A stretch of 64,000 nt of DNA from Lachnospiraceae bacterium 10-1 (lineage in GTDB: Bacteria; Bacillota; Clostridia; Lachnospirales; Lachnospiraceae): positions 118,066-182,065 of the forward strand of contig KE159819.1 of assembly GCA_000403495.2 (NCBI GenBank). The letters run 5' to 3'. The notes below the pieces were generated by a model. That model worked only from the letters and a program-made list of their open reading frames with translations. It was not told the origin of the DNA and did not search any database. Shown in pieces: positions 1 to 64,000 of this stretch (the stretch's first letter is position 1; every line of letters starts with the position of its first letter). The position numbers and the translations under genes were made by a program.

Positions 1-31
1 CCAGTTCTTTTAATAGTTCATTTAATTCCAT
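1..31 (-). CDS. 5' end of a divergent gene, product unknown
   Basis: An ATG on the minus strand at 31 opens a frame (MELNELLKEL...) that runs off the left edge of the window. A weak GGGTGA lies just upstream on that strand, about 6-11 nt from the ATG. Only ten codons are visible, so neither product nor even coding status is secure. It would be divergent from ispE and share the upstream region at about 32-251. Confidence 0.3.
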   Translation of the reverse strand, partial: MELNELLKEL

Positions 32-81
32 ATCATTCACCCATTTTATGATAACATAATAAAACAGGTTATTCAACTAAC

Positions 82-221
82 TTGACAAAGAGCCATTGTT
101 TTTTATAGATGGATATACTTAAAGACCAGTATTTACGCAGGATAAAAGAAAAAAGACAATGCGTCACAACCATTGACAGAAAACCATTTCATGTATTAAA
201 ATAAGTACAATCCTATGTATA
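82..221 (+). promoter_or_regulatory. candidate promoter region of ispE
   Basis: TTGACA at 82-87 is followed after 16 nt by TATAGA. A second TTGACA lies at 173-178, and a TATAAT at 216-221 sits close to the gene. Which of these is used cannot be decided by eye. Confidence 0.3.
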
Positions 222-251
222 ATGTATACAAAAGAATTTGGAGGACGTCTT

Positions 252-1127
252 ATGGAGCGTATTGTAAGAAAGGCTTATGCCAAGATAAACCTGGGGCTGG
301 ATGTACTTAAGAAGCGTCCGGACGGATACCATGAAATGAAAATGATTATGCAGACGGTGGGGATTTATGATGTTTTGACTTTTCAAAAAAGCGGCAGCAG
401 GGCAAAAGAACCGGAGATTATTATTTCTCTTGATAATGCTGAACTGCCTTCTGATAAAAATAATCTGATTTACAAGGCGGCGCGGCTTATTATGGAGACT
501 TATGACATTCAGGAAGGGGTGGAAATCACGCTCAATAAGAATATCCCCATTGCCGCAGGCATGGCAGGGGGAAGCACCGACGCGGCAGCAGTCTTTCATG
601 GATTCAATGAATTGTTTGGTCTTTCTATGAGTTTCGAGGACATGAAAAGGCTGGGAGTAAAGATTGGTGCGGATGTACCTTACTGCATTGAAGGGGGAAC
701 AGCGCTTTCAGAAGGAATCGGAGAAATATTAACGCCCCTTCCTGCCCCGCCTGAGGCTGTTTTATTAATTGCAAAGCCGGATATTAATGTTTCTACCAAA
801 TTTGTATTTGAAAACCTCCATGCGGATAAACTTAAAAGTCATCCTGACATTGACGGGATGGCGCAGGCAATTAGGCAGGGTGATTTGAAAGGAATCACGG
901 AGAGAATGGGGAACGTGCTGGAAACGGTGACAGTAAAGGAATATCCGATAATTGACCAGATCAAAGAGGAAATGAAAAAAAGTGGTGCGGAAAATGCACT
1001 TATGAGCGGCAGTGGTCCTACAGTGTTTGGAATTTTTAAGGAAAGAGGGGCAGCCAGAGAATGTTTTGAGGCTTTGAAGAAACAGGGACTGGCAAAACAG
1101 ATTTTTGTCACAGAGTTTGTACAGTGA
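252..1127 (+). CDS. ispE: 4-diphosphocytidyl-2-C-methyl-D-erythritol kinase
   Basis: This cytoplasmic GHMP-family kinase phosphorylates CDP-methylerythritol in the non-mevalonate (MEP) isoprenoid pathway. The N-terminus (AYAKINLGLDV) is typical of IspE. The glycine-rich GHMP ATP loop PIAAGMAGGSTDAAA lies at about residues 93-107, and the C-terminal MSGSGPTVFG motif is present. Its 291 residues match the family. The start at 252 is chosen over an in-frame ATG at 222 because GGAGG at 239-243 is well placed for 252 and conservation begins there. The FadR-type regulator gene follows after 30 nt, a common clostridial arrangement. Confidence 0.96.
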   Translation: MERIVRKAYAKINLGLDVLKKRPDGYHEMKMIMQTVGIYDVLTFQKSGSRAKEPEIIISLDNAELPSDKNNLIYKAARLIMETYDIQEGVEITLNKNIPIAAGMAGGSTDAAAVFHGFNELFGLSMSFEDMKRLGVKIGADVPYCIEGGTALSEGIGEILTPLPAPPEAVLLIAKPDINVSTKFVFENLHADKLKSHPDIDGMAQAIRQGDLKGITERMGNVLETVTVKEYPIIDQIKEEMKKSGAENALMSGSGPTVFGIFKERGAARECFEALKKQGLAKQIFVTEFVQ

Positions 1128-1157
1128 CAAGAAGCAAAAAGGGCATGGAGGATTAAT

Positions 1158-1856
1158 ATGGGAGAACAGTTTCAAATAGATATGAATGATTTTTTACCCC
1201 TTCGTGATGTGGTTTTTAATACCCTTCGAAAAGCAATTCTTACAGGCCAGTTAAAGCCAGGAGAGCGGTTGATGGAGGTTCATCTTGCCAATCAATTAGG
1301 TGTCAGCCGAACGCCCATCAGAGAGGCGATCAGAAAACTGGAACTGGAAGGACTGGTTATTATGGTGCCAAGGCGGGGAGCGGAAGTGGCCAGAATCACC
1401 GAAAAGAGTTTACGGGATGTGCTGGAGGTGCGCCGTGCACTGGATGCCTTAAGCGTAGAACTTGCCTGTGAAAGGATTACGCAGGCAGACATAGAAAGAT
1501 TGTTTCAGGCGTGTCAGGAATTTGAAAATGCTGCCGGCAGGGAGGACGCATCGGTGACTGCCAGGGCAGATGTGGCCCTTCATGACATTATTGTGGAAGC
1601 CACAGGAAATAAGCGCCTGCAGCAATTGATGAATAATTTGTCCGAACAGATGTATAGATATCGTTTTGTTTACATAAAAGAAGAAAGTCAGCATGATACT
1701 CTGATTGCCGAACACAGGGAAATCTATGAAAGTATTGCCACAAGAGATAAGGAGCGGGCGGCCAGGGCAGCCAGTATCCATATTGACAATCAGGAAAAAT
1801 CCATTATCAGGCAGATCCGCCTTGAAAATGAAAGTATATTGAATAAGCGTTTGTAA
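1158..1856 (+). CDS. GntR-family regulator, FadR subfamily (FCD domain)
   Basis: DNA-binding transcription factor of 232 residues. A winged helix-turn-helix fills about residues 10-75, with the recognition segment LGVSRTPIREAIRKLELEGLV. An all-helical FCD ligand domain follows, with the usual metal-site pattern (Asp in ALHDIIVEATGN, His in AEHREIYESI, His in ASIHIDNQ). FCD regulators usually sense carboxylates or sugar acids through a bound metal. It lies 30 nt after ispE and is probably co-transcribed, but its own targets are not evident here; next to ispE and murI it may act elsewhere. Family is certain, ligand unknown. Confidence 0.9.
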   Translation: MGEQFQIDMNDFLPLRDVVFNTLRKAILTGQLKPGERLMEVHLANQLGVSRTPIREAIRKLELEGLVIMVPRRGAEVARITEKSLRDVLEVRRALDALSVELACERITQADIERLFQACQEFENAAGREDASVTARADVALHDIIVEATGNKRLQQLMNNLSEQMYRYRFVYIKEESQHDTLIAEHREIYESIATRDKERAARAASIHIDNQEKSIIRQIRLENESILNKRL

Positions 1857-1933
1857 AAAGGCAACACTCTTATCATAAAGAACTGCCATGAAAAATTGTT
1901 ATGAGGCAGGAACGGGAAAGGTAAGAGTTTGTA

Positions 1934-2224
1934 ATGAGAAAAATATATGAAACTGCTGTAATACTGATTGGAACCCTGGGATGGTGGGGATTTGTATATC
2001 CTGAGCTGTGTCTTACGCAGGACGCATATGAGCAGGAAAGCGAAGCACAAACCAATGATTGGGAAGAGGGAGACATTAAGGAACAGGGTGCTCAGGTTAA
2101 GGAGAGCGGCCAGGGAGGAAATTTCTGGGAGGATGGCTTTAAAGTTGGCGAACTTTGTATAAAAAGCAGGGCAGCAGAATATGTATATCAGGTAAAAGAA
2201 AAAGAAATACCAGAAAAGGAATAA
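1934..2224 (+). CDS. small exported or membrane-anchored hypothetical protein
   Basis: This 96-residue protein has a short charged N-terminus, a hydrophobic stretch at about residues 8-26 (AVILIGTLGWWGFVYPELC) and a long, acidic, Glu-rich polar tail. That points to a signal peptide or single anchor with an extracytoplasmic tail. No known domain is recognised. It ends 4 nt before murI, so the two are probably translated together, and it may be an envelope protein linked to peptidoglycan precursor supply. The upstream ribosome site is poor (AAAGG about 13 nt before the ATG), so expression is less sure than for its neighbours. Confidence 0.6.
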   Translation: MRKIYETAVILIGTLGWWGFVYPELCLTQDAYEQESEAQTNDWEEGDIKEQGAQVKESGQGGNFWEDGFKVGELCIKSRAAEYVYQVKEKEIPEKE

Positions 2225-2228
2225 ATTT

Positions 2229-3050
2229 ATGAAAAATAAGAGCGCACCAATTGGGGTTTTTGATTCCGGAGTGGGAGGGCTTACGGTAGCCAGAGAGATT
2301 ATGCGCCAGCTTCCCAATGAAAAAGTGGTTTATTTCGGCGATACTGCCCGGGTACCTTATGGTAATAAATCTAAGGAGACAGTAACCAGATATTCCAGGC
2401 AGATTGTCCGCTTCCTGCTGAGTCAGGAGGTAAAGACCATTGTGATTGCCTGTAATACCGCCAGTGCTTATGCGCTGGATGAAATTGAAAAGGAAGTGGA
2501 TATTCCTGTCATCGGGGTAGTAAAGCCGGGAGCGGCAGTTGCAGTACAGGCTACTTCCAATGGGAAAATCGGCGTAATCGCTACGGAAGGAACTATTGGA
2601 AGTAAAATCTACTCTAAGTACATAAATGAAATTGATCCTTCTGCAAGTGTTGTGGGAAAAGCGTGTCCTTTGTTTGTTCCATTGGTGGAGGAAGGACTTT
2701 GGCAGGATCCGGTAACCGATGAAATTGCAAAAAGATATCTGACGGAGCTGATTGATATTGGAATTGACACATTGATATTAGGCTGCACACATTATCCATT
2801 AATTCGTTCCACCTTAGGGCGTATTATGGGAGAAGGAGTTACGCTGGTAAATCCTGCCTATGAGACTGCAAGGGAACTGAAAGGGCTGCTCGAGAAAGAA
2901 GATCTGTTAAATAGCCAGGCGGCAAAGCTGGGGGACAATAAATATCGTTTTTATGTGAGCGACGCTGCCGAAAAATTTAAAGGATTTGCTAATTCCATCA
3001 TTAAATATGGAATCTTGTCTGCCAAGACCATTAAGATAGAGGAGTATTAA
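2229..3050 (+). CDS. murI: glutamate racemase
   Basis: Cofactor-independent racemase making D-glutamate for the peptidoglycan stem peptide, cytoplasmic. The start motif GVFDSGVGGLTV (about residues 9-20) and both catalytic cysteines are present: ACNTASA near residue 76 and GCTHYPL near residue 186. The length of 273 is normal. AAAAGGA lies upstream of the ATG. It is followed 6 nt later by the DUF1934 gene, so murI and DUF1934 are probably one operon. Confidence 0.96.
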   Translation: MKNKSAPIGVFDSGVGGLTVAREIMRQLPNEKVVYFGDTARVPYGNKSKETVTRYSRQIVRFLLSQEVKTIVIACNTASAYALDEIEKEVDIPVIGVVKPGAAVAVQATSNGKIGVIATEGTIGSKIYSKYINEIDPSASVVGKACPLFVPLVEEGLWQDPVTDEIAKRYLTELIDIGIDTLILGCTHYPLIRSTLGRIMGEGVTLVNPAYETARELKGLLEKEDLLNSQAAKLGDNKYRFYVSDAAEKFKGFANSIIKYGILSAKTIKIEEY

Positions 3051-3056
3051 ATTGAT

Positions 3057-3497
3057 ATGACAAAAGATGTGTTTTTGTCCCTGAAGGGACTTCAAATGGA
3101 AAGCAGTGAGGATGCACAGGAGATGGAAACCATTACTCCGGCAGATTATTACCGGAAGAAAGACAGCCATTATGTGATCTATGATGAGATGACGGAGGGT
3201 TTTAAAGAGGTTACGAAAAATGTAATCAAGTTTAAGGACTCTTATCTTGAGGTAACCAAAAAGGGATTAATTAATGTACATATGGTCTTTGAAAAAAATA
3301 AAAAGAACATGACAAGTTATATGACTCCTTATGGAAATATTTTGATCGGGATAGATACGGAAGCTATTTCTTTAGAGGAAAAGGAGGATCAGATCAGACT
3401 TGAAGTAGCGTATTCCCTGGATGCAAATTATCAGCATCTTGCAGACTGCAAAATTGAATTAGAATTAAGATCCAGGGAAAACGGTATTTTCTTTTGA
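3057..3497 (+). CDS. DUF1934 family beta-barrel protein
   Basis: A 146-residue cytoplasmic protein matching the DUF1934 (YwiB-like) family by overall pattern. There is no signal peptide, strands alternate, and a segment reads MTPYGNILIGIDT followed by LEVAYSLDAN, typical of its calycin-like barrel. Molecular function is not established for the family. It starts 6 nt after murI and ends just before a pair of tandem 39-nt palindromic repeats that separate it from the convergent gene at 3579. Confidence 0.8.
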   Translation: MTKDVFLSLKGLQMESSEDAQEMETITPADYYRKKDSHYVIYDEMTEGFKEVTKNVIKFKDSYLEVTKKGLINVHMVFEKNKKNMTSYMTPYGNILIGIDTEAISLEEKEDQIRLEVAYSLDANYQHLADCKIELELRSRENGIFF

Positions 3498-3499
3498 AT

Positions 3500-3577
3500 A
3501 ACATAAGGATGGCTGGCAAAGCCTGGCATCCGTTGTTTAACATAAGGGCAATTCGCGTAGCGTGCTGCCCGTTGTTT
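3500..3577. repeat. two tandem copies of a 39-nt palindromic repeat
   Basis: Two units of exactly 39 nt lie head to tail, at 3500-3538 and 3539-3577. Both begin AACATAAGG and both end CCGTTGTTT, with the arms able to pair (AACATAAGGGCA against TGCCCGTTGTTT in unit 2). The interiors differ. The array fills the whole gap between two convergent genes, 2 nt after one stop codon and 1 nt before the other, where it could also act as a bidirectional terminator. Related units lie at 15888-15926 and 27218-27256. Confidence 0.75.
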
Positions 3578-3578
3578 G

Positions 3579-4052
3579 TTATTTTACAGGCTTTGCGCCG
3601 GCTTTTTCCTGAGCACTTTCAAGGGCACGCTTAAAGAAGCCTTTTTTCTTTGCAGGCGCCTGGATGGGTTTGCCATGAAGCCCCTTCACATCTGTAATAT
3701 AAATGCCGCTTATAACCGCTTTTACTTCTTTCTTAACAGGAACAGAATCAAAAATCTTTTCTTCGCATACGAGAGAGAGGATTTGAGGTCCTATTTTTGC
3801 TTTAACGATAGGAAGCTTGGCGCGGCGCATCAGCTTGGGGGCCTGAGCCATAACTGCCTGGGGCAGGCCAGCATCTTTCATTTTCATGCGTTTCTTATCT
3901 ATGACCAGCATGGACACCGTCTGCTTCATGGCGTCGATCTGCTGCTGCTGTTCATTCTGACGTTTCTGCGCTTTTTTACCAAGGAAATATAATACAACTA
4001 AAAGAATGACTAAAACTGCAAGAATAATGGATAAAACAATAGCTACTTTCAC
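3579..4052 (-). CDS. membrane-anchored hypothetical protein
   Basis: A 157-residue protein with one N-terminal transmembrane segment (about residues 3-25), then a short Gln-rich linker and a basic soluble domain ending in a Lys/Ala-rich tail. It starts at GTG (4052), preceded on the minus strand by a strong GGAGG 6 nt away. The orientation is N-terminus in the membrane; no known domain is recognised. It is transcribed alone and is convergent with the murI operon. Confidence 0.7.
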   Translation of the reverse strand: MKVAIVLSIILAVLVILLVVLYFLGKKAQKRQNEQQQQIDAMKQTVSMLVIDKKRMKMKDAGLPQAVMAQAPKLMRRAKLPIVKAKIGPQILSLVCEEKIFDSVPVKKEVKAVISGIYITDVKGLHGKPIQAPAKKKGFFKRALESAQEKAGAKPVK

Positions 4053-4150
4053 AATAAACCTCCCTGCTGCCCTGGTATGAGAATTTGACGAATCAGCGGC
4101 AACACAAGATTTATTTTAGCATTTCCGGGGAAAATAGGCAAGGGGTTTCA

Positions 4151-4179
4151 TTGAATTATGGAAAGGCTTGGTATATAAT
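4151..4179 (+). promoter_or_regulatory. sigma-A promoter of the PPIase lipoprotein gene
   Basis: TTGAAT (4151-4156), a 17-nt spacer, then a perfect TATAAT (4174-4179). Downstream, at about 4234-4262, the 12-mer GGTATAAAAATA occurs twice, directly ahead of the ribosome site AAGGAGA. The significance of this repeat is unknown. Confidence 0.65.
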
Positions 4180-4282
4180 TATTAAATAAAAATGAAAATG
4201 TGTTTCTGATGCTTTTGCTTTGCCGGATTTTATGGTATAAAAATACTTGTGGTATAAAAATAAAAGGAGATTAGATATTATA

Positions 4283-5485
4283 ATGGATTATTTAATAAAA
4301 AGAAGTTTTGCGGTGATAGTATTATCTGTGATGCTGGCAGGAGCGCTCAGCGCATGCGGCAGTAAAAGTGCGGATGATACCGCTTTGACAGATGCAAATG
4401 AATCAGGGGAAGAAGGACAGCAGGAGGCTGCAGATACCGATACTTTGACACAGGAAGGCAGCGTTGAAAATGGTGCGGTAAATCCGGCAAAAGAGAATGG
4501 TCCCAAGTACCTTTCGGACTATAGGGCAGGCGATTATGTTACACTGGGAGAATATAAGGGTGTGGAAATAAATGCCGATGAATTTCTACAGCAATGGATT
4601 GACAGTGCATTAGCAGCCGATGCCAAAACAGTGGAAGTAACCGGACGGAGCGTAGAGCTTGGAGATATTGCCAATATTGATTATGAAGGAAAGATGGACG
4701 GTGTGGCTTTTGAAGGGGGCACGGCAGAAGGAACTGATTTGGAGATTGGTTCAGGAAGGTTTATTGAAGGTTTTGAGGAAGGCATTATAGGAATGGAGAT
4801 TGGAGAAACCAGGGACATTCATTTAAACTTTCCTGATCCCTACAAGGGAAATCCGGATCTGTCAGGGGAACCTGTGGTGTTTACGGTTACAGTAAACAGC
4901 ATTACTGCTAAAGAACTTCCGGTTCTTACGGATGAATATGTAGCAGGTCTTGGCTCAGAGGATTACAGTACAGTGGAGGAATATAAGAGTTATATGTATG
5001 ACCTTATGCTGAGTCAGGAGGATTTTAACACCCAAAAGGCAAATGCTGCCATAGAATCAGCAAAGGAAAATGCGGTGTTTCAGGACATGCCGGAAGGAAT
5101 GCTGAACCGTATGTATGATAATCTGCTTAACACAGCCGCCGCATATGCTTATATGAATGGTATGGACGTAGGGCAGTATACGGCATATGTATACGGCGGT
5201 TCGCCCGATTCCTATGAAACGGTACTGATGGATCAGGCAAATATGATGGCCCAGCATTATATATTGATGGGAGCAATTGCTGAGCAGGAGGGAATTGAAG
5301 TAACGGATGAGGAGCTGGAAGAGAGTATTTCCGCGGAAGCATCCGGATATGCAGCTTATGGATATGAAAGCGAAGAGGCATATAAAGCTGCAATTGACAA
5401 GGAAGCATACAGGGAGTATCTGCTGGTGGAAAAGACAGTGGGATTTTTAGGGGAAAGCACAGTACTGCGTGGTGAATACCAGTAG
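4283..5485 (+). CDS. trigger-factor-like FKBP peptidyl-prolyl isomerase lipoprotein
   Basis: Predicted extracytoplasmic foldase, 400 residues. A lipoprotein signal with lipobox LSAC (Cys near residue 25) is followed by an acidic linker. An FKBP-type PPIase domain spans about residues 115-215 (GDIANIDYEGKMDG, GSGRFIEGFEEGI, LNFPDPY), arranged as in trigger factor. A helical trigger-factor-C-like region follows to the end. The start at 4283 is chosen because AAGGAGA sits 12 nt upstream and the signal peptide begins there; an in-frame ATG at 4247 lacks a ribosome site. It is probably anchored outside the membrane and helps secreted proteins fold, and it lies 12 nt before a secreted cell-wall hydrolase. 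Confidence 0.88.
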   Translation: MDYLIKRSFAVIVLSVMLAGALSACGSKSADDTALTDANESGEEGQQEAADTDTLTQEGSVENGAVNPAKENGPKYLSDYRAGDYVTLGEYKGVEINADEFLQQWIDSALAADAKTVEVTGRSVELGDIANIDYEGKMDGVAFEGGTAEGTDLEIGSGRFIEGFEEGIIGMEIGETRDIHLNFPDPYKGNPDLSGEPVVFTVTVNSITAKELPVLTDEYVAGLGSEDYSTVEEYKSYMYDLMLSQEDFNTQKANAAIESAKENAVFQDMPEGMLNRMYDNLLNTAAAYAYMNGMDVGQYTAYVYGGSPDSYETVLMDQANMMAQHYILMGAIAEQEGIEVTDEELEESISAEASGYAAYGYESEEAYKAAIDKEAYREYLLVEKTVGFLGESTVLRGEYQ

Positions 5486-5497
5486 TGGGAAAAGCAA

Positions 5498-6778
5498 ATG
5501 AAAAAAAGAAAAGCAATTTTAGCAGTATTAATTTCATTTATATTGACGATTTTAGTGGTAGAACCGGTATGGGCTACCACTATTTCCGATTTGGAAGACC
5601 AGAAAAGACAGTTGGAGGAAGAAAAGAGACGGGCTGCCGAGTTAAAACAGCAGGAGCAGGAGAAGTACGAGAATGCCTCTGATATTGTAGATTCTATCCA
5701 GTCTGATGTGGATGAGGTGGCGGGTGAAATTGATGAGATTGACGCTGCCCTGGTAGAAACCATTGCCAGTGTGGAATTGATTGAGGAGGAAATTACCGAA
5801 AAGAAAGAACAGATCGAGGAGACTACTAAGGAACTTGAAGAGGCGCAGGCTGTGGAGCAGGAGCAGTATGAGGCAATGAAGCTGCGGATCAAGTTTATGT
5901 ATGAAAAGGGTGATACCACCTACTTGCAGCTTCTTTTGGAAAGCCAGGGCTTTAGCGATATGGTAAATAAGGCGGAGTATATTGAGAAGCTTTATGATTA
6001 TGATAGAAAAAAGCTTCAGGAATATGAGGAAGCAAGGCAGACCGTAGAGCAGCTAAAGGAGCGGCTTGAGGAGGAAATGTCTGAGTTAGAGGCCCAGCAG
6101 CATGAGCTGGAAGAAGAAAAAGAAAGTTTAGAGATTATGCTGGCCGAAAGGCAGGAAGTTTACGATAATTATGAAGTTCAACTTGCCCAGGCAAGACAGG
6201 AGGCAGCAGTTTACAGGGCGAATATAAAAAAGCAGAATGATGAGATCAAAAGACTGGAAACAGAAGCAGCACAAAAGCAGTCACAGATTGATGCGGCGAA
6301 ACAGGCAGAGGAGGAGGCCAGAAGAGCCCAGGAACGGGCATTACAGAATCAGCAGTCGTCCTCTTCCAGTTCGTCTTCAGGCGGCTCTTCTTCTGGCAGC
6401 AATTATGCCTCGGCATCCAGTTATTCAGGGACAGGAAGCAAGGGACAGCAGATTGCCAATTATGCCTGCCAGTTTATAGGAAATCCTTATGTGCCGGGGG
6501 GCACGAGCTTAACCCAGGGAGCGGACTGCTCCGGATTTGTATGGCGGGTATATAAAGATTTCGGGTATAGTGTGCCGAGAACTTCTTATTCTTTAAGAAG
6601 TGCGGGAAGCGAGGTTGCCTATTCCAACGCCCAGCCGGGGGATGTTGTATGTTATGCCGGACATGTTGGTATTTATATCGGCAATGGGCAGATTGTGCAT
6701 GCAAGCACACAGAAAACAGGCATTAAAATTACAAATGCTACTTATAAGCAGATTTTGTCAGTGAGAAGAATTGCGTGA
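5498..6778 (+). CDS. secreted coiled-coil NlpC/P60 peptidoglycan hydrolase
   Basis: A signal peptide (about residues 1-27) is followed by a long Glu/Lys/Gln-rich coiled coil (about 28-280), a Ser-rich linker (about 285-310) and a C-terminal NlpC/P60 cysteine peptidase domain. The catalytic Cys is in GADCSGFV (about residue 344); the His residues are in GHVGIYIG (about 388) and IVHAST. The layout matches PcsB/CwlO-type DL-endopeptidases, which cut peptidoglycan stem peptides and are often controlled by FtsEX through the coiled coil. No FtsEX lies nearby. The gene is 12 nt downstream of the PPIase lipoprotein, probably in the same transcript. Confidence 0.92.
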   Translation: MKKRKAILAVLISFILTILVVEPVWATTISDLEDQKRQLEEEKRRAAELKQQEQEKYENASDIVDSIQSDVDEVAGEIDEIDAALVETIASVELIEEEITEKKEQIEETTKELEEAQAVEQEQYEAMKLRIKFMYEKGDTTYLQLLLESQGFSDMVNKAEYIEKLYDYDRKKLQEYEEARQTVEQLKERLEEEMSELEAQQHELEEEKESLEIMLAERQEVYDNYEVQLAQARQEAAVYRANIKKQNDEIKRLETEAAQKQSQIDAAKQAEEEARRAQERALQNQQSSSSSSSSGGSSSGSNYASASSYSGTGSKGQQIANYACQFIGNPYVPGGTSLTQGADCSGFVWRVYKDFGYSVPRTSYSLRSAGSEVAYSNAQPGDVVCYAGHVGIYIGNGQIVHASTQKTGIKITNATYKQILSVRRIA

Positions 6779-6823
6779 TTTATAAATTAAATGAGAGAAT
6801 AAATTACAGAAATGAGGTTAGTT

Positions 6824-8314
6824 ATGGCAGATTTTGATGAAAAAGATTTAGAGGAAAAAAAGGAAGAACTGAGCGAAGAAGAGACTTCTTTGAAAAAGGA
6901 AAACGAATACGAGGATGTTTGTTTTATATGCAGGCGGCCGGAAAGTAAAGTCGGAAAAATGTTTAAGCTTCCTAACAATATTTCTGTGTGTAATGATTGT
7001 ATGCATAAAACTATGGATACGGTGAGTCAGTTTGATTATCAGGGAATGCTGAATAATCCGGGATTTATGGATGATTTAAATAAAAATTTAAATAACAGCG
7101 GCTACCCTAATATTCGTTTTGTTAACATTGCGGATCTTCAGGGCGAGGGAGGAATTCCCAATAAACAAAAGCTGAAAAAGAAAAAGCCGAAAAAGGAAAA
7201 GGAGCCGGTGCTTGATATTAAAAACATTCCCCCGCCCCATAAGATTAAGGCGCAGCTTGATGATTATGTGATCGGACAGGAACATGCAAAGAAAGTAATT
7301 TCTGTTGCTGTTTATAACCATTATAAGCGTGTTGCTACTGGCACAATGGATGAAATTGAGATTGAAAAATCCAATATGCTTATGATCGGGCCTACCGGAT
7401 GCGGAAAGACTTATTTGGTGAAAACCCTTGCAAGATTACTGGATGTACCCCTTGCCATTGCAGACGCCACTTCACTTACGGAAGCCGGATACATTGGCGA
7501 TGATATTGAAAGCGTGGTATCCAAGCTTTTGGCAGCGGCAGACAATGACGTGGAAAAGGCGGAACGGGGCATTGTATTCATTGACGAGATTGACAAGATC
7601 GCAAAGAAAAAGAATACCACAAGCAGGGATGTAAGCGGAGAGAGCGTGCAGCAGGGAATGCTCCGCCTTTTAGAAGGGGCGGATGTGGAAGTGCCTGTAG
7701 GCGCTAACAGTAAAAATGCTATGGTGCCTCTTGCAACCATCAACACCCGGAACATACTTTTTATCTGCGGCGGTGCTTTTCCTGATCTGGAAGAGATTAT
7801 AAAACAGCGTTTAAAGAAACAGACTTCCATTGGATTTAACGCTGAGCTTAAAGATAAGTTTGACAAAGAAAAAAATATTATAAGCAAGGTGACGGTTGAA
7901 GATCTGAAAAAGTTTGGCATGATACCGGAATTTATAGGACGTCTTCCCATTATTTACACACTGCAGGCACTGGATAAGCCAATGCTGGTAAAGATTTTAA
8001 GAGAGCCTAAGAATGCCATTTTAAAGCAGTATCAAAAATTACTTGAGTTAGATGAGGTAAAGCTTGAATTTGATGATGGCGCTCTTGAAGCAATTGCAGA
8101 GAAAGCGATGAAAAAAGACACCGGAGCAAGAGCACTTCGTGCAATCATTGAGGAATTTATGCTGGATATTATGTATGAGATTCCTAAGGATGATAATATA
8201 GGACGGGTGATTATTACAAGGGAGTATATAGAAGGAACTGGAGGTCCGGTTATTGATATCAGGAGCATCAGCGGGGAAAATCCGGATAAATTAAAAGTAA
8301 TCGAGGAAAAATAA
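6824..8314 (+). CDS. clpX: ClpX-type AAA+ unfoldase with N-terminal zinc finger
   Basis: ATP-dependent unfoldase, 496 residues, longer than typical ClpX (about 420). An acidic/Lys-rich leader comes first, then a C4 zinc finger (CFIC and CNDC, about residues 31-57), a linker with a Lys-rich patch, and the AAA+ core. Walker A is GPTGCGKT (about 188), the pore loop GYIGDD, Walker B IVFIDEID (about 249) and the sensor-1 region NILFICGGAF. A TSIGFN segment matches the ClpP-docking IGF loop, so pairing with ClpP is likely. Start 6824 has AATGAGG upstream; an ATG four codons earlier lacks one. clpP is not adjacent. It could be a second ClpX paralogue. Confidence 0.85.
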   Translation: MADFDEKDLEEKKEELSEEETSLKKENEYEDVCFICRRPESKVGKMFKLPNNISVCNDCMHKTMDTVSQFDYQGMLNNPGFMDDLNKNLNNSGYPNIRFVNIADLQGEGGIPNKQKLKKKKPKKEKEPVLDIKNIPPPHKIKAQLDDYVIGQEHAKKVISVAVYNHYKRVATGTMDEIEIEKSNMLMIGPTGCGKTYLVKTLARLLDVPLAIADATSLTEAGYIGDDIESVVSKLLAAADNDVEKAERGIVFIDEIDKIAKKKNTTSRDVSGESVQQGMLRLLEGADVEVPVGANSKNAMVPLATINTRNILFICGGAFPDLEEIIKQRLKKQTSIGFNAELKDKFDKEKNIISKVTVEDLKKFGMIPEFIGRLPIIYTLQALDKPMLVKILREPKNAILKQYQKLLELDEVKLEFDDGALEAIAEKAMKKDTGARALRAIIEEFMLDIMYEIPKDDNIGRVIITREYIEGTGGPVIDIRSISGENPDKLKVIEEK

Positions 8315-8334
8315 CAGATTTTATCAGTAATTAT

Positions 8335-8379
8335 AATCAGGAAAAATTTCGGAAATGGAAATTTTTCCTGATTTTTTTA
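8335..8379 (+). terminator. rho-independent terminator after clpX
   Basis: A 15-16 bp stem AATCAGGAAAAATTTC / GAAATTTTTCCTGATT with a 7-nt loop is followed by a run of T residues. It separates the clpX transcript from the IclR operon promoter, which begins only 4 nt later. Confidence 0.9.
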
Positions 8380-8382
8380 GTA

Positions 8383-8411
8383 TTGACATTACATTTAGGT
8401 AATGATATATT
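8383..8411 (+). promoter_or_regulatory. sigma-A promoter of the IclR operon
   Basis: Perfect TTGACA (8383-8388), a 17-nt spacer, then TATATT (8406-8411). It lies right after the clpX terminator and upstream of the repeated operator-like sequence at 8426-8457. Confidence 0.8.
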
Positions 8412-8425
8412 AAAGATACAAAAGA

Positions 8426-8457
8426 CGTATATACAAACTATGTTCGTATATACAAAC
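8426..8457. promoter_or_regulatory. candidate IclR operator: 13-nt direct repeat
   Basis: CGTATATACAAAC occurs twice, at 8426-8438 and 8445-8457, start-to-start 19 nt (about two helical turns). The pair lies downstream of the -10 box and 25 nt before the IclR start codon, as expected for autoregulation. Assignment to IclR is an inference from position. Confidence 0.5.
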
Positions 8458-8482
8458 AAATAACACATTTCAGGGGGAAACA

Positions 8483-9244
8483 ATGGAAGACCATAATCCT
8501 ACATTACGGGTAATACGAATTCTTGAATCGTTGATAAGACAGCCGGAGGGTAAGACATTAACGGAAATTGCTAAAAGCTGTGAAATGCCTAAAGGCAGCA
8601 TTTTTCCTATTGTACATACGCTGGCCGGCCATAAGCTTTTAAGGTATGACGAATTGTCCGGTAAATATAGCATTGGTATACGCTGCTATGAAATCGGAAA
8701 TGAATATATTATGCAGATGAATGTATCCGATGAAATACGGGAGATCACGAAAGAAATTGTCAATAAGTGTAAAGAAACTGCTCATTTTGCAGTTTTAGAC
8801 GGAAGCGACGTGGTATATCTGATGAAGCAGGATTCTTCGGAAACAATCCGCATGGTTTCTTCCATAGGAAAACGGATTCCCGCATACAGTACGGCAATCG
8901 GGAAAGCATTGCTTTCCGGCTATGACAATGAACAGGTGCAGGCATTGTATCCTGAAGGATTGCAGAAAGTAACAGATAAGACGATCACTAGTCTGGATAT
9001 TTTGTGCGGACAGCTTGACGAGATCAGGAAATCAAAGATTGCCTATGAGACGGAAGAATCCAGTCTGAATATTACCTGTATCGCAGTGCCGGTTGAAAAA
9101 AATGGAGAGGTGGCAGCCGCACTTAGCGTTTCCATTCCCATTTTCAGGGCAACAAAGGAAAAGAAAGAACAGATCAAGACAGTACTTTTTGAGGCAAAAG
9201 AAGAAATTGAAACCTTGATTCGTACATTGCCCTTTCATATTTGA
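8483..9244 (+). CDS. IclR-family transcriptional regulator
   Basis: 253-residue regulator. An N-terminal winged HTH at about residues 5-65 (TLTEIAKSCEMPKGSIFPIVHTL) is followed by an IclR effector domain with the signature region SIGKRIPAYSTAIGKALLSG. IclR proteins bind small carboxylates, sugar acids or aromatic acids and usually control the neighbouring catabolic genes. AGGGGGA precedes the ATG. It heads a same-strand run of catabolic and transport genes reaching to about 19.8 kb, so that operon is its likely target. Confidence 0.92.
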   Translation: MEDHNPTLRVIRILESLIRQPEGKTLTEIAKSCEMPKGSIFPIVHTLAGHKLLRYDELSGKYSIGIRCYEIGNEYIMQMNVSDEIREITKEIVNKCKETAHFAVLDGSDVVYLMKQDSSETIRMVSSIGKRIPAYSTAIGKALLSGYDNEQVQALYPEGLQKVTDKTITSLDILCGQLDEIRKSKIAYETEESSLNITCIAVPVEKNGEVAAALSVSIPIFRATKEKKEQIKTVLFEAKEEIETLIRTLPFHI

Positions 9245-9261
9245 TTTTGGAGATGATAAGA

Positions 9262-10335
9262 ATGATACCTGAGTATATGACCGCGATGGTTTTTGAAGAT
9301 ATAAATGTAATAAAAGCAAGGCAGGTGCCCACACCAAAACCGGGAAGAGGGGAAGCCCTTGTAAAGATCATGGCATCCGGCTTATGCATTACAGATGTAC
9401 ATGTGCTGCAGGGAACTTTTGCCCATTCAAAACCGCCTTGTGTTCTCGGCCATGAAATAGCAGGCCAGATTGTGGCTTTTGGGGAAGAGCAGCCCTGGCC
9501 CCATTCCCTGAAACTTCACCAAAGAGTGGTAATAGAAACAATGATAGCCTGCGGCCAGTGTCCCCAGTGTCTGTCAGGATTTAAAAATCTTTGTGAAAAT
9601 GGCGGAGATATTGGAGAACCTCCTTTTCAGGGAGGATACAGTGAATACATTACAATGCCTGTAGGCAATCTGCATCCGATTCCTGACAACATGAGCTATG
9701 AGGAAGCTGCTATTTTTGAAAGCTTTGTGTGTCCGGTGGGAGGCCTTGTAAGAATCGGTATAAACCAGGGAGATACTGTTTTAATCCAGGGACTTGGCCC
9801 GGCAGGTCTTGCATTTATCCAGGGAGCTAAGGTTATGGGAGCCGGAAGAATCATAGCATCGGATCTGAATGAAAAGAGACTTGCCCTTGGTAAGAAATAT
9901 GGCGCGGATATTTGTGTGAATCCAAAAGAGCAGGATTTATATCAGATTGTACAGGAAGAGACCAATAACAAAGGCGTTGATATCTGCTGCGAGGCATCTG
10001 GTGCGGAAAGAGCTTATCAGGCGTGCTTTGATCTGGCAAAAAAGAATGGGAAGCTGATTTTTTACGGAATCCCAAGGGATAGCCATACCACAAGATTTGA
10101 TGTGACTGCGGTGATCACCAGGCAATTAAATCTTTATGGAACATCGGGCGCTCCCTGGGCATGGGAGCCGGTACTGAAACTTTACGGGCAGGGGAAGTAC
10201 AACATAAAAGAAATGGTAACCCATACCTTTGAGCTAAACCAGATCGAGGAAGCGATAAAGACCTTAAATGATCCTGCAAGCGGTGCGGTCAAGATTGTTT
10301 TATATTCCTCAAACAACCAAAAGACGGGAGAATGA
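9262..10335 (+). CDS. zinc-dependent medium-chain dehydrogenase
   Basis: MDR/alcohol dehydrogenase family enzyme of 357 residues. Catalytic zinc ligands are visible (Cys in GLCITD, His-Glu in GHEIAG), as is the structural zinc set CGQCPQCLSGFKNLC. The NAD-binding Rossmann loop is LIQGLGPAGLAFIQ. It probably oxidises a polyol, sugar or sugar acid; exact substrate unknown. Start 9262 is chosen since GGAG at 9249-9252 gives a 9-nt spacing, while the ATG at 9253 abuts it. It follows IclR by 17 nt and overlaps the next gene by 4 nt. In context it may do the first oxidation of a sugar before dehydration. Confidence 0.88.
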   Translation: MIPEYMTAMVFEDINVIKARQVPTPKPGRGEALVKIMASGLCITDVHVLQGTFAHSKPPCVLGHEIAGQIVAFGEEQPWPHSLKLHQRVVIETMIACGQCPQCLSGFKNLCENGGDIGEPPFQGGYSEYITMPVGNLHPIPDNMSYEEAAIFESFVCPVGGLVRIGINQGDTVLIQGLGPAGLAFIQGAKVMGAGRIIASDLNEKRLALGKKYGADICVNPKEQDLYQIVQEETNNKGVDICCEASGAERAYQACFDLAKKNGKLIFYGIPRDSHTTRFDVTAVITRQLNLYGTSGAPWAWEPVLKLYGQGKYNIKEMVTHTFELNQIEEAIKTLNDPASGAVKIVLYSSNNQKTGE

Positions 10336-11423
10336 AAATGCCATTTTGTCTGAATCAGTTGAAAAAGGAGTATGACAACTCCTTTTTCTTTACCTCAAAT
10401 AAAGAATGCATCGAGTATCTGCTTTTAGAAAATCTACAGCCTCTTGAAGAGTATGCCATGCTTGTAACAAGGAATGATATATGGCTCTTTACACCTCATC
10501 CGCTGGAATCCAAAGCAGCCAGGCAGATTTTGTATGAAGGATATTCTAACATTCAATATCAGGATAAAATTAAAAACATATTATGTAAACTAGATGAGTT
10601 TTCTTTGCCTTTAGATGCAGATGTTGTTTTTGAAAGAAAAGTATATGGGGATTATTTTGAAAAAAGAGGATGCCGGGTTCTGGATGTTACGGAACAGGTT
10701 TGTAAAGCTTCCAGAATAAAAACCAAGGAGCATCTGGAGGCCATTGAGAGGTGTGTACAGATCAATGAATCTGCTTACCGGGCAATCAGCAAAAAAGAGG
10801 CGTCAGGAGAAAGCGAAATTACATTGTTTGGCCTTGTAAGGGAAAAGGTAATGGAGCATACCGGATTTTCCAATCATATGATTTACGATTTTCTTGCAGG
10901 TACAAGAACTGCCCAGGTCAGCGGGTTTCCTACCAACTACCGGATTCAAAGGGGAGATACGCTGATCGCAGATCTGCTTCCCAGAAACAAAGGCGTCTAT
11001 GCAGATATGACGAGAACTTTTTTCGCAGGAAAACCTTCTGATAAACAGGATTATATTTACGAAATTCTCTGTGAGGCAATGCAAAAAGGAGAGGAAATTT
11101 TGCAGCCCGGAAGAAGTGCAGGAGAGATTTATGAAGTAGTTGCCCTGGTTTTCAGAAAATATGGGCTGGAATATAATTTTCCACATCATGCGGGGCATGG
11201 CCTGGGCCTGGGATATTATGAGGCACCTTATTTTTTAAAAGAAGAAACAGAAACTTTACAGGAAAATATGGTGGTGGCATTAGAACCGGGGCTTTATGTT
11301 CAGGGAGAGTTTGGAATAAGAATTGAGAACAATTATGTGATTACTTCAAATGGCGCAAGACGTCTTGGAGATCTTTCCCTGGAAATTGGTTCCTATGTTT
11401 TAGCCTTTGACAAAAAATACTAG
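10332..11423 (+). CDS. M24 family metallopeptidase-like protein (Xaa-Pro dipeptidase type)
   Basis: 363-residue pita-bread-fold protein with a creatinase/prolidase N-terminal domain (about residues 1-120) and an M24 catalytic domain. All five usual metal ligands can be placed: Asp in IADLLP, Asp in ADMTRTF, His in HHAGHGLGLG, Glu in ALEPGLY and Glu in IRIENNY. It is therefore probably an active aminopeptidase P or prolidase, or a relative with another amide substrate. Its ATG overlaps the dehydrogenase stop (ATGA), showing tight translational coupling inside a sugar-catabolism operon, where a peptidase is unexpected. Confidence 0.85.
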   Translation: MKMPFCLNQLKKEYDNSFFFTSNKECIEYLLLENLQPLEEYAMLVTRNDIWLFTPHPLESKAARQILYEGYSNIQYQDKIKNILCKLDEFSLPLDADVVFERKVYGDYFEKRGCRVLDVTEQVCKASRIKTKEHLEAIERCVQINESAYRAISKKEASGESEITLFGLVREKVMEHTGFSNHMIYDFLAGTRTAQVSGFPTNYRIQRGDTLIADLLPRNKGVYADMTRTFFAGKPSDKQDYIYEILCEAMQKGEEILQPGRSAGEIYEVVALVFRKYGLEYNFPHHAGHGLGLGYYEAPYFLKEETETLQENMVVALEPGLYVQGEFGIRIENNYVITSNGARRLGDLSLEIGSYVLAFDKKY

Positions 11424-11464
11424 CCCCCATTGAAATCTTGTTTTTTATAAAAGAGGCATAACGT

Positions 11465-12301
11465 ATGATTGCACAGATTAACAATGAAAGAATTCAGGTG
11501 CAGGCAGTCTGGGGACGTCAGGGTTTTACAATTACATCTTTAAAAGATTTGCTTTTTCAGAAAGAATGGCTTTATACGGAAAGTCCTTTTTCCGGAGAGC
11601 GCCGGGATACTCAGACTTTTGACGACCAGTATGAAGGGGGAATGGAGTTTTTGTTTCCCTCTGACGAGGCGGAAGTATTTGAGGGAAAGGACTATCAGGA
11701 TCATGGCATATTGTGGCGGATGGCTTATCAGGTAAATGCAGAGGGAAACAAGCTTTTGGCCCAGGGATTTCATAGGGATGCAAAGCTGAGATGCGCTTAT
11801 CATTTGGAACTGGAGGAAGCGGCTGTTTTACTCAAGATAGTTATTTACAATGAATCAGTTGAAAAACTGCCTTATCTTGCAAGGCTGCATCCGGCATTTG
11901 TACTGGAGGAAGACAGCAGGCTGCTTTTACATGGCGTGCAGGTGCTTTTTGAACCGGATGGTGCATATTGCAGTTTTTGCCCTGAAGGGGAAGCAGGAAG
12001 ACAAGTGGATATAGAAAAGCCAAAAACCTGGAAAAACTATGACTTGTTTGCCCACATAAAGCAAAACTGCGGTGAATTTGAAATACATCAAAAAGATAGA
12101 AAAGTGAAAATAATATATGAAGAGGAAAAGCTGCCTTTCCTGACGGTTTGTTCTTTTTTAAAAGGCGGTAAAAGAATTGGTATTTTTGAGCCGGCAAATG
12201 TGCCGGGAATCAGTTTAAAAAGTGCTGCCAGGGAAGGAAAGATTCCGGTATTATTGCCGGGAAGCGGTTTGGAGTATCAATTTAAAATCCTGCTTACCTG
12301 A
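11465..12301 (+). CDS. uncharacterised protein, possibly aldose-1-epimerase-like
   Basis: 278-residue soluble protein without a signal peptide. It is rich in alternating strands and contains a segment YLARLHPAFVLEEDSRLLLHG, reminiscent of galactose mutarotase-like beta-sandwich proteins, which interconvert sugar anomers. No catalytic residues can be assigned confidently, so the family call is tentative. It lies between the M24 protein and the aldolase gene in the same operon, where a mutarotase or sugar-binding role would make sense. Confidence 0.5.
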   Translation: MIAQINNERIQVQAVWGRQGFTITSLKDLLFQKEWLYTESPFSGERRDTQTFDDQYEGGMEFLFPSDEAEVFEGKDYQDHGILWRMAYQVNAEGNKLLAQGFHRDAKLRCAYHLELEEAAVLLKIVIYNESVEKLPYLARLHPAFVLEEDSRLLLHGVQVLFEPDGAYCSFCPEGEAGRQVDIEKPKTWKNYDLFAHIKQNCGEFEIHQKDRKVKIIYEEEKLPFLTVCSFLKGGKRIGIFEPANVPGISLKSAAREGKIPVLLPGSGLEYQFKILLT

Positions 12302-12355
12302 TGATAAATGCAGCAGGTGATGAGATTTTCATAAGAGAAAAGTGTAGAGGCATGG

Positions 12356-13303
12356 GTGAAAATGAAACATTTGTATTATGCAGCAATTTTAACTTTATAT
12401 GATCAGAACTGTGAGATCAATGAAAGAGAGCAAAGAAGGTATATTCGTTTTTTGCTGGACAAGAGGGTAAGGGGATTTTTTCCGTGTGGAACTTCCGGGG
12501 AATATACCACGCTTTCCCAGAAAGAAAATTTGAAGCTTTTGAGGATTGTGCTGGAAGAAAATAACAATGCGGTTCCGGTGATTCCCTGTGCCAGTACTGC
12601 ATCCTTTCACAATACCATAGCGTTAATCAGGGAAATGGAACGCATGGGCGTAAAGGCAGTTTCCATATGTCCGCCTTATTATACCCCTCTTAGGCAAAGT
12701 GATGTTTTAGATTATTACCGGCATATTCTTGATGCTGTGCAGGTGGATGTTTATTTATATAATATTCCGGCATTTACAAATCCAATTGCATTTGAAACCT
12801 TTGAGAAACTTCTGATTCATCCTAAAGTGGTGGGGATTAAAGACAGCAGCGGCAATATGAAAACGATCAGCCGTTATGTAGCGGCAAAAAGCGGCAGAAG
12901 AGACGAATTCAGAATTATGACAGGATCTGATGAAATGATTCTGCCTGCATTAAGCGGAGGCTGCTTTGGAAGTGTAAGCGCGTTATCCGGAATAATTCCG
13001 GAGGTTCATAATCTTTTGTATGATACATACCGGGATGATCTGGCATTTGCCCAGAAGATTCAGGTAAAAATAGCAGATCTTGCGTCAGAATGCGAAAAAT
13101 ATATTTTTCCGGTTGGATATAAATTTGCCTTAGAGGCACGTGGATTTGCAATGCAGGCTTTCCGTCAGAATGTTGTGGAATATATGGGCGGGGATGACTA
13201 TGGAGAAGGCAGGAGACGGATTCATGGGCTGGTGAAGGAACTGCTTGCCATGGCAGATGAAAGAAAGATATCGGACAGGGATCAAAATAGAAAGTGGGCA
13301 TAG
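12356..13303 (+). CDS. DapA/NanA-family class I aldolase
   Basis: 315-residue TIM-barrel aldolase of the dihydrodipicolinate synthase / N-acetylneuraminate lyase family. It has the GTSGEYTTLS phosphate- or carboxylate-binding loop (about residues 43-52), the catalytic Tyr in YLYNIP and the Schiff-base Lys in VVGIKDSSG. Members split or form pyruvate-containing 2-keto acids; beside an enolase-superfamily dehydratase the likely substrate is a 2-keto-3-deoxy sugar acid. Start is ambiguous: GTG at 12356 is 5 nt after GAGG, ATG at 12362 is 11 nt after. A different DapA-family gene (nanA) lies at 43232. Confidence 0.88.
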   Translation: MKMKHLYYAAILTLYDQNCEINEREQRRYIRFLLDKRVRGFFPCGTSGEYTTLSQKENLKLLRIVLEENNNAVPVIPCASTASFHNTIALIREMERMGVKAVSICPPYYTPLRQSDVLDYYRHILDAVQVDVYLYNIPAFTNPIAFETFEKLLIHPKVVGIKDSSGNMKTISRYVAAKSGRRDEFRIMTGSDEMILPALSGGCFGSVSALSGIIPEVHNLLYDTYRDDLAFAQKIQVKIADLASECEKYIFPVGYKFALEARGFAMQAFRQNVVEYMGGDDYGEGRRRIHGLVKELLAMADERKISDRDQNRKWA

Positions 13304-13342
13304 AGAAAAGAAGCATTTGGAGCAGAAAGGAAAAGGGACAAG

Positions 13343-14467
13343 ATGAAGATAACAAATGTAGAGGCCATTGTATTAAAGCAGCCGGGAGAAATTTTAATGA
13401 TTGGCGATGGCAGCCAGGATACCGTTTTGATTAAGGTGGATACAGATGAAGGAATTACCGGCTGGGGAGAGTGTGATTCTTCTCCCTATGTGGTAAAAAC
13501 CATTGTGGATTGTCCTGCTTCCCATGTGGTATGCAGGGGATTAAAGGACATTTTAATGGGACAGGATCCTTTTGACGTGGAAAAGATATGGAATGATATG
13601 TACCGGGGCAGCTATTACTATGGCAGAAGAAGTGTGGGGATTCATGCAATGAGCGGGATTGACATTGCTCTTTGGGATATTATGGGAAAAGCTGTGGGAA
13701 AGCCGGTTCATAAGCTGCTGGGCGGAGCGGTGAATAACCGGTTAAGGGCATATGCAAGTATGCTGATGCCGGATACGGAAGAAGAGGTAAGGAAGAAAGC
13801 AAAAGAATATATGGCAAAAGGCTTTACCGCTATCAAATTTGGCTGGGGAGCGCTGGGAAAATCCAAGGAAAAAGATATACGTCTTGTGAAGGCGGCAAGA
13901 GAGGCTATGGGAGAAGAAGCGGATCTGATGCTGGATATCGGGTATCTTTGGAAGAACAGCAAATATGCGGAAATGATGTGTAAAGAGCTTGAGTCCTTTC
14001 ACCCCTATTGGATTGAGGAGCCGATTATCAGTGATGATGTACAGGGATTTTCAAAGTTAACTCAAAAGACTACTTTAAATATTGCAAGCGGAGAGGAACT
14101 AACCGGATTATATGAATTCAGGGAACTGATAGAGAGAGGCGGTGTAGATATTGTACAGCCGGATATGAGCCGGTGCGGCGGTCTTACCATTGCAAAGAAA
14201 ATTGCAGATATGGCATTGCTGAACGGAATTGAGATTTGTCCCCATGCATTTAAGTCAGGAATTCTGATGGCGGCAAGCATTCAGCTTTTAGCCGCATACC
14301 GGGGGACGCCATTATTGGAATATTGCAGTCAGGAAACGGTACTTAGTAAGGGATTGTTAAAAAATCATTTTGAATTACAGCCGGATGGCATGGTAGAGGT
14401 TTTAGATACACCGGGGCTGGGAATTGAAATTGATGAAGCTGCGGTTGAAAAATACCGCATTTCATAA
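13343..14467 (+). CDS. mandelate racemase / muconate lactonizing family dehydratase
   Basis: 374-residue enolase-superfamily enzyme. The capping domain is followed by a barrel with metal ligands Asp in LMLDIGY, Glu in WIEEP and Glu in ASGEE. Acid/base candidates are Lys in AIKFGWG and His in ICPHAFKSG. The His points to the mandelate-racemase subgroup, most members of which dehydrate acid sugars to 2-keto-3-deoxy acids. Directly after a DapA-family aldolase gene, that reaction is the best guess. The exact sugar acid (galactonate, gluconate, uronate-derived or other) cannot be read from the sequence. Confidence 0.88.
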   Translation: MKITNVEAIVLKQPGEILMIGDGSQDTVLIKVDTDEGITGWGECDSSPYVVKTIVDCPASHVVCRGLKDILMGQDPFDVEKIWNDMYRGSYYYGRRSVGIHAMSGIDIALWDIMGKAVGKPVHKLLGGAVNNRLRAYASMLMPDTEEEVRKKAKEYMAKGFTAIKFGWGALGKSKEKDIRLVKAAREAMGEEADLMLDIGYLWKNSKYAEMMCKELESFHPYWIEEPIISDDVQGFSKLTQKTTLNIASGEELTGLYEFRELIERGGVDIVQPDMSRCGGLTIAKKIADMALLNGIEICPHAFKSGILMAASIQLLAAYRGTPLLEYCSQETVLSKGLLKNHFELQPDGMVEVLDTPGLGIEIDEAAVEKYRIS

Positions 14468-14502
14468 TAAAGCAAACTAATCAAACACGAGGAGGAATGA
14501 GC

Positions 14503-15849
14503 ATGAAGAAGAAATGGGCATTACTAGTGGCAGCCAGTATGATTTTATCTACACTTTTAACAGGCTGTGGATCAGGAGAAGAAGTTAAGCTTCCGGAAAC
14601 AGACGGGGAACAGACAACGCAGAGCACGGAAAGTGAAGTAAGCACCAGTCAGATGGGAGAAGAAACCACACTGGTATTTTGGAGCATTGGATTAAAGTTA
14701 AAAGATGACAGCGGCATTAAAATGCCTGAGGAACTTGCGGCCAACCGGTATATTGCAAAGTTTGAGGAAGATCACCCCGGAGTGAAGGTGGAAGTGATTG
14801 ATCAGCCGGTAGACGGAATTCATGATCTGTTTAAGGCTGCCAATGTGTCAGAGGAAGGTCCTGACGTAATCGGCTTATGGAGCGGTACGGCAACCAATGA
14901 ATATCAGGATTATCTGCTGGCACTGGATGAATACATGACGGAAGATGAAATGAATATGTATACAGGAATCAACCTGTGTAAAAAGGACTTTAAGGAAGAT
15001 GGGGAAATTATAGCGCTTCCCTACAATGTAACCACATATAATATTTTTTACAATAAAGAATATTTTGATAAAGCAGGGATTGTGGAACTGCCGACTACCT
15101 TTGAAGGACTTCTGGCAGTGTGTGAACAATTAAAAGCCGCAGATATACAGCCATTTTTGATTGGTGATTCATCAGGTGAGAGCACCACATGGGTTACCAG
15201 TGAATTTATGATCGATCAGGTTGGAACGGAAAAAATTGTAGATTTTGGTACACAGGCGCTTCCTTTTTCCTGTGAGGAATACAAAAAATCGCTGGAAACC
15301 TGGTGTGGGCTTTTTGGACAGGATTATACCAATAAAGATTTTGCAACTTTAAGTGCATGGGACAGCATACAGCGTTTTGTAACTGGTGAGGGAGCCATGA
15401 ATATAAATGGAAGCTGGGCGATTGGAGAGATGGAGCCTATTATGGGTGAGAACCTTGGAACATTTAAAATACCTGCTATCAGCGGGGATGCACCTTATGC
15501 AGACTATATCGTGTCTCAGCCCGGTGCAAATGTTTCTGTGACAACTTACAGCGATAACAAAGAGCTTGCAGTGGAATTTATAAAATATATGACCAGCGCT
15601 GAATTTGAAGGTGAGGCACATCTGGATACAGGAGATCTGCCGGCCAATAATCAGGTAGATGTTTCAATTATTACAAATCCAATTTCCCAGACAGCATACA
15701 GCTGGGTTAAGGAAAACAAGGCAGGTATCGGATATGACTCCGTGATTAGTGTTGAAGCAGCCAATGAATTGTATAAGCTGGCGCCCACTATGATCAGCGG
15801 AAAGCTGACGCCGGATGAGCTGATGCAGAAGCTGGGTTCCATCCAGTAA
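14503..15849 (+). CDS. sugar ABC transporter substrate-binding lipoprotein (family 1)
   Basis: 448-residue extracellular binding protein. A signal peptide with lipobox LLTGC (Cys near 23) precedes an acidic Thr/Ser linker and a two-lobed family-1 SBP (TLVFWSIGLKLK, PDVIGLWSGTATNEYQDYL, NINGSWAIGEMEP). It should capture an oligosaccharide for the CUT1 permeases that follow; the alpha-galactosidase at the operon end suggests alpha-galactosides (inference). Start 14503 gives an 8-nt spacing from GAGGAGG; the ATG at 14497 would be only 2 nt away. A hairpin separates it from the permease genes. Confidence 0.92.
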   Translation: MKKKWALLVAASMILSTLLTGCGSGEEVKLPETDGEQTTQSTESEVSTSQMGEETTLVFWSIGLKLKDDSGIKMPEELAANRYIAKFEEDHPGVKVEVIDQPVDGIHDLFKAANVSEEGPDVIGLWSGTATNEYQDYLLALDEYMTEDEMNMYTGINLCKKDFKEDGEIIALPYNVTTYNIFYNKEYFDKAGIVELPTTFEGLLAVCEQLKAADIQPFLIGDSSGESTTWVTSEFMIDQVGTEKIVDFGTQALPFSCEEYKKSLETWCGLFGQDYTNKDFATLSAWDSIQRFVTGEGAMNINGSWAIGEMEPIMGENLGTFKIPAISGDAPYADYIVSQPGANVSVTTYSDNKELAVEFIKYMTSAEFEGEAHLDTGDLPANNQVDVSIITNPISQTAYSWVKENKAGIGYDSVISVEAANELYKLAPTMISGKLTPDELMQKLGSIQ

Positions 15850-15856
15850 ATTAAAA

Positions 15857-15886
15857 GCGGGCGCAAAAGGTGCGCCCGCCTTTACT
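15857..15886 (+). terminator. intra-operon hairpin after the binding-protein gene
   Basis: A perfect 9-bp stem GCGGGCGCA / TGCGCCCGC (15857-15865, 15871-15879) is followed by a broken T-rich tract. It lies between the SBP and permease genes, where partial termination or 3'-end protection would give more SBP than permease. Confidence 0.65.
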
Positions 15887-15887
15887 T

Positions 15888-15926
15888 ACTATAGAGATGG
15901 CATACGAAATGCGGCATTGGTTATTT
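15888..15926. repeat. diverged copy of the 39-nt palindromic repeat
   Basis: The 39 nt at 15888-15926 align without gaps to the units at 3500-3577: GATGGC near the start, GGCATTGGTTATTT at the end. It is immediately followed by AACATAAGG, the 5' end of the same consensus, which here merges into the ribosome site AAGGAGA of the permease gene. It is less conserved than the other copies. Confidence 0.5.
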
Positions 15927-15944
15927 AACATAAGGAGAACGCTT

Positions 15945-16871
15945 ATGACGACAATAGCAAAAAAGGAAGAAGGGGGAAAAAGAGCAGTGCAAAAAGGAAG
16001 GAACGAAAAAAGTGCCCAAAGGATATGGGGGTATGCTTTTGTGGCACCTGCGTTGATTATTTTATGTGTCTTTATGCTGCTGCCTATTCTTCAGATTTTT
16101 TATTACAGCCTGACTAATTGGAACGGAGGGCTTAAGTCTGATTTTATCGGGCTGAAAAATTATATTGATATATTTAAAAATCCGGATTTTTTCACGGTAT
16201 TAAAAAACAATCTGGTAATTTTGCTGCTGGGGGTGCCGGTCTGGACGATTTTCCCATTGTTAATTGCAATGATTATTTATGAAGAGATAAAAGGATATAA
16301 ATTTTTTAAAACCGTTTATTTTTTCCCAAGCGTATTATCCATTGTTATTGTTGGCACATTGTTTAAAACCTTTTTTGGTTATGTGGGGCCTGTCAATATG
16401 CTGCTTAGGAATATGGGGCTGGATCATCTGGCCATTGAATGGCTGGCAGAAGGACGTACAAGTCTTCCTATCATTGTTCTGGCAGTAAACTGGGCAGGAT
16501 TTGGCTCAGCAGTTTTGATTTATCTGGCAGCAATGAGTGCAATTGATCCCGGCATTCATGAAGCAGCCCAGCTGGATGGGGCTAACTGGCTGCAGAAATC
16601 TTTATATGTAACGCTGCCCGGAATAAAAAACGTGGTGCAGTTTACCATTGTGCTTAATATTATCCACGCTTTCAGCCAGATGTTTTCTTATGTTCTGGTA
16701 ATGACAAATGGCGGACCGGGATATGAAAGCACGGTTTTAGAATATTTTATTTATCTAAAGGGTTTTCGTGCAGGGGATATGGGATATGCTTCTGCGCTGT
16801 CAGTTATTTTATTTGTACTGGTATGCGTAATCAATTTATTGCAGTCTCTGATAGGCAGAAAGGAGGACTAG
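15945..16871 (+). CDS. sugar ABC transporter permease (MalF/UgpA type)
   Basis: 308-residue inner-membrane permease of a CUT1 importer with six predicted membrane segments. The EAA-type coupling loop is visible (AAMSAIDPGIHEAAQLDGANWLQ, ending in LPGI). The start at 15945 is chosen for AAGGAGA 6 nt upstream; in-frame codons before it overlap a repeat and are unlikely to be translated. It is followed 3 nt later by its partner permease. Confidence 0.92.
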   Translation: MTTIAKKEEGGKRAVQKGRNEKSAQRIWGYAFVAPALIILCVFMLLPILQIFYYSLTNWNGGLKSDFIGLKNYIDIFKNPDFFTVLKNNLVILLLGVPVWTIFPLLIAMIIYEEIKGYKFFKTVYFFPSVLSIVIVGTLFKTFFGYVGPVNMLLRNMGLDHLAIEWLAEGRTSLPIIVLAVNWAGFGSAVLIYLAAMSAIDPGIHEAAQLDGANWLQKSLYVTLPGIKNVVQFTIVLNIIHAFSQMFSYVLVMTNGGPGYESTVLEYFIYLKGFRAGDMGYASALSVILFVLVCVINLLQSLIGRKED

Positions 16872-16874
16872 GAT

Positions 16875-17708
16875 ATGTTTCGGAAGAAAAAAATAACGCT
16901 GTCAAAAGTTATCGTTTATTTATTTTTAATTGGAGTTGCAATTTCCACAATTTATCCTGTTATCTTTATGATTCTGTCTTCTTTTAAGGATAAAATTGAT
17001 TACATGAAAAATATGTTTGGATTTCCAACGGTGTGGAAGCTGAATAATTACAAAGCGATTTTTAACAGCTTTGATATTAAGCAGATGATGTTTAACAGTT
17101 TTTATGTAACGATTGCAGGTGTGGTGATTTCGCTGATCGTAACTTCTATGGCGGCATTCAGCCTGACAAAATTAAAATATAAAGGAAGGAACGGGATTTT
17201 CAGCTTGTTTATGTTTGTATTGATGGTGCCTGGTCAGGCTTTAATGATGCCGATTTATGTAATCATGTCAAAGCTGGGACTGGTGAATACCAGACTTTCC
17301 GTTATTCTGGTATATGTGGCTACCTCCATTGCTTTTTCCACCTATCTGTTATGTCAGAACTGCCGGGATATTCCTGATGAAATCATAGAGGCGGCGAGAA
17401 TTGATGGGGCAGGCTATCCCAGAGTTTATGGCTGCATTATTGTTCCCATGCTGCGTCCCACAATGGCAACTTTGGCCATACTGAACTTTTTAAGTTATTG
17501 GAATGAGATTGTATATTCCCGACTGCTTTTACAAAAAACCCAGCTTCATACAATGACTTTGGGACTTTTGACTTTGAATGGAAAATATGGTACGAATATG
17601 CCGCTTTTAATGAGTGGATTGATTATAAATCTGATTCCTGCACTGATGATCTTTATGATATTTAATAAATACCTGTCTAAAGGCATTGCAATGGGAAGCG
17701 GAAAATAA
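16875..17708 (+). CDS. sugar ABC transporter permease (MalG/UgpE type)
   Basis: 277-residue CUT1 permease with about six membrane segments and the MalG-type loop (EAARIDGAGYPRVYGCIIVPMLRP), ending in the usual SKGIAMGSGK. It forms the channel with the product of the preceding gene. No ATPase gene is present in this operon, so a shared MsmK/MalK-type ATPase encoded elsewhere probably energises it, as is common in Firmicutes. Confidence 0.93.
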   Translation: MFRKKKITLSKVIVYLFLIGVAISTIYPVIFMILSSFKDKIDYMKNMFGFPTVWKLNNYKAIFNSFDIKQMMFNSFYVTIAGVVISLIVTSMAAFSLTKLKYKGRNGIFSLFMFVLMVPGQALMMPIYVIMSKLGLVNTRLSVILVYVATSIAFSTYLLCQNCRDIPDEIIEAARIDGAGYPRVYGCIIVPMLRPTMATLAILNFLSYWNEIVYSRLLLQKTQLHTMTLGLLTLNGKYGTNMPLLMSGLIINLIPALMIFMIFNKYLSKGIAMGSGK

Positions 17709-17735
17709 ATGACAAAGATAAGAAAGGAGCCGGTT

Positions 17736-19793
17736 ATGGGATCTATGGTTTGGAAGGATGATAAGTTTGGTGATATTTTGCTGGAAAGCCGGGAAGATGG
17801 AATAAAATTAAGAAAATTATTTGGCTTAAAAATGGAAGGCGATGCAGAGCTGGCAGGACGGGTGTCCGGCTTGTATGACATTTTTACCAGTCTGGGCAGT
17901 CATGTGAATCATCAGCAGATAGAGGCAGCAGAATGGAAAGAAAATGAATTTTGCGCAAAGGTAAAGCTGTATGAAGGAAAAATGCGTTACGTTACCACAT
18001 GGAATCGTGTTGGAAGTTTGGGAATTGTGAAAAGAACAGATACGCTTACCAACTTATCCACAGAACCGGTTATTCTTTATAAAGCAATGATGCGTTTTGT
18101 GTTTGCGTATGAAGAATGGGAGGCGTATGTGCAGAATACCAGATGGTGTTATGAAAATGTGGGCGCCTGGAATCCAGTGCATTTTGGAGGTGTTGCACTG
18201 GCATGTGAAGGGGGACGGACGACGCAGGGAGCTGCTCCCTTTCTGGCTTTGCGCAACAGACGTTTTAAAGGGGCTGCTTTTCATCTGATTCCCAATGGAA
18301 ATTGGAAATTGTCTTTAAAGACAGTGAGCCTGGGGTGCAGTCAGGCAGGGGAATATGGTTATATGTTAGAAGCAGGACAAAGCGATGAACATTTTGCCAT
18401 GACGCTGCTTCCGGGAGAAAGTTTTTCATTTCCTGAGATGCTGATTCAATCGCTGGAGGATGGTAAATTATCACAGACAGCCGCAAACCTTCAAAAATAT
18501 TTTTTACAGACAGATAAGGAACGCTTCCGCATAGAGCATCCTGTAGTGTATAATCCCTGGTTTGAACATTATGCCCTGCTGGATGAAAAAAGACTGAAGG
18601 AACACGTGCAGGCGGCCAAAGAACTGGGCTGTGAAGTGTTTGAGGTAGATGCAGGCTGGTATGGAAGCAAAACGGGGGACTGGTGGAGCCAGAGCGGTGA
18701 CTGGTCAGAAAAAACCGATGGAGCCTTTTATGGAAACATGAATAAATTTGTGGAGTATGTTAAATCCCAGGGGCTTGGTTTTGGACTTTGGATGGAGCCG
18801 GAGAGGATTGGGGAAGGAACGCCTGTATATGAAGAACATCCTGAGTATTTTGGAAAAGGAAATGGATTTTATTATCCTAAACTTTATGTACCGGAAGTCT
18901 ATGATTATATTTACGGACAGATTGCCGGGTTAATCGAAAAATACGGTCTTTGCTGGATGAAAATGGATTTTAACTATGAACTTGGCGAGGACGAAAGTTT
19001 TACGGAATTCTACAGATATTATCAGGCATGGTACCGGCTTTTAAATCAGTTAAAAAAGGATTATCCAAATACTTTTCTTGAAGGCTGTGCGGCAGGAGGA
19101 GAGCGCAATGATCTGCACACTTCCATGACTTATGACGGCCATTTTTTAAGTGACAATGTGAATTGCTTTGATATGCAGTTTACCTATCAGCAATGCTGCT
19201 TAAGAATGCCTCATTACCGTATGATCAAATGGCTGGTGGTAAATCCGGGGGCAAAGATTTCGCTGTATGACAGTACAACCATAGAAAAAACAGATACCCT
19301 GATCACTACCCAGCACCCAGGCGCAGGATGGGATGAGTATGAGCGGATTGATCCTGAATTTGCCTGTCAGCTTACAATGGCCGGCATGGTAGGATTAAGT
19401 GGAAATTTTATTGACATTACAAAAGAACAAAAAGAAGTTTTCCGTAAGTATGTGGCTTTTTACAAAAAATATAGAAACTTTTATAAGGAAGCCCTGCTGT
19501 ATCTGTGTGACGATCCTAAAAATGTTGGAGATAAAACAGGTTTTTATTATTTGCAATATCATAAGGAAGAAACTGATGAGCATCTTGTATTCAGCTATCG
19601 GTTTGCAACAGCATGCGACAGGGATGTTTTATATTTGAAAAATCTGAATGAAAATGCGGTTTACCAGGTGCAGGATGGAGTAACGGAAAAGGAGCTTTGT
19701 AAATTAGCAGGGAAAGATTTGATGTATCGGGGAATGGAGGTTTATTACGATTCAAGGAATAGTGGAAAAATATTTAAAATCAGCAGAAAATGA
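17736..19793 (+). CDS. alpha-galactosidase, GH36
   Basis: 685-residue cytoplasmic glycosidase without signal peptide. It has an N-terminal beta-sandwich and a catalytic barrel (about residues 270-580). The nucleophile Asp is in CWMKMDFNYE and the acid/base Asp in HFLSDN; DAGWYG and GLWMEPERI are further GH36 markers. It removes alpha-1,6-linked galactose from imported raffinose-type oligosaccharides or melibiose. Start 17736 is chosen for AAAGGAG 6 nt upstream; the ATG at 17709 directly after the permease stop has no ribosome site. As last gene of the operon it suggests the importer carries alpha-galactosides. Confidence 0.93.
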   Translation: MGSMVWKDDKFGDILLESREDGIKLRKLFGLKMEGDAELAGRVSGLYDIFTSLGSHVNHQQIEAAEWKENEFCAKVKLYEGKMRYVTTWNRVGSLGIVKRTDTLTNLSTEPVILYKAMMRFVFAYEEWEAYVQNTRWCYENVGAWNPVHFGGVALACEGGRTTQGAAPFLALRNRRFKGAAFHLIPNGNWKLSLKTVSLGCSQAGEYGYMLEAGQSDEHFAMTLLPGESFSFPEMLIQSLEDGKLSQTAANLQKYFLQTDKERFRIEHPVVYNPWFEHYALLDEKRLKEHVQAAKELGCEVFEVDAGWYGSKTGDWWSQSGDWSEKTDGAFYGNMNKFVEYVKSQGLGFGLWMEPERIGEGTPVYEEHPEYFGKGNGFYYPKLYVPEVYDYIYGQIAGLIEKYGLCWMKMDFNYELGEDESFTEFYRYYQAWYRLLNQLKKDYPNTFLEGCAAGGERNDLHTSMTYDGHFLSDNVNCFDMQFTYQQCCLRMPHYRMIKWLVVNPGAKISLYDSTTIEKTDTLITTQHPGAGWDEYERIDPEFACQLTMAGMVGLSGNFIDITKEQKEVFRKYVAFYKKYRNFYKEALLYLCDDPKNVGDKTGFYYLQYHKEETDEHLVFSYRFATACDRDVLYLKNLNENAVYQVQDGVTEKELCKLAGKDLMYRGMEVYYDSRNSGKIFKISRK

Positions 19794-19847
19794 CAGTTCT
19801 GTTAATGCCTTCATATAGTAAAATAAAATGAAAATTGGAATTTTTAA

Positions 19848-21557
19848 ATGACGGATCGTGAAAAGATAGTTTCAAATGATTTTTATGACGTGATTTCAGA
19901 TTTTCAGGTATCAGGAGTCATTCAAAATGAATTTCCGGGAGCTGTTTACCAGCCGGTAAGCGGTGAGATCGGAGTCGCTTACATTGACCGGGCGAAAACA
20001 GTGCCCATTAGTGTCAGCAATTTTGTTTACCCTGCGATTCCCAAGCTGTATGGACTGATGCAGATACCGGAAGGAGAGGCTTTTGATCCTACGCCTTTGG
20101 TACAAAGCGGAATCTTACAGGCACAGGAGAGCTCGCTGGGCTTAACAGGACGTGGGGTAGTGATAGGTTTTTTAGACACTGGAATCCGTTACGAGGAGGA
20201 AGTGTTCCGGAATGAGGATGGAAGTACACGGATCCTTGGGATATGGGATCAGACGATACAGGAAGGTGAGCCGCCGGAAGGCATTCTCTATGGCACCGAA
20301 TATAAGAAGGAAGCTATTGACAGGGCGCTTAAAAGCGAAAATCCAAGGCAGATAGTTCCAAGTTATGACGAAAACGGACACGGGACGGCAATTGCCAGTA
20401 TAGCGGCAGGAAGCCGTCTGGGGGATGGACTTAAGTTTACGGGCGCCGCGCCGCAGGCGGATATTGTTGTGGTTAAGCTGCGGGAGGCAAAGCCTCATTT
20501 AAAAGATTTCTTTCTGGTTCCGCAAGAAACTGCAGCTTATGCGGAGAGCGATATTTTGGTAGCTCTTAAATACCTGGAAAGCTATGCGGTATCTGTAGTA
20601 AGACCGTTAGTGATCTGTTTTTCGCTGGGAACGAATTTGGGAGACCATGAAGGCCATTCCATTATGGCGGATTATTTAAATCAGATTGCAACCAGACGAA
20701 GCAGGGTGGTTGTGGTGTGCGGCGGAAATGAGGGAAACAGCGGCCATCACTATTATGGTACTTCCGTAGAAGGATTGACAGAAACTGTTGATAACGTGGA
20801 GATTAGAGTAGACGGTAATACAGAGGGCTTTGTGGCGGAACTATGGGGAAGTGTTCCTGCCAAACATGCAATTTCTATCCGCAGTCCCGGTGGAGAGACA
20901 ACGCCAAAGGTGGATTTCAGGGAGCAGAGCAGCCGGGAATTTGTTTTTATTTATGAAAAGGCGAGAATCCAGGTGGATCATGTGCTGGTAGAGCCTGGTT
21001 CCGGGGAAGAACTGATTTTCTTTAGATTTATAGCACCCACTCCCGGTGTGTGGACGATACAGGTCAATGTAACCGGAAGCAGCGGGAGAAGTGATTTTCA
21101 CATATGGCTTCCACTGACAGAATTTTTGCAAAGCGATACTTATTTTTTAAGGCCTTCTCCCTACACTACGTTAACGGAACCATCCAATGTAAGGGAAGTT
21201 ATTACCACCACCGCTTACAATGATGAAAACAACAGTTTCTGGCTGGAATCAGGGCGGGGATATACCCGGATGGGAAGGATCAAACCGGATATTTGCTCTC
21301 CCGGAGTAAATATTAGCACAACGCTTGGAAAAAGAACCGGCTCAAGCATGGCAGCTGCACTTTTAGCAGGGGCAGCGGCATTATTTATGGAATGGGCTGT
21401 TGTGGAGCAGAATCAGCTGCGGGCAGAGAGCAGAGAACTTAAAAATTACCTGATCCGCGGGGCAGACAGATCACCGGGGGAGAGCTATCCTAACAGAGAA
21501 TGGGGGAATGGCCGCCTGGATATTACCGGTGTATTTGACGCTCTTGCAGGAGTATAG
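19848..21557 (+). CDS. subtilisin-like serine protease, Csp/CspBA type
   Basis: 569-residue S8 peptidase without a signal peptide, with the catalytic triad intact: Asp in GFLDTGIRYEE, His in DENGHGTAIAS and Ser in RTGSSMAAALLAGA. A large insertion with a jellyroll-like fold lies between His and Ser, as in the clostridial Csp proteases that activate the cortex hydrolase SleC during spore germination. Whether this one acts in germination or in general proteolysis cannot be told. It is monocistronic and followed by a terminator. Its presence suggests a spore former. Confidence 0.87.
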   Translation: MTDREKIVSNDFYDVISDFQVSGVIQNEFPGAVYQPVSGEIGVAYIDRAKTVPISVSNFVYPAIPKLYGLMQIPEGEAFDPTPLVQSGILQAQESSLGLTGRGVVIGFLDTGIRYEEEVFRNEDGSTRILGIWDQTIQEGEPPEGILYGTEYKKEAIDRALKSENPRQIVPSYDENGHGTAIASIAAGSRLGDGLKFTGAAPQADIVVVKLREAKPHLKDFFLVPQETAAYAESDILVALKYLESYAVSVVRPLVICFSLGTNLGDHEGHSIMADYLNQIATRRSRVVVVCGGNEGNSGHHYYGTSVEGLTETVDNVEIRVDGNTEGFVAELWGSVPAKHAISIRSPGGETTPKVDFREQSSREFVFIYEKARIQVDHVLVEPGSGEELIFFRFIAPTPGVWTIQVNVTGSSGRSDFHIWLPLTEFLQSDTYFLRPSPYTTLTEPSNVREVITTTAYNDENNSFWLESGRGYTRMGRIKPDICSPGVNISTTLGKRTGSSMAAALLAGAAALFMEWAVVEQNQLRAESRELKNYLIRGADRSPGESYPNREWGNGRLDITGVFDALAGV

Positions 21558-21604
21558 CAGGTGTAAGGGGTTATAACACAAAAATAATTTGCAGATAATG
21601 CGTA

Positions 21605-21648
21605 AAAGGGCTAAGGACGCTGAAAATCCGGCGGTTTAGTCCTTTTTG
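21605..21648 (+). terminator. terminator after the S8 protease gene
   Basis: An imperfect stem AAAGGGCTAA... / ...TTTAGTCCTTTTT with an internal GC / GC pairing lies about 45-90 nt after the stop codon and ends in TTTTT. Confidence 0.65.
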
Positions 21649-21735
21649 TCTGCTCAGATTTATTTTCATTCTTTCTAAATCTGTGTATAATAAGTAATAC
21701 AGAATTAAAAATTAATTTGGAATTGGAGAAAAATT

Positions 21736-22188
21736 ATGAGATACTTTGTAGTAATATTGGGAATTTTCGGGCTGGAATGGAAAATAAAAAATTACATTGA
21801 AGAAACAAAAACGGAGGATACGGAAGAAGAAAAATGCAAAGGAATGCTGCTGATACGAAAGCATCATAATAAAGGCGCTTTTTTAAATGCAGGGCAAAGC
21901 AGAAGAAAGGCGGTAGCAGCTTTATCTGTACTTCTTACTGTTTTTCTTACGATTTTCTTTGTTCTGACACTTGGACAGGCTGGTAAGGGGCTGCTGAAAT
22001 GGGGGCTTACACTGCTTCTTGGAGGCGCATACAGTAATACCTATGACAGGCTGGCCAGAAAGTATGTGGTGGACTATGTAAGCTTTAATGTACCCTTTAG
22101 ACTTAAAAATGTAATTTTTAACATAGGTGATTTCTGTATTATGATTGGCGCACTGCTTAGTGCTTTGGCAGCAACGGAGAAGCTGTAG
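21736..22188 (+). CDS. LspA-like (signal peptidase II family) membrane protein
   Basis: 150-residue membrane protein with signal peptidase II hallmarks: KHHNKGAFLN early, the central GGAYSNTYDRLARKYVVDYVSF, and NIGDFCIMIGALL near the end. The two catalytic Asp candidates are in VVDYV and NIGDF. The order of motifs matches LspA, but the first half is unusual, with one N-terminal hydrophobic segment and a Glu/Thr/Lys-rich loop. It may be a second, specialised lipoprotein signal peptidase. No lipoprotein gene is adjacent. Confidence 0.75.
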   Translation: MRYFVVILGIFGLEWKIKNYIEETKTEDTEEEKCKGMLLIRKHHNKGAFLNAGQSRRKAVAALSVLLTVFLTIFFVLTLGQAGKGLLKWGLTLLLGGAYSNTYDRLARKYVVDYVSFNVPFRLKNVIFNIGDFCIMIGALLSALAATEKL

Positions 22189-22228
22189 ATTTGCCGGAGG
22201 ACTGAAAAATAATATTTATAGAAAACGC

Positions 22229-22281
22229 TTGACAAAATCTTCTAAATGAATTACTGTATTAATCAAGTAGTACAATAATAC
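22229..22281 (+). promoter_or_regulatory. promoter and candidate operator of the GntR/ABC operon
   Basis: TTGACA (22229-22234), a 17-nt spacer and a weak TACTGT (22252-22257) are followed by an AT-rich, partly palindromic stretch with GTATT near 22257 and AATAC at about 22277-22281. YtrA-type GntR repressors usually bind such sites in their own promoter; this is inferred from position. Confidence 0.4.
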
Positions 22282-22299
22282 AAAGAAAGGGAGATGCAA

Positions 22300-22671
22300 A
22301 TGGCATGGAATTTAAATTCTGACCGTCCAATTTATGCGCAGATTCTTGAAGTAATACAGCTCCGCATTATCGCAGGGCAGTATAAATCAGGTGATAAGAT
22401 TCCCAGTGTCAGGGAATTGGCGGCCGAGGCAGGGGTAAATCCCAACACAATGCAGAAGGCGCTGTCCGAGCTTGAGAGAAGCGGCCTTGTAATGGCGCAG
22501 AGAACAAGCGGCAGGATTGTTACGGAGGATATGGATATGATCAAACAGACTCGGAATATGCTGGCAAAAGAACAGGTGGATTTGTTTATAAGTAAAATGA
22601 AAGAGCTTGGCTTTAATAAAAAAGAAATTGTGGCACTGCTTGAACAGGCAGGAGGGGAACAGGTTGAATAA
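22300..22671 (+). CDS. GntR-family regulator, YtrA subfamily
   Basis: A 123-residue short GntR protein consisting of a winged HTH (about residues 8-72: KIPSVRELAAEAGVNPNTMQKALSELERSGLV) plus a small C-terminal dimerisation helix pair. This is the YtrA layout, whose members repress adjacent ABC transporter genes, often in response to cell-wall antibiotics. Start 22300 is chosen for a 6-nt spacing from GGGAG; the ATG at 22294 abuts it. It is followed by an ABC ATPase and a permease in the same operon. Confidence 0.9.
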   Translation: MAWNLNSDRPIYAQILEVIQLRIIAGQYKSGDKIPSVRELAAEAGVNPNTMQKALSELERSGLVMAQRTSGRIVTEDMDMIKQTRNMLAKEQVDLFISKMKELGFNKKEIVALLEQAGGEQVE

Positions 22672-22742
22672 AGGTATTCCTTTTAAAAACTTTGAGATGC
22701 TGCCTGCGGCTTCAGCGCAGGACGCTTCGGAATGGAGGAAAT

Positions 22743-23444
22743 ATGAGTGGATTGGTAAAAATCAACAATCTTACTAAGGTTTATGAAAAGAAAAAGGTTG
22801 CATTGGAACATTTGAATCTTGAAATTCCCAGAGGAAAGATCATTGGGCTTTTAGGACCTAACGGGAGCGGTAAGACAACATTGATTAAGCTGATGAATGG
22901 GCTGTTAGTGCCTACTGAGGGAGAAATCAGAATAAATGGCTGTCTTCCGGGAACTGAAACTAAAAAATGTGTTTCTTATCTTCCTGAGAGAACCTATTTT
23001 CAAAACAGTATGCAGGTGAAGGAACTGATTGACTATTTTGTGGATTTTTATGGAGATTTTCGTCCGGAAAGGGCAAGGCAGATGCTTGCCAGTTTAGGGA
23101 TTAATGAAAATGCATATTTGAGAACACTTTCTAAGGGAACCAAAGAAAAGGTGCAGCTGATTATGGTTATGAGCAGGGATGCACAATTGTATATTTTGGA
23201 TGAACCAATTGCAGGTGTTGATCCTGCTGCAAGAGACTATATTTTAAAAACCATTATTACAAACTATAATGAAAATGCGACAGTGATAATTTCAACACAT
23301 TTAATTTCCGATATAGAAAAGGTTTTAGATGAAGTAATTTTTATCAGAGACGGAAGACTGGTGCTCCACGAAACTGTTGAGGATATCCGGGAAGCTAAAG
23401 GAAAATCTGTGGATGCATATTTCAGGGAGGTGTTCGCATGTTAG
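22743..23444 (+). CDS. ABC transporter ATP-binding protein (YtrB/BcrA type)
   Basis: 233-residue ATPase. Walker A is GPNGSGKT (about residues 40-47), the signature is LSKGTKEKVQ (instead of LSGGQ, usual for this subfamily), Walker B is LYILDEP, and the H-loop STH is present. It probably powers an exporter or efflux/immunity system with the permease of the next gene. GGAGG lies 4 nt before the ATG at 22743, and the ORF upstream of it is not conserved. Its end overlaps the permease start by 7 nt. Confidence 0.92.
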   Translation: MSGLVKINNLTKVYEKKKVALEHLNLEIPRGKIIGLLGPNGSGKTTLIKLMNGLLVPTEGEIRINGCLPGTETKKCVSYLPERTYFQNSMQVKELIDYFVDFYGDFRPERARQMLASLGINENAYLRTLSKGTKEKVQLIMVMSRDAQLYILDEPIAGVDPAARDYILKTIITNYNENATVIISTHLISDIEKVLDEVIFIRDGRLVLHETVEDIREAKGKSVDAYFREVFAC

Positions 23445-24280
23445 GAAAATTAATAAAGCATGAATGGAAAGCTGTTTGGAAAGTGCCTGCCCTTTTGCTT
23501 GGCATACTTATGATTATTGCGGCGGTGGCCGGATTAACTTTTGCACTGCCTATATGGGACAGCGACTGGATCGGGCTTCCCATGTCAGGGATAATGCTGA
23601 TCATGATGTTTTATGTGGCAATGATTGGGGTAAGTTTAGGAATTGTGATTTACTTAGCGGTACGTTACTTTAAAAATATGTTTACAGATGAAGGTTATCT
23701 GACGCACACTCTGCCGGTTACTTCCCGCCAGCTGCTTATTAGTAAGGTGATGATTATGAGCGTATGGGAGCTGCTTTCAAGTATTGGCGTTCTTTTCAGC
23801 ATGGTGGTGTTTGGAGGAGTTGCAGTATTTTCTTTGGCATCCAAGGAGGGAGATTTTGCTTCGCTTGTGATAGAAGCCATGAAAGGATTGGGGAACTTGT
23901 GGGATATGCCATTTTTCAAAGATTTTCAGATTTTCGGCGTAAGCACAGTTTTTATGGAACTGGTGAGCTGCTTTAGCGGAGCCATGATTATCATAGCTTC
24001 CATCACAATGGGACAGATGATACGTAAACACAGAGTGTTAGGCTCCGTAGGCGCTTATTTTGCAATCAATGCTGTGATTCAGGGGATTTTTATGGTAATT
24101 ATGTTTCCTATGACGATCAAAATGGCATTGGATAATGCGTTTTTGTATCGGTTTGAAACCTCTCCTTTTTCTTTTTATACGATCATGTTTACAATCATGT
24201 CAGTGGTATATCTTGCAGTAGGAGTTGGGTTATACTTTTTAAGTGAATATCTGCTTCACAAACAGTTGGAATTAGAGTAA
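23438..24280 (+). CDS. ABC transporter permease, six-segment type
   Basis: 280-residue integral membrane protein with about six hydrophobic segments and no other domain. It contains DEGYLTHTLPVTSRQLLISK, a motif common in Firmicutes ABC-2-like permeases paired with YtrB-type ATPases. Substrate unknown; with a YtrA-type regulator, defence against an envelope-acting compound is a reasonable guess. The operon is closed by a bidirectional terminator shared with the carbamate kinase gene. Confidence 0.85.
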   Translation: MLGKLIKHEWKAVWKVPALLLGILMIIAAVAGLTFALPIWDSDWIGLPMSGIMLIMMFYVAMIGVSLGIVIYLAVRYFKNMFTDEGYLTHTLPVTSRQLLISKVMIMSVWELLSSIGVLFSMVVFGGVAVFSLASKEGDFASLVIEAMKGLGNLWDMPFFKDFQIFGVSTVFMELVSCFSGAMIIIASITMGQMIRKHRVLGSVGAYFAINAVIQGIFMVIMFPMTIKMALDNAFLYRFETSPFSFYTIMFTIMSVVYLAVGVGLYFLSEYLLHKQLELE

Positions 24281-24300
24281 TTTAAAAACAATGTGGAAAT

Positions 24301-24334
24301 AAGAGGCCGGAAGGTTTATCCTCCGGCCTCTTTA
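24301..24334. terminator. bidirectional terminator
   Basis: An 11-bp stem AAGAGGCCGGA / TCCGGCCTCTT with a 10-nt loop lies between convergent genes; the A-run and T-run flanks allow it to work on both strands. Confidence 0.85.
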
Positions 24335-24354
24335 CTGTAAATGTTAACCCCATA

Positions 24355-25290
24355 TTATGCGGTGATTATTGTACCTGCTTTTCCTTTTAACGCATCGGAT
24401 ACGGATTCTAAGGAAGTGATAAGAACACTTCCGTTTTTATTGACGTCAAGATAGGAAACTGCCGCTTCAATTTTGGGAAGCATGGTGCCTTCCTCGAATT
24501 CTCTGTTTTCCATCAGTGCCTGGGCCTGTGCTATGTTGAGGGAAGATAAAGCCTTTTGTTCCTTTGTGCCAAAGCCGGTATAAACATTGGGAACAGAGGT
24601 TAAGATAATGAGCTGGTCGGCGTTAAGGTCAGCGGCCAGCTTTCCGGCAATAACATCTTTTTCAATGACCGCAGAGGCACCCTTTAGGGTGTGCTTTTGC
24701 TCAATGACCGGAATTCCGCCACCGCCGCAGGCAATTACGATTTGACCGGCATCTGCAAGGGTGCGGATGGCCTCAATCTCTACAATATCAATGGGCCTGG
24801 GTGCGGCTATGATACGACGGAAGCCTTTGCCTGGTTCTTCCTGTACATAGTTGCCCTTCTTTATTTCAATTTCCGCATCTTCAGAAGACATATAGCGCCC
24901 AATCAGCTTGGTAGGATCGTAAAATGCCTCATCATAAGGATCTACGGTTACCTGGGTAAGAATGGTGGATACTGTTTTGCTTATGCCCCGGCTTAAAAGT
25001 TCTGCTTTTAAAGAATTTTGAATATCATAGCCCACATACCCCTGACTCATGGCGCTGCACACACACATAGGAGCAGGCGTGTAGTCAATATAAATACGCC
25101 GCAGTTCTGTCATGGCCTTGTGGATCATACTGATCTGGGGGCCATTGCTGTGGGTAATGGTTAACTGATAATCTGCTTCCACTAAATCTGCAAGGGCTTT
25201 GGCGGTTACTTTAACTGCGTCCCATTGCTCTAAAGTGGAATAGCCTAATGCGTTATGTCCCAGTGAAACGACTGCTTTTTTCTTACTCAT
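24355..25290 (-). CDS. arcC: carbamate kinase
   Basis: 311-residue amino-acid-kinase-family enzyme that makes ATP and carbamate from carbamoyl phosphate. Visible family marks are SLGHNALG at the N-terminus (GGNAL position), THSNGPQ, MSQGYVGYDIQN, ACGGGGIPV and VIEKDVIAGKLA. Start 25290 is the ATG of MSKKKAVV; twelve upstream in-frame codons have no ribosome site. It is transcribed alone, without arginine deiminase (arcA) or ornithine transcarbamylase (arcB) nearby, so it may serve another carbamoyl-phosphate-yielding pathway such as purine or allantoin-type catabolism. Confidence 0.93.
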   Translation of the reverse strand: MSKKKAVVSLGHNALGYSTLEQWDAVKVTAKALADLVEADYQLTITHSNGPQISMIHKAMTELRRIYIDYTPAPMCVCSAMSQGYVGYDIQNSLKAELLSRGISKTVSTILTQVTVDPYDEAFYDPTKLIGRYMSSEDAEIEIKKGNYVQEEPGKGFRRIIAAPRPIDIVEIEAIRTLADAGQIVIACGGGGIPVIEQKHTLKGASAVIEKDVIAGKLAADLNADQLIILTSVPNVYTGFGTKEQKALSSLNIAQAQALMENREFEEGTMLPKIEAAVSYLDVNKNGSVLITSLESVSDALKGKAGTIITA

Positions 25291-25400
25291 AATTATTAAG
25301 AACCTTTCTATTATATATTTATACATTTGGAAGCTGAACTAATATTAAAAAAGTATAGCAAAGTTCCGTTGTTTTGTACAGAAAAAGAAAACTTACCGCG

Positions 25401-25429
25401 TTGCAAGGAAACTTCCTTTATGATAAGAT
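25401..25429 (+). promoter_or_regulatory. candidate metN promoter with overlapping palindrome
   Basis: TTGCAA (25401-25406), a 17-nt spacer and TAAGAT (25424-25429). A perfect 6-bp inverted repeat AAGGAA AC TTCCTT (25405-25418) sits between the boxes and could be an operator. No SAM or T-box riboswitch fold was recognised in the 185-nt leader. Confidence 0.4.
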
Positions 25430-25475
25430 GAACAAAGAATCTAATGATGAAAAGAAATGAGGTCATGATCAACTT

Positions 25476-26489
25476 ATGGAAACAATGATTCAGATAAAAA
25501 ATGTCACCAAGACCTTTACGGGAAAAGACAATACGGTTGAAGCGTTAAAGGGAATTAACTTAGAGATCCATCAGGGGGAGATTTATGGCATCATCGGTAT
25601 GAGCGGCGCTGGAAAATCCACTTTAGTCAGGTGCCTTAACTTTCTCGAAAGACCTACCAGCGGAACGGTCTGTGTGGAGGGAAAAGATCTTTCCATGCTG
25701 TCAGATAAGGAGCTTAGGGAAACCCGTACTCATATCGCCATGATTTTCCAGCATTTTAATCTTCTGATGCAAAGAACGGTAATCGACAATATTTGTTTTC
25801 CTTTGGAAATCACTAAGGTGCCTCGTAAGGAAGCCCTTTCAAGGGCAAGGCAGCTTCTTGAAATTGTGGGGCTTACGGAAAAAGAACTGGCATATCCGGC
25901 CCAGCTTTCCGGCGGGCAGAAGCAGAGAGTGGCGATTGCAAGGGCGCTTGCAACCAATCCCAGGATACTGCTTTGTGATGAAGCTACCAGTGCCCTTGAT
26001 CCCACCACTACAAAAGCAATTCTTGCACTGCTTAAGGAAATCAATCAAAAGTATGGAATTACCATTGTAATTATTACTCATGAAATGTCTGTGGTGCAGG
26101 AAATCTGCAGTCACGTGGCTATTATAGATGAGGGAACTTTGGCGGAGACTGGTACGGTAGAAGAAGTGTTCCAGAGACCGAAAAGCAAGGCGGCGAAAAA
26201 GCTGGTGTTCCAAAAAGAAAGCGGCAGATATGATGAAATGAGAGGAAAACGGTGTATCCGCATTGTGTTCACCAGCAATTCTTCTTTTGAGCCGGTGATT
26301 GCCAATATGGTTCTGACTTGTAAGACGCCGGTGAATATTCTTCTGGCAGATACAAGAGATATCGGCGGTGTGGCGCATGGACAAATGATCCTTCAGCTTC
26401 CGGAAGAAGAAACAATTGCTGAGAAAATGATAGAGTATTTGAAGGAAAGAAAACTGGAAGTAGAGGAGTTGAATAATTATGTGGGATAA
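25476..26489 (+). CDS. metN: methionine ABC transporter ATP-binding protein
   Basis: 337-residue ATPase of the methionine uptake transporter family. Walker A is GMSGAGKST (about residues 40-48), the signature [14 protein letters not shown], Walker B ILLCDEATSALD, and the H-loop ITHEMSV. A C-terminal NIL domain (about 260-337) provides the methionine trans-inhibition sensor typical of MetN. It overlaps metI by 11 nt. The binding protein metQ is not next to it, which is unusual. Confidence 0.93.
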   Translation: METMIQIKNVTKTFTGKDNTVEALKGINLEIHQGEIYGIIGMSGAGKSTLVRCLNFLERPTSGTVCVEGKDLSMLSDKELRETRTHIAMIFQHFNLLMQRTVIDNICFPLEITKVPRKEALSRARQLLEIVGLTEKELAYPAQLSGGQKQRVAIARALATNPRILLCDEATSALDPTTTKAILALLKEINQKYGITIVIITHEMSVVQEICSHVAIIDEGTLAETGTVEEVFQRPKSKAAKKLVFQKESGRYDEMRGKRCIRIVFTSNSSFEPVIANMVLTCKTPVNILLADTRDIGGVAHGQMILQLPEEETIAEKMIEYLKERKLEVEELNNYVG

Positions 26490-27144
26490 TCAGACAATTA
26501 TAATGATCGTGGAGGGAACAGGAGTAACTTTATATATGACGCTTGTTTCCACTTTGATTGCCTATCTGCTTGGGCTGCCTATGGGAATCATACTGGTGGT
26601 GACAGCCCCTGGCGGATTAAAGCCAAATAAGATTATTTATAAAATATTGGATATGATTGTAAATATTGTGAGGAGTATTCCCTTTTTAATTCTGCTGATG
26701 CTGATTATTCCTTTTACCAGGCTGATTGTAGGGAAAAGCTATGGGGCCACTGCAACAATTGTGCCTCTTGCCCTTGCCGCAGCGCCTTTTGTGGCAAGAC
26801 TGGTGGAATCTTCGCTCCTTGAGGTAGATCATGGGGTGATTGAAGCGGCACAGAGTATGGGCGCCAGCCTTTTCACTATTATCAGGAAAGTACTTTTGGC
26901 AGAGGCAAGAATTTCTCTGATCGTGGGGGCAACCATTGCCCTTGGCACGATTTTAGGTTACTCAGCTATGGCTGGTGTTGTAGGCGGCGGCGGTCTTGGA
27001 GATATTGCCATCAGATACGGTTATTACAGATACCAGGGAGACATTATGATAGTTACTGTGGTTCTTTTGGTAGCGCTGGTGCAGATTCTGCAGATGATTG
27101 GAACAAAGTTGTCAAAGAAGCTTGACCGGAGAATTACAGGATAA
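26479..27144 (+). CDS. metI: methionine ABC transporter permease
   Basis: 221-residue permease with five predicted membrane segments and the MetI-type coupling loop (GVIEAAQSMGASLFTIIRKVLLAEA). The conserved YSAMAGVVGGGGLGDIAIRYGY is diagnostic of MetI. It partners MetN. The gene is followed by a strong terminator at 27176 with no metQ between, so the binding protein must be encoded elsewhere. Confidence 0.94.
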   Translation: MWDNQTIIMIVEGTGVTLYMTLVSTLIAYLLGLPMGIILVVTAPGGLKPNKIIYKILDMIVNIVRSIPFLILLMLIIPFTRLIVGKSYGATATIVPLALAAAPFVARLVESSLLEVDHGVIEAAQSMGASLFTIIRKVLLAEARISLIVGATIALGTILGYSAMAGVVGGGGLGDIAIRYGYYRYQGDIMIVTVVLLVALVQILQMIGTKLSKKLDRRITG

Positions 27145-27175
27145 GGAGAAAAACTTTGAAATAAGTTATATAAAG

Positions 27176-27215
27176 CTGTCCGGCGCGCAGAATTTACTGG
27201 TGCCGGACAGTTTTT
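27176..27215 (+). terminator. terminator after metNI
   Basis: A perfect 9-bp stem CTGTCCGGC / GCCGGACAG with a 17-nt loop is followed by TTTTT. Confidence 0.88.
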
Positions 27216-27217
27216 AT

Positions 27218-27256
27218 AAACGATGGATATTCCGCGGAGCGCGGCATTCGTTGTTT
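27218..27256. repeat. 39-nt palindromic repeat copy
   Basis: It begins AAACGATGGAT and ends GGCATTCGTTGTTT, with CCGCG / CGCGG pairing in the middle. It is 39 nt, the same length as the tandem units at 3500-3577. It lies between a terminator and the 3' end of a minus-strand gene, overlapping the stop codon of that gene by 2 nt, again in a convergent intergenic gap. Confidence 0.65.
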
Positions 27257-29693
27257 ATTTTCCCATAGTAACAACCACCTGATAGGCTTCCTTTCCTTTT
27301 ACATATGGGATAACGCATCCGTCAACAGGGATGTCGTCAACAGTAATGCTCTTTACCCCCTTTTCAACATGGTCGGGATTAATGACTTTAATGTGGTAAG
27401 TTCCTCCTCTGAACTTTCTTGTGATTTCAAAATCTCCGAATTCTTTTGGAACGCAGGGATCGATTCGAAGTCCTTCATAGTCCGGATACACTCCTAAAAT
27501 GTACTGGGAGATATTAACAAAGGTCCATGCGGCAGTGCCGGTAAGCCAACTGTTTTTGGCTTCTCCATGAGATGCGGCATCCTTGCCGGCAATCATTTGT
27601 GAATAGATATAAGGTTCTGTTCTGTGAATTTCGCTGATTTCTTCCACATAAGCAGGGCAGGTCTTCTGATAAATTTCAAAGGCCCGGGTTCCTCGTCCGA
27701 GTGTTGTTTCCGCAATAGATATCCAGGGATTATTATGGCAGAAAATACCTGCATTTTCTTTATATCCGGGAGGATATGAGGTAACTTCGCCCAGTTCTAA
27801 ATGGTATCTGGTATAGGCAGGCTGGAGGATCATTACCCCATACCTGGTATCAAGTATTTTTTTTACGGAGTCCAGCGCTTTTTGGGCAAGTCCTTCTTTT
27901 ACGCCAATGCCTGCAAAGACGCAGAAGCCTTGAGGCTCAATGTATATCTGTCCTTCTTCACATTCTTTTGCGCCTACTTTCTGGCCATGTGCGTCATAGG
28001 CACGTAGAAACCACTCTCCATCCCAACCGTCGTTCAGAACTGCATCGTACATAAGGGAGACTTCCCTGCGGGCGCGCACTGCTTCGGATAAATTGCCTGA
28101 AAGCTCGCAAAGCTTTGCATACTCTTCCCCATATTTGACAAACATACCGGCAATAAATACAGATTCGGCTACAGCCCCTTCACTGGGGCCAAAGGTTTGG
28201 AAGGACTCACCGGGATGAGCTGAAAAGCAGTTCAGGTTCAGACAGTCGTTCCAGTCAGCACGTCCAATCAAAGGCAGTGCATGAGGTCCTTTGTGGTTTA
28301 TTATATAGTCAAAAGAACGCTTTAAATGTTCCATAAGTGGAACTGCCAGGGTGCTGTTATCATTGAAAGGAACCGGTTCCTTTAGAATTCCGGTATCCCC
28401 CGTCTCGCGTATGTAAGCGCTGGTACAGGCAATCAGCCATAAAGGATCATCATTAAAGCCGCTTCCGATATCAGAGTTGCCTTTTTTAGTAAGAGGCTGA
28501 TATTGATGATAGGCGCTGCCATCAGGAAACTGGGTGGAAGCAATATCAATGATTCTCTCTTTTGCCCGATCAGGAATTAAATGTACAAAGCCAAGTAAGT
28601 CTTGACAGGAATCCCGAAATCCCATGCCTCTTCCTATACCTGATTCATAGTAAGAGGCAGAACGGGACATGTTAAAGGTTATCATGCATTGATACTGGTT
28701 CCAGATATTGACCATGCGGTCTACTTTGTGGTTAGAGGATCTGACTGCATATTTGGAAAGAAGGCCGGACCAGTATTCGTTAAGTTCTTTAAAAGCTTTT
28801 TCTATATCTTCATCTGTTTTAAATTTGTCCAGCATGGCAAAAGCAGGTTTTTTATTAATAATGCCTTTGGACTCCCATTTGTATTCTTCAGGAACTTCTA
28901 TATATCCTAAAACAAAAATAAGAGATTTTGTTTCACCGGGAGCCAGAGATATATTGATCTGGTGCGAGGCGGAAGGTGACCAGCCTTGTGCAATGGAATT
29001 GCTGCAGCGTCCTTTTTCTACTGCTTTGGGAAGATCATTTCCCCTGTAAGTGCCGAGAAAAGCATTACGGTCTGTGTCAAATCCGTCTATTTTACTGTTG
29101 ACAGAATAAACAGCATAATGATTGCGGCGTTCCCGGTACTCTGTTTTATGAAAAATAGCAGAGCCATCAACTTCCACTTCTCCGGTACTAAAATTTCTCT
29201 GGAAGTTTTTCATGTCGTCATCTGCGTTCCACAGACACCATTCCACATAGGAAAAAACAGAAAAATTTTTGGGCTGTGCGGATGTATTGGTCAGCATAAG
29301 CTGGCTTATTTCACAGGTATCATTCATGGGAACAAAGGTAAGCAGTGAAGCTTTTAGTTCATTTTTGGAAGAGACAAAGCGGCTGTAACCAAGGCCGTGC
29401 CGGCATTCATAAAAGTCAAGAGGAGTCCGGCTTGGCTGCCAGCCCGGATTCCAGATATTATCATTATCTTTTATGTAAAAATATTTTCCGTTGGTATCTG
29501 CCGGTACATTGTTATAACGGTAGCGCGTCAGGCGGAGCAGTTTTGCATCTTTATAGAAGGAATATCCGCCACAGGTGTTGGAGATAAGGCTGAAAAAATC
29601 ATTACAGCCCAGATAGTTGATCCAGGGCAGCGGCGTCTTGGGAGTGGTAATCACGTATTCCCGGTTTTTATCATCGAAATAGCCAAATTTCAT
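27255..29693 (-). CDS. cellobiose phosphorylase, GH94
   Basis: 812-residue cytoplasmic GH94 phosphorylase cleaving cellobiose with phosphate to glucose 1-phosphate and glucose, saving ATP. The whole length follows clostridial cellobiose phosphorylase (about 811 residues): [19 protein letters not shown] at the start, [14 protein letters not shown], the catalytic Asp within [13 protein letters not shown], and [11 protein letters not shown] late. AAGGAGG sits before the ATG. It is divergent from a LacI regulator, with a LacI-like operator 63 nt upstream of its start, and belongs functionally to the importer gene set on the other strand. Confidence 0.95.
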
Positions 29694-29755
29694 AGGAGTG
29701 CCTCCTTATTCATTAGATTTTTAAAAGTAAAATGTTTAATATAGTAGGAATGAGT

Positions 29756-29768
29756 GAAAACGTTTAAG
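29756..29768. promoter_or_regulatory. candidate LacI-family operator 1
   Basis: GAAAACGTTTAAG has a central CG within a near-palindrome (AAACGTTT), typical of LacI/GalR family sites. It lies upstream of the cellobiose phosphorylase start. It differs from operator 2 at one base only. Confidence 0.6.
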
Positions 29769-29902
29769 TTCTTGATATAATCAGAATTATACATAAAATA
29801 ATAAGTGAGTGCAACATAAAAATATACATTTTATATAAAAAAAGAGATATTCAGCACTGAAAAATAAAATAAAAAAGAAAATAAACTGCACTGGAAAGTT
29901 GA

Positions 29903-29935
29903 GTTAAGTAAATGTTAAGTAAATGTTAAGTAAAA
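29903..29935. repeat. 11-nt tandem repeat, three units
   Basis: GTTAAGTAAAT occurs at 29903-29913 and 29914-29924, with a third unit at 29925-29935 differing in the last base. It lies midway between the two operator candidates. Confidence 0.8.
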
Positions 29936-30070
29936 ATAAACCAAAACAGATACTGCGAATGTCTGAAATGTGTTATAAATATGTGAATGATTGACAAAAT
30001 TATTGAATATGCATAAAAAAATCAAAAAATCAATTGCAAAAACATTAAAAATGTTATACACTATAATTAC

Positions 30071-30083
30071 GAAAACGATTAAG
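30071..30083. promoter_or_regulatory. candidate LacI-family operator 2
   Basis: GAAAACGATTAAG begins 4 nt after a TATAAT (30062-30067), so a bound repressor would cover the expected transcription start of the LacI gene. Twelve of 13 bases match operator 1, 315 nt away. Confidence 0.6.
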
Positions 30084-30147
30084 TGAATTGGTCCACACCA
30101 TACTGCATGAAGCGGGATGGTTGACTGGAAGACAAAGGTATAAACAT

Positions 30148-31158
30148 ATGGTATCCATGAAAGATATTTCAGTACGCTGCGGGGTATCGGTAGCAACAGT
30201 CAGTAAGGCGCTAAATGACCACAAGGACATTGGTGGGGAAACGAAAGAACGAATCAGGCAGGTGGCAAAGGAAATGGGATATTCTCCTAATTCTGCAGCA
30301 AAGTCATTAAAGACAAACCGGACTTACAATCTGGGAGTGCTTTTTGTAGACGAAGCCATGAGCGGGCTCACCCACGATTATTTTGCTAATGTACTTGACA
30401 GCTTTAAACGCACCGTAGAGGAAAAGGAATATGACATTACATTTATTAACTGCTGCAAGACGCGGCAGGGAAGAATGTCGTATCTGGAGCACAGCAGGTA
30501 CAGGGGATTTGACGGAGTAGTGATCGCATGTGTTGACTTTTATGATCCTGAAGTAGAGGAATTGATAAGAAGCGATATACCGGTAGTGACTATCGATCAC
30601 CTTTTTCATAACAGATGTGCAATTATTTCAGATAACATTAAAGGAATGAAAGATCTGGTGCATTATGTATATAGCATGGGGCATCGAAAGATTGCATACA
30701 TACATGGGGCTGATTCGGCTGTTACACAAAGCAGACTTTCCTCTTTTTACCTGACATGTGAAGAACTGGGAATTGATATTCCAATTCAATATGTAAGTGA
30801 GGCGCCGTACAGGGATACAAGGGGAACCTATGAAGAAACTGAAAAGCTTCTGGATTTGAAAAATCCACCTACCTGCATTTTGTATCCGGATGACTTTGCC
30901 TGTCTGGGAGGAATCAATGCGATTAGTGCAAGGGGGATGCGGATACCGGAGGACATTTCAGTTGCCGGATATGATGGTGCCAGAATTGCAAGACATTTTG
31001 AACCACAGCTTACAACCTTAAAGCAGGATACCAGACAAATCGGAAAACTGGCAGCCCAAAAACTTATTGATCTGATCGAAAGGCCGAAGACGACTTTGAT
31101 TGAACAGATTGTTGTAAAAGGAGAGGTGTTTGCGGGTACTTCCGTAAAAAAGATTTAA
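30148..31158 (+). CDS. LacI-family transcriptional regulator
   Basis: 336-residue repressor. An N-terminal LacI HTH (MKDISVRCGVSVATVSKALNDHKDIG) with hinge helix (SPNSAAKSLKTNRT) is followed by a periplasmic-binding-like sugar domain (about 60-335). The ligand is probably cellobiose or a related glucoside, given the divergent cellobiose phosphorylase gene and the importer that follows. Start 30148 has AAAGG 10 nt upstream and the domain begins there; twenty in-frame codons before it are not conserved in character. Two matching operator candidates in the upstream gap suggest control of both directions. Confidence 0.93.
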   Translation: MVSMKDISVRCGVSVATVSKALNDHKDIGGETKERIRQVAKEMGYSPNSAAKSLKTNRTYNLGVLFVDEAMSGLTHDYFANVLDSFKRTVEEKEYDITFINCCKTRQGRMSYLEHSRYRGFDGVVIACVDFYDPEVEELIRSDIPVVTIDHLFHNRCAIISDNIKGMKDLVHYVYSMGHRKIAYIHGADSAVTQSRLSSFYLTCEELGIDIPIQYVSEAPYRDTRGTYEETEKLLDLKNPPTCILYPDDFACLGGINAISARGMRIPEDISVAGYDGARIARHFEPQLTTLKQDTRQIGKLAAQKLIDLIERPKTTLIEQIVVKGEVFAGTSVKKI

Positions 31159-31208
31159 ATTACAGGTAATTTGCAAACTACAATAAAAAATAAAAGGGAG
31201 GACAAAAA

Positions 31209-32621
31209 ATGAAAAAGAAATTACTCAGCGCAATACTTTCAGTAGCAATGATTGCCAGCCTGTTAGCAGGATGTGGTGGAAAAGGTGAGGAGCCACAGGC
31301 TGCGTCTGCGGAAACGGAAACACAAACGCAGGAACAGGAGCCTCAAGAGGAAGCATCTGATGCAGTGGAAGCTTCAGAAGAGGGAAAAGTTCTGAATATT
31401 TATTGTTGGAATGATGAATTTAAGAGACGTATTGAGGATCACTATCCTGGGTATGAAAAAGATTCAGGTGATGCGACCAAAGGAACTATTGGTGATGTAA
31501 CTGTTGTATGGAATATCACGCCGAATCAGGATAATGCTTATCAGAACAATCTGGATGAAACTTTGTTAAAACAGGCGGATGCAGCAGCCGACAGCAAGAT
31601 TGATATTTTCCTTATCGAAGCAGATTATGCATTAAAGTATGTGGATACAGAATTTACTATGGCAGTTTCTGATCTGGGTGTTACAGAGGCAGATCTTGCA
31701 AATCAGTATCAGTATACAAAAGATGTTGTAACAGATTCAAATGGCGTATTGAAAGGGGTTTCATGGCAGGGATGTCCATGTGTAATGTTCTATAGCCGGG
31801 AAGCAGCCAAGGAAGTATTCGGCACAGATGATCCGGCTGAGGTACAAAGCTATGTATCAGACTGGGATAAGTTTAATGAAACAGCAGCTACACTTAAGGC
31901 TGCAGGCTACTCTATTGTTTCTTCCGTAAATGACACCTATCGCGTATATTCTAATAATGTAACATCTAAGTGGGTAGACGGAAATAAGATTAACATTGAT
32001 GCCAACATTATGAAATGGGTGGAGGATTCCAAAGCACTGGTAGATGCAGGGCAGGCTGGAACCCATGATCTTTGGAGTGATGACTGGAGTAAAGGTTTTT
32101 ATCCGGAAGGAAAGGTATTTGCTTACTTTGGCCCCGCATGGCTGGTTAACTTCTCAATGGCGGCAGATGCCCAGGGAAGTATTGGAAATGCAGGCGGATG
32201 GGCAGCAACGGAAGGCCCTCAGGGCTTCTTCTGGGGTGGCACATGGATCTGTGCAGCAACAGGAACGGATAATGCAAGTCTTGTAAAAGACATTATGCTT
32301 CAAATGACATGCAATGAAGAAATTATGAAAGAAATCGTTGTGGATGATGATGATTTTGTAAACAATAAACCCGCTATGGAAGCTATGGCAGCTGATTCCA
32401 GTTACTCCAGCAAGATTCTTGGAGGACAGAATCCTCTGGGCATGTACTGTGCAGGTGTGGAAGGTCTTGATTTAAGCAATCTGTCAATTTACGATCAGGG
32501 ATGTAATGAGGAATTCCAGAGGGCAATGAAGAATTACTTTGATGGAAATGCCAGTCTGGAAGAAGCATTAGACTTGTTCTACAAGGCGGTTGTGGAAAAA
32601 TATCCTGAATTAACATATTAA
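31209..32621 (+). CDS. sugar ABC transporter substrate-binding lipoprotein
   Basis: 470-residue extracellular SBP. The signal peptide carries lipobox LLAGC (Cys near 21), followed by a Glu/Gln/Thr-rich linker and a family-1 type two-lobe domain (VLNIYCWNDEFKRRI, KIDIFLIEADYALKYV, YFGPAWLVNF). It probably binds cello-oligosaccharides, inferred from the divergent cellobiose phosphorylase gene and the LacI regulator 50 nt upstream. A strong GGGAGG lies before the ATG. A hairpin follows before the permease genes. Confidence 0.92.
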   Translation: MKKKLLSAILSVAMIASLLAGCGGKGEEPQAASAETETQTQEQEPQEEASDAVEASEEGKVLNIYCWNDEFKRRIEDHYPGYEKDSGDATKGTIGDVTVVWNITPNQDNAYQNNLDETLLKQADAAADSKIDIFLIEADYALKYVDTEFTMAVSDLGVTEADLANQYQYTKDVVTDSNGVLKGVSWQGCPCVMFYSREAAKEVFGTDDPAEVQSYVSDWDKFNETAATLKAAGYSIVSSVNDTYRVYSNNVTSKWVDGNKINIDANIMKWVEDSKALVDAGQAGTHDLWSDDWSKGFYPEGKVFAYFGPAWLVNFSMAADAQGSIGNAGGWAATEGPQGFFWGGTWICAATGTDNASLVKDIMLQMTCNEEIMKEIVVDDDDFVNNKPAMEAMAADSSYSSKILGGQNPLGMYCAGVEGLDLSNLSIYDQGCNEEFQRAMKNYFDGNASLEEALDLFYKAVVEKYPELTY

Positions 32622-32633
32622 TACAATTGATAA

Positions 32634-32675
32634 AGGCTGTGTCTGCCTGCTTCAGGCAGGCATGGCTTTTTAAAA
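32634..32675 (+). terminator. intra-operon hairpin after the binding-protein gene
   Basis: TCTGCCTG CTT CAGGCAGG at the core is extended by AAAGGC / GCTTTTT arms and ends in a T-run. It probably terminates part of the transcripts so that the SBP is made in excess over the permeases. Confidence 0.7.
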
Positions 32676-32765
32676 AAGCAGAATTGGCAGATGGCCTTTA
32701 CCCGGAGCGGTATAGAATAACTGCGAGGTTTGCTGCAAAAAAAGTATAAATGTGGAGGTGGATGC

Positions 32766-33677
32766 ATGAAGACTGCAAAAAGAGGAAAGGTTGTAAGATA
32801 TAACAAGTGGGGATACATTTTTTTGATTCCTTTTATTATGGTGTATCTGGTGTTCCAGCTCATTCCGCTGGCCAGTACGATTTATAACAGTTTTTTTGAA
32901 AATTATCGTTCCGGATTGACACAGATCGGTCCGAATTTTGTAGGATTTGCAAATTTTAAAACGATTTTTGCAAACGGAGACATTATTACATATGCGGAAA
33001 ATACCATGATCATGTGGATTATGGGATTTATTCCCCAGATTATTGTTTCGCTTCTTCTGGCATCATGGTTTTCCAATCCAAGTTTAAGACTTAAGGGACA
33101 GAGATTTTTTAAGACGGTAATTTATCTGCCAAATCTGATTATGGCGTCAGCTTTTGCAATGTTGTTTTTTACTTTGTTTTCGGATGGCGGTCCGGTCAAC
33201 TCCATCTTAATGCAAATGGGACTATTCAGTCAGCCTTATAAGTTTATGTCGAATATCTGGAGCACCAGATCACTGGTTGCCTTTATGAATTTTCTTATGT
33301 GGTTTGGAAACACTACCATTTTGCTGATGGCCGGAATGATGGGGATTGATACCTCTCTTTTTGAGGCGGCAGAGGTGGATGGGGCAACTTCGTCACAGGT
33401 GTTTTTGAAAATTACGCTGCCGCTGCTGCGTCCAATTCTGGTTTACGTGATGATTACTTCTTTAATCGGCGGCCTGCAGATGTTTGATGTACCTCAGATA
33501 TTAACTAATGCAAGCGGTGATCCTATGCGCTCTACCATGACGCTTATTATGTATTTGAATAAGCACTTATTCAGCAAGAATTATGGGCTGGGCGGCGCGC
33601 TTTCAGTTGTATTATTTATCATTACGGCAATACTCAGTATGATTGTTTATAAATTTACGAATAAAAAGGTGGATTAG
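32766..33677 (+). CDS. sugar ABC transporter permease (MalF/UgpA type)
   Basis: 303-residue CUT1 permease with six membrane segments and the coupling loop SLFEAAEVDGATSSQVFLKITLPLLRP. Start 32766 has GTGGAGGTGG upstream. It pairs with the next permease and with the SBP upstream. Confidence 0.93.
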   Translation: MKTAKRGKVVRYNKWGYIFLIPFIMVYLVFQLIPLASTIYNSFFENYRSGLTQIGPNFVGFANFKTIFANGDIITYAENTMIMWIMGFIPQIIVSLLLASWFSNPSLRLKGQRFFKTVIYLPNLIMASAFAMLFFTLFSDGGPVNSILMQMGLFSQPYKFMSNIWSTRSLVAFMNFLMWFGNTTILLMAGMMGIDTSLFEAAEVDGATSSQVFLKITLPLLRPILVYVMITSLIGGLQMFDVPQILTNASGDPMRSTMTLIMYLNKHLFSKNYGLGGALSVVLFIITAILSMIVYKFTNKKVD

Positions 33678-33688
33678 GAGGTGGCAGC

Positions 33689-34567
33689 ATGAGAAATGAT
33701 AGAGAAATGAAGGTTAAGAAAGGGCTGGATGTGAGAGCCAGAAGAGTAATTGCATATATTGTTCTTATTTTGATCTCTTTCCTCTGCCTGTTCTGGTTTT
33801 ATGTATTGTTTATTAATGCAACCAGATCCCACGCGGAACTGACAAAAGGATTTACCCCGATTCCTGGTTCTAATTTGTGGATAAACTGGAAAAACTTAAG
33901 TGCCGGACGTGCAGCAAGTGCACTGCCTATATGGTATGGATTATTTAACAGCTTTTTCATATCCACGCTGAGTGCGGCGCTGTGCACTTACTTTTCCACT
34001 ATGACTGCTTATGCGATCCATGCCTATGAATTTAAACTTAAGAAGTTTATGTTTACATTTATTTTAATGATTATGATGATTCCCACACAGGTTACAGCAT
34101 TGGGATTTTTGCAGCTGGTAGGAAAGATGAAGCTGGATGATTCTTTTATTCCGCTGATCATACCTTCTATTGCAGCACCGGTTACATTTTTCTATATGAA
34201 ACAGTATATGGAAAGCGCTCTTCCACTTTCTTTGATTGAGGCGGCCCGTATTGACGGATCAGGTGAATTCAGAACTTTTAATTCTATAGTGATTCCGCTG
34301 ATGAAGCCGGCAATTGCAGTACAGGCGATTTTCACCTTTGTTTCCAGTTGGAACAATTATTTTACACCTGCACTAATTCTGCATACTGACAGAAAGAAAA
34401 CACTGCCCATATTGATTGCCCAGCTTCGTTCGACAGACTGGCTAAAGTTTGATATGGGGCAGGTTTATGCGATGATTGTATTTTCTATTTTGCCAATTAT
34501 TGTAATTTACATGATTTTGTCAAAACATATTGTACAGGGGGTTGCAATGGGAAGCGTAAAAGGGTAA
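33689..34567 (+). CDS. sugar ABC transporter permease (MalG/UgpE type)
   Basis: 292-residue CUT1 permease, six membrane segments, loop LIEAARIDGSGEFRTFNSIVIPLMKP, ending QGVAMGSVKG. AGGAGG lies 7 nt before the ATG, 11 nt after the partner permease gene. No ATPase is encoded in the operon, so a shared one is expected. Confidence 0.93.
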   Translation: MRNDREMKVKKGLDVRARRVIAYIVLILISFLCLFWFYVLFINATRSHAELTKGFTPIPGSNLWINWKNLSAGRAASALPIWYGLFNSFFISTLSAALCTYFSTMTAYAIHAYEFKLKKFMFTFILMIMMIPTQVTALGFLQLVGKMKLDDSFIPLIIPSIAAPVTFFYMKQYMESALPLSLIEAARIDGSGEFRTFNSIVIPLMKPAIAVQAIFTFVSSWNNYFTPALILHTDRKKTLPILIAQLRSTDWLKFDMGQVYAMIVFSILPIIVIYMILSKHIVQGVAMGSVKG

Positions 34568-34623
34568 GCTGGACGTATAAAATCAAGAGAAATAAGTCCT
34601 ATAGGATGTAAGAGGATAGTTAA

Positions 34624-35757
34624 ATGTTTACCCTAAATCAAAGTTATGAGGAAATATTAAGCGAGGAACCCGTAGGAAGAGCAGTGGGGAATTTGTTTCC
34701 CTCCTGCTGGATGCAGAGGATTACGCCGCCCCATGCGCAGGATGCTATGTGTTACATAGCGGAGACGGTACGGCTGGAATCAGGAATTCCTTTCCCGGCG
34801 GAAGGGTTTGTGGAAAGTGCCAATCTTTTGATGGAGACGTACGAAAAGCAGCGGTTTTGTTTTGTTCCCCTATGGAAGAAACAACCTGGTGGATGGATTC
34901 CCAGGGCTGATTTGAACAGTGAGGAAGGTGTTTATCTTTTTACCGGAAATCCTGGTGTGGATAATTATGCTTTTGCCCACACTTTTGGGAAGGGATCTGT
35001 TCCTCCTTACGAATCCAATGCGGTTTCTGATGAAAAGAGAAAGAAGACATTGATGCGCCCGGCAGTGGTTATCTGCCCCGGCGGCGGTTATCATATGCTT
35101 TCTTCTTATTCGGAAGGCATTCAGCTTGCGCAGCGCATGGAGCGGGACGGAGGGTATAAAGCGTTTATTTTAAACTACAGAATGCTGCCCAATTTATACC
35201 CGCTGCCGCAGATGGATCTGGCGATGGCAGTCATGCATATACGCCTTCATGCGGCGGAATATGGAATTGATCCTGAAAAAGTGATTGTATTGGGGGCTTC
35301 TGCCGGAGGACACCTATGTGCCAGCGAAGCATTTCTCCATGATTGTTTAAAAAAGGAGGTTTTGTCACTTCTAACGGGAAAAAGAAGAGAAGAGTATCAG
35401 AAAATAAGCGCCCGTCCTGACGGAGTAGGACTTTTGTATCCTGTGATCAGCTTTTTAACAGAGTATCATGAGGGCAGCTATCTGAATCTCACAGGAGGCA
35501 GGGAGGAATTAAGGGATAAATTGTCAGTGGAATTTCATATCAGCGGGGACTATCCTCCAACATATGCTTTTGCAAATGCGGATGACGGATGTGTCCCGGC
35601 AAGTAATACGATCCGCCTTGACAAAGCTTTGGAAAAAGCGGGTGTACTTCATTTATGTGAGATCTTTCCATCAGGTGATCATGGGATTGGACTTGGATAT
35701 ACTCTTTCCTGTAGGAAATGGAGTGAAAATATGCTTGCTTTTTTTGAAAATATCTAA
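34624..35757 (+). CDS. alpha/beta-hydrolase (carbohydrate esterase-like)
   Basis: 377-residue cytoplasmic esterase-type hydrolase without signal peptide. An oxyanion-hole motif PGGGYHML is followed by the nucleophile elbow GASAGGH, the acid Asp in NADDGCVP and the His in PSGDHGIGLG. This is the BD-FAE / acetyl-xylan-esterase-like branch. It probably deacylates imported oligosaccharides. The first 100 or so residues are an extra N-terminal region of unknown role. It lies 56 nt after the importer permease genes and is likely co-transcribed. Confidence 0.83.
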   Translation: MFTLNQSYEEILSEEPVGRAVGNLFPSCWMQRITPPHAQDAMCYIAETVRLESGIPFPAEGFVESANLLMETYEKQRFCFVPLWKKQPGGWIPRADLNSEEGVYLFTGNPGVDNYAFAHTFGKGSVPPYESNAVSDEKRKKTLMRPAVVICPGGGYHMLSSYSEGIQLAQRMERDGGYKAFILNYRMLPNLYPLPQMDLAMAVMHIRLHAAEYGIDPEKVIVLGASAGGHLCASEAFLHDCLKKEVLSLLTGKRREEYQKISARPDGVGLLYPVISFLTEYHEGSYLNLTGGREELRDKLSVEFHISGDYPPTYAFANADDGCVPASNTIRLDKALEKAGVLHLCEIFPSGDHGIGLGYTLSCRKWSENMLAFFENI

Positions 35758-35929
35758 TCTTTTTTGTGAATATTGATACTGGCTTTTTATGGCCTGCATG
35801 ATTATACTCTACTATGATTATGCAGGCTATTATACTGCGGTAATTTGGTGGATGTGAAGTTTTTACCGGATAAATTTTCATCCGGGGTTCATAACCAATA
35901 GATGATAGAAAGGAAATGGGTATTTTAAA

Positions 35930-37282
35930 ATGGCTAAGAGTTCAACAAAGGATATGACAACAGGATCACCCATGAAATTAATTTTAGGATTTTCCCTGCC
36001 CCTTTTATTTGGTTTTTTATTTCAGCAGTTTTACAGTGTGGTGGATACTGTAATTGTAGGGCAGTTTCTGGGAATGAATGCGCTGGCGGGAGTGGGGGCC
36101 ACCGGTTCTGTCAATTTTATGATCGTAGGTTTCTGCATGGGTGTGTGCAGCGGGTTTGCCATACCTGTAGCTCATAAATTTGGGGCAAAGGATTATTCAG
36201 GCATGCGTCAGGTGATTGCAAACTGCGTATGGCTGTCTATCGTATTTTCTGCTGTGATGACGGTGATTGTTGTTTTTTTGTGCAGAAATATTTTGGTCTG
36301 GATGAAGACGCCTGATGATATTATTGAGGATGCTTATATTTACATAGTAATTATTTTTATAGGAATTCCTACTACTTACCTTTACAATATGCTGTCAGGC
36401 ATTATCCGGTCTATGGGGGACAGCAAAACACCGCTGCTTTTTTTGATGTTGTCTTCTATTCTCAATATAGGACTGGATTTGCTATGCATTTTGTCATTTG
36501 AAATGGGTGTTGCCGGGGCGGCGGTGGCAACAGTAGTTTCCCAGTTGATTTCAGGTATTTTATGCCTTTTTTATATGATGAAAAAATTTGAGGTTTTACA
36601 TATTGAAAAAGAAGAATGGAAGATGAATCTTACGCATATGAAGGTGCTTTGCAGCATGGGGATTCCTATGGGACTGCAATATTCCATAACAGCAATCGGT
36701 TCCGTTATTTTGCAGACATCTGTAAATGCACTTGGATCGCTGGCGGTTGCATCGGTTACGGCTGGCAGCAAGGTAGGCATGTTTTTCTGCTGTCCATTTG
36801 ATGCAATGGGATCTACCATGGCTACCTATGGCGGCCAGAATGTGGGAGCTAAAAGGCTGGAACGTCTGGGGGCAGGGCTTAGGAACTGTATTTATCTGGG
36901 GGCAGCCTGGTCCGTTGCCGCCTTTGTGATCTTATTTTTCTTTGGCGGAAATCTGGCCGGTTTGTTTGTAAATGGAGCAGATCCCCAAATGCTTTCAAAT
37001 GCCAGATTGTTTTTGATTATATGCAGTGCTTTTTATTTTCCTCTCGCCCTGGTGAATATTGTGCGGTTTATGATTCAGGGAATGGGATTCAGTACCTTTG
37101 CCATATTAGCCGGCGTGTTTGAAATGGTGGCAAGAACACTGGCAGGACTATTTCTGGTTCCTTATTTTGGATTTGTGGGGGCCTGCTTTGCCAGCCCTCT
37201 TGCCTGGATTTTTGCTGATATATTTTTGATACCGGCATATATTCATGTGCGCCGGAAGTTAGAGTGTATGATGCCGGCATAG
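35930..37282 (+). CDS. MATE-family multidrug/Na+ antiporter
   Basis: 450-residue membrane protein with twelve predicted segments in two homologous halves, with typical MATE features: PLLFGFLFQQFYSVVDTVIVGQ near the N-terminus and MGIPMGLQYSITAIG at the start of the second half. It exports cationic drugs or metabolites using an ion gradient. Its last 40 nt overlap the 3' end of the GH2 gene on the other strand. Confidence 0.92.
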   Translation: MAKSSTKDMTTGSPMKLILGFSLPLLFGFLFQQFYSVVDTVIVGQFLGMNALAGVGATGSVNFMIVGFCMGVCSGFAIPVAHKFGAKDYSGMRQVIANCVWLSIVFSAVMTVIVVFLCRNILVWMKTPDDIIEDAYIYIVIIFIGIPTTYLYNMLSGIIRSMGDSKTPLLFLMLSSILNIGLDLLCILSFEMGVAGAAVATVVSQLISGILCLFYMMKKFEVLHIEKEEWKMNLTHMKVLCSMGIPMGLQYSITAIGSVILQTSVNALGSLAVASVTAGSKVGMFFCCPFDAMGSTMATYGGQNVGAKRLERLGAGLRNCIYLGAAWSVAAFVILFFFGGNLAGLFVNGADPQMLSNARLFLIICSAFYFPLALVNIVRFMIQGMGFSTFAILAGVFEMVARTLAGLFLVPYFGFVGACFASPLAWIFADIFLIPAYIHVRRKLECMMPA

Positions 37283-39114
37283 ACCTTGTTTATTTTCCGG
37301 TCATAGGTGAGCAGCCCGTTTACTTCTTCCTCCACATCGGAGAGCTGTGTATATACAGCGCCGCTTAATCCCTGAGCCCGCAGCGGCAGCAGGGATTTTT
37401 CTATTAACTCATAATAGGCTTTTTCAAAGTCTGCAAGTGTGTCGTATCGTTTGTATCCGAAAATACGATTCACGCTGGAATGATTTCGAATATGGCAGGC
37501 AAAACCGCCATATTCGGACAGGAAAAAGGCACGGTTTGTCCATTGCTTTACGGAAACGGACAAGGGACGGAAGTAATTGTGCACGCTGATAAAGTCTCCG
37601 CAGTTTTGATCAAACCAACCGCTGGCCGAGTCAATCATCCGGGAGGGATCGGCACCTTTTATCAGGTTTGTAATGCGGATGGTGTCAAATTGTCCCCAGC
37701 CTTCATTAAAAGGCACCCAGATTCCAATAGAGGGGAAGAATTTTAAGTACTCTACTGTTTCCAGGCATTCTTTTTCCCACTGCCTGCGGGCATTTTCGTC
37801 TTTTCGTGAAAGCATGGAGTAATGAGAGTCCTTAAGTCGGGAGGCAAGAAAAGGGCATAGGGTGGGAAGGTAGCTGATCACCGGCATGTGATAACAGCTT
37901 CCCCCGTTTACCATATCCTGACAGACAATCATTCCCAGGCGGTCGCAGTGATAATACCAGCGGGCGCATTCTATTTTAATATGTTTGCGCAGCATATTAA
38001 ATCCCATTGACTTCATAGTGGTAATGTCATAAAGCAGCGCTTCTTCGGAAGGTGCAGTATATAAACCATCCGGCCAGTAACCCTGATCCAGTACACCCAT
38101 TAGAAAATAGGGTTTGTGGTTGAGACAGAAAACCGGGATTTTGCCGGGAACTTCATTGGATATTTCAATGGAATAACAGCGCATGGCAAAATAGCTTTTG
38201 ACATGGTCTTGTCCGAAAGTAATTTCAACATCATATAAAAATGGATTTTCAGGACTCCAGGAATGAAAGAACTCCTGGGAAATATAAAAGGAAATAAGCT
38301 GCTCTGTCTGGCCGGTATTAGTGCATTGGAGAGGTATTTGCTGCTTTTCGATTTCTTTGTCTTTACAGAAAACAGAAAGGCATAAAGAAGGAAGTGTGGA
38401 AGGAACTCCAACAGTTACAGTATTTATGTGTGCGGTGACTTTATGAGCATCATAATCGGTTTCAAACCATAAAGAGTCTATATGACAGGCAGGAACCCAT
38501 TCCATCCATACACTTTGCCAGATTCCGCTTTGGGCAGTATAGAAAATACCACCCCGCCTAAGCGTCTGCTTTCCTCTTGCCTGACTGTCCTGATCGGTAG
38601 TGTCTTTTACTTTTATAATTAATTCATTGTCTTTTTCCTTTAAAAAATCTGTGATATCGGCATAAAAGGGCAGATATCCTCCTAAGTGGGTGATAACCGG
38701 CTGGTTATTTATATAAATCTGTGCTTCATAGTCGATTGCTCCGAAATGCACAAGAAGCCGCATCTGAGTAGAATCATCATTTTTGCCAGGCAGGTCCGAC
38801 AGCGGAAGAAAAGTACGGTACCATAGAAACTCTTTCGGTTTCAATTGACGGTTTACTCCGGAAAGAGAAGCCTCAGGAGAAAAAGGAACCAGAATCTTTC
38901 CTTCATATTTGTCAGGAAAATCAGGAGACTTGGTAAAAGCATAGTCCCAGTATCCGTTCAAACTTATAAAATGCTCCCGCTGCATCTGCGGACGGGGATA
39001 TTCAGGAAGTACATTGCATGGATTCAGACTTTCCCCCCATGTGGTAAATAAAGGGGTAAGTTCATCTTTATCATGAGGTTTAATAATACTTTTTAATGCG
39101 TCAGAAAAATTCAT
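37243..39114 (-). CDS. glycoside hydrolase family 2 (beta-galactosidase/glucuronidase-like)
   Basis: 623-residue cytoplasmic GH2 enzyme. An N-terminal sugar-binding domain (about 50-210: ISLNGYWDYAF, LVHFGAIDYEAQIYINN) and an immunoglobulin-like domain (about 210-320) precede a TIM barrel with acid/base Glu in VPFNEGWGQ and nucleophile Glu in LSEYGGF. At 623 residues it is a short GH2, nearer to beta-glucuronidase or mannosidase-like branches than to LacZ; substrate unknown. CTGGAGA precedes the ATG. It converges on and overlaps the MATE gene by 40 nt. Confidence 0.88.
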   Translation of the reverse strand: MNFSDALKSIIKPHDKDELTPLFTTWGESLNPCNVLPEYPRPQMQREHFISLNGYWDYAFTKSPDFPDKYEGKILVPFSPEASLSGVNRQLKPKEFLWYRTFLPLSDLPGKNDDSTQMRLLVHFGAIDYEAQIYINNQPVITHLGGYLPFYADITDFLKEKDNELIIKVKDTTDQDSQARGKQTLRRGGIFYTAQSGIWQSVWMEWVPACHIDSLWFETDYDAHKVTAHINTVTVGVPSTLPSLCLSVFCKDKEIEKQQIPLQCTNTGQTEQLISFYISQEFFHSWSPENPFLYDVEITFGQDHVKSYFAMRCYSIEISNEVPGKIPVFCLNHKPYFLMGVLDQGYWPDGLYTAPSEEALLYDITTMKSMGFNMLRKHIKIECARWYYHCDRLGMIVCQDMVNGGSCYHMPVISYLPTLCPFLASRLKDSHYSMLSRKDENARRQWEKECLETVEYLKFFPSIGIWVPFNEGWGQFDTIRITNLIKGADPSRMIDSASGWFDQNCGDFISVHNYFRPLSVSVKQWTNRAFFLSEYGGFACHIRNHSSVNRIFGYKRYDTLADFEKAYYELIEKSLLPLRAQGLSGAVYTQLSDVEEEVNGLLTYDRKINKVYAGIIHSNFRRT

Positions 39115-39448
39115 ATTAAGTCTCCAGTTTCATATTAGGATTACTTAATCATAGCACAGCTACAGCTTTTAGAATAGGTTAATGTATGATATTATTTATT
39201 CAAACAGTTCAGCCATGCAGAATTGATTGTACGGTTTGTACGTGTGAGCTTGCTCACAAAGAACAAACCGTACAATCAATTCTATAGGGCGGACGCCCGA
39301 CATGAAATAAGTCACCAGCCAATTTATCAGGCAAACAAGAAAACATAAAAACTGGTGACTTATGAATGGCATGGCTGAAGCACCGCACAAGGCAGTGCGC
39401 ACAGCCGCCAGACCGGCGCACAACTCACCACATAACAGGAGGATCATT
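39115..39448. other. 334-nt intergenic region carrying a structured repeat
   Basis: No gene is seen. Most of the gap is filled by the nested-hairpin element at 39205-39380; AGGAGG at 39437-39442 belongs to the next gene. Confidence 0.7.
39205..39380 (+). repeat. nested-hairpin element, copy 1 (candidate structured RNA)
   Basis: The outer arms TTCAGCCATGC (39208-39218) and GCATGGCTGAA (39369-39379) pair. Inside is a perfect 21-bp stem (39219-39239 with 39263-39283) capped by TGTGAGC TT GCTCACA. Then comes a short hairpin GGGCG GA CGCCC, then ATGA, then a perfect 12-bp stem (39307-39318 with 39352-39363) and GAATG. A second copy at 50001-50166 has the same order of parts with different stem sequences. 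The orientation is with the downstream PAP2 gene. Confidence 0.8.
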
Positions 39449-40021
39449 ATGAACATTTTAGACTGGCTGCAAAATATAGATGCAGGAATTTTACTATTTA
39501 TTCAGGAATATATGAGGATAGAAGCATTCAATGGATTCTGGAAGGCGATAACTTTTCTGGGAAATGGAGGCTGGTTCTGGCTGGCGCTTGGACTTTTGCT
39601 GCTGATTCCCCAAAAGACAAGAAAGATAGGGTTAACTGCGCTCTTTTCTATTTTAATTGGTTTTCTTATCACGAATGTGGTTTTAAAAAACTGGATTGCA
39701 AGGCCAAGGCCCTATGTGACTGTGAGCAGTATATACCCGTTGATTTCAAAGCCGGGAGAATTTTCTTTTCCATCAGGGCATACATGTGTTTCCTTTGCAA
39801 GTGGATTTATTTACTATCGTATGGCACCAAAAAAATATGGAATACCGGCAATGATACTGGCAGGGCTTATTGCATTTTCAAGGCTGTATGTGGGAGTGCA
39901 CTACCCGGGAGATGTGCTGGGAGGAATTGCTGCAGCATGGGTTGGAAGCATGCTGGCGTACTATCTTATGAATAAAAGCAGATTTTTACAGAAAAAGAGG
40001 GATATGAAAAGTGGAGACTGA
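39449..40021 (+). CDS. PAP2-family membrane phosphatase
   Basis: 190-residue membrane phosphatase with about five membrane segments and the three acid-phosphatase motifs: KNWIARPRP, FSFPSGHT and SRLYVGVHYPGD, with catalytic His residues in the last two. It probably dephosphorylates undecaprenyl pyrophosphate or a phospholipid such as phosphatidylglycerophosphate. Start 39449 has AGGAGG 6 nt upstream; an earlier in-frame ATG at 39362 lies inside the repeat element. It overlaps the following gene by 11 nt. Confidence 0.9.
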   Translation: MNILDWLQNIDAGILLFIQEYMRIEAFNGFWKAITFLGNGGWFWLALGLLLLIPQKTRKIGLTALFSILIGFLITNVVLKNWIARPRPYVTVSSIYPLISKPGEFSFPSGHTCVSFASGFIYYRMAPKKYGIPAMILAGLIAFSRLYVGVHYPGDVLGGIAAAWVGSMLAYYLMNKSRFLQKKRDMKSGD

Positions 40022-40766
40022 AGAATTATTAAAAAAGCGATTTCGGGAGCTGGGGGAAAAATGCTATCAGAACAATCAGTATACTTTTACGGGATTCTTA
40101 AGTCCGGCAGACCTTTCCTGCTTTTATGAAGTGGAAAGGGAACTCTCTTATGTGCCTTATACCATATGGGGAGGAAGTGAATTTTGTGAGCGGGTGATGA
40201 TCCGTTTTGGCAGCGAGGAGACGCTTGGATATGTGGAGGAATTTCCTATTAGCTGTATTCAGATAAGGCCTCTTAGCCTTAAATTTGCAGATGAACTGAC
40301 ACACAGGGATTTTTTGGGCGCCCTTATGAATCTGGGAATAGAAAGAAGCACCCTGGGAGATATTCTGCTGATAGAAAACGCTGCCTTTCTTTTTTGCATG
40401 GAAAGTATGGCAGAATTTATCATTGAGAATTTAAGCAAGGTAAAACATACTTCCGTGTTTTGCGAAAGGGCAAAGGAAGTTCCGTTTTTTTCCGGTAAAG
40501 AAAAGAAGGAAATAAAAATTCAAATTTCTTCACCAAGAATTGATGCAGTCATATCTAAAGTGTATAAGCTCTCAAGGAGTGAGGCAATTGACTTTTTCAG
40601 GCAGAAAAAAGTGTTTGTCAATGGAAGACAATGTGAAAACAACAGTCTGATGCTAAAGGAAGGGGATATGGTGAATGTAAGAGGGCGTGGGAAATTTGAG
40701 TATGCAGGGAGCGGTAATGTAAGCAAAAAAGGAAAGATAAACGGGGTGGTTTTGCTGGTGGTGTGA
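40011..40766 (+). CDS. YlmH-like S4-domain RNA-binding protein
   Basis: 251-residue protein with a YlmH N-terminal region (about 1-165) and a C-terminal S4 RNA-binding domain (about 175-235: SSPRIDAVISKVYKLSRSEAIDFFRQKKVFVNG). YlmH binds stalled 50S subunits or peptidyl-tRNA complexes and is usually encoded in the dcw/sep cluster in Firmicutes; here it stands after a PAP2 gene. The start is GTG at 40011, overlapping the PAP2 stop. Confidence 0.87.
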   Translation: METEELLKKRFRELGEKCYQNNQYTFTGFLSPADLSCFYEVERELSYVPYTIWGGSEFCERVMIRFGSEETLGYVEEFPISCIQIRPLSLKFADELTHRDFLGALMNLGIERSTLGDILLIENAAFLFCMESMAEFIIENLSKVKHTSVFCERAKEVPFFSGKEKKEIKIQISSPRIDAVISKVYKLSRSEAIDFFRQKKVFVNGRQCENNSLMLKEGDMVNVRGRGKFEYAGSGNVSKKGKINGVVLLVV

Positions 40767-40814
40767 TAAGGATAAAGGAAGTAAAGATTTTACATTCTAA
40801 ACATCCGGTTTGGA

Positions 40815-40843
40815 TTGACAAGGGCTGGTGCGGCATTTTATAA
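40815..40843 (+). promoter_or_regulatory. sigma-A promoter of the first nan transcript
   Basis: Perfect TTGACA (40815-40820), a 17-nt spacer and TTATAA (40838-40843), 79 nt before the YhcH start codon. Confidence 0.6.
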
Positions 40844-40921
40844 AAAAGTAATGGTGATTTTTGTAATTATCTGGAGAAATTATTGCAGGAAAAAAGAGAA
40901 GATGAAGAAGGAGGCTGTGGT

Positions 40922-41371
40922 ATGATATTTGACAGAGTTGAAAATGCAAAAAGGTATTTAGGGATCAGTGAAAATTTAGACAGGGCGTTTAAATACATGA
41001 TGGAAACGGATCTGTCTGCGTTAGAAGACGGGAGGCATGAGATTGATGGGGAAAATGTTTTTGTAAATGTGATGCATGCCGCTACCAAAGCAGATATGGG
41101 TGAGTACGAGTTCCACGAAAAATATTATGACATACAAATTGATCTTGAAGGCAATGAGGATATTTTGTTTGGAACAAAATACCAGGAGATCACAAAACCT
41201 TATCAGGAAGACATAGATGCAGGGATGGGAATTTGCCAGAGTGAAGCGCTCTGTCACTTGGGGGCTGGAAAATTTGCAGTTTGTGAGCCATTAGAGCCAC
41301 ATCTTCCGGGAAGGGCAGCTGATGGCAGGGAGCAGGAAATACGCAAGGCAGTGATTAAGGTACACAAATAA
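40922..41371 (+). CDS. YhcH/YjgK/YiaL family (DUF386) sugar anomerase
   Basis: 149-residue cupin-like protein of the YhcH family (GENVFVNVMHAATKADMGEYEFHEKYYDIQI, with conserved His and Glu metal-ligand candidates; later CQSEALCHLGAGKFAVCEPLEPHLPG). In nan operons YhcH speeds interconversion of sialic acid or N-acetylmannosamine anomers. AAGGAGG lies upstream of 40922. It is first in the nan gene set and 12 nt before the ROK kinase. Confidence 0.88.
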   Translation: MIFDRVENAKRYLGISENLDRAFKYMMETDLSALEDGRHEIDGENVFVNVMHAATKADMGEYEFHEKYYDIQIDLEGNEDILFGTKYQEITKPYQEDIDAGMGICQSEALCHLGAGKFAVCEPLEPHLPGRAADGREQEIRKAVIKVHK

Positions 41372-41383
41372 GGAGGATGGGCA

Positions 41384-42283
41384 ATGAGGATAGCGGTTGT
41401 AGACATTGGGGGAACCAATATTAAGTCGGGAATGTGGGAAAATGATGAGATAAAGGAAGTCAGGGAGACAGCTACCAATGCAAAGCTTGGCGGGGCGCAT
41501 GTGATGAATACGGTACTGGAAATTTTAAGGGAATTTAAAGATTTTCAGGCAGTAGGCATCAGCACTGCCGGACAGGTGGATTCTGATAAGGGAATGATAC
41601 TTTATGCAAATGATAATATTCCGGGATATACAGGAACAAAAATTAAAGAAATAATTGAAGGAGAGTTTCACGTTCCGGTAGCAGTACAAAATGATGTAAA
41701 CAGTGCAGCTATCGGGGAAGCTTTTTATGGTGCAGGGAGGGGAGCGAATGACTTTCTCTGCCTTACCTATGGGACAGGCGTTGGTGGGGCAATCATTGTA
41801 AATGGAGAGGTTTACACTGGTGCGGGATATTCTGCAGGGGAATTTGGGGGAATTGTAACACACCCTGAGGATAGAAACCCTTCTGAGGATATATTCAGTG
41901 GCTGCTATGAAAGATATGCCTCTACAACTGCGCTGGTGAAGTGTGCCGGTGAGCGGAATTCTCAATTAAAAAACGGACGGGACATTTTTGCCAGAATTGG
42001 GGAGAAGGAGGTTATGGATCTGGTCGATCAATGGATTTTGGAAATTGTTTACGGGTTGACCACACTTGTACATATATTTAATCCTTCTATGGTTGTTTTG
42101 GGCGGAGGCATCATGGAACAGGAGTATGTGGTTTCGAAAGTTTGCGAAAGATTGGAAGAACATATTATGCCCTCATTCCGGAATGTGAAAATAGTTTCAG
42201 CACAACTTGGAAATATGGCAGGCATGCTTGGGGCATCGAGAGAAGCAAAAAAAGAGTTTGAAAAGATAAAAAAGAAATCATAA
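41384..42283 (+). CDS. nanK: ROK-family kinase, probable N-acetylmannosamine kinase
   Basis: 299-residue ROK kinase with phosphate loop VVDIGGTNIKSG, the catalytic Asp in AVQNDVNSAA and GTGVGGAIIV. The usual ROK zinc motif (CxCGxxGCxE) is reduced to SGCYE: the first two Cys are missing, replaced by a run with PEDRNPSED, so it probably does not bind zinc in the standard way. Flanked by yhcH and nanE, it is predicted to phosphorylate ManNAc in sialic acid catabolism; function inferred from context. Confidence 0.83.
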   Translation: MRIAVVDIGGTNIKSGMWENDEIKEVRETATNAKLGGAHVMNTVLEILREFKDFQAVGISTAGQVDSDKGMILYANDNIPGYTGTKIKEIIEGEFHVPVAVQNDVNSAAIGEAFYGAGRGANDFLCLTYGTGVGGAIIVNGEVYTGAGYSAGEFGGIVTHPEDRNPSEDIFSGCYERYASTTALVKCAGERNSQLKNGRDIFARIGEKEVMDLVDQWILEIVYGLTTLVHIFNPSMVVLGGGIMEQEYVVSKVCERLEEHIMPSFRNVKIVSAQLGNMAGMLGASREAKKEFEKIKKKS

Positions 42284-42387
42284 ACAAGAAAGTGTAAAAA
42301 TAAAACAAATATAATGGTAAAAAATGGTGCATTCATATAAAAGTTGCACAAATGGACTGAAAGTATTTTCGAAAGAAGTATGCATGA

Positions 42388-42415
42388 TTGAAATTGAATT
42401 CAAAAATGATATAAT
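42388..42415 (+). promoter_or_regulatory. promoter upstream of nanE with a nearby palindrome
   Basis: TTGAAA (42388-42393), a 16-nt spacer and a perfect TATAAT (42410-42415). A short palindrome TTTTCGAAA at about 42366-42374 lies 14 nt upstream and could bind the RpiR regulator (inference). The 173-nt gap between nanK and nanE suggests a second transcription start. Confidence 0.55.
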
Positions 42416-42456
42416 TATTTTAATGAAAATGCGACGAGAAAAGAGGCGATAAAATA

Positions 42457-43146
42457 ATGAATGAAAACAAAGTAGAGCAGTTAAAAGGGAAATTAATTGT
42501 ATCCTGTCAGGCACTTCCTCATGAACCGCTGCATTCTTCTTTCATTATGGGGAGAATGGCTTTAGCAGCAAAAGAAGGGGGAGCATTTGGCATTCGTGCA
42601 AATACAAAAGAGGACATCAGAGAAATTCAGTCGCAGGTGGATCTGCCAGTTATTGGTATTGTAAAAAGAGATTATGAAGACAGCAAGGTATATATTACGC
42701 CTACCATGAAAGAAATTGATGAACTTATGGAAGTGAAGCCGGAAATTATTGCACTTGATGCTACTGGTGCGTTAAGACCGGGGGGAGTATCCCTTGATGA
42801 TTTTTTCCATCAGATTAAAGAAAAATACCCGGATCAATTATTAATGGCTGACTGTTCTACTGTGGAAGAAGCGCTTCATGCAGATAAATTAGGATTTGAT
42901 TTCATTGGAACGACTATGGTGGGGTATACTGAGCAGAGCAAAAATGACAGGATCGAGGCCAATGATTTTGAAATTATTAAACAGATCGTTGCAAAGGCCA
43001 AAAACAGAGTGATTGCGGAAGGCAATATCAATACGCCGGAAAAGGCAAAACGAGTAGTAGAACTTGGGGTATTCAGCGTAGTAGTTGGTTCTATTATCAC
43101 AAGGCCGCAGCTTATCACAAAATCATTTGCAGATGCATTGGCATAA
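42457..43146 (+). CDS. nanE: N-acetylmannosamine-6-phosphate 2-epimerase
   Basis: 229-residue TIM-barrel epimerase turning ManNAc-6-P into GlcNAc-6-P. The order of motifs matches Nan[14 protein letters not shown] at the N-terminus, [22 protein letters not shown] (catalytic Lys), [23 protein letters not shown] and [22 protein letters not shown] precedes the ATG. Confidence 0.95.
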
Positions 43147-43231
43147 TTAAGAAAATTAGAAGATGAGAGAAACATATTTGAGCTTGTTCCTGTTTGGGAA
43201 TGGTTCATGAGGGAAAGGCGTAGGTTAAAAT

Positions 43232-44146
43232 ATGAGAAATTTAGATAAATATAAGGGTGTGATCCCTGCATTTTATGCATGCTATGACAAAGAAGGAAAC
43301 ATTTCTCCGGAAGGAGTCAGGGCACTTACAAAATACTTTGTTGCAAAAGGCGTAAAGGGAGTTTATGTAAACGGTTCATCCGGTGAATGTATTTATCAGA
43401 GTGTTGAAGACCGCAAGATCGTTTTGGAAAATGTGATGGAAGCGGCAGAAGGAAAGCTTACGGTTATTGCGCATGTGGCTTGTAATAATACAAAAGACAG
43501 CCAGGAACTGGCAGCCCATGCACAGAAGTCGGGTGTGGATGCAATTGCCTGCATTCCTCCTATTTACTTCCATCTGCCGGAATACGCAATTTCCCAGTAT
43601 TGGAATGATATTAGCAGCGCAGCGCCTGATACGGACTTTATTATTTATAATATTCCACAGCTTGCAGGTGTTTCTCTTACCCAGAGCTTATTTGCAGAAA
43701 TGAGAAAAAATCCCCGAGTGATCGGTGTGAAAAATTCTTCCATGCCGGTTCAGGATATTCAGTTATTTAAGCAGGCAGCAGGAGAAGATTATATTATCTT
43801 TAATGGTCCCGATGAGCAGTTTATCAGCGGACGTGTGATAGGTGCAGAGGGAGGAATCGGCGGAACTTATGGAGCCATGCCGGAGCTGTTCCTTAAAATG
43901 GATGAACTGGTAAAGTCTGGTAAATTGGAAGAAGCCCGTTTGATTCAGTATGAAGCAAATGAAATTATCTATAAAATGTGTGCCGCACATGGAAATATGT
44001 ATGGAGTAATAAAAGAAATCCTCCGTATCAATGAAAACCTGGATTTGGGCGGGGTGCGCAAACCGTTAGCTTCCCTGATTCCGGAGGATATGCCTATTGT
44101 GGAAGAGGCGGCAAGAATGATACGTGATGCAAAAGCTAAGCTGTAA
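43232..44146 (+). CDS. nanA: N-acetylneuraminate lyase (DapA family)
   Basis: 304-residue class I aldolase predicted to split N-acetylneuraminate to ManNAc and pyruvate. GSSGECIYQS (carboxylate loop, about residues 48-57), the Tyr in IIYNIPQLAGV and the Schiff-base Lys in VIGVKNSS are present. The call rests on adjacency to nanE and the kinase; other DapA-family activities are possible. It is distinct from the aldolase at 12356. The 3' end abuts, tail to tail and 2 nt apart, the SGNH esterase gene on the opposite strand. Confidence 0.9.
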   Translation: MRNLDKYKGVIPAFYACYDKEGNISPEGVRALTKYFVAKGVKGVYVNGSSGECIYQSVEDRKIVLENVMEAAEGKLTVIAHVACNNTKDSQELAAHAQKSGVDAIACIPPIYFHLPEYAISQYWNDISSAAPDTDFIIYNIPQLAGVSLTQSLFAEMRKNPRVIGVKNSSMPVQDIQLFKQAAGEDYIIFNGPDEQFISGRVIGAEGGIGGTYGAMPELFLKMDELVKSGKLEEARLIQYEANEIIYKMCAAHGNMYGVIKEILRINENLDLGGVRKPLASLIPEDMPIVEEAARMIRDAKAKL

Positions 44147-44148
44147 GC

Positions 44149-44799
44149 TTAGCAGATTTGAGGGATAAGCAGGGAAAGTTCCTTTGCCAGGCATTTATGT
44201 CCTTCAAGGCTTAAATGCATGTGGTCATAAGGATACATACCAACACCGGGAATCGAACCGGCATCCAGAAAGTGGCAATTAAGTAGTTTGGCTTTTTGCT
44301 CGTAAAGGTGTGAAAGGGCTATGGATTTTTCAATACAGCCTTTTCCCATTTCAGGACCGATTTCAGTTTCATAGTAGCCTTCCTCAATAGGAGGAGGTGC
44401 AATAATAAGAATATTCGGTTGATTCCGCCATGCTTCAGGAGTATGAATTGCTTTGGTCACTAAACGTTCAAGACCTTTTGCGATATTTTCAGGAGTTGCG
44501 GAAAAACGTTCTTTTACGTCATTTGTGCCAAGCATGATGATAAGTAAATCCAAAGGCTCATGTGTAAGCATACAGGTATGAATATAGGAAAAGCCGCTTA
44601 AGCCTTCAAAAAGTGGATCATCAAATGATGTGGTTCGTCCGCTTAAGCCTTCCTCACGGATAAGATAGCCTGAACCTAATAAATCGGCCAGAATACAAGT
44701 CCAGCGTTCTTTTTCGGTGAAGCGTCCCATGTTGGATGAGTTGTAACCGTGTGTGTTGGAGTCGCCGAAGCAGACTATGGTTTTGGATGATGTGCTCAT
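44149..44799 (-). CDS. SGNH/GDSL esterase
   Basis: 216-residue cytoplasmic SGNH hydrolase: block I FGDSNTHG (nucleophile Ser), Gly in EEGLSGRTT, block III MLGTNDVK with Asn, and the Asp-His pair in PYDHMHLS near the C-terminus. AAGGAGG lies on the minus strand before the ATG. Inside a sialic acid locus the likely substrate is an O-acetyl sialic acid, giving Neu5Ac for the lyase, but GDSL enzymes are broad. It is the only minus-strand gene of the nan region and is divergent from the RpiR regulator. Confidence 0.87.
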   Translation of the reverse strand: MSTSSKTIVCFGDSNTHGYNSSNMGRFTEKERWTCILADLLGSGYLIREEGLSGRTTSFDDPLFEGLSGFSYIHTCMLTHEPLDLLIIMLGTNDVKERFSATPENIAKGLERLVTKAIHTPEAWRNQPNILIIAPPPIEEGYYETEIGPEMGKGCIEKSIALSHLYEQKAKLLNCHFLDAGSIPGVGMYPYDHMHLSLEGHKCLAKELSLLIPQIC

Positions 44800-44885
44800 A
44801 AATACCTCCTTATGTTTTTTAAATCATAACATTTGGAAATTGAAAGAGCAATCTAAAGCGGTCAGACAAAGTAATGAGGATGGCA

Positions 44886-45716
44886 ATGAATAGTTATAGT
44901 AAGTCAATCGTTCCTATTGTGGAATCTAAATATGACAGTTTTACTACTGTTGAAAAGAATGTAGCCGATTTTTTTCTAAACAACCGGCGGAAAATGGATT
45001 TTTCCGCAAGAAATGTAGCCAAGGAAATATTTGTATCAGAAGCATCTCTTTCCAGATTTGCAAAAAAATGCGGTTTTCATGGGTATCGGGAATTCATTTA
45101 TCAATATGAGAAGACCTTTACACAAAAAAGCGAATTTGTGGCAAACAGTACCAGAATGGTTTTAAACACCTATCAGGAGCTTTTGAATAAAACTTACAGC
45201 CTTATGGATGAGGCTCAGATAGCCAGAGTAGTAAAATATCTTTTTGAAGCAGAAAGGGTTGTGGCATGTGGAAAAGGAAGTTCCGGGCTTGCTGCAAGTG
45301 AAATGGAAAGCCGGTTTATGAGAATTGGGGTGGACATTGATTCTCTGCAGGATTCAGACAGAATGCGTATGCAGGCGGTGTTTTTAAACAAGGAAAGCCT
45401 TGTGTGTGGATTTACATTAAGCGGAGAAACCCAGGAGGTATTGTATCTTTTGAGGGAAGCCCATAAAAAAGGCGCTAAAACAGTGATTTTTACGGCGAAT
45501 GATAAGGATATTTATGCGGATTTCTGTAGCGAAGTAGTGCTTGTGGCATCTCTTAACTACTTAAATCATGGCAATGTAATATCTCCCCAGTATCCGATTC
45601 TGGTTATGATAGATACCATTTATAATTATTATGTAAGCAATGACAAATACGAAAAGGCAGAGATGTATGATGACACCCTTCGGGCGCTTGAATCAGGAAA
45701 TAAACATATTTCCTGA
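44886..45716 (+). CDS. RpiR-family transcriptional regulator
   Basis: 276-residue regulator with an N-terminal HTH_6 domain (about residues 1-77: TTVEKNVADFFLNNRRKMDFSARNVAKEIFVSEASLSRFAKKCGF) and a C-terminal SIS sugar-phosphate-binding domain (about 110-250: VVACGKGSSGLAASEMESRF, CGFTLSGETQEV). Its ligand is probably ManNAc-6-P or GlcNAc-6-P, and it likely controls the nan genes. Start 44886 is chosen for a 6-nt spacing from GAGG; ATGs at 44874 and 44880 precede or overlap it. Confidence 0.92.
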   Translation: MNSYSKSIVPIVESKYDSFTTVEKNVADFFLNNRRKMDFSARNVAKEIFVSEASLSRFAKKCGFHGYREFIYQYEKTFTQKSEFVANSTRMVLNTYQELLNKTYSLMDEAQIARVVKYLFEAERVVACGKGSSGLAASEMESRFMRIGVDIDSLQDSDRMRMQAVFLNKESLVCGFTLSGETQEVLYLLREAHKKGAKTVIFTANDKDIYADFCSEVVLVASLNYLNHGNVISPQYPILVMIDTIYNYYVSNDKYEKAEMYDDTLRALESGNKHIS

Positions 45717-45763
45717 TTGTCTGCGGATAGTTTGAAGACTGGTTTTAAAAAGGAGTGGCGCAG

Positions 45764-46414
45764 ATGTGGCAGCAAATATTTAATCCGGAAAATCTTTTTT
45801 TTCGGATTCTGGCAAGGGGAGTTGATCTGGTAGGTTTATCTTTATTATGGATACTGCTTTGTATGCCTGTTATTACCATCGGACCTGCTTCAGCAGCTTT
45901 ATATTTTACAGTGGTAAAGGTGTTCAGGCATAAGAAGGATGAAGCATTTAAAACTTACCTTCGGGCATTTTTTGGTAATTTGAAGCAGGGAATACCGCTC
46001 ACAGTGATTTGTATTCCGGTAGGAATATTTCTGGCATGGGGCAGTGATGTGATGATAAATAATGCAGCTACCAAAGCCGGAGTGATTATGTATATGATCT
46101 ATTATGTGCTTCTTGTAGTACCGGCAGGCATCTGCTGCTATATATTTCCATTGATGGGACGTTTTGAATTTAAGTTGTCGGCACTTTTTCAGACCGCAGT
46201 TATTATGGCGTTCAGACATCTTCCATCAACAGTGGTGGTGGTGATGCTGACGATTGAAATGGTGGTATTTACCATAGAAAAATGGTGGCCGGTATTGTTT
46301 ACACCGGTACTCACTGCAATTTTGGCTTCTTTGTTTTTGGAACGTATTTTTCCTAAATATTTAAGCGGGGATGAGCTGGCTGCATTTATGGATGCAGAGG
46401 AAACAGAAAAATAA
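45764..46414 (+). CDS. DUF624 (YesL-like) membrane protein
   Basis: 216-residue protein with five or so membrane segments, starting MWQQIFNPENLFFRILARGVD, the usual YesL/DUF624 N-terminus. These proteins accompany CUT1 importers in Firmicutes and often lie just before the SBP gene, as here; their role is not defined. AGGAG is 8 nt before the ATG at 45764; the GTG at 45755 overlaps that site. Confidence 0.87.
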   Translation: MWQQIFNPENLFFRILARGVDLVGLSLLWILLCMPVITIGPASAALYFTVVKVFRHKKDEAFKTYLRAFFGNLKQGIPLTVICIPVGIFLAWGSDVMINNAATKAGVIMYMIYYVLLVVPAGICCYIFPLMGRFEFKLSALFQTAVIMAFRHLPSTVVVVMLTIEMVVFTIEKWWPVLFTPVLTAILASLFLERIFPKYLSGDELAAFMDAEETEK

Positions 46415-46485
46415 ATTTTGATTTTTGCAGATGACTTTACAAGGGAGGACATCTGAAAAAATAAATAAAAAAAAGGAGAAAAAAT

Positions 46486-47901
46486 ATGAAGAAAACAATG
46501 AAAAAAGTTATGGCCCTTGGTCTTTCATTGATCATGGTGCTGTCATTGGCAGCATGCGGCAGCAAAGGCTCTGACGAGCCTGCACAGACACAGGAAACAC
46601 AAGAAACTCAAGAAGAACAGACTCCGGCAGAACCTGCAGTTGAAGAAACAGAGCCTGCAGAAGAAACTACAGGGGGAGATTTAAGCGCTTCCATTACCTT
46701 ATGGACATACCCAATTGGAAACTGGGGCGACTCAGCAACAGTTGAAAGCCTGATTGCAAGCTTTAATGCAGCATATCCTGGCGTTACAGTAACAGTTGAA
46801 TACCTTGATTATACCAACGGTGATGATCAGATTAACACAGCTATCGAAGGCGGCCAGGCTCCTGATATCGTTATGGAAGGACCTGAAAGACTGGTAGCTA
46901 ACTGGGGAGCAAGAGGACTGATGGTTGATTTATCCGACCTTTTTGCAACAGAAGCAGGCGGAGAAATTTATGATTCCGTAGAAGCAGCATGTAAAGCAGC
47001 AGATGGAAATTACTATGAATATCCTTTGTGTATGGTAGCTCATTGTATGGCAATTAACCAGACAATGTTTGAAGCAGCAGATGCTATGCAGTATCTTGAT
47101 GTTGAAAATCATACATGGACTACAGAAGATTTCTTTAAGGCAGTTCAGGCTGTATATGATTCAGGCCAGCAGAATGTAGGCGCTATCTACTGCTCAGGCC
47201 AGGGTGGTGATCAGGGAACAAGAGCAATCATCAACAACTTATACAGCAGCACTTTCACAAATGCAGATCATACCGCTTATACAGCAAATACACCTGAAAA
47301 CATTAAAGCACTTGAAGCTTTATATGCACAGGACGGAATTAACTTTGATGCATCCATCAATGGTGGTGAAGAAATTACATTATTCCGTAACGGAACTTTA
47401 GCAATGTCATTCTGCTGGAATGCAGCACAGCAGACTAACTCAGATAATGCACCTGCAGGACAGACAAACAATGGAGATACTATTCTTCCTATGTTATTCC
47501 CTTCTGATGATGGAAAGACAGAACTGTGTGGTGGTATTTGGGGATTTGGTGTTTTTGACAATGGCGATCAGGCTAAGATCGATGCTGCAAAGGCATTCAT
47601 CGACTTTATCTGTAACGATCCCGGTCAGGTAAAAGAAAGCGTAAAAGCTTCTACATACTTCCCTGTACGTCCTACTTTAACAGGTATTTATGATGGAACA
47701 GAAACAGCTGATACAATGAATACTTTCTCTGCATACTTTATGCCTTCCATGGGTGATTACTATCAGGTAGTTCCGGGCTGGGCAGAAGCTCGTACAGAGT
47801 GGTGGAATATGTTACAGCGTATCGGCACAGGCGGCGACGTAGCAACTGAAGTTGCAACTTTTGATACAAACGCAAATGCAGCAATTAGCGCAGCAAATTA
47901 A
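46486..47901 (+). CDS. probable sialic acid ABC transporter binding lipoprotein
   Basis: 471-residue family-1 SBP. A signal peptide with lipobox LAAC (Cys near 23) precedes a Glu/Thr/Gln linker and a two-lobe domain (SITLWTYPIGNWGD, APDIVMEGPERLVANWG, GGIWGFGVFDNGDQ). It should capture sialic acid or a related amino sugar for the two permeases, inferred from the nan genes around it. AAAAGGAG precedes the ATG. A hairpin at 47914 separates it from the permease genes. Confidence 0.88.
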   Translation: MKKTMKKVMALGLSLIMVLSLAACGSKGSDEPAQTQETQETQEEQTPAEPAVEETEPAEETTGGDLSASITLWTYPIGNWGDSATVESLIASFNAAYPGVTVTVEYLDYTNGDDQINTAIEGGQAPDIVMEGPERLVANWGARGLMVDLSDLFATEAGGEIYDSVEAACKAADGNYYEYPLCMVAHCMAINQTMFEAADAMQYLDVENHTWTTEDFFKAVQAVYDSGQQNVGAIYCSGQGGDQGTRAIINNLYSSTFTNADHTAYTANTPENIKALEALYAQDGINFDASINGGEEITLFRNGTLAMSFCWNAAQQTNSDNAPAGQTNNGDTILPMLFPSDDGKTELCGGIWGFGVFDNGDQAKIDAAKAFIDFICNDPGQVKESVKASTYFPVRPTLTGIYDGTETADTMNTFSAYFMPSMGDYYQVVPGWAEARTEWWNMLQRIGTGGDVATEVATFDTNANAAISAAN

Positions 47902-47913
47902 TGATTGATTTTT

Positions 47914-47955
47914 GCAGGCAGTGTGCAGGGGCATAGTTCCCCTGCAGCTGCTGTG
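47914..47955 (+). terminator. intra-operon hairpin after the binding-protein gene
   Basis: GCAGGGG (47925-47931) pairs with CCCCTGC (47939-47945), with weaker outer pairing from GCAGGCAGT to GCTGCTGT. There is no T-run, so it is more likely a 3'-protecting or attenuating stem than a full terminator. Confidence 0.6.
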
Positions 47956-48030
47956 AAATTCATATGTATGGATGGGATGAATATTCTCCCTTCCTATTTG
48001 TAGAACAAGTCAAGGAGAGGGGTGTTATTC

Positions 48031-48942
48031 ATGGCAAAATCATCCAACATGACAAGCAGAAGCAAGGCGCTGGTGAGACGTGAAACACGCTCGGCATGGC
48101 TTTTCCTTCTGCCGAATATGATTTTCTTTGTAGGGTTTGTTATTATCCCTATGATTCTTTGTATTTATACAAGCTTTTTTGACTCCACAATGGGTAAAGA
48201 TGCGCAGGATACTTTCATAGGATTTAAGAATTACGTGGAACTGTGGAAAGATCCGATTTTTGTCCGTTCCCTGAAGAATACATTTGTTATTGTTATTGTT
48301 TCAGTACCTGTAGTGTGCATTTTTTCACTTTGGGTTGCGGCTCTTATTTATAAGATGAAAGGACCTATCCTTTCCTCCTTCCGTTGTATATTTTATCTGC
48401 CGGTGGTTACCGGTTCCGTAGCAGTTACTGTAGTATGGAAGTGGATGTTTAACAATTACTATGGTATTTTCAATTATATTGGCAAAGGAATGGGACTTAT
48501 TGATAACAACATTAACTGGCTGGGAGATGAGAGATTTGCACTTTGGTGTATCATTCTTATTCTGCTTACAACTTCCGTAGGACAGCCGATCGTACTTTAT
48601 GTATCCGCACTTGGAAACGTGGACGTTTCCTTAGTGGAAGCCTCTGAGGTAGATGGCGCAACTCATTTGCAGCAGTTCTGGAAAATTAAGTGGCCCCTTA
48701 TTATGCCTACAACATTATATATTCTGGTTATCACTACGATTAACAGCTTCCAGTGCTTCGCACTGATTCAGCTGCTTACTTCCGGTGGACCGAACCATAG
48801 TACTGATACCGTAATGTACTATATTTACTATTCAGCGTTTAAGCTTTACCGTTATGGCTATGGAAACGCAATGGGCGTGGTTCTCGCAATCTTCATTGCA
48901 CTCCTTTCCGCTGTACAGTTCAAGCTGGCTAAGGAAAAATAG
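48031..48942 (+). CDS. sugar ABC transporter permease (MalF/UgpA type), nan locus
   Basis: 303-residue CUT1 permease with six membrane segments and the coupling loop LVEASEVDGATHLQQFWKIKWPLIMP. AAGGAGAGG lies upstream of ATG 48031 (a GTG at 48022 is also possible). With its neighbours it forms a CUT1-type sialic acid importer similar in make-up to the SAT2 type (inference). Confidence 0.92.
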   Translation: MAKSSNMTSRSKALVRRETRSAWLFLLPNMIFFVGFVIIPMILCIYTSFFDSTMGKDAQDTFIGFKNYVELWKDPIFVRSLKNTFVIVIVSVPVVCIFSLWVAALIYKMKGPILSSFRCIFYLPVVTGSVAVTVVWKWMFNNYYGIFNYIGKGMGLIDNNINWLGDERFALWCIILILLTTSVGQPIVLYVSALGNVDVSLVEASEVDGATHLQQFWKIKWPLIMPTTLYILVITTINSFQCFALIQLLTSGGPNHSTDTVMYYIYYSAFKLYRYGYGNAMGVVLAIFIALLSAVQFKLAKEK

Positions 48943-48953
48943 GAGGTGAGAGT

Positions 48954-49883
48954 ATGAATTCAGGTGTAAAACGAACAAGTGTATATACAATTATTTCAGT
49001 GATTATATTAGTTATTCTTGCAGTCCTGTTTGCTTTTCCTCTTTATTGGATTATCACGGGTGCATTTAAGACAGCAGCATCTATTAATGCAACCACTCCG
49101 GACTGGTTCCCCAAGGAATGGGTAATGGATAATTTTAACAAATTATTCAGCAAACAGACGGCTCCTTTGTGGGAATTGGCAATACCCTTTGGCAGTAAGT
49201 TTTCAGCAGATGGAAAACCCATTATCTTTACGGCAGGACCAGTGGTTCCGGCGGCAATCCGCTGGCTGGTAAACACGGTATTTATGGCAGTAATGGCAAT
49301 GCTGCTTACCTGTATCACTTCAGCGATGGCAGGATATGCACTTGCAAAGAAACGCTTTAGAGGACAGACATTACTGTTTACATTGATCGTATGTGCAATG
49401 GCATTGCCTAAGCAGGTTATCTTAATTCCATTGCTTCGTGAAATGTCAACATTGTCTCTATATAATACTATATGGGCAGTAATTTTCCCTACCGTAGGAT
49501 GGCCTTTTGGTGTATTTCTTATGAAACAGTTCTCGGAAGGTGTTCCGGGAGAAATGCTTGAAGCAGCAAGAATTGACGGGGCAGGGGAAGCAAAGACGTT
49601 TATTGAAATTGTATTACCTATGATTAAGCCGGGCATTGGTGCATTGGCAATCTTTACTTTTATTAACAGCTGGAATGATTATTTCATGCAGTTGATTATG
49701 TTAAACAGCACCAGTAAGTTGACGATTTCTCTTGGTATTGCGAAACTGCAGGCAGAGAATTCTACGGACTTTGGTCTCATAATGGCAGGAGCTTCATTGG
49801 CAGCTATTCCGATTATCGCCATATTTATTGCATTCCAGAAGTATTTTACCCAGGGAATTGCAATGGGCGCTGTGAAAGGCTGA
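48954..49883 (+). CDS. sugar ABC transporter permease (MalG/UgpE type), nan locus
   Basis: 309-residue CUT1 permease, six membrane segments. It has an unusually long first extracytoplasmic loop of about 70 residues (PDWFPKEWVMDNFNKLFSK to AAIRW). The coupling loop is MLEAARIDGAGEAKTFIEIVLPMIKP and the C-terminus is QGIAMGAVKG. It starts 11 nt after its partner and ends before a strong terminator. No dedicated ATPase is present. Confidence 0.93.
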   Translation: MNSGVKRTSVYTIISVIILVILAVLFAFPLYWIITGAFKTAASINATTPDWFPKEWVMDNFNKLFSKQTAPLWELAIPFGSKFSADGKPIIFTAGPVVPAAIRWLVNTVFMAVMAMLLTCITSAMAGYALAKKRFRGQTLLFTLIVCAMALPKQVILIPLLREMSTLSLYNTIWAVIFPTVGWPFGVFLMKQFSEGVPGEMLEAARIDGAGEAKTFIEIVLPMIKPGIGALAIFTFINSWNDYFMQLIMLNSTSKLTISLGIAKLQAENSTDFGLIMAGASLAAIPIIAIFIAFQKYFTQGIAMGAVKG

Positions 49884-49906
49884 TACAAATACATTGAATT
49901 TTCCTC

Positions 49907-49944
49907 AAAAAAGAAGGATGACGTTAAAGTCATTCTTCTTTTTT
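49907..49944. terminator. terminator after the nan transporter genes
   Basis: A long stem AAAAAAGAAGGATGAC / GTCATTCTTCTTTTTT with a small loop (GTTAAA) has an A-run before and a T-run after, so it can work in both directions. Confidence 0.9.
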
Positions 49945-50000
49945 AGTGGATTTTCCGTCAAGTGAATTGACACCCTTTCCCGTATGGGATAAAATTAATT

Positions 50001-50166
50001 ACAGTTCAGCCATAGATAGGTATCTACTGACGTGCCATGCTTGCATGGCAGAGTCAGTAGATGCCTATCTATGAGCATAGCGCCCGCAAATGAGTAAAAG
50101 GAAAGCTGCGAAAAGCAGCGACAGATGCGAAGCATCTGCTTTTACGAATGTGTGGGGCTGAACTGT
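50001..50166 (+). repeat. nested-hairpin element, copy 2 (candidate structured RNA)
   Basis: The outer 11-bp stem ACAGTTCAGCC (50001-50011) / GGCTGAACTGT (50156-50166) is perfect. Inside, a 21-bp stem (50011-50031 with 50053-50073, one G-U pair) is capped by TGCCATGC TT GCATGGCA. ATAGCGCCCG and ATGA follow, then stem GTAAAAG / CTTTTAC (50094-50100, 50139-50145) enclosing two small hairpins, then GAATG. The architecture matches copy 1 at 39205. It would form the 5' leader of carB if transcribed from upstream. Confidence 0.82.
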
Positions 50167-50218
50167 TAGCTAAGCGGAGATAGATAAATGAGTAAAAGAA
50201 AAATTAGGAGGGCTTTTT

Positions 50219-53200
50219 ATGCCAAAAAGATCAGATATTCATAAAGTACTAATTATTGGTTCAGGTCCCATTATTATCGGGCAGGCGTGTGAGTTTGACT
50301 ATTCAGGAACACAGGCATGCAAGGCGCTCCGAAAGCTGGGGTATGAGATTGTACTTGTGAATTCCAACCCTGCAACGATCATGACTGATCCTGAAACAGC
50401 AGATGTTACTTATATTGAACCGCTCAACGTGGAGCGGTTAGAGCAGATTATTGCAAAGGAACGCCCGGATGCATTACTCCCCAATCTTGGTGGACAATCG
50501 GGGCTTAATTTATGCGCCGAACTCAATAAGGCCGGTGTGCTGGACAAATATCATGTACAGGTGATTGGTGTACAGGTTGATGCAATCGAACGGGGAGAAG
50601 ACCGTATTGAATTTAAAAAGACTATGGATAAGCTGGGGATTGAAATGGCACGCAGCGAGGTGGCTTATACTGTGGATGAGGCACTTTCCATTGCGGATAA
50701 GCTTGGTTACCCGGTAGTGCTCCGTCCGGCTTATACCATGGGCGGTGCCGGAGGCGGTCTTGTTTATAATAAAGAAGAGCTGCAGGTGGTTTGTGCCAGA
50801 GGGCTGCAGGCCAGCCTGGTAGGCCAGGTTTTAGTAGAAGAATCTATTTTGGGCTGGGAAGAGTTAGAGCTTGAAGTAGTCAGGGACGCAGATAATAATA
50901 TTATCACAGTATGCTTTATTGAAAATATTGATCCACTTGGTGTACATACGGGAGATTCTTTCTGTTCAGCACCTATGCTTACTATTTCAGAAGAATGCCA
51001 GAAGAGGCTCAAGGAGCAGGCATATAAAATTGTTGAGTCCGTGCAGGTGATTGGCGGAACCAACGTACAGTTTGCCCATGATCCGGTAACAGACCGTATT
51101 ATTGTAATTGAAATTAATCCACGTACTTCCAGATCGTCAGCTCTTGCATCCAAGGCTACCGGATTTCCCATTGCTCTGGTATCTGCCATGCTGGCGGCAG
51201 GCCTTACATTAAAGGACATTCCCTGTGGCAAGTACGGAACTTTGGATAAATATGTACCGGATGGCGATTACGTAGTAATTAAATTTGCCCGCTGGGCATT
51301 TGAAAAGTTTAAAGGAGTAGAGGACAAGTTAGGAACCCAGATGCGTGCGGTAGGCGAGGTTATGAGCATTGGAAAGACTTACAAGGAAGCTTTCCAGAAG
51401 GCCATCCGATCTTTGGAAACAGGGCGTTACGGTTTAGGCCATGCGAAGGATTTTGACACTTTGCCTAAAGAAGAATTGTTGAGAAGGCTTAATACACCCT
51501 CCAGTGAAAGACATTTCCTTATGTATGAGGCACTGCGCAAGGGTGCTTCCGTGGAAGAAATTCATGAGATTACCAGGGTAAAGGCTTATTTTATAGAGCA
51601 GATGAAGGAATTGGTAGAAGAAGAGGAAGCGCTTCTTACACAAAGTGGAAGGCTGCCGGAAGATGAAATGCTGATCAGTGCCAAGAAAAATGGTTTTTCT
51701 GATAAATATTTAAGTCAGCTTCTACAAATTCCTGAGGAGGAAATTCGTAACAGGCGTATCGAACTAGGGATGGAGGAAACCTGGGAAGGGGTTCATGTAA
51801 GCGGAACAAAGGATAATGCTTATTATTACTCAACCTATAACGGTACAGACAAGAATCCTGTAAATAGTGATAAGCCTAAGATTATGATTTTAGGCGGAGG
51901 TCCTAACCGTATTGGGCAGGGAATTGAATTTGACTACTGCTGTGTACATGCGGCTATGGCCCTTAAAAATCTGGGATTTGAAACTATAATTGTAAATTGT
52001 AATCCGGAGACTGTTTCTACGGACTATGACACGTCTGATAAATTGTACTTTGAGCCTCTTACTCTGGAAGATGTGCTGAGCATTTATAAAAAGGAAAAGC
52101 CTCTGGGAGTGATTGCCCAGTTTGGCGGCCAGACGCCTTTAAATCTGGCTTCCGAATTGGAGAAAAACGGAGTGAAAATTCTGGGTACGCCGCCTGCGGT
52201 AATTGATCTGGCGGAAGACCGGGATCAATTCCGTGCAATGATGGAAAAACTGGAAATTCCCATGCCGGAATCAGGTATGGCAACTACAGTGGAGGAAGCG
52301 CTTGCCATAGCGGCAAAGATCGGATATCCGGTTATGGTCCGTCCTTCTTATGTACTTGGAGGACGGGGCATGGAAGTGGTATATGACGATGGAAGTCTGC
52401 GGGAATATATGAATGCAGCAGTGGGAGTTACACCGGACCGCCCCATACTGATTGACCGCTTTTTAAATCATGCACTGGAGTGTGAGGCGGATGCTATTAG
52501 TGACGGAGAGCATGCTTTTGTTCCTGCGGTAATGGAGCATATTGAGCTGGCAGGGATTCATTCCGGTGATTCGGCCTGCATTATTCCTTCGGTTCATATT
52601 CAGCCGGAGAACGTAGAGACCATCAAAGAATATACAAGAAGAATTGCAGAGGAAATGCATGTGAAAGGACTTATGAACATGCAGTATGCAATTGAAAAGG
52701 ACAGGGTGTTTGTGCTTGAAGCCAATCCGAGAGCATCCCGTACGGTTCCTTTGGTTTCCAAGGTATGCAATATCCGTATGGTGCCTCTTGCAACTGAAAT
52801 TATTACCGCAGAGCTTACAGGACGGCCTTCGCCGATTAAGGGACTTAAGGAACAGGATATTCCAAACTATGGTGTTAAGGAAGCAGTCTTTCCCTTTAAC
52901 ATGTTCCCAGAGGTGGATCCGATTCTGGGGCCTGAGATGCGCTCCACCGGAGAGGTGCTTGGACTGTCTCCTTCTTATGGAGAAGCCTTCTTTAAAGCCC
53001 AGGAAGCAGTTCAGTCAAAGCTGCCCTTAGAGGGATGCGTATTGATTTCCGTAAATAAGAAGGATAAGGATGAAATCGTTGAGATTGCCAGAAGCTTATC
53101 TGGCGACGGGTTCAAAATTGTGGCCACCAGTGGAACCTGTGATATTATTACTTCCGCAGGGATTCCGGCGCAGAAGGCAAAGAAGCTGTATGAAGGGCGT

Positions 53201-53446
53201 CCTAATGTGGGTGATATGATTGCCAATGGTGACTTTGACCTGATCATTAATTCCCCGGTAGGCAAAGACGGCGTTCATGATGACAGTTATCTTAGAAAAG
53301 CGGCAATCAAGGCAAAAGCACCTTATATTACCACCGTTGCAGCGGCTAAAGTGGCGGCAGAAGGAATTCATTACGTGAAAACCCACAGGCAGGGTGAACT
53401 TAAATCGTTGCAGGAACTGCATGGCGAAATTCATGACAAAGATTGA
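50219..53446 (+). CDS. carB: carbamoyl-phosphate synthase large subunit
   Basis: 1075-residue ATP-grasp enzyme making carbamoyl phosphate from ammonia, bicarbonate and two ATP for pyrimidine and arginine synthesis. Two homologous halves are seen: IIGSGPIIIGQACEFDYSGTQA near residue 12 and ILGGGPNRIGQGIEFDYCC near 556, with ATP-grasp segments RPAYTMGGAGGG and RPSYVLGGRGME. A C-terminal MGS-like allosteric domain (about 935-1060) is present. TTAGGAGGG precedes the ATG. The glutaminase subunit carA is not adjacent, so it must be encoded elsewhere. Confidence 0.97.
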   Translation: MPKRSDIHKVLIIGSGPIIIGQACEFDYSGTQACKALRKLGYEIVLVNSNPATIMTDPETADVTYIEPLNVERLEQIIAKERPDALLPNLGGQSGLNLCAELNKAGVLDKYHVQVIGVQVDAIERGEDRIEFKKTMDKLGIEMARSEVAYTVDEALSIADKLGYPVVLRPAYTMGGAGGGLVYNKEELQVVCARGLQASLVGQVLVEESILGWEELELEVVRDADNNIITVCFIENIDPLGVHTGDSFCSAPMLTISEECQKRLKEQAYKIVESVQVIGGTNVQFAHDPVTDRIIVIEINPRTSRSSALASKATGFPIALVSAMLAAGLTLKDIPCGKYGTLDKYVPDGDYVVIKFARWAFEKFKGVEDKLGTQMRAVGEVMSIGKTYKEAFQKAIRSLETGRYGLGHAKDFDTLPKEELLRRLNTPSSERHFLMYEALRKGASVEEIHEITRVKAYFIEQMKELVEEEEALLTQSGRLPEDEMLISAKKNGFSDKYLSQLLQIPEEEIRNRRIELGMEETWEGVHVSGTKDNAYYYSTYNGTDKNPVNSDKPKIMILGGGPNRIGQGIEFDYCCVHAAMALKNLGFETIIVNCNPETVSTDYDTSDKLYFEPLTLEDVLSIYKKEKPLGVIAQFGGQTPLNLASELEKNGVKILGTPPAVIDLAEDRDQFRAMMEKLEIPMPESGMATTVEEALAIAAKIGYPVMVRPSYVLGGRGMEVVYDDGSLREYMNAAVGVTPDRPILIDRFLNHALECEADAISDGEHAFVPAVMEHIELAGIHSGDSACIIPSVHIQPENVETIKEYTRRIAEEMHVKGLMNMQYAIEKDRVFVLEANPRASRTVPLVSKVCNIRMVPLATEIITAELTGRPSPIKGLKEQDIPNYGVKEAVFPFNMFPEVDPILGPEMRSTGEVLGLSPSYGEAFFKAQEAVQSKLPLEGCVLISVNKKDKDEIVEIARSLSGDGFKIVATSGTCDIITSAGIPAQKAKKLYEGRPNVGDMIANGDFDLIINSPVGKDGVHDDSYLRKAAIKAKAPYITTVAAAKVAAEGIHYVKTHRQGELKSLQELHGEIHDKD

Positions 53447-53553
53447 TATATGTCCAAACTTTCCCATCATAGACTGTAACAAGTTTATGGTGGGGGTTTT
53501 CAATTCGGGATTTCCATCTGGGGGAGAGAGTAAAACCCCGGAAAGGAGGGCGG

Positions 53554-54300
53554 ATGACATATCAGATAGCACTCTGTGATGACGAGACAGCAGAACTTGA
53601 CAAGACCGAGGAATTATTAAATATTTATGAAAAAAAGCATCCCGGAACGGATTTTATGATCGAACGATTTGAAAGTGCGGGAGAACTGCTTTGTATGGTG
53701 GAAGAAAAAAGTTATGCGCCGGATATGATATTTATGGATATTTTTATGCCGGGGAAGGATGGGGTAAATACTTGTCTGGGAATGGAAGCGGCGAAAAAGC
53801 TTCGTGATATGGGAAACAGGGCAAAGCTTTTTTTTCTTACCACGTCCAAAGAGTATGCGCTGGAGGCTTTTGATGTGGACGCATCCCAGTATTTGATCAA
53901 GCCGGTTGCAGAAGATAAGATCACTTACGTGTTGGACAAGTATCTTGTGGAGAAAGAAGAACGTGATAAATATATTCTGCTTAAAATTGAAGGAAGAATT
54001 GCAAAAGTGGCGGTAAAAGATGTCATATACTGTGAGGCCCGGGGCAAAATACAATGTATGTATCTTGCCGGTGAGAGAGAGTATCTGCTGCGCATGACGA
54101 TGACGGAGCTTTATGAAATGCTTTCAGATTATCGGGAATTTGTGAGGATCGGTGTTGCTTTTATTGTTAATATGGAGTATATTGACAGCTTAAATTCGCA
54201 GGATATTTGTCTTACTGGCGGGAAAAAAATTTATCTTCCAAGGGGTGCTTATAAAACCTTGAAGGAGTCGTATTTCAGGTACTATTGCGGAGAAGAATAG
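53554..54300 (+). CDS. LytTR-family response regulator
   Basis: 248-residue two-domain regulator. The receiver domain (about 1-125) has the acid pocket CDDE, the phospho-acceptor Asp62 in IFMDIFMP and the Lys in LIKPV. The LytTR DNA-binding domain (about 140-245) includes VKDVIYCEARGKIQ and VNMEYID. It is of the AgrA/LytT type. No sensor kinase gene is adjacent in this window. AAAGGAGGGCGG lies just before the ATG. It stands at the head of the partner-switching gene cluster and may regulate it. Confidence 0.9.
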   Translation: MTYQIALCDDETAELDKTEELLNIYEKKHPGTDFMIERFESAGELLCMVEEKSYAPDMIFMDIFMPGKDGVNTCLGMEAAKKLRDMGNRAKLFFLTTSKEYALEAFDVDASQYLIKPVAEDKITYVLDKYLVEKEERDKYILLKIEGRIAKVAVKDVIYCEARGKIQCMYLAGEREYLLRMTMTELYEMLSDYREFVRIGVAFIVNMEYIDSLNSQDICLTGGKKIYLPRGAYKTLKESYFRYYCGEE

Positions 54301-54323
54301 ATTGTTTTCAGAAGAGATGAAGG

Positions 54324-54354
54324 CAGGAGGAGCAGAAATGCTCTTCCTGTTTTT
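54324..54354 (+). terminator. terminator after the LytTR regulator
   Basis: The stem CAGGAGGAGCA / TGCTCTTCCTG with a short loop is followed by TTTTT, about 25 nt after the stop codon. Confidence 0.85.
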
Positions 54355-54504
54355 ATGTGGGAACAGAAGAATTTCGGATACAAAATTTTAAGGTTGTTTA
54401 CAAATTATGCTGAAAAAAGTGCAATGTATTCTCAAATAAAGAAAACAGGAAAATTTTCTGGTAAACTGAAAACAGCCGAAGGAAAGCGGAGGAGACGGTA
54501 GAAA

Positions 54505-54912
54505 ATGAAGGAATTAATCATTGATGCAACAGTTGAAAATATTGAGAAAGTAGTAGAATTTGTAGATGAACAGTTAGAGAAACTGGAGTGTCCTATTAAG
54601 GCACAGATGCAGATAGATATTGCCATTGATGAACTGTTTGGGAATATTGCCCACTATGCCTATAAACCAGAGGTGGGATCTGCTGTTGTACGTGTGGAGG
54701 TAATGGAAAATCCTCTGGCAGTGGCAGTCACCTTTATTGATAATGGAGTACCTTATGATCCGCTGGCGGCCCAGGATCCGGACACCACGCTTTCAGCAGA
54801 AGAAAGGCAGATTGGCGGCCTTGGCATCTATATGGTTAAGAAGAGTATGGATGATATCACCTATGAATACCGGGATGGAAAAAATATATTAAAGATTAAA
54901 AAAAATATATAA
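54505..54912 (+). CDS. RsbW-like anti-sigma factor / serine kinase (HATPase_c_2)
   Basis: 135-residue GHKL ATPase of the anti-sigma type. N-box QIDIAIDELFGNIAHYAY (Glu and Asn in place), G1 FIDNGVPYDP and G2 IGGLGIYMVKKSMD are all intact, so ATP binding and kinase activity are expected. Such proteins bind and phosphorylate STAS partners and may hold a sigma factor or other effector. No sigma factor gene is adjacent; a STAS gene lies at 58655. CGGAGGAGA lies upstream. Confidence 0.9.
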   Translation: MKELIIDATVENIEKVVEFVDEQLEKLECPIKAQMQIDIAIDELFGNIAHYAYKPEVGSAVVRVEVMENPLAVAVTFIDNGVPYDPLAAQDPDTTLSAEERQIGGLGIYMVKKSMDDITYEYRDGKNILKIKKNI

Positions 54913-54970
54913 CAAATTATACCAGAAAAAACACAAATCATACCATACCCGCCAAAGCAAAAATCTTATC

Positions 54971-54979
54971 TGCTATAAT
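54971..54979 (+). promoter_or_regulatory. extended -10 promoter before the Cys-rich gene
   Basis: TGCTATAAT is an extended -10 (TGnTATAAT) about 50 nt upstream of the start codon at 55029. No clear -35 box is seen. Confidence 0.5.
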
Positions 54980-55028
54980 AGCGTACAATACGGGCTTTTT
55001 TAAATGATAGTTGATGGGAGAATGAAAT

Positions 55029-55232
55029 ATGACAGATTGTGACAACAAAAGACCATGCCCATGCACGTATGACTGTCCAAGACATGGGAAGTGCTGTGCC
55101 TGCGTGGCGCATCACAGGGATAACAACGAGGGAGTACCCGGATGCTTTTTTTCCGCGCAGGCGGAAGCTACATATGACAGGAGTATAGAAGCTCTGTGCC
55201 GGGACAGAGGGATCATGTCAGAGGAAAGGTGA
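55029..55232 (+). CDS. small cysteine-rich conserved protein
   Basis: 67-residue soluble protein with nine Cys in its first 40 or so residues, arranged as CPCTYDCPRHGKCCACVAHHR...PGCFF. This may be a metal-binding knuckle (zinc or iron-sulfur). It resembles small Cys-rich cytosolic proteins common in Clostridia (DUF6485-like; recollection, not searched). GGGAGAATG precedes the start and the next gene begins 6 nt after it, so it is likely co-expressed with the amino-acid transporter. Confidence 0.75.
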   Translation: MTDCDNKRPCPCTYDCPRHGKCCACVAHHRDNNEGVPGCFFSAQAEATYDRSIEALCRDRGIMSEER

Positions 55233-55238
55233 GGAAAA

Positions 55239-57491
55239 ATGGTTTTGCAAAAAAGAACGGCGCTTTTAACATTTGCCCTTTCAGGGATCCTCTGCCTTGG
55301 GGGATGTGGAAGGAAAGAAAATGAAAAAATCACTTCCATAGAACAGCTTAACAATCCTGCCTATACAATTGGCGTTCCGGAAGGTGGGGCAGGCATGTAT
55401 ATGGCGGAAAAATATCTGCCGGAGGCGGAGCGTAAAACATTTTCCGGCAACACTTCGGGGTACCTTGCTATTTCTCAGGGAAAACTGGACGGGTTTGTTT
55501 ATGACCGGGTAATGATGGAATTTGCTATTGCCAGCGGCCTGGAGAATGTGGAGATTTTAGAGGAAAATCTGGGAGAAAGTATGGATGTGGCTGTGGGGAT
55601 TTCACCTAAAAGCCAGATTGAAAATTTAAAGGATAAAGTGAACCAGTTTCTGTCGGAAGCAAGAGCTGAGGGGACGCTGGATGATATGTATGACCGCTGG
55701 GTAAGCAGGGCAGAGGGAACCATGCCGGAAATACAGGCGCCCCAGATGCCGGACTGTAAACTTAAGGTGGGAACCACAGGGATGGTTCAGCCTTTCAGCT
55801 ACTATGAGGGGACGACTCTTACCGGATATGATGTGGAGCTGATTTACCGTTTTGGAGCGTGGCTGAATGCGGAAGTGGAAATTAAGATTTACGACTATGA
55901 CGGAATTATTGCTGCGGCACAGGCCGGCGACATTGACTGTATTATGGCGAATTTAAATGCCACCGAGGAAAGGCGCAGACATATCGAATTTTCCGATTGT
56001 GTTTATCCTTCGGTGACTGCCGTTATGGTAAGGTCGGAACAGAAAGACAGCACAGAGAAAAAATACGAGACACTTTCGGACTTTGCCGGAGCAAGGTTTG
56101 CCTCATTAAGCGGAGGGGTTTACGATAAACTTTTACAGGAAGTAATTGCGGATGCGGAAGATTTCTCCTACTACAATTCTGTTCCCGATATTGTTGCGGC
56201 CCTTAAGGCAGACCGTGTGGATGCGGGCGTGCTGGATGAGCCGCTGGCACAGCTTGCGGCAGCAAGAAATGAAGGGCTGAAAATTTTTGAAGAACCTGTC
56301 GTACAGGATAAATATGGATATGCTTTTCAAAAAGGAAGCCTTCTGCGGGATCAGTTTAATGAACTTATTGCAAAGTTTAAAGAGGACGGGACAATTGCAT
56401 CCTTAAAGGATAAATGGCTTGGGGCGGATGAGAGCATAAAGGTATTGACACAGCAGGACTGGCCGGGGGATAAGGGAATTATCCGGTACTACTATGATGG
56501 CACCCATGAGCCTATGACCTATCTTGGAAGCAGCGGTGAACCTTTAGGGCTTGAGATAGATCTGCTGCTTCTGATTGCACGTGAGCTGGATATGAAGGTG
56601 GAGATGACAACATGTGAATTTGCTTCGCTGATAACTGCCCTTGAAACCGGGAAGGCGGATGTGGTCAGCGGAAGTCTTTCCATCACGGAAGAAAGAGCGA
56701 AGCGGGTAGATTTTGCAGATACTCATTATGACTCAGCTATGGTACTTCTGGTGCGTGACTTGGATGGGGCAGTGCAGGAAAAAGGTTTCTGGGCAAATCT
56801 TGGGGACAGCTTCCAAAGCACTTTTGTAGTGGAGGGGCGCTGGCGGCTGATTTTGCGGGGGCTTGGCGTCACCATACTGATTTCTGTTTTTTCAGGATTT
56901 TTTGGTCTGTGCCTTGGCTTTGGAATATGTATGCTGCGCCGGATCAATTGTAAGTCAGTTCAGTGGATCGGGGCGGTCTTTGTTCGTGTGATTCAGGGAA
57001 CCCCTATTGTAGTCTTTCTGATGATTTTGTATTACGGAATTTTTGGTTCGGTGGATATTTCTGAAATTCTGGTTGCAGTTATTGGATTTTCCATTAATTT
57101 CGCGGCCTATTCATCAGAGATGATGCGGACAGGAATAGAAACGGTGGATAAGGGGCAAAGTGAGGCAGCCCTTGCCATGGGTTATACGAAAGGCCAGACA
57201 TTTTTTAAGATTGTATTGCCCCAGGCGGCCAGGAATTTTATTCCTGTGCTGAAAGGTGAATTTATTTCCATGGTAAAAATGACTTCAGTAGTAGGGTATA
57301 TTGCTGTACAGGATCTTACCAAGGTATCCGATATTATACGCTCACGTACCATGGAGGCGTTCTTTCCACTGATAATGACGGCAGTAATTTATTTTATTGT
57401 TGCCAATGTGATGACGGCAGCTCTCTCATTTGCAGAGAGGAAAGTTGCACCGAAGCGGAATAAACGCAGTTTAAAGGGGGTGTGCATGTGA
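55239..57491 (+). CDS. amino-acid ABC transporter: substrate-binding modules fused to permease
   Basis: 750-residue lipoprotein-permease fusion. The signal has lipobox LGGC (Cys near 23). Next come a half SBP module resembling lobe 2 (about 32-155), a full family-3 SBP (about 172-398: [15 protein letters not shown] ... LKDKWLG), a half module resembling lobe 1 (about 405-505: [14 protein letters not shown] ... [12 protein letters not shown]), and a HisM/GlnP-type permease (about 530-740) with loop [25 protein letters not shown]. It would import a polar amino acid with its ATPase. The stop overlaps the ATPase reading frame's upstream codons. GTGAGG precedes the ATG. Confidence 0.9.
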
Positions 57492-57535
57492 TAACAGAAA
57501 AGCATGAAGCCCGGGACGCTTGTGCCGGGGAAAAT

Positions 57536-58633
57536 ATGAACACGAGCATAATATCTATCCGGCATCTGTGTAAGGAATTTTTGAACGTAACTCCTTTAAA
57601 GGATGTAAGCGTGGAGATTAAAAAAGGAGAGGTAATCTCCATTATAGGTCCGTCAGGCACAGGAAAGTCAACCCTGCTTCGCTGTATTAATCTTCTGGAG
57701 ACACCTACAAAAGGCGAGATTGTGGTAGACGGTGTGGTAACAACGGATAAGAAATGTAAGGTAAATCTGGTGAGGCAGAAGATGGGAATGGTATTTCAGT
57801 CCTTTAACCTGTTTGCACACAAGACCATTATAGAAAATATCATGATGGGGCAGGTCGATCTTCTTAAAAGAAACAGGCAGGAGGCTTATGACAAAGGGAT
57901 GGAACTGCTGCGTAATATAGGGCTTGCAGACAAGGCTTTCTCTTATCCGGATGAACTTTCCGGAGGACAGAAGCAGCGTGCGGCTATTGCAAGGACGGTG
58001 GCCATGGAGCCGGAAATTATTCTTTTTGACGAGCCCACTTCCGCCCTGGATCCCACTATGGTGGGGGAAGTTCTTTCGGTTATCCGTGGACTGGCAGGGC
58101 AGGGAATGACCATGATGATCGTGACTCATGAAATGAAGTTTGCCCGGGATGTATCCACCAGGATATTTTATATGGATCAGGGCGAAATCTATGAGGACGG
58201 AACGCCGGAACAGATTTTTGAGCACCCAAAGAGGGAGAGAACCCGGATATTTATCCGGCAGCTTAAGGTACTCCATGTGGAAAAAATCTCACGTGACTTT
58301 GATTTCCCGGCCTTTATGACACGTCTTGAGGAGTTCGGACGTAAACAGCAGTTTTCTCAGAGACAGATTTACGCCATGCAGCTTGTTGTGGAGGAAGTGC
58401 TGATGCAAAAACTTCTGCCTGCGGCAGGGGAAGCGGAGGAAAGAGATCTTTCTCTGGATGTGGAATACAGCGAGCGGGAAAATCTGGCGCAGATGCGGTT
58501 TTCCTATAATGGACCTTCTTTTTATCCTTTTGGGGAGGAAGAAGATTTGTCCGGCAGGATGATAAAAGGAATGTCCAAAGCTATGGAGCATAAGTTTGTG
58601 GATGGAATGAATCATTTTATCATAAGTATATAG
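57536..58633 (+). CDS. amino-acid ABC transporter ATPase fused to a degenerate RsbW-like domain
   Basis: 365-residue fusion. The N-terminal GlnQ-type ATPase (about 1-245) has Walker [10 protein letters not shown], signature [15 protein letters not shown], Walker [13 protein letters not shown] and H-loop VTHEMKF. The C-terminal 115 residues resemble the HATPase protein at 54505: [17 protein letters not shown] for the N-box helix, [17 protein letters not shown] for G1, then [15 protein letters not shown] and a final FIISI strand. Asn of the N-box, Asp of DNG and the G2 glycines are lost, so ATP binding there is unlikely. Start 57536 (GGGG upstream) is preferred; GTG 57482 or 57488, after GGGGG, are alternatives that add 16-18 residues and overlap the permease gene. 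Confidence 0.85.
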
Positions 58634-58654
58634 ATTAAGAAAAGAGGTTGAATT

Positions 58655-58957
58655 ATGAAAATTACAAAAACACAAAACGGAAACAGTTTATATCTTGCAC
58701 TGGAAGGAAGACTGGACACGAATACGGCACCGGAGCTTGAAGCGTCCATCAAAGGTTCCATTGACGGAGTGGAAGAACTGACTATCAATATGGAGTCTTT
58801 GGATTATCTGTCATCAGCAGGGCTGCGCGTCCTTTTAGGAGCACAGAAAATCATGAATAAACAGGGGAGTATGCGTGTGACACATGTCAATGATACGATT
58901 ATGGAGATTTTTGAAGTGACCGGGTTTGCGGATATTCTGACGATTGAAAAGGCATAA
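58655..58957 (+). CDS. STAS-domain anti-sigma factor antagonist
   Basis: 100-residue single STAS domain of the SpoIIAA/RsbV type, with the phosphorylatable Ser in DYLSSAGLRVLL (about residues 50-61). It should bind an RsbW-like partner when unphosphorylated and be released on phosphorylation. Two possible partners are encoded nearby: the intact HATPase at 54505 and the degenerate domain fused to the ABC ATPase just upstream. GAGGTTGA precedes the start. The NRPS gene follows 6 nt later. Confidence 0.92.
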   Translation: MKITKTQNGNSLYLALEGRLDTNTAPELEASIKGSIDGVEELTINMESLDYLSSAGLRVLLGAQKIMNKQGSMRVTHVNDTIMEIFEVTGFADILTIEKA

Positions 58958-58963
58958 AGGGAA

Positions 58964-61900
58964 ATGAACGGATTTAATTTATCACAGACTCAGATTGCAA
59001 TGACGGAACAGGTATGCCCGGGCAGTGCGCGAAATACAATTTCCCTGAAACTTCACTTGCCGGACCATACTCCCCAGAAGGTAAAAGAGGCGGCAGATAT
59101 TGTGCTTGACAGTGCGGATATTTTTGCTGCCTCCCTTAACCGCCGGGATGGGGAGTGGTTCTTTTCTCTGGACGGGAGAAAAATTTCTGAATGCATTATT
59201 GAAAAAAAACGGGCTGCGGACCTGGCGGAAGAATATATGGAAGTCATGGACAGACAGCCTTTTAATATGGAACAGTGTCTGTATCGGGCGGAAGTCATTC
59301 CTCTTTCAGGAGGAGGGGTTTTTTTGTATGTGCGTTTCCATCATGTGATTATTGATGGTTATGGCATGAGCCTGTTTGTGCAGAAAGTATTGGATGTGCT
59401 TGCCGGGAAAAAGATTATCCGGTCGGTATTTTTTTCGGAGAACAAACCGATTCGGGAGGAGGCCGGGTTCTGGCAGTCTTATTTTGCCGGCGCAGAATTT
59501 GAGAGCGCAGTATTTCCACAGAAAGTGGATGGAAACAGAGTGGGGAATTTCCGGATCAGTGTACCGGAAAAATTGATGAGAGAAGTAGAAACATTTGGGG
59601 AGAGAGAGAAGATTTCAATCCCTTATATTTTTTCAGCAGCTTATGCACTTTATCTGGCTAGAGCCACAGGCAAAAAGGATGCAGTGTTTTTAATGCCCCG
59701 TTTAAACCGGACATTGGGGCAGATGGGCACGCTGGGCTGTTACACACTGCTTGTTCCGGTGAGAGTGCAGGTGGAAGGGGCGGAGACCTTTGCAGACCTT
59801 TGCCGGGAGGTAAAAAGAGCCTCAAGAGAGGCATCGGCCCACAAGGAATGTGGATTTGATAAGATTCTTTCCGCTTTGCGTGATGAAAATATGATAGGGG
59901 AATCCCTGTCTGAATATGTGTTTAATTATTATCGTTATTCCTTTAGCGGAGATTTTCATTACAGTGTCCGGTTCAGCGTGGCCGGGGATATGTCAAACCA
60001 TATGACTTTTAATTTATTCCCCAATGAAAAAGGCGGACTGGATTTACAGGCGGATTATCAGGAAAGTATTTATACAAAGGAAAAAGCCGGATATTTTTGT
60101 GATGCCATTTTGACAATTGCAGCAGAGGGAGCAGCCGGGCAGAATGCTTCCAATTCCACAAGTGCAGGTAACACCACGTCCCCAAAGCTTTCTTACATAA
60201 AAACATTGGGAAAAATGGAATGCGGAAAACTCACATTGATGAGGGGAAAAACATTTCCTATTGGAAAGGAGCTTACGATTCCTTCCCTGTTTTTGAATGC
60301 GGTTGAGAAGTATAAAGAGGCTCCTGCCCTGTATGCAGGAGAGCATACCTTTACATTCGGGCAGCTTGATGACATCAGCAGCCGGATTGCCTGCGGGCTT
60401 CGGCGGCTTGGGGTAAAAAGCGGCGACAGTATTGCCTTTATGTTAAAGCGGGATTACCGTCTGATTCCTACAATTCTTGGCATATCAAAAGCAGGAGCGG
60501 CTTTTATACCAATAGATCCTGCTTATCCTGCGGAAAGAATTTCCTATATTATAGAACACTGCCGACCTTCGAAAACCGGCTCATTAGTGGAAAACCGCAG
60601 GACGACCTGGCTGATTTCTTCTAAGAATGTAGAAATTGCAGATAAATATGATTACATAGAAGTTGATACTCTTTTATCCCAAGAGGCGGAGCCTTGCCTT
60701 TTACCGGAAATCGGGCAGGATGATCTTGCCTATATGATTTTTACGTCAGGCACTACAGGACGCCCTAAAGGGGTAATGCTTTCCCATAAGGGTATTGCCA
60801 ATATTGTGCATCCGGATAACAATCCTTTTAACCGGGATATTACCAGGAACTGTCGTGGGATTGTGGCTATTGGATCTATCTGCTTTGATATTTCCCTGTT
60901 TGAAATTTTTGTGCCTTTGATGAATGGTCTGTTTGTGGAACTGGGCAATGAGAAATCCATGATGGATGCAGGAGAACTGGCGGCCCATATTCTGCGCCAT
61001 GAGGCGGATATTCTTCACTGTACGCCTTCGAGGATTACAGCTTACCTGGCAAATGAATCCTTTCAGAAAGCGCTTGGCAGCGTGAAAGCTGTCCTTGCGG
61101 CAGGGGAAGTTCTGCAGGGAAGCCTTGTGAAACGACTGGAAGACACCTACAAGATACGTATATACAATGGCTACGGCCCAACGGAGACGACCATCGGAGC
61201 TACTATCACCCAGGCAGGAGATTCGGTTTCTATCGGTACGCCTATTGCAAACATGGGCGTCATCCTCTTAAACGGGGAGAGAAATCCGGTACCCTTCGGA
61301 GCTGTGGGAGAAATCTGCATATACGGAAACGGTGTGGGCATGGGTTACAAAGACAGACCGGAGGAAACGGAGGCAAAATATATCAACTGGAAGGGGCTGC
61401 GGCTGTACCGGAGCGGAGATCTGGGATATTTTTCAAATGATGGAAGGCTTATGTACTGCGGCAGAAACGACAGGCAGGTGAAACTGCGGGGACTGCGCAT
61501 CGAACTATCGGAGATTGAAAATGTTATGGGAGAATATCCCGGTGTGGCGGCGTGCTGCTGTATGATACGAAAAATCGAAAAGGCCGATCATCTGGCAGGT
61601 TTTTATACAGTATTATCCAAAGGAGACGTGGACGAGGAAGGATTAAAGGCTCATATGAAGGCAAGACTCACCTCTTACATGGTGCCTGATGTGTTAAAGA
61701 AACTTGACGCTATGCCCCAGACGCCCAACGGCAAGACCGATTTAAAGGCGCTTGCAGCAGAACCGGTGGAATATGTGCGTGCCTATAAACAACCAGAGAC
61801 AGAGAAAGAAAAACTGATTTGCGGCGTTTTTGAGGAAGTGCTGTCTATAGAGCAGGTCGGCCTTAATGATAACTTTTTTGAGCTGGGCGGCGATTCTTTG

Positions 61901-63220
61901 AATGCGGTTACTGCAATACTTAAAATAGAAGAAAAGCTGGGACTTTCGGAAAACCAGTTGGAATTTGGGGACTTATATCAGTTTCCAACACCTGCTCTTT
62001 TGCTGGAACGGATTTTTAAAAAGGCAGATGATGCAGATGACACAGGATATGACATTAAGTCCCTGAATTACAGCGGATTTGCAGAATATCTTGCTTGTCA
62101 TACGAAGAATAAGATAAAAAATAAACCCCTTGGAAATGTGCTTCTGACGGGAGTGACAGGGTATCTTGGCATACATATTTTGGTGGATCTGCTTAGAAAT
62201 CAAAATTTATGTGACAAAATTGTATGCCTTTCAAGGCCCAGGAAAACCCTTACGGCCTTAAAACGGGTGAAGTCTTCTTTGTTTTATTATGCGGAGGAGG
62301 ATTTCTCCGAAGATTATGGTAAGAAGTGGCTGGTGGTGGAAGGAGATATTACGAATCCGGATATTTTTGCACAGGAATGCCCGGTACCCATTGACACTAT
62401 CATAAACTCCGCCGCCAATGTATCCCATTTTTCTTATGGGGACAATCTGGAAAAGATCAATACGGAGGGCGTTAAAAATCTGATACGTTTTGCCAGAAGG
62501 GAACGTGCAATGCTATGCCAGATTTCAACAATCAGTGTTGCTGGCATGACCGCAGGGATGGCGGAAAAGGACAGCTTTAGCGAGTCGGATTTTTATATCG
62601 GACAGGAAATACATAATAAATATATTTACTCTAAATATATGGCGGAATATGAAATGCTGCGGGCGGCAGTGGAGAATGGGCTGAAAATTAAGATCATACG
62701 CATTGGAAACCTTCAGGGGCGTATCTGCGACGGGGAATTTCAGATGAATCTTCATTCTAATGCTTTTGCGCGCCAGTTTTCTTCTTATATAAAAATAGGT
62801 GCGGTACCTAAATCTGTCTATGAGGGAAGTGTCAATTTTTCACCTGTGGATGAGACGGCTCACAATATTGTTATACTGACAGCTACGGAAGAGGATACGG
62901 CAATTTTCCATGTATATCCGCCTACGGAACTGAAATTTGCAGATTTGTTTCAGGGAGCCGGTAAGCTGGGGTATTCCATTGACGTACTGCCTGACGAAAA
63001 ATTTTTTTCACTGATGCAGGAACGGAAACGGACGGAGGAAGGCCGGGAACAACTGCAGGGGCTTATGACAAATGAACTTTCTAAAGGGCGTCAGGATATT
63101 CCAGTGTTACAGGATGCTACCAACCAATATTTAGAGGATTTAAAGTCTGGCTGGAGTGCCATTACCGAAGCGTATTTAGACAAATATCTGTCCGCCTTAA
63201 GCGGGATGGATTTATTTTAG
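58964..63220 (+). CDS. one-module nonribosomal peptide synthetase: C-A-T-reductase
   Basis: 1418-residue synthetase. A condensation domain (about 10-400) has an active HHVIIDG near 125-131. The adenylation domain (about 440-890) has FTSGTTGRPKG near 592, FDISLFEIF with pocket Asp642, NGYGPTETT and YRSGDLGYF. The thiolation domain carries Ser978 in LGGDSLNAV. A C-terminal thioester reductase (about 1055-1418) has Rossmann loop LLTGVTGYLG and Tyr/Lys in YSKYMAEYEM. It would join one amino acid to an acyl or aminoacyl donor and release the product by NADPH reduction as an aldehyde or alcohol. No phosphopantetheinyl transferase gene is in the window. AAAGGG precedes the ATG. Confidence 0.93.
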   Translation: MNGFNLSQTQIAMTEQVCPGSARNTISLKLHLPDHTPQKVKEAADIVLDSADIFAASLNRRDGEWFFSLDGRKISECIIEKKRAADLAEEYMEVMDRQPFNMEQCLYRAEVIPLSGGGVFLYVRFHHVIIDGYGMSLFVQKVLDVLAGKKIIRSVFFSENKPIREEAGFWQSYFAGAEFESAVFPQKVDGNRVGNFRISVPEKLMREVETFGEREKISIPYIFSAAYALYLARATGKKDAVFLMPRLNRTLGQMGTLGCYTLLVPVRVQVEGAETFADLCREVKRASREASAHKECGFDKILSALRDENMIGESLSEYVFNYYRYSFSGDFHYSVRFSVAGDMSNHMTFNLFPNEKGGLDLQADYQESIYTKEKAGYFCDAILTIAAEGAAGQNASNSTSAGNTTSPKLSYIKTLGKMECGKLTLMRGKTFPIGKELTIPSLFLNAVEKYKEAPALYAGEHTFTFGQLDDISSRIACGLRRLGVKSGDSIAFMLKRDYRLIPTILGISKAGAAFIPIDPAYPAERISYIIEHCRPSKTGSLVENRRTTWLISSKNVEIADKYDYIEVDTLLSQEAEPCLLPEIGQDDLAYMIFTSGTTGRPKGVMLSHKGIANIVHPDNNPFNRDITRNCRGIVAIGSICFDISLFEIFVPLMNGLFVELGNEKSMMDAGELAAHILRHEADILHCTPSRITAYLANESFQKALGSVKAVLAAGEVLQGSLVKRLEDTYKIRIYNGYGPTETTIGATITQAGDSVSIGTPIANMGVILLNGERNPVPFGAVGEICIYGNGVGMGYKDRPEETEAKYINWKGLRLYRSGDLGYFSNDGRLMYCGRNDRQVKLRGLRIELSEIENVMGEYPGVAACCCMIRKIEKADHLAGFYTVLSKGDVDEEGLKAHMKARLTSYMVPDVLKKLDAMPQTPNGKTDLKALAAEPVEYVRAYKQPETEKEKLICGVFEEVLSIEQVGLNDNFFELGGDSLNAVTAILKIEEKLGLSENQLEFGDLYQFPTPALLLERIFKKADDADDTGYDIKSLNYSGFAEYLACHTKNKIKNKPLGNVLLTGVTGYLGIHILVDLLRNQNLCDKIVCLSRPRKTLTALKRVKSSLFYYAEEDFSEDYGKKWLVVEGDITNPDIFAQECPVPIDTIINSAANVSHFSYGDNLEKINTEGVKNLIRFARRERAMLCQISTISVAGMTAGMAEKDSFSESDFYIGQEIHNKYIYSKYMAEYEMLRAAVENGLKIKIIRIGNLQGRICDGEFQMNLHSNAFARQFSSYIKIGAVPKSVYEGSVNFSPVDETAHNIVILTATEEDTAIFHVYPPTELKFADLFQGAGKLGYSIDVLPDEKFFSLMQERKRTEEGREQLQGLMTNELSKGRQDIPVLQDATNQYLEDLKSGWSAITEAYLDKYLSALSGMDLF

Positions 63221-63237
63221 AAGGAGAGAGATGTTAA

Positions 63238-64000
63238 ATGGTATCAATTGCACTTTGGAGTTTTGCAGTTTTTATGGCATCGGTTTTTGCCGGGCTGCTG
63301 ACGGGGATTACACTTACCCCCAAATATAAAGGGACGATAAGGGCCATTTTCTGGACCATCGGGGCCATCTTGGGATATAGCATGGCGTTTGTGAGTTATT
63401 CTGTTAATCTGTACAATGACGCGGTGGGGATTCTGGGGCTTTCTGCTCTTGTGTGTATTGTGCCGCAGTTTTTATATAAGGACAGCTGGTCTACCAAACT
63501 TACAATTTCATTGATGGCCTGTCTGATTGCCAATGTGAGTACATTTATGTTCTGCGGAACCACGGATACCCTTCTTGGACCGGCTCTTGGATTGATTAAA
63601 GAAAGCCCTTATGATACGCCGAATCTGATTTTTTTTATAGGGATTAAACTTTTTGTTTATGCAATTCTTTCAGTTTTGTATGCACGTTTTCTGAAAAAGA
63701 CCATACACCGTACCATTGAGGCGGTAGGAGGCAAAATGATGGTGTTCCTCCCTGCACTGTTTATCTCGGTGATAGGTTTTTACTTCATTAATCTTGTGTC
63801 AAACGGTGTGGGGATTTATCCCGATAACCCCTGGTTCTTTTTGTTGTATATTACAGTGTGTCTGATATTTGTGGTTGAATTTTGGATGATCTTTTATTCC
63901 ATCAACCAGAGCGCAAAGACCATAAAAACAGCAGCGGAACTGAACGTGGCCACCAATATCCAGAAGTCTATGCTTCCCTGCATTTTTCCGGCTTTCCCGG
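63238..64000 (+). CDS. membrane protein with SpoIIE/RsbU-type linker, partial at right edge
   Basis: The first 254 codons are present and the frame runs off the window. About seven predicted membrane segments (residues 3-225) are followed by a cytoplasmic helix ELNVATNIQKSMLPCIFPAFP, the classic junction that leads into an RsbU/SpoIIE-type PP2C phosphatase domain. The phosphatase itself lies outside, so that part is inferred. It would dephosphorylate the STAS protein encoded at 58655 in response to a membrane or extracellular signal. AAGGAGAG is 10 nt before ATG 63238; an ATG at 63231 is in another frame. It starts 17 nt after the NRPS gene. Confidence 0.8.
   Translation, partial: MVSIALWSFAVFMASVFAGLLTGITLTPKYKGTIRAIFWTIGAILGYSMAFVSYSVNLYNDAVGILGLSALVCIVPQFLYKDSWSTKLTISLMACLIANVSTFMFCGTTDTLLGPALGLIKESPYDTPNLIFFIGIKLFVYAILSVLYARFLKKTIHRTIEAVGGKMMVFLPALFISVIGFYFINLVSNGVGIYPDNPWFFLLYITVCLIFVVEFWMIFYSINQSAKTIKTAAELNVATNIQKSMLPCIFPAFP

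Follow-up and report, generated by a model that had tools for sequence, protein, structure and literature searches.

In the textbook picture, partner switches regulate sigma factors. In the RsbU/RsbV/RsbW and SpoIIE/SpoIIAA/SpoIIAB systems, a PP2C phosphatase is combined with a STAS protein bearing a phosphorylatable serine and a GHKL kinase with intact motifs. Sigma-factor control is the best-known role of RsbW/RsbV/RsbU sets according to the available excerpt of PMC8256260, which also presents SypA and RbaV as STAS outputs acting on unknown targets and links a STAS domain to the SulP/SLC26 transporters. MlaB is a STAS protein regarded as a regulator of an ABC transporter. It binds MlaF, an ABC ATPase, and does so more weakly with a phosphomimetic residue at Thr52 (excerpt of PMC7367683). 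The phospho-site lies at the interface, and how active MlaB is regulated is left open there. MlaB binds the nucleotide-binding domain itself, and neither an RsbW-like tail nor a kinase or PP2C partner is described in the excerpt. Transporter chains bearing kinase-type signalling domains are seen in Actinobacteria, where SSS transporters are fused to HATPase_c, GAF and PP2C_SIG domains, and in CbrA/MxtR (excerpt of PMC7918813). Finally, the reductive NRPS clusters of gut bacteria make dipeptide aldehydes (Guo 2017, Schneider & Balskus 2018, via excerpts of PMC12327764 and PMC8518294).

The locus described here, from a 64,000-nucleotide stretch of Lachnospiraceae DNA (the window), resembles each of these systems in part. 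It shares the phosphatase, STAS protein and kinase with the two classical switches, but has no sigma-70-type factor in the module and, unlike them, has extra RsbW-like domains fused to transporters, predicted to be catalytically dead on the ABC and SDF carriers. The carrier is an SBP_bac_3 amino-acid importer, in contrast to MlaFB. Whereas SulP/SLC26 transporters have a linked STAS domain, the STAS protein here is a separate protein of 100 aa, and what the transporter carries as a fused domain is its candidate RsbW-like partner. The SSS fusions belong to another carrier family, and their kinase and phosphatase domains form part of the transporter chain itself; the excerpt (PMC7918813) describes neither an NRPS nor a separate STAS switch. 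As with the gut clusters, an aldehyde product is predicted, but the NRPS of the window has one module (C-A-T-R), and the excerpts of PMC12327764 and PMC8518294 mention neither partner-switch genes nor RsbW-tagged carriers.

Gene content of the locus

The features are as follows (C20 is the contig).

53426..53500, + strand: carB 3' end, intrinsic terminator and a 75-bp direct repeat, left copy (alignment, hairpin fold)
53554..54300, + strand: LytTR response regulator (PF00072 and PF04397)
54505..54912, + strand: RsbW-like serine kinase (PF13581, HATPase, 2.4e-19)
55029..55232, + strand: Cys-rich protein, 67 aa (DUF6485 at 0.0053, below cut-off)
55239..57491, + strand: triple SBP_bac_3-permease fusion of a polar amino-acid ABC importer (PF00497, 1e-56; PF00528, BPD_transp_1, 7.6e-21)
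57482..58633, + strand: GlnQ/TcyN-like ABC ATPase with a C-terminal RsbW-like domain (AlphaFold2 pLDDT 89.4; tail homology)
58256..58630, + strand: RsbW-like tail of this ATPase (fold order E-H-H-E-E-H-E-E; N-box Asn, G1 Asp and G2 Gly lost)
58655..58957, + strand: STAS protein of the anti-sigma-antagonist family, 100 aa (PF01740, 1.4e-14; TIGR00377 over cut-off)
58964..63220, + strand: single-module reductive NRPS, C-A-T-R (PF00668, PF00501, PF00550, PF07993)
63238..64000, continuing to C20:182742, + strand: membrane-anchored SpoIIE/RsbU-type PP2C phosphatase, 479 aa (PF07228)
C20:182800-184392, beyond the window: RsbW-like domain followed by an SDF symporter, 530 aa
C20:184509-184976, beyond the window: cNMP-binding protein
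C20:185091-186554, beyond the window: second RsbW-like+SDF gene (487-aa ORF, start out of frame)

All parts of the run named by the first-pass annotation from position 53554 onwards are present, on the same strand and tightly packed. The PP2C domain, which that annotation had expected past position 64000, was found in the continuing frame, over cut-off in two runs (PF07228, 1.6e-45 and 3.3e-45). The LytTR regulator had been counted with the run; it is indeed there on the same strand, but its membership of the module is doubtful. LytTR-type genes occur in 27 of 77 related loci by raw count, and the gene is broken in the relative L028. The right copy of the 75-bp repeat follows the second SDF gene (L004:16616-16690) and is identical to the left one at 69 of 75 positions. 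The whole genome has just these two copies, both of which score as terminators, and the same two flanks are found in L028/L018.

The three hallmarks of an RsbW/RsbV/RsbU set are present, namely a motif-intact GHKL kinase, a Ser-bearing STAS protein and a SpoIIE/RsbU-type PP2C. The kinase has intact N, G1 and G2 boxes (E43, N47, D79, G81, G105, G107; kept in 30/30 kinase domains), and its profile matches RsbW 6m36 in the PDB. Ser54 of the STAS protein aligns to the serine of the DS(S/T)G motif in RsbV 6m36_B and SpoIIAA 1auz and is retained in all five sequences aligned. The catalytic residues of the PP2C were recognised by sight. In relatives, PP2C proteins bear HAMP, dCache or 5TM sensor domains. 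A genome-wide search for PF04542 (sigma-70 region 2) gave 20 matches and none in the module; the single match on contig C20 lies at 206675, about 20 kb downstream. The partner of the kinase may be an unlinked sigma factor.

The motifs HHxxxDG, GGDS and GxxGxxG of the NRPS were likewise recognised by sight, and its domains follow the C-A-T-R order. The thioester reductase model TIGR01746 reaches 5.7e-42 and 144.3 bits, short of the 213.35 bits of its cut-off. The Cys-rich protein is a conserved companion of the module: it is 70-97% identical across 26 other loci, and in all 27 loci (own included) the ORF shares its strand with the closest module gene, at a distance of at most 300 bp in 17 and at most 1500 bp in 25.

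RsbW-like domains on transporters

Three SBP stretches are present in the SBP-permease fusion, whose closest named models are lysine, glutamine and cystine importers, all under cut-off. The amino-acid transporter theme proposed at first holds for this importer, whose ATPase carries an RsbW-like tag, but the theme is wider. Past the window end are two symporters of the SDF (glutamate-type) family whose N-terminal domains are RsbW-like, and related loci additionally have MATE exporters with an RsbW-like C-terminus.

The three kinds of transporter tag share one domain homologous to RsbW. Against a profile of seven kinase domains from non-transporter proteins, profile-profile comparison gave 97.5% for the ABC tails (E 7.2e-12), 97.3% for the SDF N-termini (E 1.8e-11) and 98.9% for the MATE C-termini (E 3.9e-17); a STAS alignment, used as negative control, gave 0.2%. 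Single-sequence detection varied. The ABC tail of the window matches no Pfam family, and Pfam detects none of the window genome's own tags. HATPase_c_2 is matched by 3 of 12 homologous ABC tails, with E values up to 1 allowed (best 5.6e-5), and by 7/7 MATE tags at E<=0.1 (best 1.9e-16). An RsbW-type fold has a characteristic order of strands and helices, and the tags in AlphaFold2 models of the ABC and SDF proteins agree with it. PDB sequence searches with the ABC and SDF tags did not reach RsbW, and the 50 matches listed by whole-chain Foldseek were to the transporter halves.

The catalytic residues divide the free-standing kinases from the ABC and SDF tags, as kinases from pseudokinases. The N-box Asn, G1 Asp and G2 Gly are each present in 30/30 kinases. 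In ABC tags they are found in 2/42, 0/42 and 1/42, respectively, and SDF tags keep the Asn in 14/94 and the Asp in 0/94. Having lost the ATP-binding motifs, the ABC and SDF tags are predicted not to be active serine kinases. Therefore, the two RsbW-like domains of the window, paired in the first reading, are both related to RsbW but are not equivalent, the ABC tail being degenerate. MATE tags, which are absent from the window locus, often retain these residues (N 20/34, D 23/34, G2 32/34). A terminal Asn is kept throughout (kinases 30/30, MATE 34/34, ABC 42/42, SDF 93/94).

Recurrence in related genomes

The kinase, SBP-permease, tailed ABC ATPase, STAS, NRPS and PP2C genes occur all together in L004 and L019, which bears out the expectation of conserved synteny. 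The ordered STAS-NRPS-PP2C block is present in L004, L019, L029, L040, L045 and L109. Among 116 related genomes, a cognate STAS protein (called at E<=1e-15) was found in 18/19 with a tagged transporter and 9/97 without (p 1.4e-13). The contrast holds within the genus (12/12 vs 4/25) and outside it (6/7 vs 5/72), and is weakened by a stricter threshold of 1e-25 (14/19 vs 6/97). In the nine genomes the STAS protein may have other partners, since no tagged transporter was detected there. Reductive NRPSs also co-occur with tagged transporters in the 116 genomes (12/15 vs 7/101). The STAS exceptions in a set of 27 genomes are G062 (4.5e-9), G063 and G078, and the kinase exceptions are G062, G063, G072 and G078. 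G093, 99% complete, has a tagged MATE and a best STAS match of 3.3e-5.

The recurrence extends over several families and takes in archaeal assemblies and one from Spirochaetales. In 48 further genomes reached via tagged SDF loci, including two Methanocorpusculaceae assemblies, 44 have a cognate STAS protein; the exceptions are G145, G161, G177 (1.1e-7) and G180. Linkage at the tagged-SDF loci is looser, some contigs being short: STAS, PP2C or kinase genes lie in the examined flank of only 26/77, and 34/77 have none of these and no other tagged carrier there. For tagged MATE ORFs, a switch, NRPS or GH3/LuxE gene lies no more than three ORFs away in 31/35 cases, a count that includes many regions chosen around STAS or kinase matches. 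Multi-module NRPSs ending in a reductase adjoin tagged MATE genes in relatives.

In one relative, L028, the switch genes are jointly absent. Nearly all of the kinase gene, the entire STAS-NRPS-PP2C block and most of the cNMP gene are missing, and the carriers are retained at 95.6-97.1% DNA identity. This genome has another STAS/kinase/PP2C/tagged-MATE set elsewhere.

Proposed control of transport and its alternatives

We propose, with a probability of roughly 60%, that this partner-switching module has the activity of transporters as its output, either in place of a sigma factor or in addition to one. The initial suggestion of a switch tied to a transporter and an NRPS, rather than only to a sigma factor, is supported by the co-occurrence, the recurrence of the gene set, the PP2C domain past the window end and the lack of a sigma-70-type factor in the module. 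The membrane-anchored PP2C would act as the input and dephosphorylate the STAS protein at Ser54, and the free-standing kinase would put the phosphate back. Unphosphorylated STAS would dock on the dead RsbW-like domains of the ABC importer and SDF symporters, and in relatives on tagged MATE exporters as well, and so activate or inhibit the carriers. The reductive NRPS would use the same amino-acid pool, its product being a short peptide aldehyde or an N-acyl-amino one, and import and synthesis, along with export in relatives, would therefore be set jointly. We infer STAS binding to the tags, phospho-control of this binding, the substrates and the NRPS product from sequence.

Signals could also flow in reverse. 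Tagged transporters would then be sensors (transceptors) whose substrate occupancy sets how much STAS or kinase is held, with NRPS activity or an unlinked sigma factor as output. In an alignment with GltPh-type carriers, the NMDGT motif (its N and D are replaced) and the equivalents of R397 and D405, positions that we take to be functional residues, are missing from the SDF part, which may therefore differ from a normal Na+-coupled carrier; MATE tags with retained motifs could work as kinases. However, an input module is already there, as the sensor domains on the PP2C proteins of relatives indicate, a tag on several carrier families is easier to reconcile with one shared output than with one shared input, and the module has no sigma-70-type factor. 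We consider this direction unlikely. That the domains are dimerisation or nucleotide-sensing appendages, independent of STAS, is rather improbable. RsbW-type domains are dimeric, ABC ATPases often bear accessory C-terminal domains (MetN and MalK chains are among the Foldseek matches) and the catalytic motifs are lost in ABC and SDF tags, but a purely structural role predicts neither the cognate-STAS association nor the repeated linkage to STAS, kinase and PP2C genes. The kinase, STAS protein and phosphatase are each typical of an anti-sigma module when taken singly, and such sets are chiefly known for sigma control in the excerpt of PMC8256260. Yet an ordinary anti-sigma module that merely adjoins transporters and an NRPS is very improbable, given tags fused onto the transporters themselves, no sigma-70-type factor, and recurrence in several families, as far as assemblies from Spirochaetales and archaea.

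With transporter activity as the output, a switch-docking part on carriers, beside an enzyme that makes a small molecule, suggests a switch that would control uptake and export directly. At about even odds, this amounts to a post-translational control bus, in which one STAS protein, set by a single kinase and a single phosphatase, addresses carriers of the unrelated ABC, SDF and MATE kinds via a shared, portable tag passed from one transporter family to another in Clostridia, Spirochaetales and Methanocorpusculaceae. Through the shared docking tag, amino-acid import, reductive NRPS/GH3 synthesis and product export would be set as a unit. Here a candidate STAS target can be read from sequence, as an RsbW fold fused to an effector. 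The locus also bears on how a transporter-regulating STAS protein is switched, the question raised for MlaB (PMC7367683), because kinase and phosphatase are encoded in the same run. For gut reductive NRPSs of the type making protease-inhibiting aldehydes, as portrayed in the excerpts of PMC12327764 and PMC8518294, it may provide a regulatory and transport context.

The gene run and its flanks

In the window genome (4.57 Mb; the window is C20:118066-182065), the module lies in the locus L004. Its features are listed in order.

carB, which bounds the run on one side
LytTR regulator gene, in the same-strand run with the seven genes that follow
RsbW-like kinase gene
Cys-rich ORF
triple-SBP/permease gene
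ABC ATPase gene, with a C-terminal RsbW-like domain (window 58256-58630)
STAS gene (window 58655-58957)
NRPS gene
PP2C gene
gene for an RsbW-like domain fused to SDF
cNMP-binding gene
second gene for an RsbW-like domain fused to SDF
short gene bounding the run on the other side, by sight a broken polysaccharide deacetylase

Spacing is tight between the SBP gene and the PP2C gene, with at most 21 bases between neighbours and one overlap. The PP2C domain that the first-pass annotation had predicted was found just beyond position 64000 (PF07228). A promoter scan gave a chance-level result (31 found vs 29.4 expected). The second SDF gene (L004:14977-16555) is out of frame at its start and through the initial portion of its RsbW-like domain; its counterpart in the related locus L018 has an intact frame of 524 aa. 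Among the matches listed, the nearest named records to the tagged SDF protein of the window genome are mostly from Lachnospiraceae.

The carB 3' end with its terminator recurs as a direct repeat of 75 bp (69/75 identical) on the two sides of the entire module (window 53426-53500 and L004:16616-16690), and likewise around the shorter L018/L028 version; this repeat is possibly an integration or duplication scar. The polysaccharide-deacetylase-like gene (L004:16694-20000 and L005; named by sight) ends after 134 aa. A putative mobile element lies downstream of it; there, a large serine recombinase and genes of conjugation type were likewise named by sight.

RsbW-like domains on three kinds of carrier

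The ABC ATPase has an extra C-terminal part of ~125 residues and the SDF proteins have an extra N-terminal part of ~120 residues; we call these parts tags. Pfam did not recognise the ABC and SDF tags of the window genome. The MATE exporters of relatives carry a C-terminal HATPase_c_2 domain, which scored above the cut-off in the locus L025 (4.7e-11) and was found at E<=0.1 on 7/7 MATE tags of a non-redundant set. In profile-profile comparisons with seven kinase domains, none of them transporter-borne, the ABC, SDF and MATE tags gave 97.5%, 97.3% and 98.9%. This comparison supersedes one with an eight-row kinase set (98.2, 97.5 and 99.6%), in which 1/8 rows was MATE-linked and against which a STAS alignment, the negative control, gave 0.2%. 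A four-row kinase set gave 95.6% for ABC, 93.3% for SDF and 77.7% for MATE, whose own profile had four rows. PDB sequence searches with the ABC and SDF tag profiles returned nothing related, and the MATE tag profile found weak RsbW and histidine-kinase matches only (best 0.0046). The AlphaFold2 models of the ABC and SDF tags share the order strand-helix-helix-strand-strand-helix-strand-strand. Whole-chain Foldseek searches with the ABC and SDF models matched the transporter halves among the 50 matches listed, namely to GltPh/GltTk and other glutamate-type carriers and to ABC ATPases.

The tags differ from the kinases in the residues retained. In a joint alignment, in which single columns are possibly misplaced, above all in the SDF class, because it spans distant classes, N47, D79, G81, G105 and G107 are all retained in 30/30 kinases, free or PP2C-fused; the ABC tags keep N in 2/42, D in 0/42 and G107 in 1/42, and the SDF tags keep N in 14/94 and D in 0/94. 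The MATE tags are intermediate (N 20/34, D 23/34, G107 32/34). Nearly all sequences of this alignment retain the last hairpin's terminal Asn.

Co-occurrence with switch and biosynthetic genes

The scan of named genomes for tagged SDF genes covered 77 loci, from the best 80 of 135 relatives. The ORF caller recovered the tagged gene in 71 of the 77, and none of these 71 loci held an untagged SDF ORF >380 aa. Likewise, in the loci annotated at that stage, the RsbW-like tail was present on 42/42 ABC genes adjoining an SBP/permease gene. STAS, PP2C or kinase genes were found in the flanks of 26/77 loci, another tagged carrier type in 35/77, and either in 43/77; for comparison, the window genome has 1 STAS, 1 kinase and 3 PP2C matches.

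Among 116 relatives, a cognate STAS gene (E<=1e-15) was found in 18/19 genomes with a tagged carrier vs 9/97 without (p 1.4e-13, by a Fisher test that treats genomes as independent, which phylogenetically these are not), with ORF size used to exclude kinases and PP2C fusions from the tag count and with this cut-off, like those for tags (E<=1e-10) and reductases (E<=1e-40), set after the lists had been seen. The contrast was kept within the genus (12/12 vs 4/25; n=37, G000-G035 and G079) and outside it (6/7 vs 5/72). STAS cut-offs of 1e-10 and 1e-25 gave 18/19 vs 11/97 and 14/19 vs 6/97, and counting as tagged the genome G033, whose 749-aa ORF was omitted as a probable PP2C fusion, gave 18/20 vs 9/96. 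In genomes reached via tagged loci, STAS was present in 24/27 (G018 and G060 being one genome counted twice) and 44/48, the latter including both Methanocorpusculaceae genomes, of records L087 and L089. In these archaeal assemblies, the tagged SDF genes, with a related STAS elsewhere in both genomes, reflect either transfer or binning error. An ordinary anti-sigma module was rejected, as a sigma-70-type factor is not in the module.

Reductive biosynthesis follows the same pattern. Tagged carriers were found in 12/15 genomes with a window-like reductase domain (E<=1e-40, which leaves out G050 at 1.4e-40) vs 7/101 without (p 2.7e-9, by a Fisher test of the same kind), and chance adjacency of the NRPS was rejected on this contrast. 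With all reductase matches at E<=1e-3, the figures are 12/21 vs 7/95. The gene order STAS-NRPS-PP2C recurs in L004, L019, L029, L040, L045 and L109, and tagged MATE genes are adjoined by larger reductive NRPSs with up to 4 A domains. Within three ORFs of the 35 tagged MATE ORFs, which include a decayed copy from the window genome, NRPS genes were found for 13, GH3 or LuxE for 7, switch genes for 20, and at least one of these for 31. Since other loci have GH3 or LuxE/LuxC in place of the NRPS, the biosynthetic part is exchangeable. Domains of linear gramicidin synthase came out as the best PDB relatives of the NRPS A domain, and a tentatively read specificity code matched none of the substrates considered.

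The 67-aa Cys-rich protein was found at E<=1e-15 in 27/132 loci (70-97% identity), a count that includes its own locus, the duplicate pair L018/L028 and a Spirochaetales locus, L078. Its gene is on the same strand as the nearest module gene in 27/27, and within 300 bp of it in 17/27 and 1500 bp in 25/27; ~13% of the non-module bases in those loci fall within 300 bp of a module gene. By these counts, the gene seems to accompany the module rather than to be incidental.

Several further neighbours were observed. A decayed pair of tagged MATE and NRPS genes, in fragments, lies elsewhere in the window genome (L132, G000:C11:548000-564000). A tagged-transporter cluster that also has LuxE and LuxC contains a gene with a RelA/SpoT domain and, after it, one with an HD domain (L022:7869-9523). 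STAS is fused to an APH/choline-kinase-like domain in L115:2386-3567 and L118:7770-9287 (Pfam), and also in L116, L117 and L130; the fusions of L115, L118 and L130 share their locus with tagged MATE genes. Many STAS ORFs of 390-470 aa in other genomes may be similar to these fusions. Tagged SDF/ABC genes are repeatedly adjoined by a permease of ~468 aa (13 ORFs across 10 loci: L066:11616-13019 and relatives); the single member tested belongs to the xanthine/uracil family.

Carrier cassettes and a proposed STAS switch

Partner switching and STAS-regulated ABC transport (PMC8256260, PMC7367683), gut NRPS aldehydes (PMC12327764, PMC8518294) and transporter-kinase fusions (PMC7918813) are known separately. 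In the literature searched (titles and the starts of abstracts, with few subscription journals), no RsbW-tagged ABC, SDF or MATE carriers with a STAS switch are described; the elements are known individually, and their combination is without a description found there.

A natural absence is seen in the locus L028, from the metagenome assembly G018. Of the window genome's locus, it is without L004:2452-2953 (the kinase gene except its last 25 bases), L004:6719-12751 (STAS-NRPS-PP2C, the stretch between the ABC stop and the SDF start) and L004:14419-14910 (most of the cNMP gene). Its carriers have 95.6-97.1% DNA identity to those of the window genome. A further STAS and kinase are present in the G018 genome, adjoining PP2C, GH3 and tagged MATE genes. 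In G001 (locus L019), the first SDF gene is missing and the rest is retained. From these gaps, the switch genes are absent jointly, and the carriers are present or absent as cassettes.

The SDF part has the GltPh/GltTk fold, but the NMDGT motif and other coupling residues are lost. Because of this loss, it may work without coupling, with another kind of coupling, or as a sensor.

In the SpoIIAA/SpoIIAB pair, the RsbW fold is bound by the unphosphorylated STAS protein and not by the phosphorylated one. By analogy, the unphosphorylated STAS protein of the module would bind RsbW folds and the phosphorylated form would not. In Bordetella, however, phosphorylation of BtrV is reported to promote BtrW binding (PMC8256260), which weakens so simple a phospho-rule. 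For the ABC carrier, the proposed STAS control can be likened to MlaB-MlaF, a precedent in which a STAS protein is placed experimentally on an ABC ATPase (PMC7367683). If STAS binds RsbW folds only when unphosphorylated, the dead folds on carriers would read its phosphorylation state.
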